DNA of 64,000 nt from Thermococcus sp. Lineage in GTDB: Archaea > Methanobacteriota_B > Thermococci > Thermococcales > Thermococcaceae. Shown one piece after another: positions 1 through 64,000 of the stretch. The notes beneath the pieces were generated by a model. That model worked only from the letters and a program-made list of their open reading frames with translations. It had not been told where the DNA came from and made no database searches. The position numbers and the translations under genes were made by a program. The stretch spans positions 1 through 64,000 of the forward strand of contig NZ_JAMOQU010000019.1 of the NCBI RefSeq assembly GCF_027063845.1, given 5' to 3'. The first letter of the stretch is position 1, and each line of letters opens with the position of its first letter.

Positions 1-853
<853 letters not shown>

Positions 854-895
854 GCCCCTTTTCCCACTTTTAAATACTGGTTTGTAGGCTTAAGA

Positions 896-903
896 TTTAT
901 AAG
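896..903 (+). promoter_or_regulatory. TATA box for tRNA-Gln
   Basis: TTTATAAG sits about 27-33 nt before the mature tRNA 5' end at 929, the spacing expected of an archaeal TATA element with a short 5' leader. Confidence 0.6.
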
Positions 904-928
904 CCTGGACTCTGCTTTTCTATCGGGC

Positions 929-1004
929 AGCCCCGTGGTGTAGCGGCCAAGCATGCGGGACTTTGGATCCCGCGACCCGGGTTCGAATCCCGGCGGGGCT
1001 ACCA
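929..1004 (+). tRNA. tRNA-Gln (anticodon TTG), CCA encoded
   Basis: The acceptor arm AGCCCCG (929-935) pairs with CGGGGCT (994-1000), followed by discriminator A and an encoded CCA (1002-1004). The anticodon stem CGGGA/TCCCG encloses the loop CTTTGGA, giving anticodon TTG. The T-arm is CCGGG, TTCGAAT, CCCGG. The D-arm carries the B-box-like GTGGTGTAGC. No intron is seen. A perfect 10-bp hairpin follows two bases later (1007-1030). Confidence 0.97.
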
Positions 1005-1543
1005 TAGAAACTTTGCCTTCGCAAAGTTTCATCAAAGTTTGTAGCTCTTTCTAGAAGGCCCTATTTCAAAATTTCAAATTAATTGGCTGTGTTGAGTAAG
1101 AGAACTTTTTAAATTGCCCCTTTTGGAAGGGTTTGATATTTAAATCGACGCCTGGAGGGCGTCAAGGGAAATAAACCCTTTTGAGGGTGTCGGCTCTAAT
1201 GGTTCTCTCTTAAAAGGTACGGTTTTACAAGCAAAATCTGTGCTCCATTCGAGCCTTGAGCGGAGAGCTACCAACTTTTGGTGAAGCTTTTTCCAAAAGC
1301 TTCCTGTACTCTCAAACCCCTGGAGTGGGGCTTCGCCCCACCCTGAAACTTTGCCTGCGCGATGTCGAGCTTTGCTCGAGGTATGGGACAGCAGTTCCTC
1401 AGAGTTTGACCAAGTTCGTAACTCCCTAGAATCTAAATCAACGCCCAAAGAGACCCTCAAAAGAGGAGTAAACCCTCTATAGAGCTGTTTCAGTTTGTTC
1501 GCTCTTAAAAACTTCTTAGTCTCTAGCGGAATGCAGTCAAACT
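1005..1543. repeat. Gene-poor region with a cluster of short perfect hairpins
   Basis: No convincing gene lies in this 540-bp stretch. It holds at least five perfect inverted repeats with tiny loops: GAAACTTTGC/CTTC/GCAAAGTTTC (1007-1030), GACGCC/GGCGTC (1147-1163), GAAGCTTTT/TCC/AAAAGCTTC (1283-1303), GTGGGGC/TTC/GCCCCAC (1325-1341) and TCGAGC/TTT/GCTCGA (1365-1379). CTTTTGAGGGT (1178-1188) is complementary to ACCCTCAAAAG (1453-1463), and the first hairpin's left arm recurs near 1345. A minus-strand frame is open over most of it, but the residue composition looks random. It could be a degenerate repeat element, an integration scar beside the tRNA, or a structured non-coding RNA. Confidence 0.6.
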
Positions 1544-2398
1544 TTAGGGCTTTCTTAGTGTCCTCTTCTTGGGATGCATATTTAGATGTCTCCACAAGAA
1601 GAACAAAATAGATCTATCCTTTCTTGCGTGTTTGATCTTTTTTGCTTCTTTCAATTTTGAACTCTCAGCAGAGGAAACAAAAAGAACATCATCCAAAAAC
1701 AATTTCATGAAAAACATTAGGAGAAATCCAGGGATTAAAAAAACCTCTGATGGAGACTTAAGGGTAAAATAACCCAAGACTAATATCATAAAAACAAACA
1801 ATCCACAACCTTTTGACACTTTTAATGATATTAATAAAATGGAAACAGCAATAACCCAAATAATAACAGTCAGAACACTTACATGTACGAAGATTCCGCT
1901 CTTAATAAGTCCAACAATAACAAAGACTATTATGCTAATTCCAACAGCCGAGTACTCCCAAGTACGCGGAGTGAGATTTGGCTTTGGAGACAATTTTAGT
2001 TTTAGGCTTTCCTCAGCCATATAAATGAAAAATATAAACAGAAAGAACGCAACGCTAAATAAAGCTATCATACGGGGGAGATTGCTGATAAAATCCTTGG
2101 GATTATCTGATAGATACCTCGCAATTACAATTGAAACTGACAAAGCTAAAAAAGCATCAAGGAATGCACCAGCAATTTTGTCCATCCCCTTGTTTTTGTT
2201 GGAGGAATACACGTGACCTAAAGCAAATGACATAGCCATGAACATTGAGAAAACCGCTACAAAGACATATTCATCCTGTATCCCACTATCCTTGAGCATC
2301 TCCGACACAACAGTTGCGATTATCGTAGCAACTGCGATAAAGAAACTGAAGACGCTAATAGGATCTGGATGATCTGGATTATTTTTATCGTCAGCCAT
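1544..2398 (-). CDS. Uncharacterised multi-pass membrane protein (AT-rich)
   Basis: The predicted 284-residue protein has roughly seven to eight hydrophobic segments. The first is near residues 14-34; others follow near 47-65, 78-95, 108-128, 150-168, 174-192, 198-212 and 218-234. The C-terminus is basic and lysine-rich. I recognise no family. The start ATG at 2398 is supported by GGTGGTGAT two nt upstream. The coding sequence is clearly more AT-rich than its neighbours and lies between the hairpin region beside tRNA-Gln and a normal-composition gene, so it may be acquired. The last residues run into the hairpin region, so the native stop may have been altered. Confidence 0.75.
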   Translation of the reverse strand: MADDKNNPDHPDPISVFSFFIAVATIIATVVSEMLKDSGIQDEYVFVAVFSMFMAMSFALGHVYSSNKNKGMDKIAGAFLDAFLALSVSIVIARYLSDNPKDFISNLPRMIALFSVAFFLFIFFIYMAEESLKLKLSPKPNLTPRTWEYSAVGISIIVFVIVGLIKSGIFVHVSVLTVIIWVIAVSILLISLKVSKGCGLFVFMILVLGYFTLKSPSEVFLIPGFLLMFFMKLFLDDVLFVSSAESSKLKEAKKIKHARKDRSILFFLWRHLNMHPKKRTLRKP

Positions 2399-2423
2399 TA
2401 ATCACCACCGTCTTCACTGTTTA

Positions 2424-3110
2424 TCAAAACGCAAACTCCTCCACGCTGAACTGCTCGACGACTCTCTCGAAGTCAGTCTCAGGAGTGTAAACGAATCCAC
2501 AGCGGGTGCACTTCAAAACGCCGTTCTCTTCGCTCAACGGGGAGAAGCAGACCGGACAGCGGTACTCCTCTCGCCTCAAAGAGTCATAAACCTCGTCCCT
2601 CATGACGAGCAGGTTGAGCTCGCTCTCCCAGTCCTCGTGGAGCATTCCCCAGTAGGGGGTCTCTACGGGGTAGAAGTCCTCGAGGATTAGGGCCTTAATC
2701 CCTATCCCCCTCACGCCAAGAGGAAGCCTCTCGGCGGGCTCAATGGAAACAACGAACTGGTCGTAGAACTCAATGTTCTCGGCCCTAACGGTTAAACCCC
2801 TCGACAGCCTTGAACGGAGCGGAATCAACTGGAGGAACAGGCTTTCCCGCTCGACGTCCCAGCTCGCGCTTATTGAGACGCTCCCCTTCACGAAGAACTG
2901 GGTTATCGAGCGCTCGTCCTTCTCTTCGCCAGCAAAGGAAAAGCCCAGCTTTCTCATCGCCCTTCCGAGGAAGTTCGGCCTGGGGAGCTTTTGGTAGTTA
3001 ATCAGATACTCCCCTATCCACCCCGCAAGGGGCATGGAGTAGCCTATGAACGCCTGCCTCTCGACGCGCAGGTAGGCAACGCTGGGGAGGAGCTTGAACT
3101 GGTCGAGCAT
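2424..3110 (-). CDS. Conserved hypothetical protein with C-terminal zinc ribbon
   Basis: The 228-residue protein ends in a CPVC...CTRC zinc-ribbon pair around residues 186-205. The N-terminal 180 residues are mixed alpha/beta with no signal peptide or membrane segment. Function is not recognised. It is transcribed in the same direction as the DP2 gene and lies 31 bp beyond its stop codon, so it could be the last gene of the orc1-DP1-DP2 transcript; that is inference from spacing. The start ATG at 3110 has no strong ribosome-binding site. Confidence 0.75.
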   Translation of the reverse strand: MLDQFKLLPSVAYLRVERQAFIGYSMPLAGWIGEYLINYQKLPRPNFLGRAMRKLGFSFAGEEKDERSITQFFVKGSVSISASWDVERESLFLQLIPLRSRLSRGLTVRAENIEFYDQFVVSIEPAERLPLGVRGIGIKALILEDFYPVETPYWGMLHEDWESELNLLVMRDEVYDSLRREEYRCPVCFSPLSEENGVLKCTRCGFVYTPETDFERVVEQFSVEEFAF

Positions 3111-3141
3111 CGGAAGAAATAGGCAGAGGGACTATAAATAG

Positions 3142-6100
3142 CTAACTCCCGAAGAACTCATCGAGGCTTATGCGCTTCTTCCGCTTTGCCTTCGCCTTCT
3201 CCCTCTTGACTTCCTTCTTGAGGTCTATCGACTTTTCGGCCTTGGGCATCTTCTCCTTCTTGACCTCATTCTCTGCCTTCGCTTTCCCCGCCTTCCCGTT
3301 CTTTCCGTTGAAGCCGTCGAGGTAGCCGTTCTTTCCGTTGGAAGAACCCGTCCGCTCCCTAATCATCTTCTCGCACACATCCGCCGAGAAGCCGAGCAGA
3401 GTCCTCTGCTTTTCGGGCAAAACCGTCTCGAAGAGCGTCTTTATGTCCTTTTCGGTCAGGCAAATCCTCTGCCTCGTGTAGTCCTTGACTTTATAGCGGG
3501 TAACCAGCATCTTTGCAGTGGGCAGGTACTTTTCCACCGCACCTTTGCTCACAGTCAGGACGATTTTTCCACCGCACTTCGGACAGCGCCCGATGAGCGG
3601 AGGCCTCCGATATTTCGTGTTGCACTTCACACAGCGGAACTCCTGCCTCGTGAAGCTCCTCAGGTTACCCCTTAGGTCGGGAATCAGGTGGGAGTTGAGT
3701 ATTGTTTCCGCAACGTGGTGTTCATCGACCGCGCGAATGCGCTCCGCCAAAGCGAGCTGTCTCTCGACCTTCTCGACCATGTCGCCGAGCTGTTTATACA
3801 GGCTCATCTTCGGACCAAGGCCTATGTCGTCCGTATCGTGGGTGAACTTTATCCCCTCGTACATCTCAGGCTTGCCGAGTCTATCTTCAACGCGCTCGAT
3901 GAACTTAACTTCCTTCGGCGATTTCATCTCGTAGGTGGCTTTGTAGAACTCAAGGGGATAATAGCGAACGACGTCCATGTTGTGGACCTCGCTGTCCACC
4001 TCACGCGGGTCGAGCCTCGTCGTAACGACCAGCGGTGCGTCCATTTTACCGCCGCGCTTCTCGGGGAGGTAATACTTGCTGAAGTTTAGTAGCGCATCGA
4101 GGAGAAGCATTACAGCGTCCTCGTCGCCGTCGCATTGGTGTGTTACAATATTTTCATTTATTAGCACATCATGGTAGCTTTTAGCGTTCAATGAGAACAC
4201 AAAGTCATCTTTAGGCTTGAGATATTCGACGTGCTTAACTTTGACAATCCATCCCATCTCATGTGAGTATCTGTCCCTGTTGTTTGTTTTGGCCGAATGA
4301 GTTGAATAGACAGAATTCTTGCGCTTACTGATGAACCCTATTTCTCTAAAGAACACATGGTAGTGCTCACCCGCAATGTTCAATGCATAAACTGTTGAGA
4401 CGGGAACTTCGCTTCTACGTTCAAGGTGATAGAGCCTGCTACGAGCGTTTCCCCTGTTGGCATTCTTATCGAGAGTATAATATCCTCTGATTCCGAATTT
4501 CGAAATCAGTAGCGTTTCAATGTCCTCAAGGAGGGCCTTATTAACGCTGTAAACCACCACCCTCGGAACTGTACTGAGAGCACTTCCGTCGCCCTCAAAG
4601 TAAGCCCTCAGCATCTCCGCAACGGCGTCTTTCGGTAGTACATAAACCAGACTGGGAACGCGCTTTGTGTGGGCGTTCTTCCCTGCACTGAGAACTTCTG
4701 TGAAGAGCAGGTACAGAATACGCGAGCCAACGGTGACCTTCTCCCCGCGCTCATAGATTCCAAAACCATCACCGAAAGCCTCTCTCAATGCTCTCTTGAG
4801 GTCCTCGCGAACTTCATCGTCCGCTATCGAGAAGCTTATCTGGTAAACGCTGTTGCTTTCCCTCGCGTAGCCCTCGGCGAGGTAATAGCCAAGAACCCTC
4901 ATCAGAGGCTTTATTGGAACAAAGCGCTTGATTGTGACTTTATCCCTCTTGAAAGCAAGCTTACAGTCGGGAACATCCTTAATGGACAGGCCCTTTTCCT
5001 CAAGAGCTTCAAGCACTCTGGAAAGCGGTACCGAGTCTCTCTGAAGGTAATCGTATTTGACTTCAGCCCCAATCAAAGAAAGCCAGTACGAAAGTCCGCG
5101 AACCATTATGGAATCCCAGAGGGATTTAAACTTCTCGTCAGCGAAGGCCTCCAACAGGTCAAGGTTTTCAAGGGAAACTTCTCCGAATTCAAGTCTCGGA
5201 ACGAGTATCCTATCGCCCTCCTTCACCTCAAAGGCCCTCTTTTCCACGAACTTCCCGTTTTCGTAGACGAGAACCGGGTGATCGACGGTCGTTTCGAAGC
5301 TCCTCCCGAGTTCGAGCTCGAAGCGAATCAGGTGGTCGGTGCTTGGAGCTTTTATGACGTCCTCGATGTCGGTGAGAACAACCTTCCCGCTCTTGGGGTC
5401 AAAGGAGTAGACCTTAACGTTCCTCTTCGGCTTCCTTCTCACGTAGACCATATTTTCGTAGCTCTCCCCTTCAAACAGCTCGTAGAGCTCGCGGAGAGTT
5501 ATCCTCGCAGGTTTTCCATCAATCTGGACTAAGATTCTCGTATCCCCAGGGAAGCAGTTCCTCCTCTTCGCCGCATGATAATACGGGTGCGCGTAGCCGA
5601 CCAAAACGTCGGAGAAGCCTATTATCCTGCCGATGATTCCGGCAGAGGTGTGGGGCGCTAAACCGATGACGAGGTGGCCTATCAGGTCTTCCATCTTCTC
5701 GGCGTTGTAGAACCTCGGCAGACCGTAGAACTTCTCAAGCAGGTCATCGACGAAGCGCGCGACCTTGAGGAGGTATTTACCCGCCTCGTAGGAGAGGATT
5801 ATGTCCTGAACCTTCAGCTCGACTATCTGGTCGTCCCTCTCAAGGGGCTTGCCCTCGAAGTCATGCGTATACCCGAGTTCGCGAAGCTTTTCAACGCTGA
5901 CCCCTATCTCCTTCGGCTTGAAGTGGGTTATCGGAGCATCAGTGGCGTCGAAGCGGATTGTGCCGTCCTTGAAAACGTAGACGTCGTTCTTGACCCTCAG
6001 AAGGCCCTTTTCGAGGGGCTCGGCCATCTTGTAGCCCGAGGTCATACCCTTGACGCCCTTGAGCCTGTCGATGCCGTAGACCTTGACGTTCTCCATCGCC

Positions 6101-8436
6101 CTTCTGAGCAGTTCGGAGGGCTTTATTTCCCTCTCAGCGTAGGGCCTCAGCTCGACGTCACAGCGCGGACAGCGGAAGCCGAACTCCTTAGCCTCGCTTT
6201 CAGGATAATCAACGTTGCACTTGGGGCAGTGCCATAGGAGCTCCTTCCTCGTCCCGCAGACGGGGCAGAGGTGCTCGGGGCCAACGTGTCCGCACTTCGG
6301 GCACTTGAAGAATGCTATCTCAACCTTAGCAGTCTTGCCCTCCTCAGCGGCCTTCTTAATGTCCCTGCTCTGCCCGCCAGCGAGGCCAATCGGGAAGAGC
6401 ACCTGAACAGGGGGCTTCATCTTCCTCTCCTTGGCCTTCTCGGGTCTGCCCATTCTGGCCCCTATCCAGCTTATTCCCCTGTCGCGGAGCTTTATCGGGT
6501 TGTTCTCGTTGATTATATCAATGACCGTGTGGAACGGCTTAGCCTTGAACTCCCACTCGAGGTTGCCGAGGGGCGTGAGAAGGGCCGAGCTCCAGGGATA
6601 GTCCACGACGATGACCTTCCTCCTGTCCTCTGTCCTCTCGAGCCTGTGGGGCAGGCCGAGGAGCTCAAGGTAGCGCTTGATTTGAGGGTCGTTTTCGAGG
6701 ATTACCTTCTTCGCGAACTTCAGCTTCCTGAACTCGTCCCACTCGATTTGGGCGTTTAGTAAAGCCTTCTGGAGTTCCTCCACTTCCTCCGGCTTCAGCG
6801 TGTTCCAGTAGAGGGTGTAGTAGGGGTGGAAGGGTATGTCCAGAACCTTCGAGAGGTGTATCGCCAGCTCGACGCTCGGCTTAACCCGGAGTGGGTCTCT
6901 CAAAAGGCTTTCCAGAAAATCTGAGTCTATTTCAAGATATTCGGCTGCTTCCTCAACGGCCTCGCGCGGGTTGTCGGAGAAGGGCTTGAGCTCGACCTCG
7001 TAGAGCTCCTCGATTGCTTTCACCAGCTCCTGAACCCACCATTCCTCGACGTAGTTGGCCGGCAAAAGCGTCTGATTGTTCTCAACGAAGTCGCCGAAGT
7101 TCACGAGGGCATCTCCGACGTATAGAATCTCCTCAATCTCGTTTTTAACCCTAAGAGCCGTCTCGTAGTCGTCAACCCGTACGACGCTCCCGTCCTTGAG
7201 CTTGACTATCGGGCCTTCCACTGTTGTCGCGGGGGTAACGATACAGCCCTTTCCGGGCCTCTCGGTTTTCATCTGCGTTCCTATCGCTATGAACTCGTCG
7301 AGGATTATCATTGTGGCCGGGTTAACGCTCCACGTCGCGAAGCCGCTAACGCGACTCCTTCCGTAGCGCAGGCGGAAGCCACCGTTCTCTGAAGGCTCGG
7401 CAAAGAGGGGCCTGCCACCTATTATCTCCTTCGTGTACTTCTTGTTGGGGGCGATGTTGGCTCTAAACCTCTCGTAGAGCTCGTAGTAGAAGCCCTTTTC
7501 AACCTTCTCGGTGATTTCCTCTTTAGTTGAATCCTCGGCCTTGGATTCGTCGGCCTTGGGCTCCTCGGATTTGCCCTTCTCCTTGGCCTCCACGAACTCC
7601 TTTATCCAGTCCCAGCCTTCCACGCCCATCTTGTCTATGTACTTGACGAGCTTCTTTGCCTTCTGGAGGACGCCTTCCGCCAAAACGAGAATCGCTCCAC
7701 CGCGCAGGTGGTTGGTCTCGACGCCGGGAACGTTCCTGTGACTCACTTCCACCTTATCGGTCTCTTCACCGGTTATCTCGATGGGGATGTTTCTCATCGC
7801 GAGCCTTACCTCATCGGCCTCGGGGTGATACTGCAGTCTCGTAACGGCTCTATGATAGAGGTCTATCTCCTCGACCATCCTCTCTATATGCTCCTCGCTC
7901 GGCTTGAAGCGGTCGAGGCCGAGCTTTTTCCTCACGTAGTCGCCAACGAGAACGCTCAACGCCTGAGCAGTTCCACCGGAGCTCCTAATTGGGCCCGCGT
8001 AGTAGAGGGCCAGGTACTCGCTGTTGTCAGCCCAGGTGTTGCGCTTGATTTTGACGTCAGCTATTCCCTCAAGCGGAGCCGAGACGATACCCTCTGTGAG
8101 TATCGCGAGGGCAGTTCTGACGGCCTGCTCCGCGTACTTCTCCTTGCTCCCCAGGTCGCCGAACTTGCCCTCGATGATTTCATCAACGACCTTAAGAGCC
8201 GCCAGTTCCTTACCGTACTCCTTGACGAGCTCTCTAATCCTTTCGGCGACTCCAGGGGGGCCGACGAGGCTCTCAACACGGCCGGCCATGTCGGTTGCTT
8301 GGGGAACCTCAACGTCGAGGCTTGGGTCTTTCCCCTGGGCCCGGGCCTTTCTCGCAATCTCGTAGGCCCTGTCAATCTCCCTCTGGAGTGATTCGAAGTA
8401 AGCCTTCATCTCAGGCGAGTAGAGCTCTTCCCCCAT
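3142..8436 (-). CDS. polC: DNA polymerase D large (catalytic) subunit DP2, intein-containing precursor
   Basis: Catalytic subunit of the replicative polymerase PolD, acting with DP1 (8437-10614). The precursor is 1764 residues; removing the intein (residues 961-1434) leaves 1290, close to Pyrococcus DP2. Cys4-type zinc modules appear before the intein (CPKCGHVGPEHLCPVC, then CPKC...CPRC) and after it (CVKCNTKYRRPP...CPKC). The catalytic acidic motif CDGDED directly follows the splice junction. A low-complexity acidic/lysine-rich insert lies near residues 290-315. The C-terminus is Lys/Asn/Gly-rich and ends in a PCNA-interaction-like motif, RISLDEFF. The ATG at 8436 directly follows the DP1 stop, giving the operon orc1-DP1-DP2. 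Confidence 0.97.
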   Translation of the reverse strand: MGEELYSPEMKAYFESLQREIDRAYEIARKARAQGKDPSLDVEVPQATDMAGRVESLVGPPGVAERIRELVKEYGKELAALKVVDEIIEGKFGDLGSKEKYAEQAVRTALAILTEGIVSAPLEGIADVKIKRNTWADNSEYLALYYAGPIRSSGGTAQALSVLVGDYVRKKLGLDRFKPSEEHIERMVEEIDLYHRAVTRLQYHPEADEVRLAMRNIPIEITGEETDKVEVSHRNVPGVETNHLRGGAILVLAEGVLQKAKKLVKYIDKMGVEGWDWIKEFVEAKEKGKSEEPKADESKAEDSTKEEITEKVEKGFYYELYERFRANIAPNKKYTKEIIGGRPLFAEPSENGGFRLRYGRSRVSGFATWSVNPATMIILDEFIAIGTQMKTERPGKGCIVTPATTVEGPIVKLKDGSVVRVDDYETALRVKNEIEEILYVGDALVNFGDFVENNQTLLPANYVEEWWVQELVKAIEELYEVELKPFSDNPREAVEEAAEYLEIDSDFLESLLRDPLRVKPSVELAIHLSKVLDIPFHPYYTLYWNTLKPEEVEELQKALLNAQIEWDEFRKLKFAKKVILENDPQIKRYLELLGLPHRLERTEDRRKVIVVDYPWSSALLTPLGNLEWEFKAKPFHTVIDIINENNPIKLRDRGISWIGARMGRPEKAKERKMKPPVQVLFPIGLAGGQSRDIKKAAEEGKTAKVEIAFFKCPKCGHVGPEHLCPVCGTRKELLWHCPKCNVDYPESEAKEFGFRCPRCDVELRPYAEREIKPSELLRRAMENVKVYGIDRLKGVKGMTSGYKMAEPLEKGLLRVKNDVYVFKDGTIRFDATDAPITHFKPKEIGVSVEKLRELGYTHDFEGKPLERDDQIVELKVQDIILSYEAGKYLLKVARFVDDLLEKFYGLPRFYNAEKMEDLIGHLVIGLAPHTSAGIIGRIIGFSDVLVGYAHPYYHAAKRRNCFPGDTRILVQIDGKPARITLRELYELFEGESYENMVYVRRKPKRNVKVYSFDPKSGKVVLTDIEDVIKAPSTDHLIRFELELGRSFETTVDHPVLVYENGKFVEKRAFEVKEGDRILVPRLEFGEVSLENLDLLEAFADEKFKSLWDSIMVRGLSYWLSLIGAEVKYDYLQRDSVPLSRVLEALEEKGLSIKDVPDCKLAFKRDKVTIKRFVPIKPLMRVLGYYLAEGYARESNSVYQISFSIADDEVREDLKRALREAFGDGFGIYERGEKVTVGSRILYLLFTEVLSAGKNAHTKRVPSLVYVLPKDAVAEMLRAYFEGDGSALSTVPRVVVYSVNKALLEDIETLLISKFGIRGYYTLDKNANRGNARSRLYHLERRSEVPVSTVYALNIAGEHYHVFFREIGFISKRKNSVYSTHSAKTNNRDRYSHEMGWIVKVKHVEYLKPKDDFVFSLNAKSYHDVLINENIVTHQCDGDEDAVMLLLDALLNFSKYYLPEKRGGKMDAPLVVTTRLDPREVDSEVHNMDVVRYYPLEFYKATYEMKSPKEVKFIERVEDRLGKPEMYEGIKFTHDTDDIGLGPKMSLYKQLGDMVEKVERQLALAERIRAVDEHHVAETILNSHLIPDLRGNLRSFTRQEFRCVKCNTKYRRPPLIGRCPKCGGKIVLTVSKGAVEKYLPTAKMLVTRYKVKDYTRQRICLTEKDIKTLFETVLPEKQRTLLGFSADVCEKMIRERTGSSNGKNGYLDGFNGKNGKAGKAKAENEVKKEKMPKAEKSIDLKKEVKREKAKAKRKKRISLDEFFGS
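4135..5556 (-). mobile_element. Intein in DP2 with LAGLIDADG homing endonuclease
   Basis: The intein is 474 residues (961-1434 of the precursor). The N-terminal splice block is CFPGDTRILV. A TTVDHPVLV block B follows. Two dodecapeptide motifs, LGYYLAEGYA and LRAYFEGDGS, mark a DOD homing endonuclease. The C-terminal block ends in DVLINENIVTHQ before extein CysDGDED. The last residue is Gln rather than the usual Asn, as known for the Pyrococcus abyssi PolII intein. Insertion is inside the polymerase active-site motif, so polymerase activity depends on splicing. Codon use is slightly more AT-rich than the exteins. Confidence 0.95.
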
Positions 8437-10614
8437 TCAAACCCCCTCGCAGAACTGGTCAAAGCTCACAACGGCTCTCAAACGGGCCGTCTCAACGTCT
8501 ATTATCGGCACGCGCGCTGGAGTGGGAACTATGTTCACCATCTTCTGGAACTCGGTCTGGGCCTGCCAGGTTCCGCTGTTGATGACGAAGACGCCGTTGT
8601 AAATCCGGTACTCCATAACGTGAACGTGGCCGGCCTGGAAGAGGTCAGGAACGCTCTCGATGACGAGGGTATCCTCGGGGTCGGGAGCTATGGGAACCTT
8701 GTTCCCGAAGGTCGGCGCGAGGTGACGGAGCTTGAGCAAATCAACCATCGCCTCGGCGGGCCTGTGGTGGCTCCTCCCAGGAATGAAGTCAACGACGTCC
8801 TCTATGCCCCTTCCGTGCGCGATGAGAAACTCCCTGCCGTGGAGGTTTATCACCGCAGGGTTGCTTATTATCACGGCGTTTTTGAGCTTGTATATCGGCT
8901 TGGCGTACTCCTCGTAGAAGCCGGGCTGTGGCAGAGCGGTCCTCGCGGCGTCGTGGTTGCCCGGGCCGATGAACATGGTTATATGCTCCGGAACGTTGCG
9001 GAGGAGATTGGCCAATGCCTCGTACTGGTCGAAGATGTCGGGAATAGCCAGCTCGTTGTACTGGCCAGGGTAGATGCCGACGCCGTCAACGACGTCACCG
9101 CCGATTATCATGTACTTAATCCTGCTCACGAGCTCCTCCTCGGCCCTGCTGTTGACCTCGCCGTTGAGCCATTCGAGGAACTTCTCAAAGGCCTTCTCGC
9201 AGAACTTGTTGGAGCCAACGTGGATATCGCTCAGCAGGATAGCGTAGACCTTCTCTTCCAGTGGAGGCTTCTCGCGCCTGAACTTCGGCACATCCGGGAG
9301 GAAGACGCGGTTGGCGAAGAAGATTCCCCTGCCCGGCTGACCGCGGAAGGCAACGACCGAATCGGGCATTATAGCGTTGTATGCCTGTGAAGCGTTCTCC
9401 TTGTCCCTGCCGAGGAAGACCTTTATCCTCCCGGTCGCGTCCTCGACCTCGAACATGTAGCCCTTCGCCGTTTCGCGCTTGTCGTTGACGAGGCCGATTA
9501 TCGTGACCTCGTCGTCCCGGACGTAGCTCAGCTTCGCGATGTCTATGACCGTCCCGATTTCGGGGTTCTCTCGGAAGATTCTGCGCATCTTCCTGAGCCT
9601 CGACTTGAAGTAGCTCGAGTAGGCCTGGATTATTATTTCACCCTCCTTGCTCGCGGCGTTCTTGACCTTCGGGGCTTCAAACTTCACGTTCTTGACGTCG
9701 AACGTTATCTCCCAGTCGTCGGGAATCTCCTTCGCGCGATAGCGGAAGCCCTCTTTGGGCCTTATCACAACGTCTTTGTACGTCGAGTAGCTCTTCTCGC
9801 CCTCGACGTCTTCTCCGACGTACGCTATGGGAATCCCGTAGTCGCCGTAGACGATTTTGGGCTTCACTCCGTTTCCATTCTCGCCGTTCTCGTAATACTC
9901 CTCACTGTCGGCGTAGTTTCCGTAGCCGTTACCGTTCAGGGGCTCGGCTTCCACTGGAAGTGAGTCCTCGACGACCTCGGTTAGTGACGAATCCAATGAA
10001 CCAGCGGCCTCATCCACGAGTTCTTCAGGTTCAGGTGTTCCAGTGGAAACAAAACTCTCCCCCTCCGAAATCTCGCTGGAAATTGGTTCTTCAACGGGAT
10101 TAGATGCAGGAGATTGCTCTGATTCAATGGTTGTTCCAGTGGAAATTGAAGTCCCACCAACAATTTCAGCAGGTTCAACGCTCTCTTCCCCAGAAGAAGC
10201 CGTGACAACCTCGCTTTTCACAACATCTCCAGTGGAAATAGAACCCGATGCTTTCATGGATTCAACGTTTTCAGAAGAGGGAATTTCTTCGGGCCGAGAG
10301 GCTACAACAGTTTTAGAAACTGGAGTTTCATCGGATTCAGCAAATTCCTCACGTATTTCCTCCTGAGAAGCCCCAAGAGGCTCTTCTTCCGAAACCTCAA
10401 GGGGGGTCCGCTCAGTGAGCTCTCCAGTGGAAAAGAGACCCTTCTCGGCGAGGAAGGCCTCGGCTGTGGATGAGTCTATGACGAAGGTCCCCCGAGCTTT
10501 GGCGAACTTTATCAGCTCGGCAAGCGTGAAGTCCCTCTTGTAGTGGGGTTCGAGGAGGTAGTAGGCGGAGGGAGTTATCAGGTATTTATTCTTGATTAAA
10601 TCCTCAATCAGCAT
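8437..10614 (-). CDS. polB: DNA polymerase D small subunit DP1 (3'-5' exonuclease, calcineurin-like phosphoesterase)
   Basis: Small subunit of PolD, with proofreading exonuclease activity. The 725-residue protein has an N-terminal helical domain (about 1-60), a long acidic Ser/Glu/Pro-rich linker (about 65-240), an OB-fold region (about 300-430) and a C-terminal metallophosphoesterase. Phosphoesterase motifs are LSDIHVG near 461, GGDVVDG, GPGNHD near 550, IAHGRG and GHVHVM near 661. The ATG at 10614 overlaps the orc1 stop as ATGA, so translation is probably coupled. Oddly, the linker DNA carries five ORB-like motifs; the four in the linker core each encode a Ser-Thr-Gly tripeptide (positions 10037-10441, plus 9948-9967). 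Confidence 0.96.
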   Translation of the reverse strand: MLIEDLIKNKYLITPSAYYLLEPHYKRDFTLAELIKFAKARGTFVIDSSTAEAFLAEKGLFSTGELTERTPLEVSEEEPLGASQEEIREEFAESDETPVSKTVVASRPEEIPSSENVESMKASGSISTGDVVKSEVVTASSGEESVEPAEIVGGTSISTGTTIESEQSPASNPVEEPISSEISEGESFVSTGTPEPEELVDEAAGSLDSSLTEVVEDSLPVEAEPLNGNGYGNYADSEEYYENGENGNGVKPKIVYGDYGIPIAYVGEDVEGEKSYSTYKDVVIRPKEGFRYRAKEIPDDWEITFDVKNVKFEAPKVKNAASKEGEIIIQAYSSYFKSRLRKMRRIFRENPEIGTVIDIAKLSYVRDDEVTIIGLVNDKRETAKGYMFEVEDATGRIKVFLGRDKENASQAYNAIMPDSVVAFRGQPGRGIFFANRVFLPDVPKFRREKPPLEEKVYAILLSDIHVGSNKFCEKAFEKFLEWLNGEVNSRAEEELVSRIKYMIIGGDVVDGVGIYPGQYNELAIPDIFDQYEALANLLRNVPEHITMFIGPGNHDAARTALPQPGFYEEYAKPIYKLKNAVIISNPAVINLHGREFLIAHGRGIEDVVDFIPGRSHHRPAEAMVDLLKLRHLAPTFGNKVPIAPDPEDTLVIESVPDLFQAGHVHVMEYRIYNGVFVINSGTWQAQTEFQKMVNIVPTPARVPIIDVETARLRAVVSFDQFCEGV
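9948..10441 (+). repeat. Array of five ORB-like motifs embedded in the DP1 linker coding sequence
   Basis: TCCAGTGGA cores begin at 10039, 10135, 10228 and 10423 in the same orientation, spaced 96, 93 and 195 bp (about two times 97). A palindromic relative, CTTCCACTGGAAG, lies at 9948-9960. The copy at 10037 continues into AAACAAAACTCT, matching the full origin ORBs except that a C-run replaces the G-run. In the DP1 frame each of the four encodes Ser-Thr-Gly. Surrounding linker sequence is not visibly repeated, so these are not simple tandem duplications. Orc1 binding is inferred. Confidence 0.7.
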
Positions 10615-11867
10615 CAGAACAACCTCCTCTGCTTGGAGAGGGTGAGGGTAAGCAGGCTCCTAACCTGCTCGTCGTGGCGGTAGATGTTCTTCACCATGTA
10701 GGGGGTGACGTTTAGCCTTATCTCCTTCGTTCTGCCGTAGCGGCCCTTGCTCACGACCTTGGCGTTAATTATGCCGAGCATGTCGAGCTCGTTGATTAGG
10801 TCGCTCACGCGCCTCTGGGTTAACGGCTCGACGTCAAGGTGGTCGCAGAGGGACTTGTAGACGGAGTAAACGTCGCCGGTGTTGGCCGGCAGCTCACCGT
10901 TCTCGTCGAGCATGACTATCGCGTAGAGGAGGACCTTCGAGTGGAGCGGGAGGGTCTTTATGACTTCCTCCATCGTGTCCTGCTCAATCTTCTCCTGTGC
11001 CTTCCAGACGTGCCTTTCGGTTACCTTGCTCGCCCCCTCGCGCTCCGCTATCTCTCCAGCGACACGAAGCAAATCAAGAGCCCTCCTCGCGTCGCCGTGC
11101 TCGCGAGCAGCTAAAGCCGCACAGAGGGGAACGACCGCATCGTCAAGAACGCCCTCGTAGAAGGCCTCCTTTGCGCGCTGCATGAGAATGTCCCTGAGCT
11201 GATTGGCGTCGTAGGGTGGGAAAACGACTTCCTCCTCGCTCAAACTCGACAGAACGCGGGCGTCAAGATACTCCTTGAACTTGAGGTCGTTTGAAATTCC
11301 AATTATACTGACCTTCGCCCTCGAGAGCTCGGTGTTTATCCTCGTGAGGGAGTAGAGTATGTCATCCCCGCTCTTCTTGATGAGCTTGTCTATCTCGTCC
11401 AGAACGATGATTACAAAGCGCTCCCTCGCGTCTATAACTTCCTTTAGCTTGGCGTAGACCTCATCGGTCGGCCAGCCGACGAGGGGAACCTCTACACCGC
11501 TCTCCGCCTTGAAGTGGTTGACTATCCTCGCGAGAACGCGATAGTGGGTGTCGACTATCTCACAGTTGATGTAGATGACCTCGACGGGAATGTTGTACTT
11601 CTCGGATATCTTCTTGAGCTCCTCGGTTACGAACTTCACCGTCACGGTTTTACCGGTTCCGGTCTTGCCGTAGACGAAGACGTTCGAGGGCGTTTCACCC
11701 CTTAAAACCGGAACGAGGATATGAGCCAGCTCATCAATCTGCTCGTGTCTGTGAGGGAGTTCCTTTGGCGTGTAGCTGTGCCGCAGGACTTCCTTGTTCT
11801 TGAAAATCTTCTTGGCGTGGAGGTACTTCTCGAATATCGACGTCAGGTAGTCGTCCCTGTCCCCCAT
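10614..11867 (-). CDS. cdc6: Orc1/Cdc6 replication initiator
   Basis: AAA+ initiator that binds ORB elements and recruits MCM at the origin. From the ATG at 11867 the protein is 417 residues. Walker A GKTGTGKT lies near residues 66-73, Walker B IIVLDEID near 150-157, and a sensor-type segment is SIIGISND. The C-terminal winged helix includes PLTQRRVSDLINELDMLG. It is near identical in layout to Pyrococcus Orc1. In-frame GTG (11882) and ATG (11876) lie upstream; I prefer 11867 because GGTGGAG sits nine nt before it and the family N-terminus is short. An ORB-like CTCCACCGGAAAT (11877-11889) overlaps the leader, which would allow autoregulation. First gene of the operon orc1-DP1-DP2. Confidence 0.97.
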   Translation of the reverse strand: MGDRDDYLTSIFEKYLHAKKIFKNKEVLRHSYTPKELPHRHEQIDELAHILVPVLRGETPSNVFVYGKTGTGKTVTVKFVTEELKKISEKYNIPVEVIYINCEIVDTHYRVLARIVNHFKAESGVEVPLVGWPTDEVYAKLKEVIDARERFVIIVLDEIDKLIKKSGDDILYSLTRINTELSRAKVSIIGISNDLKFKEYLDARVLSSLSEEEVVFPPYDANQLRDILMQRAKEAFYEGVLDDAVVPLCAALAAREHGDARRALDLLRVAGEIAEREGASKVTERHVWKAQEKIEQDTMEEVIKTLPLHSKVLLYAIVMLDENGELPANTGDVYSVYKSLCDHLDVEPLTQRRVSDLINELDMLGIINAKVVSKGRYGRTKEIRLNVTPYMVKNIYRHDEQVRSLLTLTLSKQRRLF

Positions 11868-12128
11868 GGCTCCCATCTCCACCGGAAATCATACTCTCAC
11901 GCCGTATTACCGTCGTAATTAAGCCCACAAATGGGAACATTTTGTCAAACATGCCAGATATTATCTGGATTTAATCCAGATATTTCTTGAAATTTTGCAC
12001 ATTGTATCAAATCTCCACCGGAAGCACCGGATACAGTGGAAAGCATAGCAAGTGTGGGGTCTGGGTTTATATGCCTTGTTGAACAGGAGAATGTAAAAGG
12101 AGAATGCAGAAAGAAGGGGAAGTTGCCC
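11868..12128. promoter_or_regulatory. orc1 leader and left part of the origin region
   Basis: The 260-bp gap before orc1 holds ORB-like elements CTCCACCGGAAAT (11877-11889), CTCCACCGGAAGC (12013-12025) and ACAGTGGAAAG (12033-12043, followed ten nt on by GTGGGG). A perfect dyad, TATCTGGAT/TTA/ATCCAGATA, lies at 11962-11982. The orc1 promoter must lie here, but no unambiguous TATA box was pinned down. Confidence 0.55.
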
Positions 12129-12728
12129 CTAAAGGTAGCCCCTATCCTGTTCTTCGGGAAGAACCTCAGCGAGAAGTGCCAAAGCCTCGTTCTCGGGCAT
12201 CCCCACACGGGAAACCAGAAAGTCAAGAAGCTCCTCTCTGCTCGCACCCTTGCGAAGTCTCTCGTAGACCATCGCGAGCACGCGCTCCTTTAGCAGGGCC
12301 TCAAACTCCTCCTCGAGGTTAAGCGCCGAAACGGCTGAGAGCAGACCAACGAGAAGGGCCGAGAGTGCGTCGTTGAACTCCGCCTTACCGAGGTTGGAGG
12401 TGTCCAAGTCAACCGCGAGGTAAACGTCGTCGTTCATGCCCATAAGGAGGAACTTCATCAGGTTGATTTCCGCGTTCAGCCGAAGGAGTGCATGGTAGAC
12501 CTTGAGCTTTTCGTCCTTGGTCATGGAAAACGTTTCAAGACCCATAGGGGCCAGCAGTCGTATGAAGCCTTCTCCGAACGAGAGAAGCAGTGTGAAGGGC
12601 ATCTTGGGGTGCTCAGCCACATAGAGGTTCGGTTCAAGTTGCTTGACCTCCCAGGGCAGGTCCACGATGTCGTTGGCATCGTCCTTGCCGGAGCGCAACC
12701 AGTCGAGAACAACATCCCTAATCTCCAC
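12129..12728 (-). CDS. Conserved hypothetical protein lying inside the origin region
   Basis: The predicted soluble protein is about 199 residues, acidic, with an alpha/beta N-terminal half and a helical C-terminal half; no recognised catalytic motif. The overall pattern (short beta hairpins, an HALLRLNAEINLMKF helix) vaguely recalls YbjN/type III chaperone-like folds, a weak impression. GTG at 12728 is chosen because GGTGGT ends four nt upstream; frame-compatible TTG/GTG codons lie slightly further out. It is flanked on both sides by ORB-containing DNA, so it sits within the origin region and may be co-inherited with orc1. Confidence 0.75.
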   Translation of the reverse strand: MEIRDVVLDWLRSGKDDANDIVDLPWEVKQLEPNLYVAEHPKMPFTLLLSFGEGFIRLLAPMGLETFSMTKDEKLKVYHALLRLNAEINLMKFLLMGMNDDVYLAVDLDTSNLGKAEFNDALSALLVGLLSAVSALNLEEEFEALLKERVLAMVYERLRKGASREELLDFLVSRVGMPENEALALLAEVLPEEQDRGYL

Positions 12729-12980
12729 GGGAACCACCAACCGAAATACGGCGTTGGTGAATTAATGGTTTGCCCTTCCAGAGGAAACGGGAAAGTCAAA
12801 TGCCCATAGATGTGCACGAGGTTTGGTATTTGGAAACCCGAAACAGATTAGGATTGGTTATTTCCACTGAAAGGAAAATGAACATGTGTGGCTATCAAAA
12901 GATGAGCACTAAAGAACAGTTTAGTTCAGTTTAGTTAAACAATAACGATTGCAGAATTAGAAAAGTTAAATAGCTTATAT

Positions 12981-13007
12981 CCCCCCCAGAGTTTTGTTTC
13001 CAGTGGA
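12981..13007 (-). promoter_or_regulatory. Extended ORB element, left arm of oriC
   Basis: On the minus strand it reads CTCCACTGGAAACAAAACTC followed by TGGGGGGG, giving the full ORB architecture of dyad core, A-rich spacer and G-run. It is inverted relative to the right-hand ORB 260 bp away. Confidence 0.85.
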
Positions 13008-13264
13008 GCGGGCTTTTGAAGCTTCCCATAGAAGACCGATTTAGAGTTGATAAAAAGCTCCCATTCTTCTTATCGGTGCCAGTTTTTATATCTTTCTATG
13101 AACAAACAACTAAATTAATGTGGACAATGCACGAAAATTTTGAACAGTATAATAAGATTTTGCACAATTTATTGAACGATTCAACAGCTACGTACTTAAA
13201 CAATCTCCCTGAATCCCCATTACATTTAACTACCCTGTCAAAACCGTCCGTTTTCCGAAAATGG

Positions 13265-13292
13265 GTTCCAGTGGAAATGAAACTCTGGGGGG
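13265..13292 (+). promoter_or_regulatory. Extended ORB element, right arm of oriC
   Basis: It reads GTTCCAGTGGAAATGAAACT followed by CTGGGGGG, the same architecture as the left ORB on the opposite strand. A hairpin (GGTCTTTTCGATG with CATCGAAAAAGACC, one bulged base) follows at 13291-13319. Confidence 0.87.
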
Positions 13293-13322
13293 TCTTTTCG
13301 ATGAGCATCGAAAAAGACCTTT

Positions 13323-13338
13323 GTTTCCACTGGAAAAA
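13323..13338 (-). promoter_or_regulatory. Mini-ORB element
   Basis: On the + strand GTTTCCACTGGAAAAA; the minus strand carries TTCCAGTGGAAACAAAGG, a mini-ORB lacking a long G-run, adjacent to the right ORB and its hairpin. Confidence 0.75.
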
Positions 13339-13414
13339 CTGTTCCTGATAGTATTTTAATGACCATCAATGAATTGTTTTGAGTATAGGACATCTTTTTA
13401 AGGTTCGAGTGGAA

Positions 13415-14443
13415 ATGAAGCCCATGCTACCTGTAACCGTCGTGAGGCGACTGCTCCGCGTGAAGGTCAAGGTGAGCAGAAACCGGTTAATTCAGATAGC
13501 CCTCGCGGTTCTGCTCCTTGCAATAGCGTTTGCAACCGCTTTTGCTTACTTTGAGGGCGTTGACTTCTTCACTGCCTTCTACTGGGCCGTCATAACGATG
13601 GCGACCATAGGCTACGGCGACGTTACGCCAAATACCGGGGCGGGGAGAATCGTTGCAATGGTTGCCTCCGTCGCCGGAATCTCGACTTTTACGGCCCTCG
13701 TTTCCCTTCTGGCCGAGAACTTCATTTCCTCGTCCCTGAGGAGGATGATGGGCATGCACAGGGTTAGATATTCCAACCATTACTTGATAATCGGGCAGGG
13801 GAGTAGCGTTTCAACCTGCGTTAACGAACTTATCGGTGCAATCGAGCGCGGTGAGCTGGGGCTGGCCCCGATTGTTGTGGTCTTTCCCAGCGAGGAGGAG
13901 CGCAAGAAGGTTGAGCTTCCAGAGGAAATAGAGGTCCTCATAGGGGACCCCACCAACAGGGAGACCCTTGAGAGGGCCCGTGTTGAAAAGGCTTCTCACG
14001 TAATCTTGGCCCTCGAAGACGACTCAAAGGCCGTCTTTGTTACCCTCATGGTGAAAAGGATGTCAAATGCAAGGGTTCTCGTCGAGGTCCTGAGTGAGGA
14101 AAGCGTTGAGCTCCTGAAGGGGGCCGGTGCGGATAGGGTCATCGTGAGCAGGAGCCTGGCAGGAAGGCTTCTCGCGAGTTCTGTCTTCGAGCCTGAGGTG
14201 GTTGACGTTATAGACGACATAACGAGCTCGGTTAAGGGCTACGACGTCACCGTGATAGACGGACGGGACTTCTGGGGCAGGCCGTACATAGAGGCCCTCC
14301 GCGAGCTCAAGGAGACAAAGGAATTGTTTCTCCTGGGTTACTACCGCGAGGGCCCGGTTCTCAATCCCCCTCTCGACGAACCGATTCCTGAGGGTGCCAG
14401 ACTGATAGTTCTGAGGAGTTCCATTTCCACTGGAAAATCCTGA
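13415..14443 (+). CDS. RCK-domain potassium channel (two-TM pore plus TrkA-N domain)
   Basis: Ligand-gated K+ channel of the MthK type. The first TM is around residues 20-40 and the pore helix and selectivity filter TIGYGD are near 60-70, followed by a second TM. A cytoplasmic RCK/TrkA-N domain (HYLIIGQGSSVSTCVNEL onward) and a C-terminal RCK/TrkA-C part complete the protein. TATA-like CTTTTTAAG at 13393-13401 places the transcript start near the ATGs at 13415 and 13424; either could be the start. An ORB-like element covers the start codon (13403-13420) and another forms the last codons before the stop (14423-14438, encoding Ser-Thr-Gly-Lys). Confidence 0.9.
   Translation: MKPMLPVTVVRRLLRVKVKVSRNRLIQIALAVLLLAIAFATAFAYFEGVDFFTAFYWAVITMATIGYGDVTPNTGAGRIVAMVASVAGISTFTALVSLLAENFISSSLRRMMGMHRVRYSNHYLIIGQGSSVSTCVNELIGAIERGELGLAPIVVVFPSEEERKKVELPEEIEVLIGDPTNRETLERARVEKASHVILALEDDSKAVFVTLMVKRMSNARVLVEVLSEESVELLKGAGADRVIVSRSLAGRLLASSVFEPEVVDVIDDITSSVKGYDVTVIDGRDFWGRPYIEALRELKETKELFLLGYYREGPVLNPPLDEPIPEGARLIVLRSSISTGKS
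14423..14438. promoter_or_regulatory. Palindromic ORB core at the 3' end of the channel gene
   Basis: ATTTCCACTGGAAAAT is a near-perfect dyad with the TTTCCACTGGAAA core. It lies about 190 bp before radA, at the edge of the radA upstream region. Confidence 0.6.
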
Positions 14444-14572
14444 GCTCGTGGTCTATCTTTTGTAGTTCTCTTCTTTCTTGGCTTTTCAGTAAAATTCGGG
14501 CGTTTATAAAGTTCGTTTTTCGAAACGGGCGAAAATCTTAAAAGATTGCCTCCCCGATTTTTCCGGGAAAAG

Positions 14573-14580
14573 TTATTTAA
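14573..14580 (+). promoter_or_regulatory. radA promoter TATA box
   Basis: TTATTTAA lies about 45 nt before the radA ATG, giving a leader of about 20 nt. A short inverted repeat AATCTT/AA/AAGATT (14534-14547) lies upstream. Confidence 0.5.
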
Positions 14581-14624
14581 CCACCGAACTTTACCCCCAT
14601 TAAGGGTATTCCCGGGTGAGTCTC

Positions 14625-15680
14625 ATGGCGAAGAAGAAGGTTGAAGAGGTTAAAGAGCTTGAGGAGTTCGAGGAGCTTGAAATAGCCGAAAGCTCACCGT
14701 CATCGTCCTCAAAGAAGAAGGAAAAAGAAATCAAGACCCTTGAGGATTTGCCTGGCGTTGGTCCTGCCACTGCTGAGAAGCTTCGCGAGGCCGGTTACGA
14801 CAGTATTGAGGCCATAGCCGTTGCTTCACCGCTCGAGCTCAAGGAGATAGCGGGAATAAGCGAAGGTGCCGCGCTCAAGATAATCCAGGCCGCCAGAGAA
14901 GCCGCTAACATCGGAACCTTCATGCGCGCCGACGAGTACATGGAGAAGAGGAAGACCATTGGCAGGATTTCCACTGGAAGCAAAGCCCTCGACAAGCTCC
15001 TCGGAGGCGGAATAGAGACACAGGCCATAACCGAGGTCTTCGGTGAGTTCGGAAGCGGAAAGACGCAGCTCGCACACACCCTCGCCGTCATGGTCCAGAA
15101 ACCGCCTGAGGAAGGTGGCCTCGGCGGTTCGGTGATATGGATTGATACCGAGAACACCTTCAGGCCCGAGAGGATAAGGCAGATAGCTGAGGCCCGCGGT
15201 TTGGACCCCGACGAGACGCTCAAGAACATCTACGTGGCAAGGGCTTTCAACAGCAACCACCAGATGCTTCTCGTTGAAAAGGCGGAGGAGATAATCAAGG
15301 AGAAGGCCTCAACAGACAGACCTGTTAAGTTACTCGTCGTTGACTCGCTCATGGCCCACTTCAGGAGCGAGTACGTCGGCAGGGGAACCCTCGCCGAGAG
15401 ACAGCAGAAGTTGGCCAAGCACCTCTCCGACCTGCACCGTCTTGCCGACCTCTACGACATAGCGGTCTTCGTGACGAACCAGGTGCAGGCGAAGCCCGAT
15501 GCCTTCTTCGGCGACCCCACGAGGCCCGTCGGCGGTCACATACTTGCTCACAGCGCGACGCTCAGAATCTACCTCAGGAAGGGCAAGGCCGGAAAGAGGG
15601 TTGCAAGGCTCATAGACAGCCCGCACCTGCCCGAAGGAGAGGCCGTCTTCAGGATTACCGAGAAGGGAGTTGAGGATTGA
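14625..15680 (+). CDS. radA: RadA recombinase
   Basis: Archaeal Rad51/RecA-family recombinase that forms ATP-dependent filaments for homologous recombination. The protein has a charged Lys/Glu/Ser-rich N-terminus, a helix-hairpin-helix domain ([16 protein letters not shown], about residues 44-60) and the RecA core: Walker [10 protein letters not shown] near 141, Walker [12 protein letters not shown] near 235, and the [13 protein letters not shown] loop. The ATG at 14625 follows GGGTGA by five nt; an in-frame GTG at 14616 lies inside that ribosome-binding site. The conserved ISTGSKALD segment is encoded by an ORB-like ATTTCCACTGGAAGC (14967-14981). Confidence 0.97.
14967..14988 (-). promoter_or_regulatory. 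ORB-like motif inside radA
   Basis: ATTTCCACTGGAAGCAAAGC encodes part of a conserved RadA segment (Ile-Ser-Thr-Gly-Ser), so the match may be fixed by protein constraint alone. Synonymous choices nevertheless preserve the ORB core. Confidence 0.4.
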
Positions 15681-15900
15681 CTTGGATTATCATGTTTTCT
15701 GTTTGTTTTTGTACTCTTACCCCTTTTGACTAGTTCTTTTTATTTGGATAATTCTACTTTATGTAAGAGTACTATTATGTAACACAACTTATCAACAGTA
15801 AAGTTTATATTAGTTGCCAGTTATTATCTGTAACAGCTTGTGGGTTGCGCTAAATGCCTGTCTGACTTGTCCACCCGGGTGAAGAAGAGAGGTGTTTTAG
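15681..15900 (+). promoter_or_regulatory. radA-SIR2 intergenic region with terminator-like T-runs and a promoter
   Basis: T-rich stretches just after radA (GTTTGTTTTTG, then CTTTTTATTTGG near 15740) resemble archaeal intrinsic termination signals. AAAGTTTATATTAG near 15800-15813 is a candidate TATA element for the SIR2-like gene. The composition becomes AT-rich here. Confidence 0.4.
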
Positions 15901-17202
15901 ATGAATAGGGGTAATACCGTTTTAGTAATCGGTGCGGGTGTGGATAAGACTCCCGGGATAGACATGCCTTTAGCTGCACAGCTTGTTCCAGAACTGGCAA
16001 GGTTTTCTGAGGAGGAAGGGAAAGAAATTGAACAAACGATAAGATCATTTCTCCCGGGGTTAAGATTTTCGTTCAATAGATTTATCAAGGAAGCAATAGA
16101 ATCAATAACAAAATCTGATGAGAACCAAATGGAAGATCTTGTAAGAAAACTAGAATACCAAAAAAATCAGATAGATAGTTATGATGAAAAAGATAAAAAA
16201 TTGGCAGAGCTACTCATAAGATTATTCAAGAAAATTAAGACCATTCAAGAGGGTAGCAAACTGGATGATGAAACCGTTGAATTGATAAAAGAAGTTTTTG
16301 GAGAGGATATCATAGCCGAAATAGAGGACGAATCAATAATCGAATTTACAAAACTCTCATTTTCGGATTCTTTCAAAGTCATAATGAAGAGAGTTTTAAG
16401 ACAAAGTTTGAAAGAACCAGAAAACCCGATATATAGAGTATTGAGCACCCATTTTTTGGACATAGAAACTTTACTTGTTGAAACATTTCTTGGTTTTTAT
16501 AATGAGAAACCCTCTGATATTAAAAAATACCTCTACATTTCTTGGATGATGTGGGCATATCTAAAAATGAAAGAAAATGAAGTTTTATCAAAAATAGATG
16601 AAAATAGCATACCTTTTTATTCTATGATTCCAAAAGATTTTAAAGTTATTTCTTTTAATTATACTACCTTTTTATCCAAGGTCCTACCGCATGATAATTA
16701 TTTGTATTTCCATGGCTCCCTTAATGAATATCTTAGAATGGATCTTAGAGATTTACTAAATATCGAAGATGCAGACGAAATTAATGCGTTTTTGGAAAAC
16801 ACTATAAAACCGAATATTGATTTTAACAAGAACAAATACGTAATACCAGGTATAATTCCACCTCTGAAACTTAAACCAGTATTGTCAAATAAATTTATTG
16901 AAATATGGTATAAAGCAAGTGAATGGATCCGTAATGCTGATAAGATCATTGTCATTGGATACTCATTTAACTATGCTGATGAACATTTTAACGATATCAT
17001 ACGAGCAAATAGAGGAAAACCAATTTATATTGTGGGTCCATCCGCTGGAAGTTTAAGGAGTAGGCTTAGTAGAATATTTGGTTTTCGAGAGGATGATTTT
17101 ACTGAAACGACGTTTCAAGGTAAGAGATCATATCAATGTCACAATATCCACATCATTGAAGCAAAAGCCCACGAAATCAACTTGGAAGAAGGGTTTAAGT
17201 GA
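15901..17202 (+). CDS. SIR2-like domain protein, probable antiviral defence NADase (AT-rich)
   Basis: A 433-residue single-gene protein with features of the SIR2-like family used in anti-phage systems. The N-terminal nucleotide loop is VLVIGAGVDKTPG (residues 7-19), followed by an inserted helical region with charged coiled-coil character (about 60-230). The core resumes with VISFNYTT near 250, YFHGS near 264 and the characteristic IIVIGYSFNYADEHFND near 349-365. In other SIR2-like defence proteins this core degrades NAD+; activity here is inferred. The gene is far more AT-rich than radA and nucS on either side, and is flanked by AT-rich spacers, pointing to transfer. GAGGTG lies six nt before the ATG at 15901. 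Confidence 0.75.
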   Translation: MNRGNTVLVIGAGVDKTPGIDMPLAAQLVPELARFSEEEGKEIEQTIRSFLPGLRFSFNRFIKEAIESITKSDENQMEDLVRKLEYQKNQIDSYDEKDKKLAELLIRLFKKIKTIQEGSKLDDETVELIKEVFGEDIIAEIEDESIIEFTKLSFSDSFKVIMKRVLRQSLKEPENPIYRVLSTHFLDIETLLVETFLGFYNEKPSDIKKYLYISWMMWAYLKMKENEVLSKIDENSIPFYSMIPKDFKVISFNYTTFLSKVLPHDNYLYFHGSLNEYLRMDLRDLLNIEDADEINAFLENTIKPNIDFNKNKYVIPGIIPPLKLKPVLSNKFIEIWYKASEWIRNADKIIVIGYSFNYADEHFNDIIRANRGKPIYIVGPSAGSLRSRLSRIFGFREDDFTETTFQGKRSYQCHNIHIIEAKAHEINLEEGFK

Positions 17203-17427
17203 CAAAGCTTACAGAAAAGTTCTAGTGGGTTTTAAATTACTAATTGTTTTATTTTGATATCCTTTGTAGTATTATGTGTTATTTCTAAATGAATTGGAAT
17301 GCTAAAAGTATTAAAAATCATATTGTGAATAATGTGTGTTTAGAATACAAGATACTAGATTATAATCTAAGAATGCAAGTAGCTTTGTCAGTTTAAACCT
17401 TATAAACGGCCCCTCAAACTCTTCTCC

Positions 17428-18177
17428 ATGCCCAAGGTTGAGCTCAGGGAGAACCCATCTCCAGAGGAAATAAAACTCCTCGTCGATTTGGCCGTTTCCT
17501 CCGAGGGAGTGCTTACAATCTTCGCCTGCTGTCGGGTTCACTACGACGGCAGGGCCAAAAGTGAACTCGGCCCAGGCGACAGGGTGATTATAGTTAAACC
17601 CGACGGCTCTTTCTTGATACACCAGAAGGAGAAGCGAGAGCCTGTCAACTGGCAACCGCCAGGAAGCGTCGTTAAACTTGAGCTCCGCGAAAAGCCCGTT
17701 CTCGTCTCGGTCAGGAGGAAGCCCAGGGAAACGCTGGAGGTCGAGCTCGATGAGGTCTACCTAATCACGGTCTTCCACGCAGAGGACTACGAGGAGCTCG
17801 CTTTGACGGGTAGCGAGGCCGAGATGGCCGAGCTCATCTTCGAGAACCCCGAGGTGATAGAGCCCGGCTTTAAGCCACTCTACCGCGAGAAGCCCATTAA
17901 GCACGGCATCGTTGACGTTTTGGGGGTTGACAGGGACGGAAACCTTGTAGTTCTCGAGTTGAAGCGCAGGAGAGCGGATTTGCATGCGGTCAGCCAGCTC
18001 AAGCGCTACGTCGAAACCCTCCGCGAGGAGCACGAGAACGTCAGAGGAATCCTCGTGGCCCCTTCACTCACCTCTGGCGCCAAAAAACTGCTCGAAAAGG
18101 AGGGCCTTGAGTTCAGGAAGCTCGAACCGCCGAGGAGGGGCAGAAAATCGAGGGGAAGACAGCTCAGGCTGTTTTAG
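17428..18177 (+). CDS. nucS: Mismatch-specific endonuclease NucS/EndoMS
   Basis: Dimeric endonuclease that cleaves both strands at mismatches (mainly G-containing and T-T), guided by PCNA. The 249-residue protein has an N-terminal beta-sandwich DNA-binding/dimerisation domain and a C-terminal PD-(D/E)XK nuclease with GIVDVLGVDRDGNLVVLELK around residues 158-177. The C-terminus is basic and ends in QLRLF, a PCNA-binding peptide. The ATG at 17428 is preceded by TATA-like CTTATAAAC about 30 nt upstream, suggesting a leaderless message. An ORB-like ATCTCCAGAGGAAATAAAAC (17457-17476; one core mismatch) lies in its first codons. Confidence 0.95.
   Translation: MPKVELRENPSPEEIKLLVDLAVSSEGVLTIFACCRVHYDGRAKSELGPGDRVIIVKPDGSFLIHQKEKREPVNWQPPGSVVKLELREKPVLVSVRRKPRETLEVELDEVYLITVFHAEDYEELALTGSEAEMAELIFENPEVIEPGFKPLYREKPIKHGIVDVLGVDRDGNLVVLELKRRRADLHAVSQLKRYVETLREEHENVRGILVAPSLTSGAKKLLEKEGLEFRKLEPPRRGRKSRGRQLRLF
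17457..17481 (+). promoter_or_regulatory. ORB-like motif at the 5' end of nucS
   Basis: CTCCAGAGGAAATAAAACTC matches the origin ORB core and A-rich extension with a single core mismatch (A for T). It lies about 30 bp inside nucS. Significance uncertain because it is coding. Confidence 0.4.
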
Positions 18178-18557
18178 CCCATGCTCATCTCCTGCGGGAA
18201 CAGCTCCCTAACCCTCGCCACGAGGATTCCGTCCCTTCTCTCGACCTCCACAACCCGCCCGAGGCCGACCAGCTTTACCTTTGCCCTGCAGACTGTGATT
18301 TCCCTCTCGTCGCTCTCCTCCCAGGGGACCCTCGTCTCAAGCTCTCTGGCCTCTATCAGCTCCGCGAGGAGACCTTCGGTTCCAGTGGAGACGTCGTCAA
18401 AGGGGTCGTAGGTGAGGAACAGCCTGAGGGCCTCGTCTATCGCCTCTTCGATTGCAAGGATGTTTCTCGCGCTTCTGAGCTCTATCGTCCTGTAGGGGTT
18501 CCTCAGGAGCTCGTCTAAAACCCGTCTCGCGATTCCAGCGAGGATTACCGCCTCCAT
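18174..18557 (-). CDS. Conserved hypothetical protein
   Basis: The 127-residue soluble protein has a helical N-terminal half (NILAIEEAIDEALRLFL) and a beta-rich C-terminal half. No family recognised. It is convergent with nucS, overlapping by four bp, and lies nine bp beyond the PAC2-family gene's stop in the same direction, so it is probably cotranscribed with that gene. An ORB-like GTTCCAGTGGAGACG (18379-18393) encodes Val-Ser-Thr-Gly in its middle. Confidence 0.7.
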   Translation of the reverse strand: MEAVILAGIARRVLDELLRNPYRTIELRSARNILAIEEAIDEALRLFLTYDPFDDVSTGTEGLLAELIEARELETRVPWEESDEREITVCRAKVKLVGLGRVVEVERRDGILVARVRELFPQEMSMG

Positions 18558-18566
18558 GTTACCACC

Positions 18567-19292
18567 TCACAGGTAGATGCTCTCGTACTGCTTCATCTCC
18601 TTCTTCCGTGCCTGCTCCATCTGCTCGTGCATCTTCCTGAGCTGCTCCTCAATCATCTCCGCCTCCTTGATGAGCGGTTCAGTCGAGACGTCAATCGGCG
18701 TGAGCTTCTTGAGTACCTCGATGACGTTCGCTGCCGCCCGAGGGTCGGGTCTGTCGCCGAACGTCTCGCCGAGGAGCACGTAGGCGTTTAAGCCCCTCTT
18801 TCCGGCCTCCCAGAGGAGCTTTCCGCTCATTCCCATAATCGAGCCGTACTGGAGTATCTTCGCTCCGGCCTCTTCGAGCTCCCTGTTGAGCTCTTCTCTC
18901 GCGCCGACGCCCCACACTTCCATCTTCTCCTTGAAGAAGCCTATGCCGATTCCGCCGATGGAGATTACCTTCTCGGCCTTCATCTCGCTGAGGTAGCTCG
19001 CGAGTTCCTTCGCTATCTCGTTGACGAGCGTCGGGGGCACGTAGATGTCCGCTACCGCCACGATTACGTTGTCCTTGCCGTAGAAGCGGAGCGGTGGGTT
19101 GGGCTTCCCCTCGAGGACTATGCTCATCGGAGGTATGAAGGGGCTCTCAACGTAGCCTATCATCTCCATTCCGAGTTCTTTGGCCAGGAAGTTGCCCGCT
19201 ATGTGGCCTACAAGGCCTATTCCCGGGTAACCCTCGATGAATATCGGGTTCTTTACCTCCGGCAGGACGAGCTTGACAGGTTTCTCCTCCAT
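18567..19292 (-). CDS. PAC2-family proteasome assembly chaperone homologue
   Basis: Archaeal homologue of proteasome assembly chaperone PAC2 (PbaA/PbaB type), likely a cytoplasmic homo-oligomer acting on the 20S proteasome. Family features are the N-terminal FIEGYPGIGLVGHIAGNFL (residues about 18-36), KVISIGGIGIG, a conserved LLGETFGDRPDPRAA segment, and a charged helical C-terminal tail rich in Met/Gln/Glu/Lys that could dock on the proteasome. GGTGGTGAG precedes the ATG at 19292, which is preferred to an in-frame codon ten residues upstream. Divergent from the MTA phosphorylase gene. Confidence 0.85.
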   Translation of the reverse strand: MEEKPVKLVLPEVKNPIFIEGYPGIGLVGHIAGNFLAKELGMEMIGYVESPFIPPMSIVLEGKPNPPLRFYGKDNVIVAVADIYVPPTLVNEIAKELASYLSEMKAEKVISIGGIGIGFFKEKMEVWGVGAREELNRELEEAGAKILQYGSIMGMSGKLLWEAGKRGLNAYVLLGETFGDRPDPRAAANVIEVLKKLTPIDVSTEPLIKEAEMIEEQLRKMHEQMEQARKKEMKQYESIYL

Positions 19293-19338
19293 CTCACCAC
19301 CCCCGGAATATTTAGTTCCCAAAGGTTATTAAAGTTTC

Positions 19339-19362
19339 CGCCCTTCGTTTCCACTGGAAAGG
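19339..19362 (-). promoter_or_regulatory. ORB-like element in the divergent promoter region before MTA phosphorylase
   Basis: On the minus strand it reads CCTTTCCAGTGGAAACGAAG followed by GGCGG, so the core, the GAA spacer and a short G-rich tail are all present. The gene-free location and the TATA-like CTTATATG immediately to its right (19367-19374) place it at the upstream edge of the promoter. Confidence 0.65.
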
Positions 19363-19406
19363 CAACCCTTATATGAGTGGAGCGAGCATTTAACACGGTG
19401 ATGACC

Positions 19407-20180
19407 ATGCTGAGGATAGGCATCATAGGTGGTTCCGGGGTTTACGGCGTCTTCGAGCCGAGGGAGACCGTTAAGGTTCACACGCCCTACGGCAGGCCCT
19501 CGGCCCCGGTGGAAATAGGCGAAATCGAGGGCGTTGAGGTGGCATTCATACCGAGGCACGGCAAGCACCACGAGTTCCCGCCACACGAAGTGCCCTACCG
19601 GGCCAACATCTGGGCGCTCAAGGAGCTGGGCGTCGAGAGGGTCATAGGCATAACGGCAGTTGGCTCGCTCCGTGAGGAGTATAAACCGGGGGACATCGTC
19701 ATAACCGACCAGTTTATTGACTTCACGAAGAAGCGCGATTACACCTTCTACAACGGGCCCAGGGTTGCCCACGTCTCGATGGCCGACCCCTTCTGCCCCG
19801 AGATGCGGAGAATCTTCTACGAAACTGCCAAGGAGCTCGGCTTCCCTGTCCACGAGAAGGGAACCTACGTCTGCATCGAGGGACCGAGGTTCTCTACTAG
19901 AGCGGAGAGCTTCATGTTCCGCCAGTACGCCCACATAATAGGAATGACGCTCGTCCCAGAGGTAAACCTGGCCAGGGAGCTTGGAATGTGCTACGTGAAC
20001 ATCGCAACGGTCACCGACTACGACGTCTGGGCCGACAAGCCGGTTGATGCCCAGGAGGTTCTCAAGGTCATGGCCGAGAACAACTACAAGGTTCAGGAGC
20101 TCCTTAAGAAGGGCATCCCGAGGATTCCCGAGGAGAGGAACTGCGGCTGCGCCGACGTGCTGAAAACGATGTTTGTTTGA
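19407..20180 (+). CDS. mtnP: S-methyl-5'-thioadenosine phosphorylase
   Basis: Cleaves methylthioadenosine with phosphate to adenine and methylthioribose-1-phosphate (polyamine by-product salvage). The 257-residue PNP-family protein shows the GGSGVYG phosphate loop at residues 8-14, [57 protein letters not shown] and TDYDVW. The Cys pair near the C-terminus (NCGCADVL) resembles the CXC thermostabilising disulphide known in Pyrococcus and Sulfolobus MTAPs. GGTGAT precedes the ATG at 19407 by four nt. An MTA/SAH deaminase-like amidohydrolase lies 0.6 kb downstream. Confidence 0.95.
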
Positions 20181-20298
20181 GCTGGGTGGTTGCTTTGTTT
20201 TCTATTTCTATGTTGAACTCTTCTTTAGCTCATCACAATTTAGCCGGGAATTTGGAAAACTTTAAAATCTTCAGTTCCCTCTTAGAGTGGTGGTCGCC

Positions 20299-20757
20299 GT
20301 GAGGAAAGCCCTTGCGATTGTTCCGGTGGTGTTCTTTCTCCTGATTTCGGGGTTTGTCTCGGCCTACGAGCTCCAGGCCTATGGCTATGTAACAAAGGTG
20401 GTTGACGGCGATACAGTGTGGTTCCACTCCTACTACGGTTATAGGGCCGGAGAAACCTTCAAGGTTCGCTTCGCCGACATAAACGCTCCCGAACTATACA
20501 CGGCGGAAGGTAAGGAGTCCAAGGCTGCCCTGGAATGGCTCTTCGATACCTACGGACGTCACGTTTACCTCGACGTTGATGACGTTTACGAAACCGACCA
20601 TTATGGGAGGGTCGTCGCGGTCGTTTACCTTCCATTCTGGTATTATGGCTATGCCCTCAACGTCAACGAATGGCTGGTGGAGAGGGGCTACGCATCCATC
20701 TGGGACCACTACAACGAGTTTGACCCGTACTCATGGAGCCTCTGGGTTCCAATTTGA
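20299..20757 (+). CDS. Secreted thermonuclease (staphylococcal nuclease-like)
   Basis: A 152-residue protein with a clear N-terminal signal peptide (AIVPVVFFLLISGFVSA) and a single SNase domain. Conserved residues include VVDGDTVWF, KVRFADINAPEL with the catalytic-type Arg, YGRHVYLDVDD and DHYGRVVAVV. Likely a Ca2+-dependent extracellular nuclease for DNA/RNA scavenging. It is rich in Tyr and Trp, especially at the C-terminus. GGTGGT lies four nt before the GTG at 20299, preferred over GTG codons at 20287/20290. Confidence 0.88.
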   Translation: MRKALAIVPVVFFLLISGFVSAYELQAYGYVTKVVDGDTVWFHSYYGYRAGETFKVRFADINAPELYTAEGKESKAALEWLFDTYGRHVYLDVDDVYETDHYGRVVAVVYLPFWYYGYALNVNEWLVERGYASIWDHYNEFDPYSWSLWVPI

Positions 20758-20827
20758 GGTTTTTCTCTTCTCCGACATCTTTTTAACCTCGGCAGAAAAC
20801 ACACCCCTTTAAAAGGGGGTGGTCGGA

Positions 20828-22102
20828 GTGAGCATTCTCATCAGGAACGGTTACGTTCTCTACGGCGAGAACCTTGAGGTCGTTAAAGCGGACGTTCTAA
20901 TCGAGGGCAACCGAATCGTTGAGGTCAAAAGGAGAATCAACGAGGGCGCGGATACCGTCATAGACGCGACCGGAAAGGTTGTTTCGCCCGGCTTCGTCAA
21001 CCTCCACACTCACTCGCCGATGGGTCTTCTGAGGGGCCTTGCAGACGATTTACCTCTGATGGAGTGGCTGGAAAAGCACATCTGGCCGAGGGAAGCGAAG
21101 CTGACGCGCGAGCACATCAAGGTCGGCGCCTACTTGGGAGCTCTCGAGATGATTAAGACCGGCACGACAACCTTCCTCGACATGTACTTCCAGATGGACG
21201 CGGTTGCCGAGGCAACCCTTGAAGCTGGTCTTCGTGGGTATCTCTCCTATGGCATGATAGACCTCGGCGACCCCGAGAGGACGGAGAAGGAAATTAAAGA
21301 GGCCCTGCGCGAGATGAAGGTCATCGAGGGCCTCAACTCCGAGAGGGTCCACTTCGTCTTTGGGCCCCACGCGCCCTACACCTGCTCCCTTGCCCTCTTG
21401 AAGGAAGTTAGGAAGCTCGCGAATGAGTATGGTAAGCTGATAACGATTCACGTGGCAGAGACAATGGCCGAGCTCGGAAAGATTCAGGAGCGCTACGGGA
21501 AGAGCCCCGTTGTGCTCCTCGACGAAATCGGCTTCTTCGGGAGCGATGTTATAATAGCGCACGGCGTCTGGCTCGACAGCAGGGATATCTCTATACTCGC
21601 GAGGAACGGCGTCACCGTTGCCCACAATCCAGCGAGTAACATGAAGCTTGCCAGCGGTGTGATGCCCCTCCAGAGGCTCCTGAACGCTGGAGTTAACGTC
21701 GGCCTCGGGACAGACGGGAGCGCGAGCAACAACAACCTCGACATGGTAGAGGAGATGAAGCTTGCCGCTCTGCTCCACAAGGTTCACAACCTTGACCCAA
21801 CGGTTGCAGACGCCAGAACCGTCTTCAGGATGGCAACTGTAAACGGCGCAAAGGCGCTCCGCCTCAACGCCGGCGTTATAAAGCCCGGCTACCTGGCCGA
21901 TATAGTCATTTTCGACTTTAACAGACCCCACCTGAGGCCGATTCATGACATAGTGAGCCACATCGTTTACTCCGCCAACGGCAACGACGTCGAGACGACG
22001 ATAGTTGACGGAAAGGTTTTAATGCTCGACCGCGAAGTTCTTACGCTGGATGAGGAGAAAATACTGAACCGGGTGGAGGAGGTGGCGCGTGAACTATCTT
22101 GA
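20828..22102 (+). CDS. mtaD: 5-methylthioadenosine/S-adenosylhomocysteine deaminase-type amidohydrolase
   Basis: Metal-dependent amidohydrolase of the ATZ/TRZ-MtaD group, predicted to deaminate MTA or SAH to the inosyl compounds. The 424-residue protein shows the metal-binding NLHTHSPMG, HVAET, IAHGVWLD and HNPASNMKLASG motifs and the catalytic GTDGSASNN. Substrate specificity is inferred from family and from the nearby MTA phosphorylase. GGTGGT lies four nt before the GTG at 20828. The last codons overlap the start of the next gene (22089), so the two are cotranscribed. Confidence 0.88.
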   Translation: MSILIRNGYVLYGENLEVVKADVLIEGNRIVEVKRRINEGADTVIDATGKVVSPGFVNLHTHSPMGLLRGLADDLPLMEWLEKHIWPREAKLTREHIKVGAYLGALEMIKTGTTTFLDMYFQMDAVAEATLEAGLRGYLSYGMIDLGDPERTEKEIKEALREMKVIEGLNSERVHFVFGPHAPYTCSLALLKEVRKLANEYGKLITIHVAETMAELGKIQERYGKSPVVLLDEIGFFGSDVIIAHGVWLDSRDISILARNGVTVAHNPASNMKLASGVMPLQRLLNAGVNVGLGTDGSASNNNLDMVEEMKLAALLHKVHNLDPTVADARTVFRMATVNGAKALRLNAGVIKPGYLADIVIFDFNRPHLRPIHDIVSHIVYSANGNDVETTIVDGKVLMLDREVLTLDEEKILNRVEEVARELS

Positions 22103-23072
22103 CCTTTTCCTGGGCGTTGCACTGCTCGTTTCCTACGTCCTCCTCTTCTACAACCATCACATTACTGGCCGAAAGGCGCTCCTCTACTACTCGTTAGCCT
22201 GGCTGAGCCTCGCCGTTCCGGTCTTCTCCTCGGATATGGGAGTCTACATCGTTGGCCTGGCCTTTTTCTCGGCCTTTCTGTGGGCCGGCAACGTCGAGGC
22301 GATAGACGAATTGACCCTAAACAATGAAACAGCGAGGAGTCTGCTCTACCTATCGATTCTCCCGGTGCTCATCGTTTTCCTGTTCTATCCTGAGCACGAA
22401 ACGTCAGCTTATATTCTTCTCGGCCTGTGGATTGTCCTCTCGGCCGTTCTCCTCGGGTTCTATGGGGGGAGAACGCTCCTGCCGATGTCGGTCCTTCAGG
22501 CTTTCCTCGGCGTCGTCGTGGCACTCTCAGGATTGATTCCCTTCTTCCGGCTCCGCATCGTTCCCGCTTTCCTCGGCGTTGTCCTCGCCTTTGAGTCGGT
22601 TAGAACCTTCCTGAGGACTTCTTTCGTCGGGGACTTCTCCATCGGTTCAATCAAGGACGTTGGCCTCGATGGAAAACCCGGTCTCTTTCTCGTCCCCTCT
22701 GTCCCTGAGGACGTTCTCTCCTCCGCCCTTGTGTTTTCACGGAGTCCGCGGAACGCTCCCAACTGGTTCTGGATAACGACGGTTCACGACGAGCGGACAA
22801 TCTCGCCGACAAACCTCCCCAAAATTCTCGACATGGCGGTCAAGTTCATGAGGGAAGCTGGGGAAGCCGGTAAAAAGCCCATCATCGTCATTGACGGTCT
22901 CGATTATCTCGTCCTCGAAAACGGCTTCTCCAGCGTCCTCAAGTTCCTGTCGGCGCTCAGGGACTACGCCCTCGTCCACGGCGCCACGGTGTTTATAGTT
23001 GGGAGTGACGATTTCCTCTCAGAGAGGGAGAGAAAGCTTTTGAGGAGCATCGTGGGTGAGGGCAATGCTTGA
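22089..23072 (+). CDS. Membrane protein with C-terminal DUF835 domain
   Basis: The 327-residue protein has about six TM segments in residues 5-175 and a cytoplasmic DUF835-type domain from about 185 to the end. The domain includes LFLVPSVPEDV, an IIVIDGLDYLVLENGF stretch resembling a degenerate Walker B, and IVGSDDFLSERE. DUF835 proteins are expanded in Thermococcales and of unknown role; a sensory or ATPase-like function is possible. GTG at 22089 with GGTGG three nt upstream; overlaps the preceding amidohydrolase gene by 14 bp and the following macrodomain gene by 8 bp. Confidence 0.8.
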   Translation: MNYLDLFLGVALLVSYVLLFYNHHITGRKALLYYSLAWLSLAVPVFSSDMGVYIVGLAFFSAFLWAGNVEAIDELTLNNETARSLLYLSILPVLIVFLFYPEHETSAYILLGLWIVLSAVLLGFYGGRTLLPMSVLQAFLGVVVALSGLIPFFRLRIVPAFLGVVLAFESVRTFLRTSFVGDFSIGSIKDVGLDGKPGLFLVPSVPEDVLSSALVFSRSPRNAPNWFWITTVHDERTISPTNLPKILDMAVKFMREAGEAGKKPIIVIDGLDYLVLENGFSSVLKFLSALRDYALVHGATVFIVGSDDFLSERERKLLRSIVGEGNA

Positions 23073-23604
23073 GGTTGTTAAAGGTGACATCACCCGCTTT
23101 CCGGCCGAGGCGATTGTAAACGCTGCGAACCGCTACCTCGAGCACGGTGGTGGTGTCGCCTACGCCATAGCCAAGGCCGCCGCTGGAGACGCCCGCGAGT
23201 ACATCAGGATAAGCAAGGAAGCCTTGAGAGAACAGCTTGGAAAGGACTCAATGGAGCACGGCGAAGTCGTTGTAACGCCGGCGATGAGACTCGAGCGATA
23301 CGGGATTAAGTACGTCATTCACACGGTCGGCCCCTACTGCGGCGGCCGCTGGGACGGGGATAAGAAGGAGAAGCTCAGGAAGGCTATACTGGGGGCGCTC
23401 AGGAAGGCAGACGAGCTGGGCGTTAAGAGCGTGGCCTTCCCGGCGATAAGCGCCGGAATCTACGGCTGTCCCCTTGAGGAAGTCGTTAGAACCTTCAAGG
23501 AAACAGTTGAGGAGTTTTCAAGGGAAGCGAGAAGCGTGAAGAATGTTTACCTGGTGCTTTATTCGGAGGATGCCTACCGGAAGGCGCTTGAGACTCTTTG
23601 TTAG
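23065..23604 (+). CDS. Macrodomain protein (ADP-ribose/O-acetyl-ADP-ribose binding)
   Basis: Single macrodomain of 179 residues. The conserved ligand-binding NAANRYLEHGGGVAYAIAKAAG (split as IVNAANRYL and HGGGVAYAI), HTVGPYCGG and AISAGIYGCP motifs are intact, typical of MacroD-type ADP-ribosyl hydrolases that remove ADP-ribose from proteins or deacetylate O-acetyl-ADP-ribose. The ATG at 23065 follows GGGTGA; the gene overlaps the DUF835 gene by 8 bp, so it is translationally coupled to it. Confidence 0.9.
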   Translation: MLEVVKGDITRFPAEAIVNAANRYLEHGGGVAYAIAKAAAGDAREYIRISKEALREQLGKDSMEHGEVVVTPAMRLERYGIKYVIHTVGPYCGGRWDGDKKEKLRKAILGALRKADELGVKSVAFPAISAGIYGCPLEEVVRTFKETVEEFSREARSVKNVYLVLYSEDAYRKALETLC

Positions 23605-23693
23605 CATAACAATATGTGTCTCTTCATGTTTTATATTTTACTCATGGTTTGTGGGCTATGCTTCGTTGACTTTAACTAATGGAATTCGTAACC

Positions 23694-23701
23694 TTTAAAT
23701 A
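23694..23701 (+). promoter_or_regulatory. TATA box of the PEGA surface protein gene
   Basis: TTTAAATA lies 40 nt before the preferred ATG, preceded by a CC that fits a BRE. Confidence 0.5.
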
Positions 23702-23733
23702 TCTTTATTTTAACTCGCAAGGGTGATATGATG

Positions 23734-25746
23734 ATGGGTTATAATAGTAGGAATTCCGGTTTGCTTCTGGCAATCTTTGTTGGGATGCTATTGGTTGTTC
23801 CGGTAGTTGTGGCTTTTGATGTTAAATTGGCTTTTGTTGAGTCTCAGGATGATTACTCTGGAATATATTTCACAAATGGTCTCTGGGTGATTTATCAAGA
23901 GAACTCCACATCACATATGCACTCCACAAGGATTGTAAACGCTTCATCTGGTGAGACCGTTTTAACGATTAATGATTTGCTCGGTTCAGTTGTGCCAGTT
24001 GATGAAGGTTACCTGCTAGTGTCAACGGTTTCGAAAGAAAACTCTCTTCGGCTATATCGATTGAATGGTGAAAAGTATACACTCGTGTGGAAGATTGACA
24101 CTAGTAGGTATGGCTGGGTTAGCTACATCCTGCCTGTGCATGAAAAGAATCTTATTCTTGCTGGAACTGTTGATGCATCTAAAGAGAATTTAGGGGGACA
24201 TTATATTATTGGTGTTGACTTCGGCGGTAAACTCAAATTTGCGACAAACCTCCATGTAGTTGGGAATACTGTTTCGAGTATACTTCCTGCTGGGAATGGA
24301 AAGTATCTGGTTGTAGTTCCCGGTTTTGGCAAAGGGTTGCCTTATTTTGGCCTTATAGATGAATCCGGTAACGTTTTGAAGTCTGTTAGAATTAATTATC
24401 CTGTTGCATCTATTAAAATTTATATTCAAGATGACAAATTTGTAATGGCGTCATGGCGTGATAAGAGTGAGGGATATATACCGGATATAAAGACCTATTA
24501 TGGAATATGGACTCTGAATCTGACACCAGTAGCCATTGTTGAACTTCCGTATGAATTCCTTGGAGCTGTGCCAATTTTCGATAACAATTCCCTTTACTTG
24601 TTCATGGTAAAACAATTAAACTCAACGTGTACTCTTGTAGAGTCTAAGTATCTTTTAAACGGTACTCTTCAGTGGAGAAGGGATGTTCAGAGCTTAAAGT
24701 TTAGTGAGCCTTTAAAGGGCTACTGGATGTCCACAAACTCAATTAGCACGGTATTGCTTCCTTACCATAACGTCCACGTTGGGGTGTACCCATGTGGAGC
24801 TACTGTTAACGTTGTGGCCATTGATTTCAGAAATGCGGTTCCCCTTGCGAGTACTTATCTACCCATGGGAAAGGGCCCAAACTATTATTTCGCTTATTAT
24901 GATGCCAAGTACATTTATACTGGTCCTAAGGTTTATCTTATTGACACATCTTGGGTTCCCTCTGCAGTGCTTATAGATTCCATACCTCCTGGGAACGTCA
25001 CTATCGATGAAAGACACTTTGGATTGACGCCGTTATACACCCGGCTTAGCGCGGGGAGACATGAAGTACGTATAGTCCGTGGGAACTACTCTCCGGTAGA
25101 ACGTGTTTTGACGATTGGTCCTCATGAGGGTATTAGACTCTCTGTACACCTTAGTCCGTTGAATGCAACGCTTTGCCTTAACTCTACTCCGGTTGCCGAG
25201 GTTGATATCGTGCCAGAGGGTATAACCGTTTATACCCCTGCTAAAGTTTCTCTCCACAACGGCACGTACATACTTATCTTTAAGTCTAAGGAATATCCGG
25301 CACAGTATGGTAGCGTTAGAAAAACTGTGGAACTTTCGCCAAACGAAACCGCCTTTATAAACGTTGAGCTTCCACTAATACGTTCCGAACTCATAGTTAC
25401 ATCAAACGTCGTGAATGCCACAGTCTACGTGGATGGAAAACCTGTCGGACGTAGCCCAGTTCGGGTGTTTGTTATTCCTGGGTTCCACAACATTACAGTG
25501 AGGGCAAATGGCTACATTATGAAATCAGTTGTGGTTAATGTAACAAAGCCGACTCTCAACGTCTCTGTTGATTTATCCCCTGTTGTTGAGCCTGGGACTT
25601 CACCGATAAAGCCTCTTTCAAACACAACACAAATTCTAACTTCAAGTACCAGTAAAGTCAACAATAACTCCTCTCACTTGGTCTGTGGGCCTGGTTTAAT
25701 TGTGATTTTTGCAGTAAGTGTCCTGATTGTAAGGGTAAGACTATAA
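23734..25746 (+). CDS. Secreted surface protein with PEGA domains and CGP-CTERM anchor
   Basis: An extracellular protein of about 670 residues. It has an N-terminal signal peptide (LLAIFVGMLLVVPVVVA), a large beta-rich region (about 30-410, propeller-like repeats rich in Tyr, Val, Gly), and two PEGA-like domains: GNVTIDERHFGLTPLYTRLS near 412 and ATVYVDGKPVGRSPV near 565. A Ser/Thr/Asn-rich stalk and the C-terminal CGPGLIVIFAVSVLIVRVRL signature follow; a Cys-Gly-Pro before the last TM is the Thermococcales CGP-CTERM sorting/lipid-anchor signal. Three ATGs follow GGTGAT; 23734 has the best spacing (six nt). More AT-rich than its neighbours. Ligand unknown. Confidence 0.85.
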   Translation: MGYNSRNSGLLLAIFVGMLLVVPVVVAFDVKLAFVESQDDYSGIYFTNGLWVIYQENSTSHMHSTRIVNASSGETVLTINDLLGSVVPVDEGYLLVSTVSKENSLRLYRLNGEKYTLVWKIDTSRYGWVSYILPVHEKNLILAGTVDASKENLGGHYIIGVDFGGKLKFATNLHVVGNTVSSILPAGNGKYLVVVPGFGKGLPYFGLIDESGNVLKSVRINYPVASIKIYIQDDKFVMASWRDKSEGYIPDIKTYYGIWTLNLTPVAIVELPYEFLGAVPIFDNNSLYLFMVKQLNSTCTLVESKYLLNGTLQWRRDVQSLKFSEPLKGYWMSTNSISTVLLPYHNVHVGVYPCGATVNVVAIDFRNAVPLASTYLPMGKGPNYYFAYYDAKYIYTGPKVYLIDTSWVPSAVLIDSIPPGNVTIDERHFGLTPLYTRLSAGRHEVRIVRGNYSPVERVLTIGPHEGIRLSVHLSPLNATLCLNSTPVAEVDIVPEGITVYTPAKVSLHNGTYILIFKSKEYPAQYGSVRKTVELSPNETAFINVELPLIRSELIVTSNVVNATVYVDGKPVGRSPVRVFVIPGFHNITVRANGYIMKSVVVNVTKPTLNVSVDLSPVVEPGTSPIKPLSNTTQILTSSTSKVNNNSSHLVCGPGLIVIFAVSVLIVRVRL

Positions 25747-25830
25747 TATTGCGGAATAGTTTCTATTCTTTATTCAAAATTTTGTTTAAGACTATATACT
25801 TTTTTCAAAACGACTGAAAACGATTTAACA

Positions 25831-25851
25831 CGTTGGGCCTAACACCCAACG
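25831..25851 (+). promoter_or_regulatory. Hairpin abutting the ribosome-binding site of nnr
   Basis: CGTTGGG (25831-25837) pairs perfectly with CCCAACG (25845-25851), with a 7-nt loop. The last G is the first base of the GGTGAT ribosome-binding site, so the hairpin could mask it. It lies below the upstream ATTTAACACG, a possible TATA/initiator. Confidence 0.35.
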
Positions 25852-25859
25852 GTGATACC

Positions 25860-27302
25860 ATGAGGATTGAGGACGTTTACGTCTGGGACATAAACGCGAA
25901 ATGGCTCGGTATAACACCTTACCAGCTCATGGAGAACGCTGGAGCCGGCGTTGCAAGAACGATAGAGGAGCGCTTTGGAAAGGGCCTCAGGATTGCGGTC
26001 TTCTCGGGAACCGGGAACAACGGTGGGGACGGCTTCGTCGTCGCGAGGCATCTTAGCTTCGAAAACGACGTTACGGTTTTTCTGGTGGGCGATGAGGCCA
26101 AGATAAGGAGCGGGGAAGCTAAACACAACTGGGAAATCCTGAAGAACCTTGACTTCGTGAAAATTAAGGTTCTGAAGGATTCCGCCTACATAAAAGGGCT
26201 TGACCTGAGCGGTTACGACGTCATCGTGGATGCCCTCCTCGGGGCCGGAACGAGGGGTGAGCCGAGAGAACCCATACGCTCGGCCATCGAGAAAATCAAC
26301 GAGTACGCTGGAAGGGCGAAGATTGTCAGCGTTGACCTGCCGAGCGGTTACCCGAGCGACGTACGCGTTAAAGCCGACTTCGCCGTCACCTTCCAGTGGG
26401 ACAAGGAGGAGTACGAGGGATTTGAGAGGATTATAGTAAAGATAGGCTATCCCAGGGAGCTCTACCACCTCGTCGGGCCGGGCGATGCAAAGTTCGCGCT
26501 CAGGAAGAGGGGCCAGCACAAGGGGCAGAACGGCAGGCTTTTGGTCATCGGCGGGAGTTCAAGCTACTACGGCGCTCCCTATCTTTCCTCCAAGGGGGCG
26601 AGCTACCTTGTTGACCTCGTTTACCTCGCGATGCCGGCTGAGCCTGCGAGGAGGATAAGCGACCCAGATTTGATTCTGAGGCCCTTCCCTGGCGAGAACT
26701 TCTCGACCGAGCACCTTGATGACCTGCTTGAGCTCGCCGAAAAGGCGGACGCCGTTGTCATAGGGCCAGGAATAGGTCTCGCTAAGGAAACTAAGGAGTT
26801 CGTTAGAGGGTTCGTGAGGAGCTGTGAGAAGCCGATGGTCATCGATGCGGACGGGTTGAAGGTGATAGCCGAGGATTTGGGCGTTCTCAAAGGTAAATCC
26901 TTTGTTCTAACGCCCCATGCAGGTGAATTCAGCGTTCTCTTCGGCGTTAAGCCTTCCGAGGGGCTGATTGAGCGGGCAGGGCTGGTGAAGGAAAAGGCCC
27001 GCGAAATTGGTGGCGTAATCCTGCTGAAGGGCCCCTACGACGTCATCAGCGACGGAGAAACCTGGAAGTACAACAGGACAGGCAACAGGGGCATGACGAC
27101 GGGGGGAACAGGCGACGTTTTAGCCGGCCTCGTCGGGGCCCTGCTCACGCTCGGAAACTCCCCGCTGAGGTCAGCCTCGGTCGGTGCCTTCCTCAACGGC
27201 CTCGCTGGGGATATGGTGAAGGAAGAACTCGGAGAAAACTTCACGGCCCTTGAGCTCGCGAAGCGGATTCCAGAGGCAGTAAAATGGGTGGAGGAGTTCT
27301 GA
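25860..27302 (+). CDS. nnr: Bifunctional NAD(P)H-hydrate epimerase / ADP-dependent NAD(P)H-hydrate dehydratase
   Basis: Repairs hydrated NAD(P)H formed spontaneously at high temperature. The 480-residue fusion has an N-terminal YjeF/NnrE epimerase domain (FSGTGNNGGDGFVVARHL near 47-64, VDALLGAGTRG near 125, SVDLPSGYPSD) and a C-terminal ribokinase-like NnrD dehydratase domain (GHKGQNGRLLVIGGS-type start near 220, IGPGIGLAKET, DADGLKVI, LTPHAGEF, GGTGDVLAG). GGTGAT lies three nt before the ATG at 25860. A downstream small membrane-protein gene starts just beyond its stop. Confidence 0.95.
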   Translation: MRIEDVYVWDINAKWLGITPYQLMENAGAGVARTIEERFGKGLRIAVFSGTGNNGGDGFVVARHLSFENDVTVFLVGDEAKIRSGEAKHNWEILKNLDFVKIKVLKDSAYIKGLDLSGYDVIVDALLGAGTRGEPREPIRSAIEKINEYAGRAKIVSVDLPSGYPSDVRVKADFAVTFQWDKEEYEGFERIIVKIGYPRELYHLVGPGDAKFALRKRGQHKGQNGRLLVIGGSSSYYGAPYLSSKGASYLVDLVYLAMPAEPARRISDPDLILRPFPGENFSTEHLDDLLELAEKADAVVIGPGIGLAKETKEFVRGFVRSCEKPMVIDADGLKVIAEDLGVLKGKSFVLTPHAGEFSVLFGVKPSEGLIERAGLVKEKAREIGGVILLKGPYDVISDGETWKYNRTGNRGMTTGGTGDVLAGLVGALLTLGNSPLRSASVGAFLNGLAGDMVKEELGENFTALELAKRIPEAVKWVEEF

Positions 27303-27316
27303 GCCGGGGTGCTGGC

Positions 27317-27529
27317 ATGGTGGGGCTGGGGTTTAACTGGCGTTCTCTCTTCTACTTTTTCTTCGGTTTTCTCCTCGCGTTTAGCCTGCCGACCGGGGCT
27401 TTGGCTATCTTAATTGGCCTCCTCTTCGTGAGACTTGAAACGCGTTATGAGTTATTCCTCTCCCTTGGAGGTTTTGTAATTGGAACCCTCGCGGGAACAT
27501 TTGTCTGGGGGGAAGTCTTGGATTTTTGA
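27317..27529 (+). CDS. Small membrane protein, possibly frameshifted
   Basis: A 70-residue hydrophobic product with two TM segments, starting MVGLGFNWRSLFYFFFGFL; GGTG lies five nt before the ATG. It stops just after a GGGGGG run (27507-27512). In the next frame, coding-like membrane sequence continues (27513-27761), so this may be the first half of one split protein. Function unknown. Confidence 0.5.
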   Translation: MVGLGFNWRSLFYFFFGFLLAFSLPTGALAILIGLLFVRLETRYELFLSLGGFVIGTLAGTFVWGEVLDF

Positions 27530-27761
27530 GGCCCTGAAGCAAGGTTACCAGGAGCAGGGCGTTTGGGGCTTTGTTGGGGGGCTTCTGGTTATCCTCGGAC
27601 TGTCTCTCACTCTGGCACTGCTCCGCTCGCTCCTTAACGGAAAAAAAGTGACGGTGAACCGTCTTGAGTTTTTAAACCTCTATCAGCTTCTTAACCTTCT
27701 TGGCCATCTCACAGAGCTCACAGCTCTGGAGGAAAACGAGCATGTTGAGGAAGTGGAATAG
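27513..27761 (+). pseudogene. Second fragment of the small membrane protein (other frame)
   Basis: After the G6 run the +1 frame encodes KSWIFEALKQGYQEQG and then a strong TM segment (GFVGGLLVILGLSLTLALL). It has no good start codon of its own, so it looks like the continuation of the preceding gene after a one-base shift. The frame runs 90 bp into the convergent HTH gene, and its last 30 residues there are probably not native. Confidence 0.35.
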
Positions 27762-28229
27762 CTCTATTTCGCTGAGCTCCACGTCGGCCTCGGAGATTCT
27801 CCTAATGAAGGGCTGGGAGTTAATCTCGATTTCGTTGAGGATGTCCTTTGTCAGCTCTTTCAGTTTTTCCCGGTCCTTAATTTTTATTCCCGCTTTTTCG
27901 AGGATTCTTACGAGTTTTTCTGCCTCCACTTGGAGGTACTCCTGCCGGAAGTTCTCGATGCTCTCGTGGGGCTCGGCCTTTATTAGGAAGAGCCTCGCGG
28001 TTCTGCCGTAGAGCTTCTCGTTGCCCTCACTGCCTAGCTCTTCCACAAAACCCGCCTTCTCAAGGGCCTTGACGTGCCTGTAAATCGTTGTCCTGTCCCT
28101 GCCTATAGCCATGCTGAGCTCCCATATCGTCATTGGTCTCTGCCTGAGGAGCTGAAGTATCTTGAACCTGGTCTCGTCTGACAGAACCTTGACCCTTTCG
28201 GGCTGGGTGATTATTATGACTTCCCTCAC
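27672..28229 (-). CDS. ArsR-type winged-helix transcriptional regulator
   Basis: A 185-residue protein with an N-terminal winged helix-turn-helix (VLSDETRFKILQLLRQRPMT, then TIYRHVKALEKAGFVEEL; residues 12-70) and a helical C-terminal dimerisation/effector part ending in a Cys-containing FLQSCELCEMAKK segment that might sense metal or redox. It is directly downstream of DUF211 and a second HTH gene in the same direction, spaced 0-6 bp, so the three form one operon. Confidence 0.85.
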   Translation of the reverse strand: MREVIIITQPERVKVLSDETRFKILQLLRQRPMTIWELSMAIGRDRTTIYRHVKALEKAGFVEELGSEGNEKLYGRTARLFLIKAEPHESIENFRQEYLQVEAEKLVRILEKAGIKIKDREKLKELTKDILNEIEINSQPFIRRISEADVELSEIELFHFLNMLVFLQSCELCEMAKKVKKLIEV

Positions 28230-28535
28230 TCAGTACTCCTCCAGCTTGTCCTGAGGAGTTTCCTCTTCCTCGACTATTCTCCTACCAGCTGCGACCATAT
28301 CAATACTGTGCACCACACCGCCGAACTCCTCTATCGTCCTGACTATCTCGTCGTAGTCGAGGTCGTCGCCCATTATCGTTATCTTGACGTTCTCCGTCTC
28401 CTTATCAATCTCGACGAGCGTGATGTTGACTCCCTCGACGCCCTCGAGCTCGCTCAGTCCGAGGGCCAGCTCCGTGACTATCGGCTGGTGGGGCTTGAGC
28501 ACGTCAAGCACGAGAAGCCTGATTCCCCTCGCCAT
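28230..28535 (-). CDS. DUF211 protein
   Basis: A 101-residue protein of the archaeal DUF211 family, a ferredoxin-like fold seen in small oligomers of unknown function. Segments IRLLVLDVLKPHQP, NITLVEIDKETENVKITIMGDDLDYDEI and GGVVHSIDMVAAG are family-typical. GTGAT precedes the ATG at 28535 by four nt and overlaps the stop of the upstream HTH gene. Sandwiched between two HTH regulators, it may supply a ligand-sensing partner. Confidence 0.82.
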   Translation of the reverse strand: MARGIRLLVLDVLKPHQPIVTELALGLSELEGVEGVNITLVEIDKETENVKITIMGDDLDYDEIVRTIEEFGGVVHSIDMVAAGRRIVEEEETPQDKLEEY

Positions 28536-28540
28536 GGCAA

Positions 28541-29116
28541 TCACTTCTTGAGCAGTTCACCGAGCTTCTTGAGGAGTTCGAGGCTCTCCTCATCGCGTCC
28601 CATTCTGGCCATTGCGAGCCACTCTATGGCGTGGATTATGTCCTCGTTGGAGAAGTCCTTGAGTTTGTCCTCGTTGGCCTCGATTTCCTTGGATATCTCG
28701 GTTTTGAACTCGTGCTCCTTCTTGAGGAGTTCGTCCATGACGTTAAGGAGCTCCTCATCGTTGAAATCGTAGCCGAGGACCTTGAATATCTCCAGCTTGG
28801 TCTTGAGCCGCGAGCGTGCAAAGTACCTTAACTCCTCGTCGCCGAGATAAAGGTTGATGTAGAACGCGTCGGCGGTTCTTCCGTAGTACTTCTCGACGAG
28901 ATTGCCCTTCATCTCGGTCCTCTTGACCTCGACGAGGCCTGCTTCCTTGAGCTTTTCGATGTGGTGGTATATCGTCTGTGGAGTTTTTCCGAGAATCTCG
29001 CTCAGCTGTGAAATAGTCATCTCTCTGTTCCGCAGTAGGGCTAATATTTTTCTCCTCGTATCTTCAAGCATCAGTTTTATGACCTCTGGGTCGGTTATTA
29101 CCTTCACCTTAGACAT
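28541..29116 (-). CDS. ArsR-type winged-helix transcriptional regulator
   Basis: A 191-residue protein with an N-terminal winged HTH (LEDTRRKILALLRNREMTISQLSEILGK and TIYHHIEKLKEAGLVEVKR; about 18-75) and a charged helical C-terminal half. It resembles the HTH gene at 27672-28229 in architecture (both include KYYGRTAD/KLYGRTAR), suggesting duplication around DUF211. GGTGGT lies four nt before the ATG at 29116. Two direct repeats in its promoter (29134-29168) are a candidate operator. Confidence 0.88.
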   Translation of the reverse strand: MSKVKVITDPEVIKLMLEDTRRKILALLRNREMTISQLSEILGKTPQTIYHHIEKLKEAGLVEVKRTEMKGNLVEKYYGRTADAFYINLYLGDEELRYFARSRLKTKLEIFKVLGYDFNDEELLNVMDELLKKEHEFKTEISKEIEANEDKLKDFSNEDIIHAIEWLAMARMGRDEESLELLKKLGELLKK

Positions 29117-29133
29117 TATGACCACCCAATCTT

Positions 29134-29168
29134 AACGCTCCAACGTTTCTTTAAACGCTCAGGTGTTT
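29134..29168 (-). promoter_or_regulatory. Direct-repeat operator candidate upstream of the HTH-DUF211-HTH operon
   Basis: AACGCTCCAACGTTT (29134-29148) and AACGCTCAGGTGTTT (29154-29168) share 11 of 15 positions and are 20 bp apart, two helical turns. TTTAAA between them can act as the TATA box of the leftward operon, so binding here would block it. The divergent acetyl-CoA synthetase gene starts 125 bp away. Confidence 0.45.
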
Positions 29169-29253
29169 TAACCTTTTCCGTTCCGGTAGCTTTATATATG
29201 TAAAGGTCAACGGCCTCTGCTCATCTTTGGATAAAACGTCCACCCTCGGAAGC

Positions 29254-29261
29254 CTTAAATA
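29254..29261 (+). promoter_or_regulatory. TATA box of the ACD alpha gene
   Basis: CTTAAATA lies 33-40 nt before the ATG at 29294. An upstream TTTATATATG (29191-29200) is a second possible element. Confidence 0.4.
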
Positions 29262-29293
29262 ACATCGGCCGAAAAAACTTCGGAGGTGGTTGT

Positions 29294-30697
29294 ATGGGGA
29301 GCCTCGACTTCCTGTTTTACCCCAAGAGCGTCGCGGTCATAGGCGCTTCCCACGTGCCGGGGAAGGTTGGAAACGCCATAATGCGCTCGATAACGCTACG
29401 TTTTGAGGGCAAAGTCTACGCCGTCAACGTCAAGGGCGGTGAAATCGAGGTCAACGGGAAGAAGTTCAAGGTTTATCGGAGTATCAAGGACATCCCCGAC
29501 GAGGTTGACGTCGCGGTCATCGCGGTTCCAGCCAAGTTCGTGCCGGACGTTATAGACGAGTGCGGTGAGAAGGGCGTTAAGGGTGCGATAGTCATTTCGG
29601 CGGGCTTTAAGGAGGCCGGAAGGGCCGACCTCGAGGAGGAACTCGTTAAGCGCGCCAGGAAGTGGGGCATTCGCGTCGTCGGTCCGAACTGTCTTGGCGT
29701 CACGAACCTTGAGAACGGCTTCGACTGCAACTTCAACCCGCCCGAGAGGCAGGCCAGGCCACCCTTCGGAAAGGTCGCCTTCATGAGCCAGAGCGGTGCC
29801 TTTGGTGCCGCAATCCTCGACTGGGCGGCCAGAGAGAAGATAGGAATGAGCAAGTTCATCAGCCTCGGCAACATGGCCGACCTCGACGAGAGCGACTTCA
29901 TGGACTACCTCGGCGACGACGAGAAGACGGGCGTTATAACCGGCTACCTCGAGGGCGTCAAGGACGGAAGGAAGTTCCTTGAAACGGCAAAGCGCGTTAC
30001 CCTCAAGAAGCCCGTCGTAATCCTCAAGAGCGGAAGGACCGAGGCCGGTGCCAAGGCAGCAGCTTCCCACACCGGTTCCCTCGCGGGTTCATACGCGATT
30101 TACAGGGCGGCCTTTGAGCAGAGCGGTGTTCTGGAAGCGACCACGATGAGACAGCTCTTCAACTACGCGAAGGTCTTAGCTATGCAGAAGCCGGCCAAGG
30201 GCGACCGCGTTGCGATAGTCACCAACGGCGGTGGAGCAGGAGTCATGATGAGCGACGGCCTGCTCGAGCGCGGTTTGAAGATGGCTGAACTTAGCGAGGA
30301 GACGCTTAAGAAGTTCGAGGAGGACGTCAGGGCCGGAAAGCTTCCCGCTCACATGTCCTACAAGAACCCGATTGACGTCATAGGCGACGCCCCGTCGAGC
30401 AGGTACGAGATAGCTATGCGCTACGCCCTCGAAGACCCGAACGTTGACGTCCTCGTCGTCATCGCACTCTTCCAGAGCCCGGCCCTCGACGAGGGAATCA
30501 TTGACGCGGTCGAGAGAATGAAGGCCTACGGCAAGCCGATTGTCTTTGTTGCCCCCGGTGGAGACTTCCCGCACAAGATGGCGAGGAACATCGAGCAGAA
30601 GGGTATTCCGGTCTACGAGACCACCGAGGACGCGGTTGACGCCGTCTACGCCCTGGTTAAGTACGGAGAATGGTTGAAGGATAACGGGAGGCTTTGA
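29294..30697 (+). CDS. Acetate-CoA ligase (ADP-forming) alpha subunit
   Basis: Alpha subunit of an archaeal ADP-forming acyl-CoA synthetase, which converts acyl-CoA, ADP and phosphate to acid, ATP and CoA, the main substrate-level ATP step in peptide and sugar fermentation. The 467-residue protein has a CoA-binding Rossmann domain (SVAVIGASHVPGKVGNAI) and ligase-CoA domains; the phosphorylated His is in ASHTGSLAG at about residue 259. No beta subunit gene is in the window, so the partner is encoded elsewhere; which of the several paralogues (ACD I, II, III) this is cannot be said. GGTGG lies four nt before the ATG. Confidence 0.92.
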   Translation: MGSLDFLFYPKSVAVIGASHVPGKVGNAIMRSITLRFEGKVYAVNVKGGEIEVNGKKFKVYRSIKDIPDEVDVAVIAVPAKFVPDVIDECGEKGVKGAIVISAGFKEAGRADLEEELVKRARKWGIRVVGPNCLGVTNLENGFDCNFNPPERQARPPFGKVAFMSQSGAFGAAILDWAAREKIGMSKFISLGNMADLDESDFMDYLGDDEKTGVITGYLEGVKDGRKFLETAKRVTLKKPVVILKSGRTEAGAKAAASHTGSLAGSYAIYRAAFEQSGVLEATTMRQLFNYAKVLAMQKPAKGDRVAIVTNGGGAGVMMSDGLLERGLKMAELSEETLKKFEEDVRAGKLPAHMSYKNPIDVIGDAPSSRYEIAMRYALEDPNVDVLVVIALFQSPALDEGIIDAVERMKAYGKPIVFVAPGGDFPHKMARNIEQKGIPVYETTEDAVDAVYALVKYGEWLKDNGRL

Positions 30698-30702
30698 ATA
30701 GG

Positions 30703-31470
30703 CTAAACAGAGGCCTCGATGATCTTTTTGATTCTTTTAAGTTTGGAAACAACTTCTATGGCTTTTTTCCTTATATGTTTCGGGGGTGTTATTTCTAGTT
30801 CATTGTTGATTATTCTTTCATGTCTAAAAATTGCTATGTCAATTAACCTAATGGCTTTCTCAGGAGTGATTTTGTAGGTTATTTTCCATTCTCTAAAGTC
30901 CTTGACACAAATATCTTGGGGATCGAGCTCAACGTAACCATTATACTGTATTGGCAGGAGCACTGTTGAGTATTTTTTACTAGCCACTAGGCGAGCTGTA
31001 TATTCCTCTCCTTCTAGAATGGATTTTAGATAGTTAATGTGCTTTGTGGGATTGTTCCCCCTCCAATTTCCAGTTTCGACTATCTTTTTGATATTATTGA
31101 CAGCTTCTTCGGGGAGAAGATCGATGACTCTGACACCAGTACGGAAGCCTTGAGGATCGTATAATGCATGTCCATAAACCCCGACGAAATAAAACCTGCT
31201 TCTTCCTGGTGCAGGGTCTCGTGGATCGATGTACTTTGAAACAAAAAGTACTGTGCCTGCTGTAAATTTTTGTGGATTGCTTTCGATGTGCCCAAAATAT
31301 ACATTCTTTCGAAAGTGCTCATAAAAATTCCATAGTTCGTGGCCAAATCCAGTATTTACTATGTAATCAAACTGGTACAAGTTCCTGTTTTTGAACATTT
31401 CGTCATCGAAGCCTTGCCATCCTCTGGGAGACCAGCCAATATTAGTTACTAGGAGCCCGTTATCTTCCAT
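30703..31470 (-). CDS. Hypothetical protein (AT-rich, possibly acquired)
   Basis: A 255-residue soluble protein of unrecognised family. It is AT-rich compared with its neighbours. The middle (TVLFVSKYIDPRDPAPGRSR, then FYFVGVYGHALYD) faintly resembles PUA/EVE/YTH-type modified-base-reading folds, but this is an impression only. The C-terminal 40 residues are Lys/Arg/Ile-rich helices. GGTGGTTCAAT precedes the ATG at 31470. Convergent with the ACD alpha gene, six bp apart. Confidence 0.65.
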   Translation of the reverse strand: MEDNGLLVTNIGWSPRGWQGFDDEMFKNRNLYQFDYIVNTGFGHELWNFYEHFRKNVYFGHIESNPQKFTAGTVLFVSKYIDPRDPAPGRSRFYFVGVYGHALYDPQGFRTGVRVIDLLPEEAVNNIKKIVETGNWRGNNPTKHINYLKSILEGEEYTARLVASKKYSTVLLPIQYNGYVELDPQDICVKDFREWKITYKITPEKAIRLIDIAIFRHERIINNELEITPPKHIRKKAIEVVSKLKRIKKIIEASV

Positions 31471-31586
31471 ATTGAACCACCATTAGTAACGTGACTTGAT
31501 ATAGCTTTTAAACATTGTGATCAATTAACATGTTACATCTTCAAAATTATTATGCTTGGTAATTACTTTGGGCTTTTAAGGCAGAC

Positions 31587-32354
31587 CTAAACCTCAACCC
31601 ACGTGAAGTCCCTCGCGACCTCACCTTGAACCCCTGCTTCCCTGACTTTCTTCTCCAAGACCTCGTGTGGGTAGTTGCTGTGGCTTATGTGCGCGAAGAC
31701 GGTGTAGCCCGCCCCCACCCTCTTCGCCAGCTCTATTGCCTCCTTGACACCAAGGTGCGAGCCGGGAATGGCTTCCCTGTGGGTCATCTCGGCTATAAGC
31801 AGGTCGACTCCCTCCATCAGCTTTAGGGCCCGCTCGTCCTTCAGAATCTCAGGCCCTGTGTCGCCGGTTATCGCTATCCTCTTCCCCTTCATCTCGATGA
31901 CGAAGCCACCAGCCGTTACCGTGTGAGTGACGGGGAAGTGAACTACCCTCATCTTTCCGACTCTCGTCTCCTTCCAGAACTCAAGCTCGTTGTAGGCCCA
32001 CTCGTGCCCCTCCGGGCTTTCCGAGCCGAAGGCCAGTCTCGTTAAACTTTTCGCGACTTCAAGTGCCTCTCTGTGGGAGTAGAACTCAACACGCTTGAAG
32101 ACCTGGAGCTCGGGCAGTCCGAATACGTGGTCGAAGTGGCCATGAGTTATTAAAACTCGCTCCACCCTCTTGTTCAGCCTTTCCAGGTGGTAGTGAAGGT
32201 CTGGACTTGGGTCAACGAGCGTTTTATCAAAGTAAAGCGAGAACCGCGTTCTCCGCAGGGCTGGATTAATCCTCGCCCGCGAGCAGTTCTCGCAGGTGCA
32301 GAGGGGCTTGGGCGTCCCGCTGTATGAACCCGAGCCGAGGATTACAACTTTCAT
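31587..32354 (-). CDS. Metallo-beta-lactamase fold hydrolase (PhnP/RNase Z-like)
   Basis: A 255-residue MBL-fold hydrolase, most like PhnP-type cyclic phosphodiesterases: Cys cluster CTCENCSRARIN near residues 19-30 (Zn site), the dinuclear metal motif THGHFDH near 70, a later GDTG and HISHSNYPHE. The substrate is unknown. The ATG at 32354 overlaps the stop of the EamA transporter gene in ATGA form, so the two are translated together; the pair may handle the same or related small molecules. Confidence 0.85.
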   Translation of the reverse strand: MKVVILGSGSYSGTPKPLCTCENCSRARINPALRRTRFSLYFDKTLVDPSPDLHYHLERLNKRVERVLITHGHFDHVFGLPELQVFKRVEFYSHREALEVAKSLTRLAFGSESPEGHEWAYNELEFWKETRVGKMRVVHFPVTHTVTAGGFVIEMKGKRIAITGDTGPEILKDERALKLMEGVDLLIAEMTHREAIPGSHLGVKEAIELAKRVGAGYTVFAHISHSNYPHEVLEKKVREAGVQGEVARDFTWVEV

Positions 32355-33196
32355 TCTCTCACCCCGCTCTCCTCTCTGCTGATGGCTAACGTTCCGAGGG
32401 TTATTAAGGCTAAGCCCGCTAGGTGATAGAGGGTTACCCTCTCGCCGAGGAGAGCAATCGAGACGAGGGCAGTCAAAGCGGGCGCGGGCGTTAAAATGGC
32501 AGTCGCCTTCGAGAGGTTAATCCGCGCTATCGCTAAATACCAGAGACTCTGGGTGAGCGCTATTATCAGGCCCTCCGCCAGCGCGAGCTTCGTGAAGGCG
32601 AAGCCCGTTGCAAGGGCCGGGACGAGGAGGAGAAGCCCGCCGAAGGTGTTCCTCAGCGTTGCTATCGTTAATGGGCTGTAATCGGTTCTCTTCGCCATCG
32701 CGTGCCCGAGCTGCCAGAAGAGGGGAGTTAGGAGAAGCAGGACGTCGCCCCTCAGGAGCTCCGGTCTCTTTCTCTGTGCAATCACGAGGAAGACGCCCGT
32801 GATTAGGGCGAGTGCGGAGAGTACGGCCCTTTTGCTTATCCTCTCCCTCAGGAGGAGCCACGAAATGAGGAATGAATAAAAGACCTCGAAGCGCGTTAGT
32901 ATTGCCGAGTTTATGGCAGTGCTCAGCCTCGTTCCGTAGGAAAACAGCGAGTAGGCTATCGCCGTCGCGAAAAGGCCCGTTAGAAAGGCCTTCCTCAGCT
33001 CGGCCGGCTTCTCTCGGATTTCTCTCGCCCAACCGCTGAGAAGTATAACAGGCCAGAGGGTTAGCGAGGCTATTAAGGCGGACAGCGAGGCGAAGGCGAA
33101 TGGATTAACCGGGTTGGCCTTGATTACGGCCGGCTCGAGGCCGAACAGGATTAGCACGATGAGAGCTAAGAGCGTCCCCTCGGTTTCTCGGTTCAT
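32351..33196 (-). CDS. EamA/DMT-family transporter
   Basis: A 281-residue protein with ten predicted TM helices in two EamA repeats (about 8-140 and 150-275), typical of drug/metabolite exporters. Substrate unknown. The first gene of a two-gene operon with the MBL hydrolase. The ATG at 33196 lies 50 bp from the convergent-oriented toxin gene region. Confidence 0.88.
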   Translation of the reverse strand: MNRETEGTLLALIVLILFGLEPAVIKANPVNPFAFASLSALIASLTLWPVILLSGWAREIREKPAELRKAFLTGLFATAIAYSLFSYGTRLSTAINSAILTRFEVFYSFLISWLLLRERISKRAVLSALALITGVFLVIAQRKRPELLRGDVLLLLTPLFWQLGHAMAKRTDYSPLTIATLRNTFGGLLLLVPALATGFAFTKLALAEGLIIALTQSLWYLAIARINLSKATAILTPAPALTALVSIALLGERVTLYHLAGLALITLGTLAISREESGVRE

Positions 33197-33244
33197 GAAT
33201 GAGGATGAGCGGTGGAGTTTTTATGGGCTTTTCTTTTCGAGTAT

Positions 33245-33676
33245 TCATTGTTGGTTGCTGATAATCTCCAGCCATTTGACACGCTTGAAATCCTCGTCAA
33301 ACGTTGCTATTCTCCGTATTCCATAGAACTCGCAGGTAGAGACTATTAGGGCATCGTTGGGAAGCAGATAATAACTTTCCATTGCCCTCTTCGAGTTTTT
33401 GACAATCTCTGAGTTGACATCGAGCATGTTGAAGAGTGAAAACAGCTCAAAGACGGGCTCAAGCTCGATATCTGCAAGAACTGACGGCTTTTTCTTGATT
33501 TCGTAGGATTTTAAACCTGTCTTGGCCTTTACATAAAAGAATAGGACCTCAGAAGCAACGATGGGATTAATGAATCCCTTAATCCTACCATCTTCCACGC
33601 TCTCAATGAGGGGCTTTGCCAGTTCTACTCCACCGAGATGGTATATTAGAACGTTGGAATCAAAGAAGACGTTCAT
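33245..33676 (-). CDS. PIN-domain toxin (VapC family)
   Basis: A 143-residue PIN ribonuclease: N-terminal FFDSNVLIYHL with the first catalytic Asp, an internal acidic residue in IVASEVLFFY, and C-terminal LPNDALIVSTCEFYGIRRIATFDEDF with the remaining acidic residues. The ATG at 33676 overlaps the antitoxin stop; GGTGAG precedes it. It forms a toxin-antitoxin pair with the gene at 33678-33869. Confidence 0.88.
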   Translation of the reverse strand: MNVFFDSNVLIYHLGGVELAKPLIESVEDGRIKGFINPIVASEVLFFYVKAKTGLKSYEIKKKPSVLADIELEPVFELFSLFNMLDVNSEIVKNSKRAMESYYLLPNDALIVSTCEFYGIRRIATFDEDFKRVKWLEIISNQQ

Positions 33677-33677
33677 C

Positions 33678-33869
33678 TCACCATTCATCTTCAATCTCCT
33701 CGATTATCTCGTCAATTTCCCTCTTGCTCATCTTCGCTATCCCAAAGGTCCTCTCGGACACTCTTGTTGGGACTATCTTAATTCTGACCTCACTCCCCTC
33801 AGGAAGGTTGAGCTTTTTCTTAGGCTTCAGGACGCCGTTTTTATAGACGGCTTCGACAACCACTTCCAT
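33678..33869 (-). CDS. AF2212-type antitoxin (DUF104)
   Basis: A 63-residue antitoxin: the N-terminal beta hairpin VEAVYKNGVLKPKKKLNLPEGSEVRI is typical of DUF104 antitoxins, and the acidic C-terminus (EIDEIIEEIEDEW) would bind the PIN toxin. GGTGAG precedes the ATG. Upstream gene of the toxin, as usual. Confidence 0.88.
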   Translation of the reverse strand: MEVVVEAVYKNGVLKPKKKLNLPEGSEVRIKIVPTRVSERTFGIAKMSKREIDEIIEEIEDEW

Positions 33870-33930
33870 TCTCTCACCCTACTGAATCTTTGTCATCCCA
33901 ACTTTAACCTTTTCCAAAAATCTAGGCTAG

Positions 33931-35337
33931 TTAGCTCTCGCCCCCGATGCTCAAGCTATCCTTACTCCCTGCCGTTTCGCTTAAGCGCTTGGTAAAGACC
34001 TCGTCAAAATCCCCTAGGTCGAAGGCCAGCCCAAGGTTTTCCTTCCCCTCGATTCTCTTTGCGATTATTCCATAGTGCTTCTCGTAGTCCTCCAATCCAA
34101 CGAGTTCGGCTTTCTTTTCGAGCTGTCTCAGGACTTTTCTCGCCTTTCCCGCCGTAAGGTCGCTCCACTTGACCTCGACGAATAGGGCCTTTTTCGAGCC
34201 TTCGTCGAGAGCCACGATGTCTATTTCCTCCCCCCTGCGCCACCACCTGCCGAGCTTGGTGAAGCGGAACGGCAGGAGGTTCTTTCGGTTGGCCTCAATC
34301 AGGAACTCCCTTGCGATTCCCTCGAAGGGCCTTCCAAGGAAGGTGTTGAAGTTCCTTTCGAAGTCGAAAACGGCGGCCTCGGTGAAGTTTCCCTCAATCT
34401 CCTCGTAGTAAGGGCTCACAAAGCGCGACCAGAAGAGGAAGTAGTTGTCGGCTATCTCGTAGATTCCCTTCTTCCCAAAGAGGGGAGTTACCTTCCTCAC
34501 TATTCCGAGCTCGCCGAGAACCCGCAGGTAGGGCACAACCTGATTTTCCTTCATGTAGCAGAAGTTCGCTATCTGGGTAACCTTTGTGTTCCCCCTCGCT
34601 ATCGCCTCGAGTATGGCCAGATAAGTGGACAGCTCCCTCAGCTCTTCACTCAGGAGCGCCCTTGCTTCCCTGAAGAGAAAGGCTGAGGAGTTGAAGAAGT
34701 TGGCCTTTATCTCCTCCTCGACGTTCCTCCCGCTGAAGAATTCGAGGTACTTGGGCGTTCCACCAGTAACTGAGTATATTTTCACGAGGTCTTCCGTACT
34801 CGCGTTGAACCATTCGTAAAGGTGCTTGAACTTCAACGGCTGAACCTTGATGTTGGCGTCGCTCCTTCCGTAGATGGGGCTCGAATAGTCGAAGAACTCG
34901 CGCTCAAGCAGGGAGACGTAGGAACCCGACACCACAACGAGGGCGTTGAGGTCTCTGTTCTCTTCTATGGCCCGTGAAAGCTCGCTGAGTATCCCCCTGT
35001 CTTTTCTGATTAAGTAGGAGAACTCGTCGAGGACTACGAGAACCCTTTCGTTCGTCAGTCTTTTCAGCAGGGCGAACAGCGACGGAAAATCTCCCACCTC
35101 AACGTTGAATCCAATGAACTCGGAAACCTTCTTGGAGAGGAGTCTGAAGTTGTATTCCCTCGGCTTGTCCTCGAATATCACGAACACCCTGTTCTTGCCC
35201 CGCGAAAACTCTTCAAGAAGCCTCGTCTTCCCGACCCTTCTCCTTCCGTAAACGAGAGCGAGCGTTAACCCCTCCTTGCGCCACAGGTCTTCAAGTGTCT
35301 TTAGCTCATCCCGACGGTTGACAAATTCTCTAAGCAT
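33931..35337 (-). CDS. Archaeal ATPase with C-terminal DUF234 nuclease-like domain
   Basis: A 468-residue AAA-type ATPase: Walker A LVYGRRRVGKTRLLEEF (about residues 28-44), Walker B VLVVLDEFSYLI near 110, a winged-helix region, and a DUF234 C-terminal region with an ELWLEVKW-like element (KKALFVEVKWSD) resembling a restriction-endonuclease-like PD-(D/E)XK core. Such proteins are abundant in Thermococcales and their role is not established. The ATG at 35337 is chosen because the family N-terminus (MLREFVNRRDEL) starts here; the frame is open much further upstream without family sequence. Confidence 0.88.
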   Translation of the reverse strand: MLREFVNRRDELKTLEDLWRKEGLTLALVYGRRRVGKTRLLEEFSRGKNRVFVIFEDKPREYNFRLLSKKVSEFIGFNVEVGDFPSLFALLKRLTNERVLVVLDEFSYLIRKDRGILSELSRAIEENRDLNALVVVSGSYVSLLEREFFDYSSPIYGRSDANIKVQPLKFKHLYEWFNASTEDLVKIYSVTGGTPKYLEFFSGRNVEEEIKANFFNSSAFLFREARALLSEELRELSTYLAILEAIARGNTKVTQIANFCYMKENQVVPYLRVLGELGIVRKVTPLFGKKGIYEIADNYFLFWSRFVSPYYEEIEGNFTEAAVFDFERNFNTFLGRPFEGIAREFLIEANRKNLLPFRFTKLGRWWRRGEEIDIVALDEGSKKALFVEVKWSDLTAGKARKVLRQLEKKAELVGLEDYEKHYGIIAKRIEGKENLGLAFDLGDFDEVFTKRLSETAGSKDSLSIGGES

Positions 35338-35480
35338 GATTATATAAACGCGATTAGAGTTTTTAAGAATTTCGTGAGAGCGGTTTTCCAAAAACTTTAA
35401 ATTCTCCTCTCCCCTTTCTCTTCCCATGCTCGGTGGTTGTTTTTGGCTTTGGTGAAGTCCCTCTCTTCTGCACCGCCTTA

Positions 35481-35507
35481 GCCACGAGTTTCGTTTCCAC
35501 TGGAAAT
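35481..35507 (-). promoter_or_regulatory. Extended ORB-like element in the trpS leader
   Basis: On the minus strand: ATTTCCAGTGGAAACGAAAC followed by TCGTGGC. The core and the GAAACTC extension match the origin ORBs, 22 kb away. It lies upstream of the GGAGGTG ribosome-binding site and downstream of a TATA-like CTTTAAAT at 35395-35402, so within the probable 5' UTR. Confidence 0.65.
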
Positions 35508-35520
35508 GGAGGTGTTGAAA

Positions 35521-36666
35521 TTGGAGTTTAAGGTTACCCCCTGGGACGTTGAGGGCATGGTGGACTACGACAAGCTGATAGAGCAGTTCGGAACCAGCCC
35601 GCTGACGGACGAGTTGCTGGAGAAGACGGCAAGGCTCACGAAGAGCGAATTGCCCATTTACTTCCGCAGGCGCTTCTTCTTCTCCCACAGGGACTACGAC
35701 AAGATTTTGGAGGACTACGAGAGTGGAAGGGGCTTCTTCCTGTACACAGGGAGGGGCCCGAGCGGGCCGATGCACATAGGCCACATAATCCCCTTCTTCG
35801 CCACCAAGTGGCTCCAAGAGAAGTTCGGCGTCAACCTTTACATACAGATAACCGACGACGAGAAGTTCCTCTTCAAGAACCTCACCCTGGACGAGACCAA
35901 GCGCTGGGCCTATGAAAACATCCTCGACATCATAGCGGTCGGCTTCGACCCCGACAAGACTTTCATCTTCCAGGACAGCGAGTTCACCAAAATCTACGAG
36001 ATGGCCCTGCCTATAGCGAAGAAGATAAACTACTCGATGGCCAAAGCTGTCTTCGGCTTCAACGAGCAGAGCAAGATTGGAATGATTTTCTATCCTGCCA
36101 TACAGGCCGCACCGACTTTCTTCGAGAAGAAGCGCTGTTTAATTCCAGCAGCAATTGACCAGGACCCCTACTGGAGGCTCCAGAGGGACTTCGCCGAGAG
36201 CCTCGGCTACTACAAGACAGCTGCGCTCCACTCGAAGTTCGTTCCGCCGCTAACGGGCCTTGAGGGGAAGATGAGCGCGTCCAAACCCGAGACAGCGGTT
36301 TACCTCACCGATGACCCTGAGGAAGCTGGAAAGAAAATCTGGAAGTTCGCCTTAACGGGCGGTCAGCCGACGCTCAAAGAGCAGAGGGAGAAGGGCGGAA
36401 ACCCTGAGAAGTGCGTCGTCTTCAAGTGGCTTGAAATCTTCTTCGAGGAGGACGACAAGAAGCTCATGGAGCGCTATCACGCGTGTAAAGCGGGAGAGCT
36501 AACGTGCGGTGAGTGCAAGCGCTACCTCATCAAGAAGGTGCAGGAGTTCCTGAAGGAGCACCAGAAGAAGCGCAAGGAGGCCGAGAAGAAGGTGGAGAAG
36601 TTCAAATACACCGGTGAGCTTGCCAGGGAGCAGTGGGAGAGGGCGATTCCAGAGCCACTTCGCTAA
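35521..36666 (+). CDS. trpS: Tryptophanyl-tRNA synthetase
   Basis: Class I synthetase charging tRNA-Trp. The 381-residue archaeal/eukaryal-type protein shows HIGH (PMHIGHIIPF near 80), KMSAS (GLEGKMSASKPE near 250), AIDQDPYWRL and a C-terminal helix bundle with a CGECKRY motif. TTG at 35521 is chosen: GGAGGTG lies six nt upstream and the family begins EFKVTPW. An ATG at 35506 would add five residues and would itself overlap the ribosome-binding site. Confidence 0.95.
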   Translation: MEFKVTPWDVEGMVDYDKLIEQFGTSPLTDELLEKTARLTKSELPIYFRRRFFFSHRDYDKILEDYESGRGFFLYTGRGPSGPMHIGHIIPFFATKWLQEKFGVNLYIQITDDEKFLFKNLTLDETKRWAYENILDIIAVGFDPDKTFIFQDSEFTKIYEMALPIAKKINYSMAKAVFGFNEQSKIGMIFYPAIQAAPTFFEKKRCLIPAAIDQDPYWRLQRDFAESLGYYKTAALHSKFVPPLTGLEGKMSASKPETAVYLTDDPEEAGKKIWKFALTGGQPTLKEQREKGGNPEKCVVFKWLEIFFEEDDKKLMERYHACKAGELTCGECKRYLIKKVQEFLKEHQKKRKEAEKKVEKFKYTGELAREQWERAIPEPLR

Positions 36667-37619
36667 TCCCAGAACCCCCACTCCTCCTCGAACTCGCTCC
36701 TTTCCCTCTTTTCCGCCTTCTCTTCCCTCAGTTCAACCCGAAATTCAGCCTTCTCAACGACGTCCCTCGCGAGCGGAACGTCCAGAATAGCCTTGAGCTC
36801 AAAGGCTCCGTGGCCGAGAATCGTGGAGTCCTTCCAGAGGGCCTTGACGAGCGACATGGGACTTACGGTCTTGTAGTTGGCGAAGACTACAGTTTTCTCC
36901 TCGGGAAGGGGTGAAAACGTGAAGTCAAAGCTCTGCCCTTCGGCTATTCTCTTCCACACCTTCCCGAAGCCGACCTCTATTCTCACCTTCCTCGCCTTCG
37001 ACAGTTCGGCCTGCACGCTCCCCCTCAGCTCCCTTCCCTCTCCCCGGAACGTCACCGTCGCGACGTCGCTCCCCTTACTCAGGGTAATGCTTCCCGAGCC
37101 GGTAACTTCCCCATCGTCCGTGAGGAAAATCAGAAGGACGTCTTTGTAAGGCCCGCTGAGGATTCTTACCGCTGGTGCCTCAACTCTACCCGTTCCGTCG
37201 CGGAGTACTTCAACCCTGAATGGCTCGTTCGGAAACTCCACGAACGCCCCTGTTTTCCTCTCCCAGGCCTCGAAGCTTCTCCTGACGTGATATGTCCTGC
37301 TCCGTCCGGTGCTCGTCCAGTAGCCTTCAAGAGCTACCCTGCCGGTCTCGTAGTCGAGCTCCTCTGGAAACGTAACTCCTCTCTCCGCCAGGGAGGAGCC
37401 CTCGAAGAGCGCCGAGGCCTTTTTATTGCCGGTGAGAATTCCTGTCCCCTTCGCGAGGGCGATGAGAATGAACAGAACCGGCATGGCCAGAAAGAGGAGT
37501 GCGAACCACGTCGGCGCGAAGCCCAGCATTCCGATGGCAACCCAGATAAAAAAGACCGCAAACACCACAACCGCAAAGACAGCAAGGGTTCCGCTCTCCT
37601 TCACGAGGACCTTTTGCAA
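36663..37619 (-). CDS. Membrane-anchored hypothetical protein
   Basis: About 318 residues with two N-terminal TM helices (about 12-34 and 38-60), then a soluble beta-rich domain (about 75-290) and an acidic/basic C-terminal helix ending in a Trp. No family recognised. Start chosen as TTG 37619 after GGTGGT with four-nt spacing; GTG codons lie just upstream. Convergent with trpS with a four-bp overlap. Confidence 0.7.
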   Translation of the reverse strand: MQKVLVKESGTLAVFAVVVFAVFFIWVAIGMLGFAPTWFALLFLAMPVLFILIALAKGTGILTGNKKASALFEGSSLAERGVTFPEELDYETGRVALEGYWTSTGRSRTYHVRRSFEAWERKTGAFVEFPNEPFRVEVLRDGTGRVEAPAVRILSGPYKDVLLIFLTDDGEVTGSGSITLSKGSDVATVTFRGEGRELRGSVQAELSKARKVRIEVGFGKVWKRIAEGQSFDFTFSPLPEEKTVVFANYKTVSPMSLVKALWKDSTILGHGAFELKAILDVPLARDVVEKAEFRVELREEKAEKRERSEFEEEWGFWD

Positions 37620-37717
37620 CCCCACCACCGCTCAATCTTTGGCGTTCCCCCTTATTACTTTTGTCCCTCGTATGACAAGGTTTAATTCGCCTCCCTGGAA
37701 CTCCGAACGGTGATGGC

Positions 37718-38395
37718 ATGGTCCGGTTGCCTTACATGGACGGCTTCTACGAGCTGAGGCCGGGCAAAATAGTGGCCCTCGCCAAGAACTACGCCGAGCA
37801 CGCGAGGGAAATGGAGAGCGACGTTCCAGAGAAGCCCGTCTTCTTCCTCAAGCCTCCAAGTGCGCTCATCGGCCCCGGCGAGCCGATAATCTTACCCAGG
37901 ATGAGCAAGCGCGTTGACCACGAGGTCGAGCTGGCAGTGATAATAGGCAGAAGGGCCAAGCGCGTTCCAAAGGAGAAGGCTATGGATTACGTACTCGGCT
38001 ACACGATACTGCTCGATATAACTGCTAGAGACCTCCAGGTTGAGGCGAGGGAGAAGGGCCTTCCCTGGACGATTGCGAAGGGCTTCGACACCTTTGCGCC
38101 CGTCGGCCCGAGGGTCGTAGATAAGCGCGAGCTGAAGATAGACGACCTCGAAATCGGCCTGAAGGTGAACGGCGAACTTAGGCAACTCGGAAGAACCAGC
38201 GAGATGGTCTTCAAGGTTCCTGAGCTGATAGAGTACATAAGCTCCGTCATGACGCTCGAGCCCGGAGACATTATAGCGACCGGTACTCCAGCAGGAGTCG
38301 GCCCGCTGAGGCACGGCGATAAGGTTGAGGCGTGGATTGAGGGCATCGGAAGGGTCGAGTTTGACGTCCTGGGCGAGGACTCGATTCTGTGCTGA
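37718..38395 (+). CDS. Fumarylacetoacetate hydrolase-family protein
   Basis: A 225-residue FAH-fold enzyme, the size of acylpyruvase/oxaloacetate-decarboxylase-like members. Motifs: ALAKNYAEHAREM, FFLKPPSALIGPGEP, the metal-binding HEVELAVIIG, TARDLQ and GDIIATGTPAGVGPL. It likely cleaves or decarboxylates a 2-oxo-diacid; the substrate cannot be told from sequence. GGTGAT lies three nt before the ATG. Confidence 0.9.
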   Translation: MVRLPYMDGFYELRPGKIVALAKNYAEHAREMESDVPEKPVFFLKPPSALIGPGEPIILPRMSKRVDHEVELAVIIGRRAKRVPKEKAMDYVLGYTILLDITARDLQVEAREKGLPWTIAKGFDTFAPVGPRVVDKRELKIDDLEIGLKVNGELRQLGRTSEMVFKVPELIEYISSVMTLEPGDIIATGTPAGVGPLRHGDKVEAWIEGIGRVEFDVLGEDSILC

Positions 38396-38397
38396 TT

Positions 38398-38781
38398 TCA
38401 CTTTTTGTCCACGAGCTTTACTGAAATCCACTGCATACCCTGCTCTTCGTTCTTGATGACAAGGAGATAATCCCCATCTGGAATTCTGACGTCGTTGAGC
38501 TCGACCGCCTTCACGTGCTCCCAGGCTTTGTAATAGCTGAAGGGCTCGCCTTTTTTGAGCTTCTTGAAGTCCCCCTTCGTCAGGATGTAGACGCTTACCT
38601 CGCCGTCGGCCTTCACGTAGCCGTTCAGCGTCGAGTTCCCGATGAGCCGGTACTCTCGATAATCTTCGAGGTTGGTCTTCCACTGGTAGTTGAAGTTGTA
38701 GTAGTTGAAAGAATAGTATACCACCCCCGCGAGGGCCACCATAAGGACCGCGAGGACTAAAACGATTGACTTTCCCTTCAT
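38398..38781 (-). CDS. Small secreted or membrane-anchored hypothetical protein
   Basis: A 127-residue protein with an N-terminal signal/anchor (IVLVLAVLMVALAGVVYYS) and an extracytoplasmic beta-rich domain with many aromatic residues. Family not recognised. Convergent with the FAH gene (2 bp apart). GTGGTTAC precedes the ATG. Confidence 0.7.
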   Translation of the reverse strand: MKGKSIVLVLAVLMVALAGVVYYSFNYYNFNYQWKTNLEDYREYRLIGNSTLNGYVKADGEVSVYILTKGDFKKLKKGEPFSYYKAWEHVKAVELNDVRIPDGDYLLVIKNEEQGMQWISVKLVDKK

Positions 38782-38820
38782 GTAACCACCAGAAAAAGTA
38801 GGGAAAATCCGCTTAAAAGT

Positions 38821-40997
<2,177 letters not shown>

Positions 40998-41375
40998 CTC
41001 TAACCACCGTTATCTCGAAGATTACAGTTCCTCCGTCGGTGTACGGCGGTCCCGGGTCGAGGCACTGAATGTAGGCTTTCTCTCCCCTTCCGAGGCCTAG
41101 CTCGCTCGGTTTAATACCCTTTCGCAGGGCCACTATGTAGGGAAGTAGCGAGGCAAAGGCATGGGTACATATAGCGTCGGTCTCGTCCAGTTTTATTGTT
41201 GGGCCTTCTACAACGATTCTGTCACCTTCTTTGAAGATAGGGCACTTTCCTCTCACTTCTTTGACAACTATTTCCAACCGTTCCACGTTCTCACCGAAAC
41301 TTAAATAAGGATTAACGCTCAAAAATCATTCGGGACCTTAATGGGTTAGCGATAACTATGATGGTGGTGCTCAAA

Positions 41376-42824
41376 GTGGCAGAGGATATTGAAGCGAAAA
41401 TACGTCGTCTGAGGGAGCTCGGGAAGGTAACGGCCGAGCCCGAGACTCCCCCGGTTAAACCACCGACGGCTTCGGCGAAGAAGCCACCGCGCAGACCGCG
41501 CTCCATCAGTAGCATTCGTGAGAGGGAGAGGCGCAAGAGGATTCTGATTGGTGCGTCAATTTTAATCATAATCATTCTAATTATCTCTATCGGCGTTTAT
41601 TCCTATATGCAAAGTCGGGGGACAAAAGAACTGAGAGACCTCCGAAACAAGAAGCTCAATGAGGTCAACTACTACTTCTCACATTACAACTTCTCCAACA
41701 AGGACTGTGCCCAGAAAGCTGTCCAGGTTAGAAGCCAGGTTCTCCAGAAGATTCAGAGCGCCAACAGCGTCGATGAGCTGAGGGAGATAAACGTTAAGGC
41801 TTATTTTGACAAGGCGGTTCAGGTTTATCAGGAGTGCGTCAAAGAGCAGGAAAGGATAGCCTATGAGAAACAGCTTAACCAGACCAAGCAGGCTAAGATT
41901 CAGGCCATTGAGGTTGCGTTCCAGCCGCTCCTCTCGATGCCCCTCCCCGACAGTCTCAGGACCAAGGTCGTCTCCGCCATGAAGACTCTCGAGAACCAGG
42001 TCATGAGCGCCAAGACCATTGAGGAGGTCAACTCTATAAATCCCGATTCGTACCTTCTCTCGCTCTGGAGGGACTACTACTTCTGGAAGATTGACAGCAT
42101 TCCTGGTAACGATGTTATTATTGAGAAAGATGGCACCAAACAGCTCCTATCCAAGGCGGAAGCTAAATCTCTCCTGAGTACTGTCACGAGCTACACCGAG
42201 TTGCTCCAGTACAAGGTCTACAAGGTTCAGTACGTTGAGATTGCCCTCGTCCTACCGAGGGACAGGATTACCGGTGGCTTCATTCAGCCGGGCGACGCCG
42301 TGATGTTCTTCGCTAAAAACGGCACCAAGAGTTCTTACCGCGAGATAGTCAACCAGGGCTACGTTGAACTCGTCCTCCTTCCGACAAACGCCGGTCAGAT
42401 TTCGGTAAGTGAATCCCAGAGCCAGAGCAGTTCGACCAGCTCCTCCACCTCGACCACCTACAACGAGAACCATGCATCAACCTACAATCCGGGCGACTTC
42501 CAGTACTCCAACGGCACCACAGTCTCGGACACGTACTCAAACTCTCAGAGCGCCAGCCAGAGCTCCTCTGCCAGTTACTCCTACAGCGTTAACCTCGCGG
42601 AGATACTTAAGGCCATAGCCGCCGGAAAGATACAGGCCAGCGACCAGGCGAGGGAGGCCCTTCAGAGCTACGGATGGAAGGTCATAGACCTCGAACAGTC
42701 CTCGGACATGCTTGTGCTTCCGCCCAACACCGAGTTCCTCGTAATCGTTAAGGTTCCGTCAATCTTCGTCCCGGACATACTCCAGAACCAGCAGTACCTC
42801 TACGTGGCAAAGGTTTCAACGTGA
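41376..42824 (+). CDS. DUF515 protein of the pilus/secretion-like operon
   Basis: About 482 residues: a cytoplasmic Pro/Lys/Arg-rich N-terminus, one TM helix (IRERERRKRILIGASILIII then LIISIGVYSY; about 45-75), a helical coiled-coil-like extracellular region, a domain resembling a pilus-assembly CpaB/SAF-like fold (VEIALVLPRDRITGGFIQPG), and a Ser/Thr/Asn/Tyr-rich insertion (about 345-410). DUF515 genes accompany KlbA-type ATPases in Thermococcales. GTG 41376 is taken as start because of the GGTGGTG upstream; an ATG at 41358 is in frame. First gene of a five-gene operon through 49472. Confidence 0.8.
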   Translation: MAEDIEAKIRRLRELGKVTAEPETPPVKPPTASAKKPPRRPRSISSIRERERRKRILIGASILIIIILIISIGVYSYMQSRGTKELRDLRNKKLNEVNYYFSHYNFSNKDCAQKAVQVRSQVLQKIQSANSVDELREINVKAYFDKAVQVYQECVKEQERIAYEKQLNQTKQAKIQAIEVAFQPLLSMPLPDSLRTKVVSAMKTLENQVMSAKTIEEVNSINPDSYLLSLWRDYYFWKIDSIPGNDVIIEKDGTKQLLSKAEAKSLLSTVTSYTELLQYKVYKVQYVEIALVLPRDRITGGFIQPGDAVMFFAKNGTKSSYREIVNQGYVELVLLPTNAGQISVSESQSQSSSTSSSTSTTYNENHASTYNPGDFQYSNGTTVSDTYSNSQSASQSSSASYSYSVNLAEILKAIAAGKIQASDQAREALQSYGWKVIDLEQSSDMLVLPPNTEFLVIVKVPSIFVPDILQNQQYLYVAKVST

Positions 42825-42834
42825 GGTGGTGCCC

Positions 42835-43863
42835 ATGAGGAGACTCCTTTCACTTCTTTTGCTTTTCACCCTGTTATTCTCGCTTCCCTCATTTTCCCTA
42901 GCCCAAGATTACACCCTCCCCGGCACGCTTCCTGGGGGAATGAGTTACAATAACATAGGCCTCCTTGGTGAAATAATGGTTGATTTCAACGTCACGCTCG
43001 TTAACACTGCCCCCTATCCCAAGTACGTCTTCGTTAATCCCAGGTATGACTTCAGGGTTCTCCGCGGAAACGGAAGCGAGTACCTCTACAATTACAGAAC
43101 GGCCACCGGTGAGCTTCAGGGTGCGGTTTCAAGGGAGCTCCTCTCCAAATCCGTCAACTACCTTGTTGGCTTCTGGCTCGCGCCCTATGAGACCGTCGTG
43201 GTCAATTTCAGGATAACCGAGAACTCCTCCTACCTTGTTCCACTCCTCGATTTCAACTCGCCCTGTGGCGACGTGGGCAGGCTCACCAAGCTCACCTACG
43301 AAAACGGCACTCTCGTCAGCGCGGTTCTCGAGAACAACGGTGGCCTTGATAGTCTCGTCTGCGGCTCGGTTTATCCCCGGCTCATAAACAGGCCCACTTT
43401 CCTGAGCGTTCGCTCGATGTTTCCCATCCTCGACAGAAACGTGAAGGTGCTCAAATACGAGGGTCTCGTTGACTTCAGGATTACCAACGTTCCCAACTTC
43501 AACAGCAGGGACAAGCTGTTCCACGTCTTCTTCGCGGTTGCCCAGCCTGTTATATTCCTCGATGGCGAAACCTACGACTACACCCCCAACTACACCATGA
43601 CCTACCAGGAGTACCTTCAGAGGTTCGTCTGGGGCTACTCCGGTGTTAAGGGGCCGGCGAAGAGGGCAGTTAACGTTACAATGCCTGAAAACAACCTCTT
43701 TAAACTCACCGACACCCTTATCTCTGGCGTTAGGGTGGGTTCACCAGTTAGGGTTGATAGGAAGCCTTATAACGGCCCTGACTTCCCGGTGTGGGTAGTC
43801 TTCATGGGTGACAGGATTGATATAACCTATCGCGTGAGCTGGAATAACAACTCCGGACGGTGA
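42835..43863 (+). CDS. Secreted hypothetical protein of the pilus/secretion-like operon
   Basis: 342 residues with a textbook signal peptide (LLSLLLLFTLLFSLPSFSLAQ) and an extracytoplasmic beta-rich domain with many N-glycosylation sequons (NxS/T) and a Cys pair. No family recognised. GGTGGTG lies three nt before the ATG at 42835; the gene is two nt after DUF515's stop region and its own stop overlaps the ribosome-binding site of the ATPase, so it is an obligate member of the operon, perhaps a surface component. Confidence 0.75.
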   Translation: MRRLLSLLLLFTLLFSLPSFSLAQDYTLPGTLPGGMSYNNIGLLGEIMVDFNVTLVNTAPYPKYVFVNPRYDFRVLRGNGSEYLYNYRTATGELQGAVSRELLSKSVNYLVGFWLAPYETVVVNFRITENSSYLVPLLDFNSPCGDVGRLTKLTYENGTLVSAVLENNGGLDSLVCGSVYPRLINRPTFLSVRSMFPILDRNVKVLKYEGLVDFRITNVPNFNSRDKLFHVFFAVAQPVIFLDGETYDYTPNYTMTYQEYLQRFVWGYSGVKGPAKRAVNVTMPENNLFKLTDTLISGVRVGSPVRVDRKPYNGPDFPVWVVFMGDRIDITYRVSWNNNSGR

Positions 43864-43869
43864 GAGTTC

Positions 43870-46800
43870 GTGTTCGGCGAGAAAAAGAAGAAGGGGGAGG
43901 GGTTCTCCTGGATAGACGAGATACTCTCCGGCAACGAGGACCCTCTTGAGAAGGTTCTCAAGAAGAAAGAGGAAGAGCCACCCCTCCCATTTTCATCTTC
44001 CGGTGGAAGCCTTGAGGACATACTTGGGGGCGTTTCAAAGGATAAGCCAAAAGAGGGGTCAAAGAAGACCGGTGCTGACCTTTTAAGCTCCATACTCGGG
44101 GGGAAGGAAGAGGCTCCAGCACAGAAGCGGGAGCAGTCAACACCCGAAACTGGTGCCGACCTGCTGAGTTCTCTCTTGGGGGGCTCCTCGACCCCCCAGC
44201 CGAAACCGAAACCCAAGCCAGTTGAATCAAAAGTCTCACGTTCACCCCCACTTCCCGCGGCAAAGGATAGCGAGACCGGTGCCGATTTCCTGAGCGAGAT
44301 TCTTTCAAAACCCGAACCTATTCCCACCCCACCCGCGAAGAGCGTTTCCCAGCCTGCTGGGAAGCCCTCCGCTAATATACAGGACATCCTTGGGGCATCT
44401 GCCCCAGAAGAGCCCTCCTTTGCCGGCAGGGGTGAAGTTTTGGACGCATACGGCAACGTCCGTATAATCAAGGTTAAGGGTGAGCCTGTCCCAATCTACG
44501 AGGTCCGCTTCCCCAAGCTCAGCAGGGAGGAGCAGCAGCTCTTCAGGCGCATTAAGGAGAGGGCCATAACCGAGATTCAGATAGACCCAACGGCGATACC
44601 CAACCCAGAGGAGCGGAGGAAGGTCTTCCTCAACGCGGTGAAGAAGATGATTAAGGAGGAGGCCCCCCACTACTCGGAGGGCAGGATTGAGGTCTTGGCC
44701 GACATGATAGTCCAGCAGATGATAGGCTACGGTAAGCTTGACCCGCTCGTCAGGGATGACAACCTTGAGGAAATTATGGTCATCGGAACGGGAAGGCCGG
44801 TCTACGTCTGGCACAGGCGCTTCAACATGTGTAAAACCAACATAACTTTTCCCGAGGAGAAGGAGATACTCAACATCATCGAGAGGATAGCGAGGGAAGT
44901 CGGCAGGAGGATTGACCAGCAGAGCCCGCTCCTCGACGCCCGTCTCCCGGACGGAAGTCGTGTTAACGCAACGATTCCTCCGATAAGCCTCGACGGTCCG
45001 ACGATAACCATCCGTAAGTTCAAGAAGGACCCGCTTACCATAATCGACCTCATCAAGTACGGAACTATAAACTCCGAGATAGCGGCATTGTTCTGGGTCT
45101 TCGTTGACGGCCTTGGGGTTAAGCCTGCCAACGTTCTCGTCGCTGGGGGTACTGGTTCCGGAAAGACGACGATGCTGAACTCCCTTGGAATGTTCATCCC
45201 ACCGAGCGAGCGCGTCATAAGCATAGAGGATACAGCGGAGCTCCAGCTCCCTGTCGAGCACTGGATAAGGCTTGAGACGAGGCCACCGAACCTCGAGGGT
45301 AAGGGAGAAGTCACTATGGACGACCTCGTCAAGAACACCCTCCGTATGCGTCCCGACAGAATCATCGTCGGTGAGGTTCGTGGCCCAGAGGCAAGGACGA
45401 TGTTCACGGCAATGAACACGGGCCACAATGGAGCCCTCTACGACTTCTCGGTTATCCAGCTCTCGGACGGCCGCTTCGTCCTCATTGGCTACCTGCTTGA
45501 GGAGCTCTTTAGGAAATACTCCGAAAGGATTGAAACCTATAAGGATTTGGAGTACGTGGTTCTCGATGAGAAGGATAGGTTCGAAGTCGTCAGCGTCGGC
45601 CCGGACCTCAAGGCAGGAAAGCACGTCGTTTCGAGGGTCTGGAGGAGGAAGGTTAGAGAGGGAGAAAAGCTCATCCGCGTGAGGACTAGAACGGGCAACG
45701 AGGTGATACTCACCAAGACCCACCCCTTCTTCGTGTTCTCGAACGGCGACGTGGTGAGAAAGGAAGCAGAAAGGCTCAAGCCCGGCGACAGAGTGGCCGT
45801 GATGAGAAAGCCTCCAAGGCCGCCGCAGAGGAGGGCAATCATCAACCCCGAGGTTTATGCGGGAATAAGCGACTACTATCTAATCCCCAACGGAAACGGC
45901 CTCGTGAAGGTTCCGAACGACGGCATTCCTCCCGAGATGGCGCAGTATCTACTCTCAATCAACTCGAAGCCCGTGAAGCTCGTCCGCGAGGTAAATGAGA
46001 GCCTTTCCTACGCCGTTGGAGTCCTCCTCGGAGACGGCTATATCTCCTCGGACGGCTACTACATTTCGGCCACCTTCGACGATGAATCCTACATGAAGGC
46101 CTTCACCTCCGCCATCTCAGAGTTCCTTCCCGAGAGCGAGCCGCAGGTAAAGCGTGAACCCGCTTACACGGTGGTAACCTACGGCTCAAGGCCCTTCGCC
46201 GAGTTCCTTCACAGGGCCTTCGGAATACCCAAGGGGCGCAAGGAGAGCCTCGACGTTCCCGACCTGGTTCTCTCGAACGACGACCTGCTGAGGCATTTCA
46301 TAGCGGGTCTCTTCGATGCCGATGCATACATAGACGAGAACGGCCCTGCTGTCGTCCTGACAACGAGGAGCGAGAACCTCGCGAGGAAGGTCTGGTACGC
46401 CCTTCAGAGGCTTGGAATAATAAGCACCGTCTCCCGCGTGAAGAACAGAGGTTACAAGGAGGGCGTAATATTCAGGGTCACGGTCAGGGGAGTTGAAGAC
46501 CTGATTAGATTCCACCGCTCAATACCGCTCAGGCACTCGAGGAAGAGGCAGAAACTTGAGGAGCTCATCAGAAAGTACCGCTCCTATCGCGGAAAGAGAA
46601 CCGACCGCGTTCCAATTTCACCGGCAATGCTCGAACCCCTCAGGAGAAGGCTCAACCTTACGGTTTCGGAGCTTTCGAAGCTCGCCTCAAGCTACGCCCG
46701 CGAGAAGGTCTCGGAGAGCCTCATAAGGCACGTTGAGAAGGGAAGGATGAAGGAAATCAGGCGCTCCGCGCTCAGGGGCATAGCGCTCGCCCTCCAGCAG

Positions 46801-47493
46801 GTTGCGAGCGACCTTGGGGATGAAGAGACCTGGGTTCAGGCGAAGAGGCTTGAGCTCATCGCTGACGGCGACGTCTACTGGGACGAGGTTGTAAGCGTTG
46901 AGGAAGTTGAGCCTGGGGAACTGGGCATAGAGTACCTCTACGACCTGACCGTTGAGGAGGACCACAACTACGTCGCCAATGGAATCCTTGTGTCGAACTG
47001 TATGGGAACAATCCACGCAAACAGCGCCCGTGAGACGATAGTCAGGCTGGAGAGCCCGCCGATGAACGTTCCGAGGATCATGATTCCTGCCCTTGATATA
47101 ATCATCATGCAGGTCCGCTTCCACAGCAGGAAGAAGGGAACAATAAGGCGCGTTACGGAGATAGCTGAGGTTTCAGGAATGGAGGGTGAGAGCATACAGC
47201 TCAACAAGCTCTACAAATACGACCCGGCCAAGGATGAACTCGTCCCCACTGGAGTTCCGAGCAGAACCCTTAACACCCTTGCCCACCATACTGGTATGAG
47301 CATGAAGGAGATAGAGCTTGAGATTGAGAAGCGCAAGATAATCCTTGAATGGATGATTGAGAACGGCATCAGGAGCATGGACAAAGTTGGCTACTACATC
47401 AGGCAGTTCTACATTGATGAGGAAGGTCTGATGAAGAAGATAGCCTCCGAGAGTAGCATCGAAACCAGCAAGCAGATTCAACGGATGATGTGA
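43870..47493 (+). CDS. KlbA-type type II/IV secretion ATPase precursor with intein
   Basis: Hexameric ATPase powering pilus or secretion assembly. The precursor is 1207 residues; without the intein (522-1043) it is 685. Residues about 15-200 are disordered with repeated TGADLLSSILGG-like units. The ATPase core has an N-terminal N2-type region (KARITEIQIDPTAIPN near 235), Walker A AGGTGSGKTT near 424, an Asp box (SIEDTAEL), Walker B RPDRIIVGEVRGPEA near 497-511 and the His box MGTIHANSARET directly after the splice site. GTG at 43870 follows GGTGA by six nt. Two TadC/FlaJ-type membrane genes follow. Confidence 0.95.
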   Translation: MFGEKKKKGEGFSWIDEILSGNEDPLEKVLKKKEEEPPLPFSSSGGSLEDILGGVSKDKPKEGSKKTGADLLSSILGGKEEAPAQKREQSTPETGADLLSSLLGGSSTPQPKPKPKPVESKVSRSPPLPAAKDSETGADFLSEILSKPEPIPTPPAKSVSQPAGKPSANIQDILGASAPEEPSFAGRGEVLDAYGNVRIIKVKGEPVPIYEVRFPKLSREEQQLFRRIKERAITEIQIDPTAIPNPEERRKVFLNAVKKMIKEEAPHYSEGRIEVLADMIVQQMIGYGKLDPLVRDDNLEEIMVIGTGRPVYVWHRRFNMCKTNITFPEEKEILNIIERIAREVGRRIDQQSPLLDARLPDGSRVNATIPPISLDGPTITIRKFKKDPLTIIDLIKYGTINSEIAALFWVFVDGLGVKPANVLVAGGTGSGKTTMLNSLGMFIPPSERVISIEDTAELQLPVEHWIRLETRPPNLEGKGEVTMDDLVKNTLRMRPDRIIVGEVRGPEARTMFTAMNTGHNGALYDFSVIQLSDGRFVLIGYLLEELFRKYSERIETYKDLEYVVLDEKDRFEVVSVGPDLKAGKHVVSRVWRRKVREGEKLIRVRTRTGNEVILTKTHPFFVFSNGDVVRKEAERLKPGDRVAVMRKPPRPPQRRAIINPEVYAGISDYYLIPNGNGLVKVPNDGIPPEMAQYLLSINSKPVKLVREVNESLSYAVGVLLGDGYISSDGYYISATFDDESYMKAFTSAISEFLPESEPQVKREPAYTVVTYGSRPFAEFLHRAFGIPKGRKESLDVPDLVLSNDDLLRHFIAGLFDADAYIDENGPAVVLTTRSENLARKVWYALQRLGIISTVSRVKNRGYKEGVIFRVTVRGVEDLIRFHRSIPLRHSRKRQKLEELIRKYRSYRGKRTDRVPISPAMLEPLRRRLNLTVSELSKLASSYAREKVSESLIRHVEKGRMKEIRRSALRGIALALQQVASDLGDEETWVQAKRLELIADGDVYWDEVVSVEEVEPGELGIEYLYDLTVEEDHNYVANGILVSNCMGTIHANSARETIVRLESPPMNVPRIMIPALDIIIMQVRFHSRKKGTIRRVTEIAEVSGMEGESIQLNKLYKYDPAKDELVPTGVPSRTLNTLAHHTGMSMKEIELEIEKRKIILEWMIENGIRSMDKVGYYIRQFYIDEEGLMKKIASESSIETSKQIQRMM
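44023..44412 (+). repeat. Degenerate tandem repeats in the ATPase N-terminal tail
   Basis: The protein units TGADLLSSILGG, TGADLLSSLLGG and TGADFLSEILS are preceded and followed by degenerate DILGG/DILGA units, separated by 25-45 residues of Pro/Lys/Ser/Glu-rich linker. They look like short amphipathic helices acting as repeated docking peptides on a flexible tail. Confidence 0.7.
45433..46998 (+). mobile_element. Class 2 (Ala1) intein in the KlbA ATPase with DOD endonuclease
   Basis: A 522-residue intein, residues 522-1043. Its first residue is Ala (ALYDFSVIQLSDGR), the hallmark of KlbA inteins that splice by direct attack of Cys+1. Block B TKTHPFFVFSN, endonuclease motifs VGVLLGDGYIS and LLRHFIAGLFDADAYID, and the C-terminal DHNYVANGILVSN followed by Cys+1 are present. 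A basic helix-turn-helix-like segment (LNLTVSELSKLASSYAREK) lies between the endonuclease and the C-terminal splice block. It interrupts the ATPase between Walker B and the His box. Confidence 0.95.
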
Positions 47494-47502
47494 GGTGTTA
47501 CC

Positions 47503-48555
47503 ATGGGGCTCATGGAATTCCTTGAGAAATTGGGTGGCAAGACGATAGAGATTACCGAGAAGCCCCTCCGTCGCGTTCCACAGGGTAAGTCTATCCAGGA
47601 AAGGCTCCGTGCCCTCAAGGAGCTCCAGAAGGAGATAGAGCAGGAAAAGATGCAAAGCGAACAGGAAAGACTCGTTGAGGAGGTCATCGAGTGGCGTAAG
47701 GAGGAGATTAGCGAATCGTTCTCCGAGAGGCTTGCTGATGTAGTGCTCAAGTACTTCCGGGGCCCCGTTGAGTCCCTTACGAACTCCATCAAGGGCCTCG
47801 ACCAGGACCTGTACCGGGCGAGCATCTTCATGCCCAAGGAGAAGTACGTAGCCTACATGCTCGGTGTCGCCATGATATCCGGGTTCTTCGGTTTCGTGTT
47901 CGCGTACCTTCTCTACATGCCGATAGACACCTCAATACTCATAGGGCTCCTCGGGTTCATAGGCGGGTTCTTCTACATGAGACAGTACCCCAAGATGGTG
48001 TGGAGGAAGCGCGTGGCCGAAGTTGAGAGGGCAATGCCCTACGCTCTGAGGCACATGGCGTCCCTCCTCAGCGCCGGCGTTGGTATAGCGGAGGCAATAC
48101 TGTCGGTTGCGAAGGCGGATTACGGGGTTCTCTCAGAGGAGTTCGAGCTAATCCTGAGGGACATGAGGACAGGTTCCTCCTTCGAAGACGCCCTCACCAA
48201 GTTCGAGGAGAAAATGGCCTCTGAGAACATAAGCAGGGTCGTTAAGCAGATTTTGAGGGCAGTCAAGTTCGGTGGAAACCTTGCGGAGATACTCTACAAG
48301 CTCGCCGAGGACTTCTCGTTCGAATACAGGATGAAGCTCGTTGAGTACGTCCAGAAGGTCAACGGTATAGCGTTCATCTACATGTTCATGACCATCGTCA
48401 TGCCGACGATGTTCGTCGTGGGTGTCCTTGCAGGTTCAGTGATGGCCCAGCAACTGATATTTGACATCCAGACCCTCGCGATTATCCTAATCCTAGCCTT
48501 CCCGGCGATGTCCCTGATTATCATCAACATGATTAAGAAGGCTGAACCGAGGTGA
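47503..48555 (+). CDS. Type II secretion F/FlaJ/TadC-family membrane protein (first copy)
   Basis: 350 residues: an N-terminal charged coiled-coil-like region (about 30-100, KELQKEIEQEKMQSEQERL), two TM helices near 120-160, a cytoplasmic T2SF domain (MPYALRHMASLLSAGVGIAEAIL near 175) and two to three C-terminal TM helices. Platform protein on which the KlbA ATPase acts. GGTG lies five nt before the ATG at 47503, ten bp after the ATPase stop. Confidence 0.92.
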   Translation: MGLMEFLEKLGGKTIEITEKPLRRVPQGKSIQERLRALKELQKEIEQEKMQSEQERLVEEVIEWRKEEISESFSERLADVVLKYFRGPVESLTNSIKGLDQDLYRASIFMPKEKYVAYMLGVAMISGFFGFVFAYLLYMPIDTSILIGLLGFIGGFFYMRQYPKMVWRKRVAEVERAMPYALRHMASLLSAGVGIAEAILSVAKADYGVLSEEFELILRDMRTGSSFEDALTKFEEKMASENISRVVKQILRAVKFGGNLAEILYKLAEDFSFEYRMKLVEYVQKVNGIAFIYMFMTIVMPTMFVVGVLAGSVMAQQLIFDIQTLAIILILAFPAMSLIIINMIKKAEPR

Positions 48556-48560
48556 GGGTG

Positions 48561-49472
48561 TTGGCCAGTAAGGGAATTTCATCGCTCCTCGTTGCGCTGG
48601 TTGAGAAAATAATCCCCGAGAAACACCTCAAGCGCTATGAACTCTACATTTATTCAGCCGGTATAAACTTCCTCGCGGCGGAATACTTGGTGGTCTCCTT
48701 CCTTATAGGCGTTATCGCGGGGCTCCTCGTTTCCATGTTGACCAACGGGCTCTACGGGCTCGTTGCTTTCGTTGGTGGCTTCCTCGGCATGGCGTTCGTC
48801 TATCCTTACTGGAGGATATCCAAAAGAATCGAGGACATGGAGAAGAACCTGCCAGATGCGTTCTTCTATCTGGCCAGCTCTCTTAGGGCGGGTATATCCT
48901 TCTCCGAGGCGCTGGAAGAGCTAACGACCGCCAAGTTCGGTGCCCTCACCGAGGAGTTCAAGAAGACCGTCGCGGAGATAAAGAAGGGCCGTTCAACGGT
49001 GGATGCCCTCAGGGCCTTTGCCATAAGGAACAGGAAGTCCCAGGTTATCTACCGCTCGATGATGATTATCATAGAGGCCCTCGAAAGGGGAGCGCCGATG
49101 AGTGACGTTCTGGTGTTTGTTGGAAACGACGTGCGTGAAATCCTCAGGATAAAGCAGGAGAGAAAGGCCTCTACTGGAATGCAGGCGATGTTCTTTATAA
49201 TCACAAGCGGTTTTGTGGGTCCACTAATCCTCGGCATAGTCACAAAGGTCATGGCATCAATGAGCGGTCCGGGAACCGGAGTTAATCTGCCCGTTGACTC
49301 AATGGCGAACATACTGTTCATCTTTGTGATAGTCCAAGCTTTTGTCTCTGGACTCGGAATAGGGGTAATAAGAGAAGGGAGCTACAGTGCCGGTTTAAAA
49401 TACTCAGCACTGCTTGTTGCAATGGGTTCAGTTATCTTCAAGGGTGCTTCCCTTATCAACATCGGCTTCTGA
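48561..49472 (+). CDS. Type II secretion F/FlaJ/TadC-family membrane protein (second copy)
   Basis: About 303 residues: two N-terminal TM helices, a T2SF domain (LPDAFFYLASSLRAGISFSEALEEL near 100) and C-terminal TM helices. Tandem paralogue of the preceding gene, as in Tad-like and some archaeal pilus systems that use two platform subunits. TTG 48561 is favoured after GGTGA with five-nt spacing; GTG 48552 overlaps the upstream stop. Its end overlaps the convergent FKBP gene by 45 bp. No prepilin gene lies within the window. Confidence 0.9.
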   Translation: MASKGISSLLVALVEKIIPEKHLKRYELYIYSAGINFLAAEYLVVSFLIGVIAGLLVSMLTNGLYGLVAFVGGFLGMAFVYPYWRISKRIEDMEKNLPDAFFYLASSLRAGISFSEALEELTTAKFGALTEEFKKTVAEIKKGRSTVDALRAFAIRNRKSQVIYRSMMIIIEALERGAPMSDVLVFVGNDVREILRIKQERKASTGMQAMFFIITSGFVGPLILGIVTKVMASMSGPGTGVNLPVDSMANILFIFVIVQAFVSGLGIGVIREGSYSAGLKYSALLVAMGSVIFKGASLINIGF

Positions 49473-49928
49473 CTTCTTTACCTCTATTACCTCGACCTCG
49501 AAAATCAGCGTTTTTCCTGCCAGGGGGTGGTTGAAGTCAAGGGAAACCATGTTTTCCTCGACCTTCAGAATCTTAGCTATCCCCGAGTCGGTCATGACGT
49601 AGAGCCCTTCCTGTGGCTCAAGGCCCGCCCTCGTGAACTCTTCGACAGGAACCTTGATGATGAGCTCCGGGTTTGGCATGCCGTAGGCTTTCTCCGGAGG
49701 AACCGTGACGGTCTTCTTCTCCCCCGGCTCCATGCCGATGATGGCCTCGTCGAGGCCCGGGATAATCTCACCAACACCAATCCTGGCCCACATTGGACCG
49801 TACTCCCTCTCTTCAACGTAAACACCGTGTTTCATAGCGAGTTCCTCTATGCTCGTGTCGAAAACTTCACCGTTCTCAAACCTTCCAACGTAGTTGAACA
49901 GAACGTAATCGCCAGCTTCAACCTTCAT
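49428..49928 (-). CDS. FKBP-type peptidyl-prolyl isomerase, short archaeal type
   Basis: 166 residues, the FKBP17-18 type with an IF-domain insertion. Family sequence: YVLFNYVGRFENGEVFDTS, the insertion EREYGPMWARIGVGEIIPGLDEAIIGMEPGEKK, VPPEKAYGMPNPELI and the C-terminal DFNHPLAGKTLIFEVEVIEV. Acts as a prolyl isomerase/chaperone in the cytoplasm. The ATG at 49928 is chosen because the family starts MKVEAGDYV; the in-frame region upstream is not family-like. The C-terminal tail (SEADVDKG...) overlaps the convergent secretion gene. Confidence 0.94.
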   Translation of the reverse strand: MKVEAGDYVLFNYVGRFENGEVFDTSIEELAMKHGVYVEEREYGPMWARIGVGEIIPGLDEAIIGMEPGEKKTVTVPPEKAYGMPNPELIIKVPVEEFTRAGLEPQEGLYVMTDSGIAKILKVEENMVSLDFNHPLAGKTLIFEVEVIEVKKSEADVDKGSTLEDN

Positions 49929-50053
49929 TTCCTTCAACTCCAAAAATTGCTTCACTGGGACTTACTTCGACCCCTTATAACCCTTTTGGTTCCTTGCTTT
50001 CTCGTGCGGTAAGTATATAAGACCCTTTGCCCAATGTTATAACGGTGATTGAT

Positions 50054-50350
50054 ATGGGATACCTTTCTGACGTCCTTCGGGACGAGTACAGTAACCTTGA
50101 GGTTCGTGAAGTCTACTCTTCGAAGCTCGGGGAAACGGACGTTGAGATAGTTGAAGTGAGCTCTGGCGGTGAGAAGTTCATCGCGATGTTCCAGAGCATT
50201 CCGGTTAAGGACGAAATCTACAAATGGTCCCTAATCATAACCAGCGCCCACAACACGCGCACGATAAAAGGAATGGACAGGCTCGACGCCATAAACCTCG
50301 CGCTGAAGTCGAGCATCGATGCGATGATAAAGGGAATAAAGGGCGAGTGA
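50054..50350 (+). CDS. Small conserved hypothetical protein
   Basis: 98 residues, alpha/beta, with no motif I recognise; sequence such as YSNLEVREVYSSKLGETDVEIVEV and DRLDAINLALKSSIDAMIKGIK suggests a small globular fold. GGTGAT lies four nt before the ATG at 50054 and TATA-like GTATATAAG (50011-50019) about 35 nt upstream. Convergent with the DUF2118 gene with no gap. Confidence 0.75.
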   Translation: MGYLSDVLRDEYSNLEVREVYSSKLGETDVEIVEVSSGGEKFIAMFQSIPVKDEIYKWSLIITSAHNTRTIKGMDRLDAINLALKSSIDAMIKGIKGE

Positions 50351-50842
50351 CTATTCCTCGGGGAGGATGTAGTAGACGTAGTGGGGTCTGTTCGTTATCT
50401 CGTCAATGAACACTACGGTCCCGTTCCTCGGCGGCTTCAGGTAGTGGACTTCCCCTTTTCTCGTCGTTACTGCAGCGAAGGCGTCCCCCGTTCTAACCCT
50501 GTTTCCGACGTTCGCTATCAGCGTTTTGGTGAAGCCCTCAACGGGGAGAAGCATCAGCTCGTCGCCTTTCTTGAGGTAAATCCTTGTCCTGCCGTCTGGG
50601 AGAACGAGAACCGCGTCGGCGCTCATCCTGTTGGTGGTTCTGTCCACGTAGAGGTAAAAGCGGTCGTAGACCTCCTTGATTAGGAACTTCGCTTTCTCCC
50701 CTATGAAATCCGGAACTGCGTCTCCTTTTTTAAGCCACACCTCGACGTTGCCGTCTATTATCACGCACTCCCTCGTTGTTTTTCCGTTCTCAACGCACTC
50801 CTCCCTTTTGCCTTCAACGTAGAGCTTCGGAACCCTCTCCAT
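50351..50842 (-). CDS. DUF2118-family protein (biotinyl/lipoyl-like fold)
   Basis: A 163-residue protein of the archaeal DUF2118 family. The C-terminal half (GNRVRTGDAFAAVTTRKGEVHYLKPPRNGTVVFID) resembles a lipoyl-like hammerhead with two-fold repeats but lacks the modified Lys context. Function unknown. The ATG at 50842 follows GGTGAG by three nt; the frame upstream reads non-family sequence across the divergent promoter. Confidence 0.85.
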   Translation of the reverse strand: MERVPKLYVEGKREECVENGKTTRECVIIDGNVEVWLKKGDAVPDFIGEKAKFLIKEVYDRFYLYVDRTTNRMSADAVLVLPDGRTRIYLKKGDELMLLPVEGFTKTLIANVGNRVRTGDAFAAVTTRKGEVHYLKPPRNGTVVFIDEITNRPHYVYYILPEE

Positions 50843-50914
50843 GCTCTCACCTGAATTTTTACTGGCTCGTAAACCTTTTAAACCTCTCCCCGTTACAATT
50901 CCCAGTGGCTCAAA

Positions 50915-51835
50915 ATGTCCACTAAAGTCAGGTTTGTTGCGTTGCTGACAATAGCGGTAATCCTGATGTCGCTCCTGATGGCGAGCTATTCCTTTTCGGC
51001 GCCGCATAAGAAAAACCCTGAAGCGGCCGATTTCCTGACGTTTGTTATATTCTTTGGAGTTTTCGTCGGGCTTTTGATTCTCGTAGTGCTCGCGCTCTAC
51101 ATGAGGGATTTGCCTGGAGCCCGGAAGAGACTCAAGTTCATGCCAGATGAGGGATTTTCCCTGAGGAATATCATTTCAGCCTTTGTATTCGGCTTTATTT
51201 TAACGATTCTATTTCGGGTTATATTCTCGGGGGGTGGGCCAGGAGTTCTTCCGCCCAACTCTACGAACTGCATTCCAGTCAACGGCACTCTCAACTCGAC
51301 AAACATTACTGTTAACTCGACCAACTGCACCATCGTTCCTGATGTCGGTCCTCTCATAGGCGGGAACGGCAACTATACGACGAAGTTCCTCAATCATCCA
51401 GTGGCAACTCATCTCTGGCTTGTCTTTTTACTCCCGATTCTTCTCGGGCTCGTTTACCTTGCGTACTACTACATAAAGCTGGCCAGGGAGAAAGTTGAGA
51501 GGAAGAGAAAAATCGAGAAGGCAGTTGAATTTGATAAGGCATTGGATGAGCTCGGCCTTGAAAGGTTCTCCGACCCGAAGGAGGCGATAGTTGAGATTTA
51601 CAAGAACGCCGTGCTGTGGCTCGAGGGACTCGGCGTGCCCTACAGGGAGAGCTGGACCCACTGGGAGCACGCCGAGCATGTGAAGTACATGCACGATGCC
51701 TTCGTCGAGCTCACAAAGCTCTTCGAGAAGGCGAAGTACGCCCCCGAGAGGCTGAGCTGGAGTGACGCTGAAAGAGCCCTTGAGGTTTACAACAGGCTGA
51801 GGGGGAAGGCCCGTGAGCTTGCGGAAGCTGATTGA
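50915..51835 (+). CDS. Membrane protein with DUF4129-like C-terminus, MoxR operon
   Basis: 306 residues: signal/TM near 8-28, TM near 40-62, TM near 90-108, an Asn/Thr-rich N-glycosylatable external loop (about 115-150), TM near 165-187, and a cytoplasmic DUF4129-like domain (EAIVEIYKNAVLWLEGLGVPYRESWTHWEH). Such proteins are typical partners of MoxR/DUF58 operons. ATG 50915 appears leaderless or nearly so, with CTTTTAAACC (50874-50883) as TATA. Overlaps the next gene by 23 bp. Confidence 0.82.
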   Translation: MSTKVRFVALLTIAVILMSLLMASYSFSAPHKKNPEAADFLTFVIFFGVFVGLLILVVLALYMRDLPGARKRLKFMPDEGFSLRNIISAFVFGFILTILFRVIFSGGGPGVLPPNSTNCIPVNGTLNSTNITVNSTNCTIVPDVGPLIGGNGNYTTKFLNHPVATHLWLVFLLPILLGLVYLAYYYIKLAREKVERKRKIEKAVEFDKALDELGLERFSDPKEAIVEIYKNAVLWLEGLGVPYRESWTHWEHAEHVKYMHDAFVELTKLFEKAKYAPERLSWSDAERALEVYNRLRGKARELAEAD

Positions 51836-52265
51836 GGGGCACAAAGGGAGAGTCGTGGTTGTTGCAGTGCTCCTGTTGCTCTCAATCGCCCCGGGTGAGT
51901 ACTACGTACGCTGGATTAGCGCGGTGGCGCTGGCAGTTTTCCTCGGCGCCGTCCTGATAGGGGAGGACGTGAAGATTCCCCACAGGAGGGGCGTCTCGGA
52001 GGTCGAGTACATCAGGAAGAGGCCCGACTTTGAGAGGGCCCTAACCATCGTGAAGCGCGCTAAAAAAGGTGGCTCTGGAAAATTAATCGAGGAAGAACTG
52101 CTGGAGATGCTCTACATCCTGACGGGCAGGAGCTACCACGAGCTCCGCGCCAATCCTCCCGAGGCGTTGAGGGTCTTCTACTCATCTCGCAACCCCTACG
52201 AGGGCCTCAAGAGGGCCCTAAAGGTTTTGGAGGCTGAGCTGGATGAAGATAGAAGAGGTTCATGA
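51813..52265 (+). CDS. Membrane-anchored protein of the MoxR operon
   Basis: 150 residues with two N-terminal TM helices (about 12-45) and a cytoplasmic helical domain ([33 protein letters not shown]). Not assigned to a family. GTG start inside the end of the upstream gene and a 23-bp overlap with the MoxR gene: tightly coupled operon. Confidence 0.75.
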
Positions 52266-53196
52266 GAAGTCCAACCTCATCCTGAACGAGGTTGGGAAGG
52301 CGATAGTCGGGAAGAGAAACGTACTGAAGATGATACTCACGACGATTTTGGCCGACGGCCACGTCCTGCTCGAAGATTTACCAGGTCTCGCAAAAACGCT
52401 GATGGCTAAGAGCTTTGCAAGAGCCCTCGGCCTCGAATTCAAGCGCGTTCAGTTCACGCCCGATTTACTGCCCAGCGACATACTCGGTGTCTCGGTCTTC
52501 AACCAGAAGACCCTTGAGTTCGAGTTCAGGAAGGGGCCAATCTTTACGAACATCCTCCTCGCGGACGAGATAAACCGTTCCCCGCCGAAGACGCAGAGCG
52601 CTTTACTTGAGGCGATGCAGGAGCGTCAGGTCACGATAGAGGGCAACACCTACGAGCTTCCAAAGCCCTTCGTCGTCATAGCGACGCAGAACCCGATAGA
52701 GCAGGAGGGAACCTACCCTCTCCCCGAGGCCCAGCTCGACCGTTTCCTCGTCCGCCTCCGCGTGGGCTACCCGACGAAGGATGAAGAGAAGGAAATCCTC
52801 AGGAGGAGAATGGAGCGCAAGAGGGAGGACGTGGACATAACGCCGGTTGTGACGCCTGAGGAAGTTCTTGAGATGCAGAGGGTCATCGAGGACGTCTACA
52901 TCAGCGACCCGATACTCGACTACATCGTTGACATAGTCGAGATGACGAGGAGGGACAAGAGGAGCGTTGAAATAGGCGCCTCCCCGAGGGGAAGCCTAGC
53001 CCTCATGAAGCTCTCCAGGGCCTACGCGGCAATAGAGGGCAGGGATTATGTTATCCCCGACGATGTAAAGGCCGTTGCCGTCCCCGCTTTGGGCCACAGG
53101 CTCATTCTCAAGCGCGAGCTCTGGTACACAAAGGTTTCACAGGAGAGCGTCATGGAGAAGCTTCTCGAGAAGGTTCCCGTTCCCAAGTTCGAGTGA
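52243..53196 (+). CDS. MoxR-family AAA+ ATPase
   Basis: 317 residues. Walker A-like [21 protein letters not shown] (near 38-58), Walker [26 protein letters not shown] (near 103-127), sensor [24 protein letters not shown] and the lid [18 protein letters not shown] are typical. MoxR ATPases act as chaperones for metal insertion or complex maturation with VWA/DUF58 partners, here the adjacent DUF58 protein. Confidence 0.94.
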
Positions 53197-53205
53197 GGGG
53201 TGAGC

Positions 53206-54498
53206 ATGCAGGGCCTCACGGGAATCCAGTACCAGCCATCGGCGGTCAGGCTCGAGGAAGAGGAGGAAGAGGCCGAGCTTTCACCAACATCGAAGCTGGC
53301 CCTCTACCTGATAGCCGTCTGGGTTATCCCGATAACCTCTTTCCTTCTCCTCCGCTGGAGCCTCGTTTACCTCGTCCTTCCCTATCTGACGCTTCTCTCA
53401 GTTTCCTACCTGTTCTTCAAGCCGAGCGGAAAGGTTGAGGTCTGGCGCGTGGTTCACCACAACCGCTTCCTCGAGGGGCAGGAGGTTGAAATCGAGGTCC
53501 ACGTGAAGACCGACTTCAGGGTGGACTACCTCTACGTGCGCGACCTCGTTCCGGGCCTGGAAACAATCGGAAAGCCCGAGAAGGTCTTCTCCCTGAAGCC
53601 GGGCGAGGAGGGAGTCCTCAGGTACAGGGTCAAGATGAAGCGCGGAATCCACAGCTTCGAGGGCTTCCGCGTGGCCTACCGAGACCCCTTCGGCTTCTTC
53701 TCATCCGACAGGTTTGTTGACCACTTCACGGAGATAGTTGGAGTTCCAATCCTCTACGACGTTCAAACGCCTTACTCAACGAGGGGAACGAAGATAACGA
53801 TAGGTCCCCTCCCGTCCCCGCTCATCGGCGAGGGCCTGGAGTTCCACGCCATCAGGGAGTACCAGCCCGGCGACCCGCTCAAGATAATCAACTGGAAGGC
53901 CACCGCGAGAACCGGGAGGATAATGGTCAACGAGTTCGAGAGCGAGAGGAAGGTTGACGTCGTTTTCATCGTCGACGCGTCGAAGCACAACGAGCCCGTC
54001 TTCGACTACCTGATACGCGCCGCGGCGTCGCTCATGCTCAACGCCCTCAACGACGGCACGAGCTTCGGTCTCCTCCTCGCGGAGAAGGTCCCCCTCTGGG
54101 TCCGCATTGACTACGGAAAGAGGCACTTCTTCAAGTGCATAGACTTCCTCAGCACCGCCCGGCCGGACGAGAACAACATAATCGCCTACCAGGTCGAGCA
54201 CCTCGTCAAGACCGCGCTCCCGCCGAGGGCCCAGATAATCTACTTCTCGCCCCTCCTGACGGAGGAGAGCAGGCAGGCCCTCAAGATACTCGCCGAGTTC
54301 GGCTACAACGTTGTCGTGATAAGCCCCAACCCCAACAGCCTCTACGAGCCAAAAACGGAGGAAGAAAAGCTCGCCATGGAGCTCGTCCAGCTCAAGAGGA
54401 AGGTCGTCCTGAAGAGCCTCGCCGGCTATGGCATCATAATCGACTGGGACGTCATGAAGCCCCTCAAGGTCGCCATAGCGGAGGTGGTCGGCAAATGA
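53206..54498 (+). CDS. DUF58 protein (VWA-like), partner of MoxR
   Basis: 430 residues: two TM segments (about 28-68), then a beta-rich domain and a DUF58 domain with GLEFHAIREYQPGDPLKIINWKATARTG and a VWA-like FIVDASKHNEPVFDY (degenerate MIDAS). GGGGTGA precedes ATG 53206; a GTG at 53200 is possible. Ends in ATGA overlap with the next gene. Confidence 0.92.
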   Translation: MQGLTGIQYQPSAVRLEEEEEEAELSPTSKLALYLIAVWVIPITSFLLLRWSLVYLVLPYLTLLSVSYLFFKPSGKVEVWRVVHHNRFLEGQEVEIEVHVKTDFRVDYLYVRDLVPGLETIGKPEKVFSLKPGEEGVLRYRVKMKRGIHSFEGFRVAYRDPFGFFSSDRFVDHFTEIVGVPILYDVQTPYSTRGTKITIGPLPSPLIGEGLEFHAIREYQPGDPLKIINWKATARTGRIMVNEFESERKVDVVFIVDASKHNEPVFDYLIRAAASLMLNALNDGTSFGLLLAEKVPLWVRIDYGKRHFFKCIDFLSTARPDENNIIAYQVEHLVKTALPPRAQIIYFSPLLTEESRQALKILAEFGYNVVVISPNPNSLYEPKTEEEKLAMELVQLKRKVVLKSLAGYGIIIDWDVMKPLKVAIAEVVGK

Positions 54499-54923
54499 TT
54501 AGGAAGCTCCTTTCCGCGGGCTTGTTCATCCTCTTCGCGTTTTTCGTTTACATGGATTTTAGCCCCGGTATTGAGCTCATTCTCGTGTTGTCCCTGGCCA
54601 TAGTGGCCCCTCTATGGGAGTCAGTCGGGTATCTTTCCCTCGCATTTCTGGGATTTTTGCTGGTTTATCGCTCGATAGGGGGCTTTGTGGGTATTTTTAC
54701 GCTAATATTCGCCATCGAGTACGTTGAATCAATTCACCTCGCCAAGAGGAACGCCCCTGCTGAGCACTACTATGTCCTCTTTGCGGGAACTCTCCTCGCG
54801 GTGCCTGTTTACTACTTCGCCTACCTGCTGTCCCTTTACGCTCCGAGCCTCGTTAACACGGTTGTGGGGGCAGTCTTCATAGTGCTCCTCTACGTCCTCT
54901 TCTACCTCGTCGTCAAACGCTGA
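54495..54923 (+). CDS. Small multi-pass membrane protein, end of the MoxR operon
   Basis: 142 residues with about five TM helices and almost no soluble part; IHLAKRNAPAEHYY is the main cytoplasmic loop. GAGGTGG lies in the end of DUF58 and the ATG overlaps its stop, so it is translationally coupled. No family recognised; its consistent place suggests a membrane scaffold for the MoxR/DUF58 system. Its 3' end overlaps the convergent PfkB kinase gene by 11 bp. Confidence 0.75.
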   Translation: MIRKLLSAGLFILFAFFVYMDFSPGIELILVLSLAIVAPLWESVGYLSLAFLGFLLVYRSIGGFVGIFTLIFAIEYVESIHLAKRNAPAEHYYVLFAGTLLAVPVYYFAYLLSLYAPSLVNTVVGAVFIVLLYVLFYLVVKR

Positions 54924-55743
54924 TGCTCCAGCTTCCCCTTTTTTTCAAAACCTCCCGCGCCCGCTGGAGGCCGAGCCTCGCGCACTCCTCAAGCGCTTTC
55001 CCCTTCACGAGTCCAGCAAGAAAGCCACCCGCGAAGGCATCGCCTGCACCGGTTGGGTCAATTTCCCCCTCAACAGGAAGCGCCGGGAACTCGTGGAAGT
55101 CGCCGTCGTAAATCAGGACTCCCCTCTCCCCCCTCGTTATAACAACAAGCTCCGCCCCCCAGGAGTACAGCTCCTCGGCGGCTTTTCTAACGTCATCAAG
55201 CCCTGTGATTAGCCTCGCCTCCCTCTCGTTTGGAAAAACTGCGTAACTTATAGATACGAGCTCCCTCACGAGCTCGGGCTTTCTCCGGTAGTCCTCGTAA
55301 TAGGTCGGGTTGAAGTCGAGGCTCACCTTCTTCCCTTCCAGCCTCCCAAGGACCTTCAACTGCTCCTCGGGCGGAATCGGGGCCACGTGAAAGATTTTTG
55401 CCTTGAGATAATCCTCAGGAATCAGCGTCTCGCCCATTCTCTCGGCAACACCCATCTCGACCGGTGACTCGACGCTTCCGTCTTCCCTGTAAATTACCCA
55501 GATGTGAATCGTCTTTCCGGGCAGGATTTGAACTCCCCTGATGTCAACGTATTGAGCCAATTTTTCAAGCCACTCCTTTGGAAAATCCTCTCCGACTTTC
55601 GTGACGAGACCGACATTTGCTCCCGCCAGTGCGGCGGAGGTTGCAACGGCCGCCGCGGCCCCTCCGGGCATCTCGATTCTCCTCCCGTCCGGGAAGACTA
55701 TCGTGTCTATCGAAACGTGACCGAGGACAACGAGCTCGACCAT
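54913..55743 (-). CDS. PfkB-family carbohydrate kinase
   Basis: 276 residues of ribokinase fold: ELVVLGHVSIDTIVFPDG and PGGAAAAVATSAALAGANV at the N-terminus, the C-terminal anion-hole motif DPTGAGDAFAGGF near 228 with the catalytic Asp. Substrate (nucleoside, sugar or inositol-like) undetermined. GGTGGT lies three nt before the ATG at 55743; the frame continues upstream without family sequence. Confidence 0.92.
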   Translation of the reverse strand: MVELVVLGHVSIDTIVFPDGRRIEMPGGAAAAVATSAALAGANVGLVTKVGEDFPKEWLEKLAQYVDIRGVQILPGKTIHIWVIYREDGSVESPVEMGVAERMGETLIPEDYLKAKIFHVAPIPPEEQLKVLGRLEGKKVSLDFNPTYYEDYRRKPELVRELVSISYAVFPNEREARLITGLDDVRKAAEELYSWGAELVVITRGERGVLIYDGDFHEFPALPVEGEIDPTGAGDAFAGGFLAGLVKGKALEECARLGLQRAREVLKKRGSWSISV

Positions 55744-55877
55744 TCTACCACCTCTCTTCAATTTCGCCCATTCCTTTAAGCCGTTTCGGGGCATTGTAAT
55801 CAATTTCTAACTTTCCGTTTAGATGCTTGTCGAAAAAGGTTAAAAAGTTCCGTTCCCAAAATTCAGCGGTGATTGCA

Positions 55878-57377
55878 ATGGAGAGCGTTTTCCAGAACGA
55901 GACGATTAAGGAGATTCTGGCCAGGTACAGGCGGATATGGGCAATCAACCACGCCCAGAGCGTCCTCAGCTGGGACATGGAGGTGAATATGCCGAAGGAG
56001 GGAATCCTCGAGAGGAGCGTTGCTCAGGGCGAGCTTTCCGTCCTCAGCCAGGAGTTCCTCCTCAAGCCGGACTTCGTTGAGCTCGTCGAGAAGGCCAAGG
56101 GCATAGAGGACCTCAACGAGTACGAGCGCGGTGTCGTTCGCGTCCTCGACCGCTCGATAAGAATCAGCAAGTCCTTCCCGCCCGAGTTCCTCAGGGAGAT
56201 GAGCGAGGTCACGAGCCAGGCAACTAAAGCCTGGGAGGAGGCAAAGAAGAGCAACGACTACTCCAAGTTCGAGCCCTGGCTCGACAGGATAATAGACCTC
56301 GCCAAGCGCGCCGCTGAATACCTCGGCTACGAGGACGAGCCCTACGACGCTTTGCTGGACATGTTCGAGGAGGGCCTCACCACCAAGGAAGTCGAGAGGA
56401 TGTTCGACAAGCTCGAGAAGGAACTCAAGCCCCTCCTCGAAAAGATAATGGAGGAAGGCAAGGTCCCGAGGGAGCACCCTCTCGAGAAGGAGAAGTATGA
56501 GAGGGAGCAGATGGAGAAGGTGAACCTTTGGATTCTCGAGAAGTTCGGCTTCCCGCTCGGAGTCCGCTCCCGCTTGGACGTCTCCGCCCACCCGTTCACG
56601 ACCGAGTTCGGAATCCGCGATGTTAGAATAACCACGCGCTACGAGGGCTACGACTTCAGGAGGACGATACTGAGCACGGTTCACGAGTTCGGACATGCCC
56701 TCTACGAGCTCCAGCAGGACGAGCGCTTCATGTTCAGCCCGATAGCCGGCGGGGTTTCCCTTGGAATCCATGAGAGCCAGAGCCGCTTCTGGGAGAACAT
56801 TATCGGCCGCTCAAGGGAGTTCGCGGGGCTAATCTACCCCGTCCTGAAGGAGAACCTGCCCTTCATGTCCAACTACACGCCTGAGGACGTTTACCTGTAC
56901 TTCAACATCGTTCGCCCGGACTTCATCAGGACGGAGGCCGACGTCGTCACCTACAACTTCCACATACTCCTCCGCTTCAAGCTTGAGAGGATGATGCTCA
57001 ACGAGGGCGTTAAGGCCAAGGACCTGCCAGAGCTCTGGAACGAGGAGATGGAGAAGCTCCTCGGCATAAGGCCGAAGACCTACGCGGAGGGAATCCTCCA
57101 GGACATCCACTGGGCGCACGGAACGATAGGCTACTTCCCGACCTACAGCATCGGAACGCTCCTCGCGAGCCAGCTCTACTACCACATGAAGAAGGACATC
57201 CCAGACTTCGAGGACAAGGTGGCTAAAGCGGAGTTCGAGCCCATCAAGGCCTGGCTGAGGGAGAAGATACACCGCTGGGGAAGCATCTACCCGCCGAAGG
57301 AGCTCCTCAGGAAGGCTATCGGCGAGGAGCTGAACCCGGACTACTTCATCAGGTGGGTGAAGGAGAGGTATCTGTGA
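55878..57377 (+). CDS. Thermostable carboxypeptidase, M32 (Taq) family
   Basis: Metallocarboxypeptidase of 499 residues, the same length as Pyrococcus furiosus CP. HEFGH near 269-273 binds metal with the downstream Glu in GIHESQSRFWEN; DIHWAHGTIGYFPTYSIGTLLASQ near 410 is the conserved M32 substrate segment. Likely cytosolic, removing C-terminal residues from peptides. GGTGAT lies four nt before the ATG at 55878, preferred to a start 17 codons upstream. Confidence 0.96.
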   Translation: MESVFQNETIKEILARYRRIWAINHAQSVLSWDMEVNMPKEGILERSVAQGELSVLSQEFLLKPDFVELVEKAKGIEDLNEYERGVVRVLDRSIRISKSFPPEFLREMSEVTSQATKAWEEAKKSNDYSKFEPWLDRIIDLAKRAAEYLGYEDEPYDALLDMFEEGLTTKEVERMFDKLEKELKPLLEKIMEEGKVPREHPLEKEKYEREQMEKVNLWILEKFGFPLGVRSRLDVSAHPFTTEFGIRDVRITTRYEGYDFRRTILSTVHEFGHALYELQQDERFMFSPIAGGVSLGIHESQSRFWENIIGRSREFAGLIYPVLKENLPFMSNYTPEDVYLYFNIVRPDFIRTEADVVTYNFHILLRFKLERMMLNEGVKAKDLPELWNEEMEKLLGIRPKTYAEGILQDIHWAHGTIGYFPTYSIGTLLASQLYYHMKKDIPDFEDKVAKAEFEPIKAWLREKIHRWGSIYPPKELLRKAIGEELNPDYFIRWVKERYL

Positions 57378-57437
57378 TTTCTTTCTTTCCTTTAGTGAAG
57401 CAGGTTTTCAAGTCTGTGCTAGCAATGTTTAAATGTG

Positions 57438-57456
57438 ATGCATGCACACAATGCAT
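57438..57456 (+). promoter_or_regulatory. Dyad operator candidate for the second VapBC pair
   Basis: Two ATGCAT palindromes (57438-57443 and 57451-57456) are 13 bp apart, just downstream of TATA-like TGTTTAAATG (57426-57435) and 13 bp before the antitoxin start, fitting autoregulation by the VapBC complex. Inferred. Confidence 0.4.
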
Positions 57457-57468
57457 TGGTGGAAGACC

Positions 57469-57705
57469 ATGGTTAAGACGATAACAATTTCGGACGACGT
57501 TTACAATGAACTCGTCAGGATTAAGGGCAAGAAGTCCTTCAGTGAACTGTTTCGGGAGCTCTTAAGGGAGAAGAAAGGAAACGTTGATGCCCTGCGCCAT
57601 CTGAAAGGAATTCTGAGTGAGGAAGAGTACCGAGAAACAAAGAGAAAGCTCAAAGAGATTGAGGAGGAGTTTGAGAAATGGGGGCAGTCCTTGACACAAA
57701 CGTGA
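57469..57705 (+). CDS. VapB-type antitoxin (DUF217)
   Basis: 78 residues: N-terminal ribbon-helix-helix-like MVKTITISDDVYNELVRIKG and FSELFRELLRE, then a long charged helix that would wrap the toxin. GGTGG lies five nt before the ATG at 57469. The end overlaps the toxin gene by 28 bp. Confidence 0.88.
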   Translation: MVKTITISDDVYNELVRIKGKKSFSELFRELLREKKGNVDALRHLKGILSEEEYRETKRKLKEIEEEFEKWGQSLTQT

Positions 57706-58046
57706 TAATTGAAATCGCTAGGGATAACGAGGAAGTCTTTGAACAAGTCACGGCTTTAGACAACACCTTCTACATAGCTTCCATAACAAAGTTCGAGATT
57801 CTCCTCGGAATGCCCAAGAAAGACGAGCTCATATGGCTTGAAACGCTCATCGAGCTCCCCTTTGATGGGAAATGCGCGGAAATGGCGGCATATCTCCACA
57901 AGAAACTGAGAGAAAAAGGGAGGCCAATGTCCCTAAGGGACCTGTTCATAGCGTCAATTGCGATTGTTAATGGCCTGCCGATAATAACCTTGGACAGCGA
58001 CTTCGAGGTTTTGAAGGAATTGGGCTTTGAAGTTTACATTATTTAG
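57678..58046 (+). CDS. PIN-domain toxin (VapC family)
   Basis: 122 residues: AVLDTNVIIEIARDN with the first Asp, SITKFEILLG with Glu, LRDLFIASIAIVNGLPIITLDSDF with the last acidic residues. Predicted Mg2+-dependent ribonuclease neutralised by the overlapping antitoxin. GAGGAG precedes the ATG. Convergent 8-bp overlap with the ASCH gene. Confidence 0.92.
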   Translation: MGAVLDTNVIIEIARDNEEVFEQVTALDNTFYIASITKFEILLGMPKKDELIWLETLIELPFDGKCAEMAAYLHKKLREKGRPMSLRDLFIASIAIVNGLPIITLDSDFEVLKELGFEVYII

Positions 58047-58383
58047 GCTCTCCAATCCACGCTACCGGCTCGACCTCTATCGCAACCACGCCGTACTTCC
58101 TCTCCTTCTCCTCGGAATAAAAGCGTCTGTAGACCTTAACGCCTTCCTCGATGCTTTTCACCCCTGGCAGGACGTTCTCCAATCCTTCTTTCCCCAGCAT
58201 CTCCCGGAAGGACGAGTAAACCCTCAGGTCCTTCACGACGCAGACGAGCCTGTTCTCGAAGACTATCTCGTCGCCCGGCTTTATCGCTTGTCTCTTCTCG
58301 TCGTACAGGCGACCTTCAATCTTCTTTCTTCCCTCGGCTATCGCCTTTAGGTACTCCTCCTGAAGGCCCATCTTCCACCTCAT
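58039..58383 (-). CDS. ASCH-domain protein
   Basis: 114 residues, the size of a stand-alone ASCH (PUA-like) domain; GLQEEYLKAIAEGRKKIEGRLYDEKRQAIKPGDEIVF is the typical N-terminal GRKxIEGR signature, followed by RVYSSFREML. ASCH proteins bind RNA or act as small amidohydrolases; activity not predictable. GGTGGGAG precedes the ATG at 58383. Confidence 0.9.
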   Translation of the reverse strand: MRWKMGLQEEYLKAIAEGRKKIEGRLYDEKRQAIKPGDEIVFENRLVCVVKDLRVYSSFREMLGKEGLENVLPGVKSIEEGVKVYRRFYSEEKERKYGVVAIEVEPVAWIGEPK

Positions 58384-58392
58384 GCTCCCACC

Positions 58393-59505
58393 TCACAGCA
58401 GGGCTTTAATCAGGCTCGGGCTGACCTTTATGAGCTTTGTGAGGAGCTTGGGCCTTTTGAGTATCGCCTTTGCGGTTCTCAGGTGGTCGTCGAAGTCCGC
58501 CTGTGACTCTATTACTTCTCTGGCTTCCTCACTACCGAGGACTTCAAAGATTCTCTCTATCGCCTCCTGGTCGAGGCTGAGGAAGAGCCTTCTGAACCTG
58601 AGGCCAAAGCTTACCTGCTTCCTCACCCACGAGCAGTAGTTCCAGTAGTTCCCGGGCCTGCCCTCGAGTAAGGCCTTCCTCAGGCTCTCGGCGCAGAGCA
58701 TCCCGTAGACTATCCCCCCAGCGGTCGTCGGTTTTATCTGAAGGGCGGAATCACCAACGAGCGCCACGTTGCCCCGCACCCAGGGCTTCCTCCAGCCGAG
58801 GCCGACGGTTCCGGCCTTGAACTCGAGAACCCTCGTGGGTTCTAACCTTCTGAGCCGTAGAAACCTGTTCAGGGCCTCTATGCTTCCGAAGGTTCCAACT
58901 CTGGCCGTTTCGCCGTATATCGGCGCCACCCACGCGAAGAAGTCGGGCGTTATCTCCTTGTTCACCCAGACCTCAACACTTTTTCTCTCAAACTCGCCAA
59001 GAACCTCAACCTCGTAACCGCTGAGGAACTCGGCCTTCGTCTTCGCTCCCATTGCCTTCGCCACCGTGCTGTTCACGCCGTCGGCCCCGACGTAGAAGTC
59101 CGCCTTTACCTCAAGCGTCTCCCCGAGGTGCTGGAGAATAGCTTTCCCGTTTTTGAAACCCTTGAAAGTCGTGCTCATCAGGTAATCGGCGCCCCTCCGC
59201 ATAGCCCTCTTCGCGAGCTCCCTCTCGAGAGTCTTCCTGTCCACGAGATACGCTTGGGGACTCTTCCTCCCAATCGAAAAGCTCTGGATTCGCGAGTAGA
59301 AAGTTGCCCCGTAAAGCTCGTTCAGGACGGCTTTTTTTGGCAGTCCAAGCCTCTCGTAGTTCTCGGCTCCGATTATGCCGGTGCAGGCCTTCCCCCCGAA
59401 GGAGTTCTTCCTCTCGACGACGGCGACGCTGTAATCCCTGGCGAGAAGGTTAGCGAGATAATTGCCAACGGGGCCACCTCCAATGATTAGGACGTCGTAC
59501 CTCAT
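58393..59505 (-). CDS. Geranylgeranyl reductase-like FAD-dependent oxidoreductase
   Basis: 370 residues with dinucleotide-binding YDVLIIGGGPVGNYLANLLA at the N-terminus, VERKNSFGGKACTGIIG (the CxxG type region of GGR), GADGVNSTVAKAMG and GNVALVGDSALQIKPTTAGGI. Related archaeal enzymes saturate the isoprenoid chains of ether lipids; this is a divergent member so substrate is uncertain. GGGGTGA precedes GTG 59511/ATG 59505; the latter begins the typical MRYDVLIIG. Confidence 0.85.
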   Translation of the reverse strand: MRYDVLIIGGGPVGNYLANLLARDYSVAVVERKNSFGGKACTGIIGAENYERLGLPKKAVLNELYGATFYSRIQSFSIGRKSPQAYLVDRKTLERELAKRAMRRGADYLMSTTFKGFKNGKAILQHLGETLEVKADFYVGADGVNSTVAKAMGAKTKAEFLSGYEVEVLGEFERKSVEVWVNKEITPDFFAWVAPIYGETARVGTFGSIEALNRFLRLRRLEPTRVLEFKAGTVGLGWRKPWVRGNVALVGDSALQIKPTTAGGIVYGMLCAESLRKALLEGRPGNYWNYCSWVRKQVSFGLRFRRLFLSLDQEAIERIFEVLGSEEAREVIESQADFDDHLRTAKAILKRPKLLTKLIKVSPSLIKALL

Positions 59506-59565
59506 CTTCACCCCTCGCCTGGAGTAGCTTTTAAACCCTAAAAACCTACCCTTTCGGGTGGTTCC

Positions 59566-60165
59566 ATGAAGGTTCTGGTCACCGGCTTCGAGCCCTTCGG
59601 CGGTGAGGAGATAAACCCCTCATGGGAGGCCGTTAAGGCACTTCCCGACGAGCTCAACGGCGCAACGCTCCTGAAGGTTCGGCTACCGGTTTCGTTCAAG
59701 AGGGTTAGAGAGATTCTGCCGAGGCTAATCGCCAGGGAGAAACCCGATATCGTCCTCCTGACAGGCCAGGCAGGCGGAAGGCCGAACGTGACCGTCGAGA
59801 GGGTCGCGATAAACGTGATGGATTCCACGATGCCGGACAACGACGGCTTTAAGCCGGAGGACGAGCCGGTATTCGAGGGCGCTCCAGATGCATACTTCGC
59901 CACGATACCAATAAAAGCCGTTGTAAAGGCCCTAAGGAAGGCCGGAATCCCGGCCGGCGTTTCCAACACTGCCGGAACCTACGTCTGCAACACCGCGATG
60001 TTTACAGCTTTGCACACAATAGCCGTATCTGGAATGGAAACGAGGGCGGGCTTCATCCACGTGCCCTTCAGCCACGAGCAGGCCCTTGAGAAGCCGAGGC
60101 CGTCGATGGCGCAGGAAACGATAAACGAGGCGATAAGGAAAGCGCTGGAGTTACTCCTTGAATAG
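59566..60165 (+). CDS. pcp: Pyroglutamyl-peptidase I
   Basis: Cysteine peptidase (family C15) removing N-terminal pyroglutamate. 199 residues. VTGFEPFGGEEINPSWEAV begins the family; Glu is in GGRPNVTVERVA, the nucleophile Cys141 in TYVCNTAMF and His in FIHVPFSHEQ. GGTGG lies five nt before the ATG. Its last 15 bp overlap the convergent gene at 60151-60480. Confidence 0.96.
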   Translation: MKVLVTGFEPFGGEEINPSWEAVKALPDELNGATLLKVRLPVSFKRVREILPRLIAREKPDIVLLTGQAGGRPNVTVERVAINVMDSTMPDNDGFKPEDEPVFEGAPDAYFATIPIKAVVKALRKAGIPAGVSNTAGTYVCNTAMFTALHTIAVSGMETRAGFIHVPFSHEQALEKPRPSMAQETINEAIRKALELLLE

Positions 60166-60480
60166 CTCGTTGAAGTCAATCTCGTAGACGACGGAGCCGT
60201 TAAAGCTCTGGGCCTCCTTGAACCTCGCTATGAGTGAGCTGAAGGTCTCGACGAGGGCTCCCCTTATTTCGCTCATTATTTTCTCCGCGTCCTCTCTCGT
60301 GCCTGCCTTGAAGACTTTCTCAGTCAGCTCGTTGAGGCCGAGCTCCTCGCCCCTAATCCTGACCTTGGGGTCAAAGCCGTCGACTATGGCCTTCAGCTCC
60401 TCGTCCAGGTCGAGTTCCCTGACCCTGACGATGTACTCCCCGCTCACGATGTCGTACTTTTTGTCAAAGACGAGGCGCAT
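60151..60480 (-). CDS. Small conserved hypothetical protein
   Basis: 109 residues, alpha/beta: FDKKYDIVSGEYIVRVRELDLDEE at the N-terminus and helical C-terminus (ETFSSLIARFKEAQSF). Not assigned. ATG 60480 follows GGGTGA by two nt; GTG 60486 after GGTGAT is an alternative. Confidence 0.72.
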   Translation of the reverse strand: MRLVFDKKYDIVSGEYIVRVRELDLDEELKAIVDGFDPKVRIRGEELGLNELTEKVFKAGTREDAEKIMSEIRGALVETFSSLIARFKEAQSFNGSVVYEIDFNELFKE

Positions 60481-60601
60481 CTTCACCCTATCACCCCGGA
60501 GTTGAATATAACTCAAGGGCTAAATAACGGTTTTGGTGAAACTTTAAGCCCCCTCAGCCAAACCATTAAAAAGCCACCCGCGTCACTTCCGTTGGAGGGT
60601 G

Positions 60602-62605
60602 GTGCTCATTCTCATCATCGGCCTTGACGTCGTCGGCGAGAACCCGAAACGCTTCGCGGTCGTGAGCTGGTACAACGGGAAACTCGAGCGAAAGGGTGAG
60701 TTCACACTCTACCGCTTAATCCGCTTCATCCAGGCGAAGAGGCCTGATATAGTTGCTATAGACAGCGTCACCGAGCTCGGTGACGACCTGCGGAAGTTCC
60801 TCCGCGCCCTCCCGCCGGGCACGAAGCTCGTCCAGGTAACGGGAAGGCCCGGCGAGCAGCGCTCACTCCAGAGCCTCGCGAGGGAGCACGGTATAAGAAC
60901 GACCGACAGGTTCGACCCTTATGAGGAGGCCAAGCTCTCCGCCCTGCTCGCGAGTAAGGGAGTCGGCTACGAGGTTTTGGCCTTTGAGGACGAGGTCATA
61001 GTCAAGGTAACCAGGGGAAGGAGTCACGGCAAGGGTGGATGGAGCCAGGACAGGTATAGAAAGCGCGTTCACAACCTCATCCGCGACAAGGTTAGGGAAA
61101 TCGAGGACAGGCTGAGGAGGGCTGGGGTTCCCTTCGACCTCGAGACCGAGGAGAAGGACTACGGCTTAGCCAGAGGCGAGTTCAGAATCTACGCGAGCAG
61201 GGAAGAGCTCGCTGGAATCGTGAGGCCTATGCGAGGCGGCGACGTCGAGGTCAGGATTTATCCCGTCGAGAGGGCCGAGCTCGGTTTTGCTCCCCTTAAG
61301 GGCGAGGAGGCCGTAAGGGAGAGGCGGAGCGTCATCGTTGGCATAGACCCGGGCATAACGGTTGGAATAGCGGTAATAGACCTCAACGGCAACGTGCTGG
61401 CGCTCCACAGCGAGAGGAACATGCCGGTCGGCGAGGTCTTCAGGTTCATAAGCGAGATCGGGCACCCGGTTATAGTTGCCACCGACGTTTCCCCGGCCCC
61501 GGGTTTTGTCGAGAAGATAGCCCGCTCCTTTAAAGCTAATCTCTTCGTCCCGAGGGAGAGCTTAAGGGTCGAGGAGAAGAACGAGCTGTTGAGGAGCCTT
61601 GGCGTCAAAGTTGACGACGACCACCAGCGCGACGCTTTGGCCGCCGCCTACAAGGCCTATCTCCGCTTAAAGCCTAAGCTCGAGCACGTCGAGGCGAAGC
61701 TCCGCGAGGCGGGATTGAGCAAGAGGGCCGAGGAGGTGAAGGCCCTTGTAATCCAGGGCTACAACCTCGGCGAGGCGATGCAAAAAGTTGCGAGGCGCGA
61801 GAGGCCGAGGGAGGAGGAAGAGCCTGAGAGCGGAGAGAGCGTTGACGTCAGGCCCTACGTGAGGAAAATCCGCGAGCTTGAGGAGAGGATAGCGTTTCTT
61901 GAGAGGGAGAACGAGGAGCTTAGGGGCATCATCCGTGAGCAGAGGAGAACAATCGAGAGGCTTGAGCGCAGAATAGCGGATTATGACGAGGAAGTAAGGA
62001 GGAAGGTCCTCCGGGAGAGGGAGCTTGAGGCGAAGGTGAAGCGTATAGAACTCCTCGAAAAACAGCTGAGGGAAGCTAAAGCGGTCATCGAGAGGCTGAG
62101 CAGGGATTTGGTCAAGGTCAAGAGGATGAACGTCGTCGAAATCCGCGGTAGCGCGGTTCCGCTGAAGGTGTTAAGAGTTCTCAGCTGGCGCGAGCTCGAG
62201 AGGATAGAGCGCGAGGTGGGCCTGAGGAGGGGCGACGTCCTCTTCGTGGTGAATCCCGCAGGAGCTGGAAAAGCGATAGCGGAAGAGCTGGTGGAGAGGG
62301 GGATAAGGGCTTTGATAACCGAGAAGCCCCTCCCGGGGCCCGTCAGAGAAGTTCTTCGCGAGGCTCATCTGCCCTTCTTCACGAGCGAAGAGCTCGACGT
62401 CAAAAGGGTTGACGAGTTCGCGGTCGTTGAGCGGGAGACGCTGGAGCGGGCCATTGAGGAGTTGTTGGAGCGCTGGGCGGAGGAAGATAGGGAAAAAGAA
62501 GCTGAAAAGTTCCTCAGGCTTGTGGAGGAGTACCGGATTGAGCGCATTAAAGAGCTTAAGAGAAAGGCCGAGGAAGAGCTTGAAGCGGAGAAGAGGAAAA
62601 GGTAA
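60602..62605 (+). CDS. DUF460 protein (RNase H-like fold with coiled coil)
   Basis: About 667 residues. Two RNase H-fold-like regions: the N-terminal one begins ILIIGLDVVGENPKRFAVVSW, and the second carries IVGIDPGITVGIAVIDLNG near 248 and VDDDHQRDALAAAYKAYL near 340, resembling RuvC/YqgF acidic residues. Residues about 415-505 form a strongly charged coiled coil (ELEERIAFLERENEELRGII). A C-terminal RuvX-distant globular domain ends in a Lys/Glu-rich helix. Archaeal DUF460 proteins are of unknown function; a nuclease-type core is inferred. GTG 60599 or 60602 after GGAGG. Confidence 0.85.
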   Translation: MLILIIGLDVVGENPKRFAVVSWYNGKLERKGEFTLYRLIRFIQAKRPDIVAIDSVTELGDDLRKFLRALPPGTKLVQVTGRPGEQRSLQSLAREHGIRTTDRFDPYEEAKLSALLASKGVGYEVLAFEDEVIVKVTRGRSHGKGGWSQDRYRKRVHNLIRDKVREIEDRLRRAGVPFDLETEEKDYGLARGEFRIYASREELAGIVRPMRGGDVEVRIYPVERAELGFAPLKGEEAVRERRSVIVGIDPGITVGIAVIDLNGNVLALHSERNMPVGEVFRFISEIGHPVIVATDVSPAPGFVEKIARSFKANLFVPRESLRVEEKNELLRSLGVKVDDDHQRDALAAAYKAYLRLKPKLEHVEAKLREAGLSKRAEEVKALVIQGYNLGEAMQKVARRERPREEEEPESGESVDVRPYVRKIRELEERIAFLERENEELRGIIREQRRTIERLERRIADYDEEVRRKVLRERELEAKVKRIELLEKQLREAKAVIERLSRDLVKVKRMNVVEIRGSAVPLKVLRVLSWRELERIEREVGLRRGDVLFVVNPAGAGKAIAEELVERGIRALITEKPLPGPVREVLREAHLPFFTSEELDVKRVDEFAVVERETLERAIEELLERWAEEDREKEAEKFLRLVEEYRIERIKELKRKAEEELEAEKRKR

Positions 62606-62637
62606 GGGCTTTAAGCCCCAGCGCCCTACATATTCCG

Positions 62638-63249
62638 GTGACGGAAATCAAGCGGGAACGAATTGTTATGCTGTCCTCGCTCTTTCTGGTCTTCCTAGGC
62701 CTTTTGACGGCTTTGCTTAACGGGAGGAGCGACCACATTTACCGAACCTTGCTGGCAATGGCTGGTCTCTCGGTTCCCTTAGTCCTTCCGAGAAGGCTTC
62801 CGAACCCTCCCGAGAAGCTCAGGCCATTTTTGGCTCCAGTTTACGATGAAAAGACTATGGCGGTTCTTTCCATCTTCATAGCGGTTCACGTTTCGCTCGT
62901 AAACGTCCCGTTTACGGACTACGACCTTTTTCACAGGGACTGGAGGAACGCGGATATGATAAGCCACTTTCTCGGGGGACTTACGGTGTGGCTTATTACT
63001 GCCGAAATTCTCTCGGGCTTGAGGTCTCTTGGGATTAGCCTCACGAGAGGGCAAATAGTTGCATATTCCTTCGTGGTCTTTTACGAGTTATCGCTCGGCT
63101 GGGAGATTGCGGAAAAGCTGAGCGAGAACTGGATTGGTTTCATAGCGGAGAGCACCGCTAACAAGTTGCGAGACCTGCTCATGGACACCCTCGGGGCGCT
63201 CTTCGGGCTCTGGATGGTCTGGAGGAGGGATTATCCGTTTCCATTGTAA
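62638..63249 (+). CDS. Multi-pass membrane protein (DUF2238/YjdF-like)
   Basis: 203 residues with about six TM helices. Segments DWRNADMISHFLGGLTVWLITAEIL and FYELSLGWEIAEKL followed by RDLLMDTLGALFGLWMVW match the pattern of DUF2238/YjdF-type proteins, with conserved Asp/Glu in the membrane. Start uncertain: GTG 62638 lies inside a GGTGA, ATG 62668 begins the first TM. Confidence 0.7.
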   Translation: MTEIKRERIVMLSSLFLVFLGLLTALLNGRSDHIYRTLLAMAGLSVPLVLPRRLPNPPEKLRPFLAPVYDEKTMAVLSIFIAVHVSLVNVPFTDYDLFHRDWRNADMISHFLGGLTVWLITAEILSGLRSLGISLTRGQIVAYSFVVFYELSLGWEIAEKLSENWIGFIAESTANKLRDLLMDTLGALFGLWMVWRRDYPFPL

Positions 63250-63259
63250 GCTGATGTAA

Positions 63260-63559
63260 TCACCCTATCCCCTCGAGCACGCTTTTGAGGGCCCTCAGGT
63301 ACCTCGCCGTCTCTTCCGCCCCCTTCTCCGTTATCCTCACCGCCGTTCTCGGCCTGTCGGCGAAGACCTTGTAGAGCTTTACGTAGCCCGCTTTTTCGAG
63401 GGTTCTTAGATGGGAGTCGAGGTTTCCCGGGGTTACCTCAAGAACTCCGAGGAGTTCCTTGAAGAGAACTTTTCCCCTCGGCAGGAGGTAGAGCATGATT
63501 CCCAGCCTTACGGGATTCCCGAGGACGTGGTTTCTCGTGAGCTCCCTGAGCGATTCCAT
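63260..63559 (-). CDS. Winged-helix transcriptional regulator (ArsR/MarR-like, DUF24/GntR-like small form)
   Basis: 99 residues: LGNPVRLGIMLYLLPRGKVLFKELLGVLEVTPGNLDSHLRTLEKAGYVKLYKVF is a winged helix, followed by DRPRTAVRITEKGAEE. Matches the small PadR/ArsR-like regulators next to membrane proteins. GGTGATAG precedes the ATG; four bp separate it from the upstream membrane-protein gene, forming an operon. Confidence 0.85.
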   Translation of the reverse strand: MESLRELTRNHVLGNPVRLGIMLYLLPRGKVLFKELLGVLEVTPGNLDSHLRTLEKAGYVKLYKVFADRPRTAVRITEKGAEETARYLRALKSVLEGIG

Positions 63560-63563
63560 CCTA

Positions 63564-64000
63564 TCACCGTTCGATTGCTTTGAATGCTGAATAGAGGTAC
63601 CAGAGTATTGTGAGGGCGAAGCTTAAGGCAACAGTGAAGCCGGCCCAAACCATGGCACCCGTTTCCATGTTCCACACGATTGGTATTCCCATCGCGGGTA
63701 TCAAAAACGAGGGGATTATTTCCCGCTCTACCCCACTGTATCTGGCAAAGACCAGCCACATACCGAAGATCGAGAGCGTTATGAAGCTCAAGAAGCCCAC
63801 TGCAAGGGCGGCGCCTTCACTCACACCTACTCCCATCCTTGGGATTATTCCCCATCCGAGGATTATTCCCGTTATCCAGGATACCATAACAAGGATTCCA
63901 CTGGTTTTTGACCCCTCAATTTCCCTTCCGGTAACCCTTCTGAGCCTTTTAAGTTTCTTCCAGATTCTCCCCGTGAAGACCATTGCAACGGCAAAGCCCA
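63564..64000 (-). CDS. Membrane protein cotranscribed with the HTH regulator (partial, 5' end outside window)
   Basis: At least four TM helices (ILVMVSWITGIILGWGII, ALAVGFLSFITLSIFGMWLVFA, FLIPAMGIPIVWNM, GFTVALSFALTILWYLYSAF) are visible, with a basic loop (RIWKKLKRLRRVTGRE) between. An ATG occurs at 63983, but the frame stays open with membrane-like residues (GFAVA) to the window edge, so the gene probably starts beyond 64000. Typical partner of a small winged-helix regulator; may be its sensor or target. Confidence 0.7.
   Translation of the reverse strand, partial: GFAVAMVFTGRIWKKLKRLRRVTGREIEGSKTSGILVMVSWITGIILGWGIIPRMGVGVSEGAALAVGFLSFITLSIFGMWLVFARYSGVEREIIPSFLIPAMGIPIVWNMETGAMVWAGFTVALSFALTILWYLYSAFKAIER

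Follow-up and report, generated by a model that had tools for sequence, protein, structure and literature searches.

The open reading frame at positions 15901-17202 of a 64,000-nucleotide stretch of a Thermococcus sp. genome (the whole stretch is called the window below) is supported as a foreign gene with a SIR2 fold, of antiphage type. It is probably a horizontally acquired member of a bacterial family of SIR2/AbiH-type abortive-infection effectors, with predicted NADase activity, and it represents an uncatalogued form of SIR2/AbiH-type predicted defence gene and a rare instance of transfer of such a gene from bacteria to a hyperthermophilic archaeon. NAD+ depletion by bacterial SIR2 proteins has been studied in detail, and no Pfam AbiH or SIR2_2 match was found in the other Thermococcus genomes searched. 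What surprises here is the arrival of the gene in a hyperthermophilic archaeon without its usual partner, together with the promiscuity of its bacterial relatives.

The gene and its window

The gene is an intact open reading frame of 433 amino acids with an ATG start and no internal stops, lying between radA (14616-15680) and nucS (17428-18177). Its GC content of 0.329 and GC3 of 0.288 (33% and 29%) compare with 0.566 and 0.710 for radA and 0.567 and 0.720 for nucS (56-57% and 71-72%), bearing out the suggestion in a preliminary description of this DNA that the gene is AT-rich and of foreign composition. The gene and its candidate expression signals are as follows.

15804-15810, + strand: TTTATAT, TATA-box-like element, read from the sequence
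15887-15894, + strand: GAGAGGTG, Shine-Dalgarno-like, 6 nt ahead of the ATG, read from the sequence
15901-17202, + strand: SIR2/AbiH-type gene, 433 aa, 33% GC, predicted NAD+-consuming abortive-infection effector

A bacterial promoter scan gave matches not above those in shuffled sequences. The (E+K)/(Q+H) ratio of the encoded protein is 5.1, the most thermophile-like value of the whole family described below. Within the window, no restriction-modification (R-M) or other immune gene adjoins the SIR2-like gene, whose neighbours are radA and nucS.

Several other features of the window and genome were recorded. An orc1/cdc6-like gene, the basis for a putative position of the SIR2-like gene close to the origin, lies at 10614-11882 (- strand), its 3' end overlapped by a tRNA-Arg (cct) called by ARAGORN at 10622-10707 (+ strand). 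A second AT-rich stretch with no convincing gene (12750-13378, GC about 0.38) is flanked by an open reading frame at 12129-12740 and a potassium-channel-like gene at 13379. By the look of its sequence, the gene at 23056-23604 is macrodomain-like, and it is followed at 23728-25746 by an AT-richer gene for a secreted-looking protein of 672 aa with PEGA-like-looking repeats. Elsewhere in the genome (G000), type I R-M-like modules on contigs C129 (L088) and C72 (L089) have AT-rich unrelated genes among them, and L088 carries a 351-aa open reading frame between its hsdM-like and hsdS-like genes.

SIR2 fold and catalytic motifs

An AlphaFold2 model built on an alignment of 29 family members (mean pLDDT 87.9, pTM 0.85) has a SIR2-type Rossmann fold, and its best Foldseek match is 8yhx_J (E 5.5e-6), with SIRT5 and archaeal Sir2 proteins next (all at probability 1.00). 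The SIR2-like identity first proposed from the sequence is thus upheld by a structure prediction of good confidence. The motifs follow the order of Sir2 (GAG loop, ISFNYT, YFHG, GYSF), with the glycine loop, catalytic Asn and catalytic His all in their places, as expected of the SIR2 superfamily.

15931-15960, + strand: GAGVDKTPGI, NAD-binding glycine loop, residues 11-20; G11, A12 and G13 invariant in 29/29
15973-16635, + strand: helical insertion, residues about 25-245, family-wide (DSSP of the AlphaFold2 model)
16657-16659, + strand: predicted catalytic Asn N253, ISFNYT motif, invariant in 29/29
16711-16713, + strand: predicted catalytic His H271, YFHG motif, invariant in 29/29
16957-16995, + strand: GYSFNYADEHFND, family signature, residues 353-365; ADEHFND invariant in 29/29

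GAGVDKTPGI is the counterpart of GAGISxxSGIP in canonical Sir2, and GYSFNYADEHFND that of the Sir2 GTS motif. In a profile alignment with the Sir2 deacetylase of the host and its orthologues, which scores weakly (E 0.02, probability 2%), N253 falls on the Asn of ITQNVD and H271 on the His of ELHG, the expected positions. The two residues are the equivalents of N133 and H171 of DSR2, whose replacement (N133A or H171A) in each case abolishes NADase activity (PMC11087589). Members of the 29-sequence alignment contain 0-7 cysteines (one in the Thermococcus protein), none of them conserved. The zinc module of the deacetylases is therefore missing, as it is in SIR2_2 proteins (PMC12700824); the Thermococcus protein likewise has no Pfam match to the sirtuin deacetylase family (PF02146) and no Cys4 zinc-binding set.

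Sequence profiles point the same way at low scores. The best Pfam match is AbiH (PF14253, E 3e-5), at 24.6 bits under the curated cut-off of 30.9; it aligns residues 220-367, which take in the catalytic core and the last stretch of the helical part, with profile positions 114-245 of 260, and the same profile matches 13/29 members at E up to 0.01. Matches of the Thermococcus protein to the PADLOC AbiH and SIR2 profiles range from 1e-4 to 4e-3, and across the family the PADLOC SIR2, Aga_SIR2 and AbiH profiles give weak but consistent matches, to up to 23 members. NCBIfam returned nothing useful, a sequence search of the PDB gave no meaningful match to the protein, and SIR2_2 (PF13289) had no match in its own genome.

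The helical insertion

The GAG loop and the catalytic Asn are 235-245 aa apart in members of the family and 79 aa apart in the host Sir2 deacetylase and its orthologues, so that the large insertion is real. It had also been described as unusual for this protein, a point that is not supported: the insertion occurs in each of the 29 aligned members (28 bacterial), with 41% identity between the Thermococcus protein and the nearer bacterial copies and 13 invariant residues. With a mean identity of 35%, residues 25-150 vary more than any other part except the C-terminus; in the second half of the helical domain, archaeon and bacteria are 48% identical, with 10 invariant residues. Because the insertion is present and conserved in all bacterial copies, it belongs to the family as a whole rather than being an adaptation to an archaeal virus, leaving the idea of a sensor for an archaeal virus unsupported.

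A bacterial family

The first relative came from a plasmid search: it is 43.6% identical over 97% of the length, and its gene immediately follows a type I R-M operon on a Methylococcus plasmid of 25.9 kb. Searching genomes and viral contigs with the single sequence yielded no relative. A two-sequence profile of the Thermococcus and Methylococcus plasmid copies gave 33 loci among 84,980 species genomes. The viral and phage collections searched gave no relative. Most loci encode proteins 41-47% identical over the full length (three are at about 28%), and all are labelled bacterial, from Gamma-, Beta- and Deltaproteobacteria, Bacteroidota, Nitrospira and Actinomycetes. The family is compact and full-length, occurring in Proteobacteria, Bacteroidota and Nitrospira. 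In a tree, the Thermococcus protein groups weakly (80/100) and on a long branch with the Bacteroidota, Myxococcota and Nitrospirota copies, a placement that names no donor. The GC content of the gene is below that of its locus in most copies. Three copies (L028, L034, L035) are partial and two (L006, L011) are broken by in-frame stops, a decay that fits a costly gene, as expected.

The usual home of this family, which the preliminary description missed, is in the R-M and other immune operons of bacteria. In about 22 of 32 bacterial loci the gene lies within or directly behind an immune operon, and in about 15 of the 32 this is a type I R-M operon; Pfam matches at representative loci confirm HsdM, HsdS and HsdR. 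At several loci the coupling is tight: in L004, L017 and L021 the gene and an hsdM/hsdS-type gene overlap by 4-26 nt, in L011 there is a 4-nt overlap with an unlabelled gene, and in L024 and L027 the gene is placed between hsdS and hsdR at distances of 2-12 nt. Elsewhere it comes after a type III res gene (L013, L015), a type IIG enzyme (L016, L033), DISARM DrmMI (L030), GmrSD-HNH (L025) or Cas3 (L023). Genomes typically devote no more than a few per cent of their genes to immunity, and immune neighbours at about two thirds of the loci would be far above such a background. Counted beyond the approximately 22 is L009 (Shewanella), where GajB of Gabija lies two genes upstream. Its protein is near-identical to that of L014 (Nitrincola), whose neighbour is HsdR, suggesting that the gene has been swapped between immune systems. 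About nine bacterial loci have no recognisable immune neighbour, among them L005, L008, L010, L012, L022, L029 and L031, as well as L026, which is included because its contig ends there. In the Neisseriaceae metagenome-assembled genomes L008 and L012, the copy immediately precedes a short gene and a RelA/SpoT gene. Some of the type I R-M operons with a SIR2-like gene have Fic/RhuM-type genes as additional passengers (L003 11451-12431, L006 5152-5931, L024 and L027).

The radA-nucS slot in Thermococcus

None of 114 other genomes of the phylum has the SIR2-like gene, and these include every other Thermococcus sampled, so that the proposed check of its presence across Thermococcales finds it not conserved. 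In 20 of 23 other Thermococcus genomes in which both genes were seen, radA and nucS are separated by 33-100 bp. The claim that the gene is inserted in a conserved neighbourhood is right in that the junction is generally tight; it overlooked that the junction is also a small variable slot, with unrelated cargo elsewhere in Thermococcus.

15681-17427, no strand: extra DNA from the radA stop to the nucS start, 1747 bp (1750 bp including the stop codon)
17379-17406, + strand: GTAGCTTTGTCAGTTTAAACCTTATAAA, nucS-proximal element native to Thermococcus, also found upstream of a nucS-like gene in G016 (contig C13)

The gaps in the remaining three genomes (G002, G003 and G020) are 400, 2692 and 1062 bp and hold unrelated cargo, mainly membrane proteins; in G016, about 1.75 kb of cargo, related to the cargo in G003, comes after a second radA copy. 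To either side of the SIR2-like gene, the intergenic sequence resembles that on the corresponding side of the G016 cargo (0/300 shuffles as high). The differing cargo and the shared flanks indicate a variable slot in which the open reading frame differs while the flanks are of Thermococcus type.

An inverted repeat (17189-17209/17381-17401) was considered as the ends of a small transposon and rejected: the right arm belongs to the native sequence upstream of nucS and is shared with G016, the left arm lies at the end of the SIR2-like gene, and the pairing is probably due to chance. Of the two radA-nucS intervals of G016 (L072 on contig C13, and L054), one is tight and the other contains the cargo of about 1.75 kb; this genome is reported as 4% contaminated, so that two strains may be binned together. 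In G003 (L061, 855-3545), RadA is an 896-aa open reading frame with an apparent intein between two conserved halves.

Proposed mechanism and alternatives

For the Thermococcus protein we infer NAD+ cleavage, off/on control, cell suicide and a trigger, in the following way. The Rossmann core would bind NAD+ via the GAG loop, and N253 and H271 would cleave it. The helical domain would hold the enzyme off, probably by oligomeric packing, until infection is sensed, whereupon NAD+ would collapse and the infected cell would no longer support the virus. In bacteria, the gene is mostly a passenger of R-M or other immune operons; there it plausibly serves as a back-up suicide device and may stand in for PrrC in some of the type I operons. 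As a lone open reading frame behind a Thermococcus-like promoter region, the archaeal copy has either to function on its own or to react in trans to the immune systems of the host. The viral collections searched gave no relative and so offer no pointer to a viral trigger.

Two versions of this acquired-effector reading divide its likelihood between them and add nothing to it. One is that the helical domain recognises a conserved component of the virus by direct binding and thereby activates the NADase, with the R-M association being defence-island hitch-hiking; DSR2, which binds the tail tube protein, serves as model. This version has a substantial claim without being the expected outcome. Autonomous sensing is favoured by the varied partners and by the solitary copies, that of Thermococcus included, and the variability of residues 25-150 is in keeping with it, but the helical second half is well conserved, unlike a fast-evolving virus sensor. 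The other version, which we regard as rather doubtful, is a guard or back-up switch, held off by an R-M complex or responding to its failure in the manner of PrrC, and acting in trans in Thermococcus. The placement between hsdS and hsdR in L024 and L027, which is that of PrrC, favours a back-up role, as does the close linkage with hsdM/hsdS at several bacterial loci; the same Thermococcus genome has HsdM homologues on contigs C129 and C72, which make a role in trans possible, and a general hypothesis of immunity-suicide coupling has been put forward (Makarova et al. 2012, PMC3506569). However, similar proteins accompany unrelated systems (type I, III, IIG, DISARM, GmrSD, Cas3, Gabija), which makes a specific partner doubtful, and the partnerless copies and the near-identical L009 and L014 proteins beside GajB and HsdR also count against it. 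More speculatively, and unlikely on present evidence, one portable SIR2 suicide protein might sense something shared by many unrelated immune systems when they fail or act, as a general back-up module with, for example, cleaved DNA or loss of modification as the cue. If so, it would be pluggable behind type I, II and III R-M, DISARM, Gabija and CRISPR systems, and would work alone in a hyperthermophilic archaeon.

Readings outside the family's proposed role fare worse. SIR2 folds do other chemistry and one relative is carried by the Methylococcus plasmid, in line with an NAD-dependent protein ADP-ribosyltransferase or deacylase having a housekeeping or plasmid-stability role; the missing zinc module, the patchy distribution and the immune neighbours in about two thirds of the loci make this improbable. 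It is hardly credible that an assembly artefact or contaminating bacterial DNA was joined to the Thermococcus contig: the genome is a draft of 134 contigs and the gene is foreign in composition, but both flanks are intact and Thermococcus-type, with intergenic stretches like those at the matching positions of another Thermococcus, relatives have a variable slot at this site, and the protein is the most thermophile-like of its family. For the preferred reading of an acquired abortive-infection effector, the free-standing archaeal copy allows a clean test of whether an R-M partner is needed or the protein itself senses infection, bacteria offer the same test through near-identical copies beside different immune systems, and a heat-stable archaeal protein would be convenient for structural work.

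Comparison with known systems

The Thermococcus protein shares with DSR1/DSR2 and ThsA, which deplete NAD+ on phage sensing, a SIR2 core with the catalytic Asn and His. DSR proteins have about 1000 aa or more; unlike DSR2, the Thermococcus protein of 433 aa ends shortly after the SIR2 core, without a large C-terminal sensor, and unlike ThsA it lacks a SLOG domain. Its top structural match, chain J of 8yhx (titled 'trimeric HerA'), which we take to be the SIR2 subunit of a SIR2-HerA complex, extends over nearly the whole length (498 alignment columns, TM 0.45), but the identity is 15%, the rmsd of 9.5 implies a different arrangement of domains, and no herA gene adjoins the Thermococcus gene. 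The anticodon nuclease PrrC is encoded between hsdS and hsdR. A location in a type I R-M operon, as expected of a PrrC-like suicide arm, is seen at about 15 of 32 bacterial loci and not in the Thermococcus window. AbiH (PADLOC PDLC02345), a lactococcal abortive-infection protein and the best Pfam match, differs in that the family of the Thermococcus protein is longer and mostly tied to R-M operons.

The closest precedent in terms of gene context is in Makarova et al. 2012 (PMC3506569), whose relevant passages list AbiH as a Sir2-superfamily enzyme, describe the coupling of PrrC with PrrI, and place Sir2 enzymes in type I R-M loci as a predicted suicide arm. These passages give no family definition, structure or residues for the R-M-linked Sir2. 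The present family resembles it as a Sir2 gene in type I R-M loci, and extends beyond it in also lying by type III, type IIG, DISARM, Cas3, GmrSD and Gabija genes and in having an archaeal copy that stands alone.
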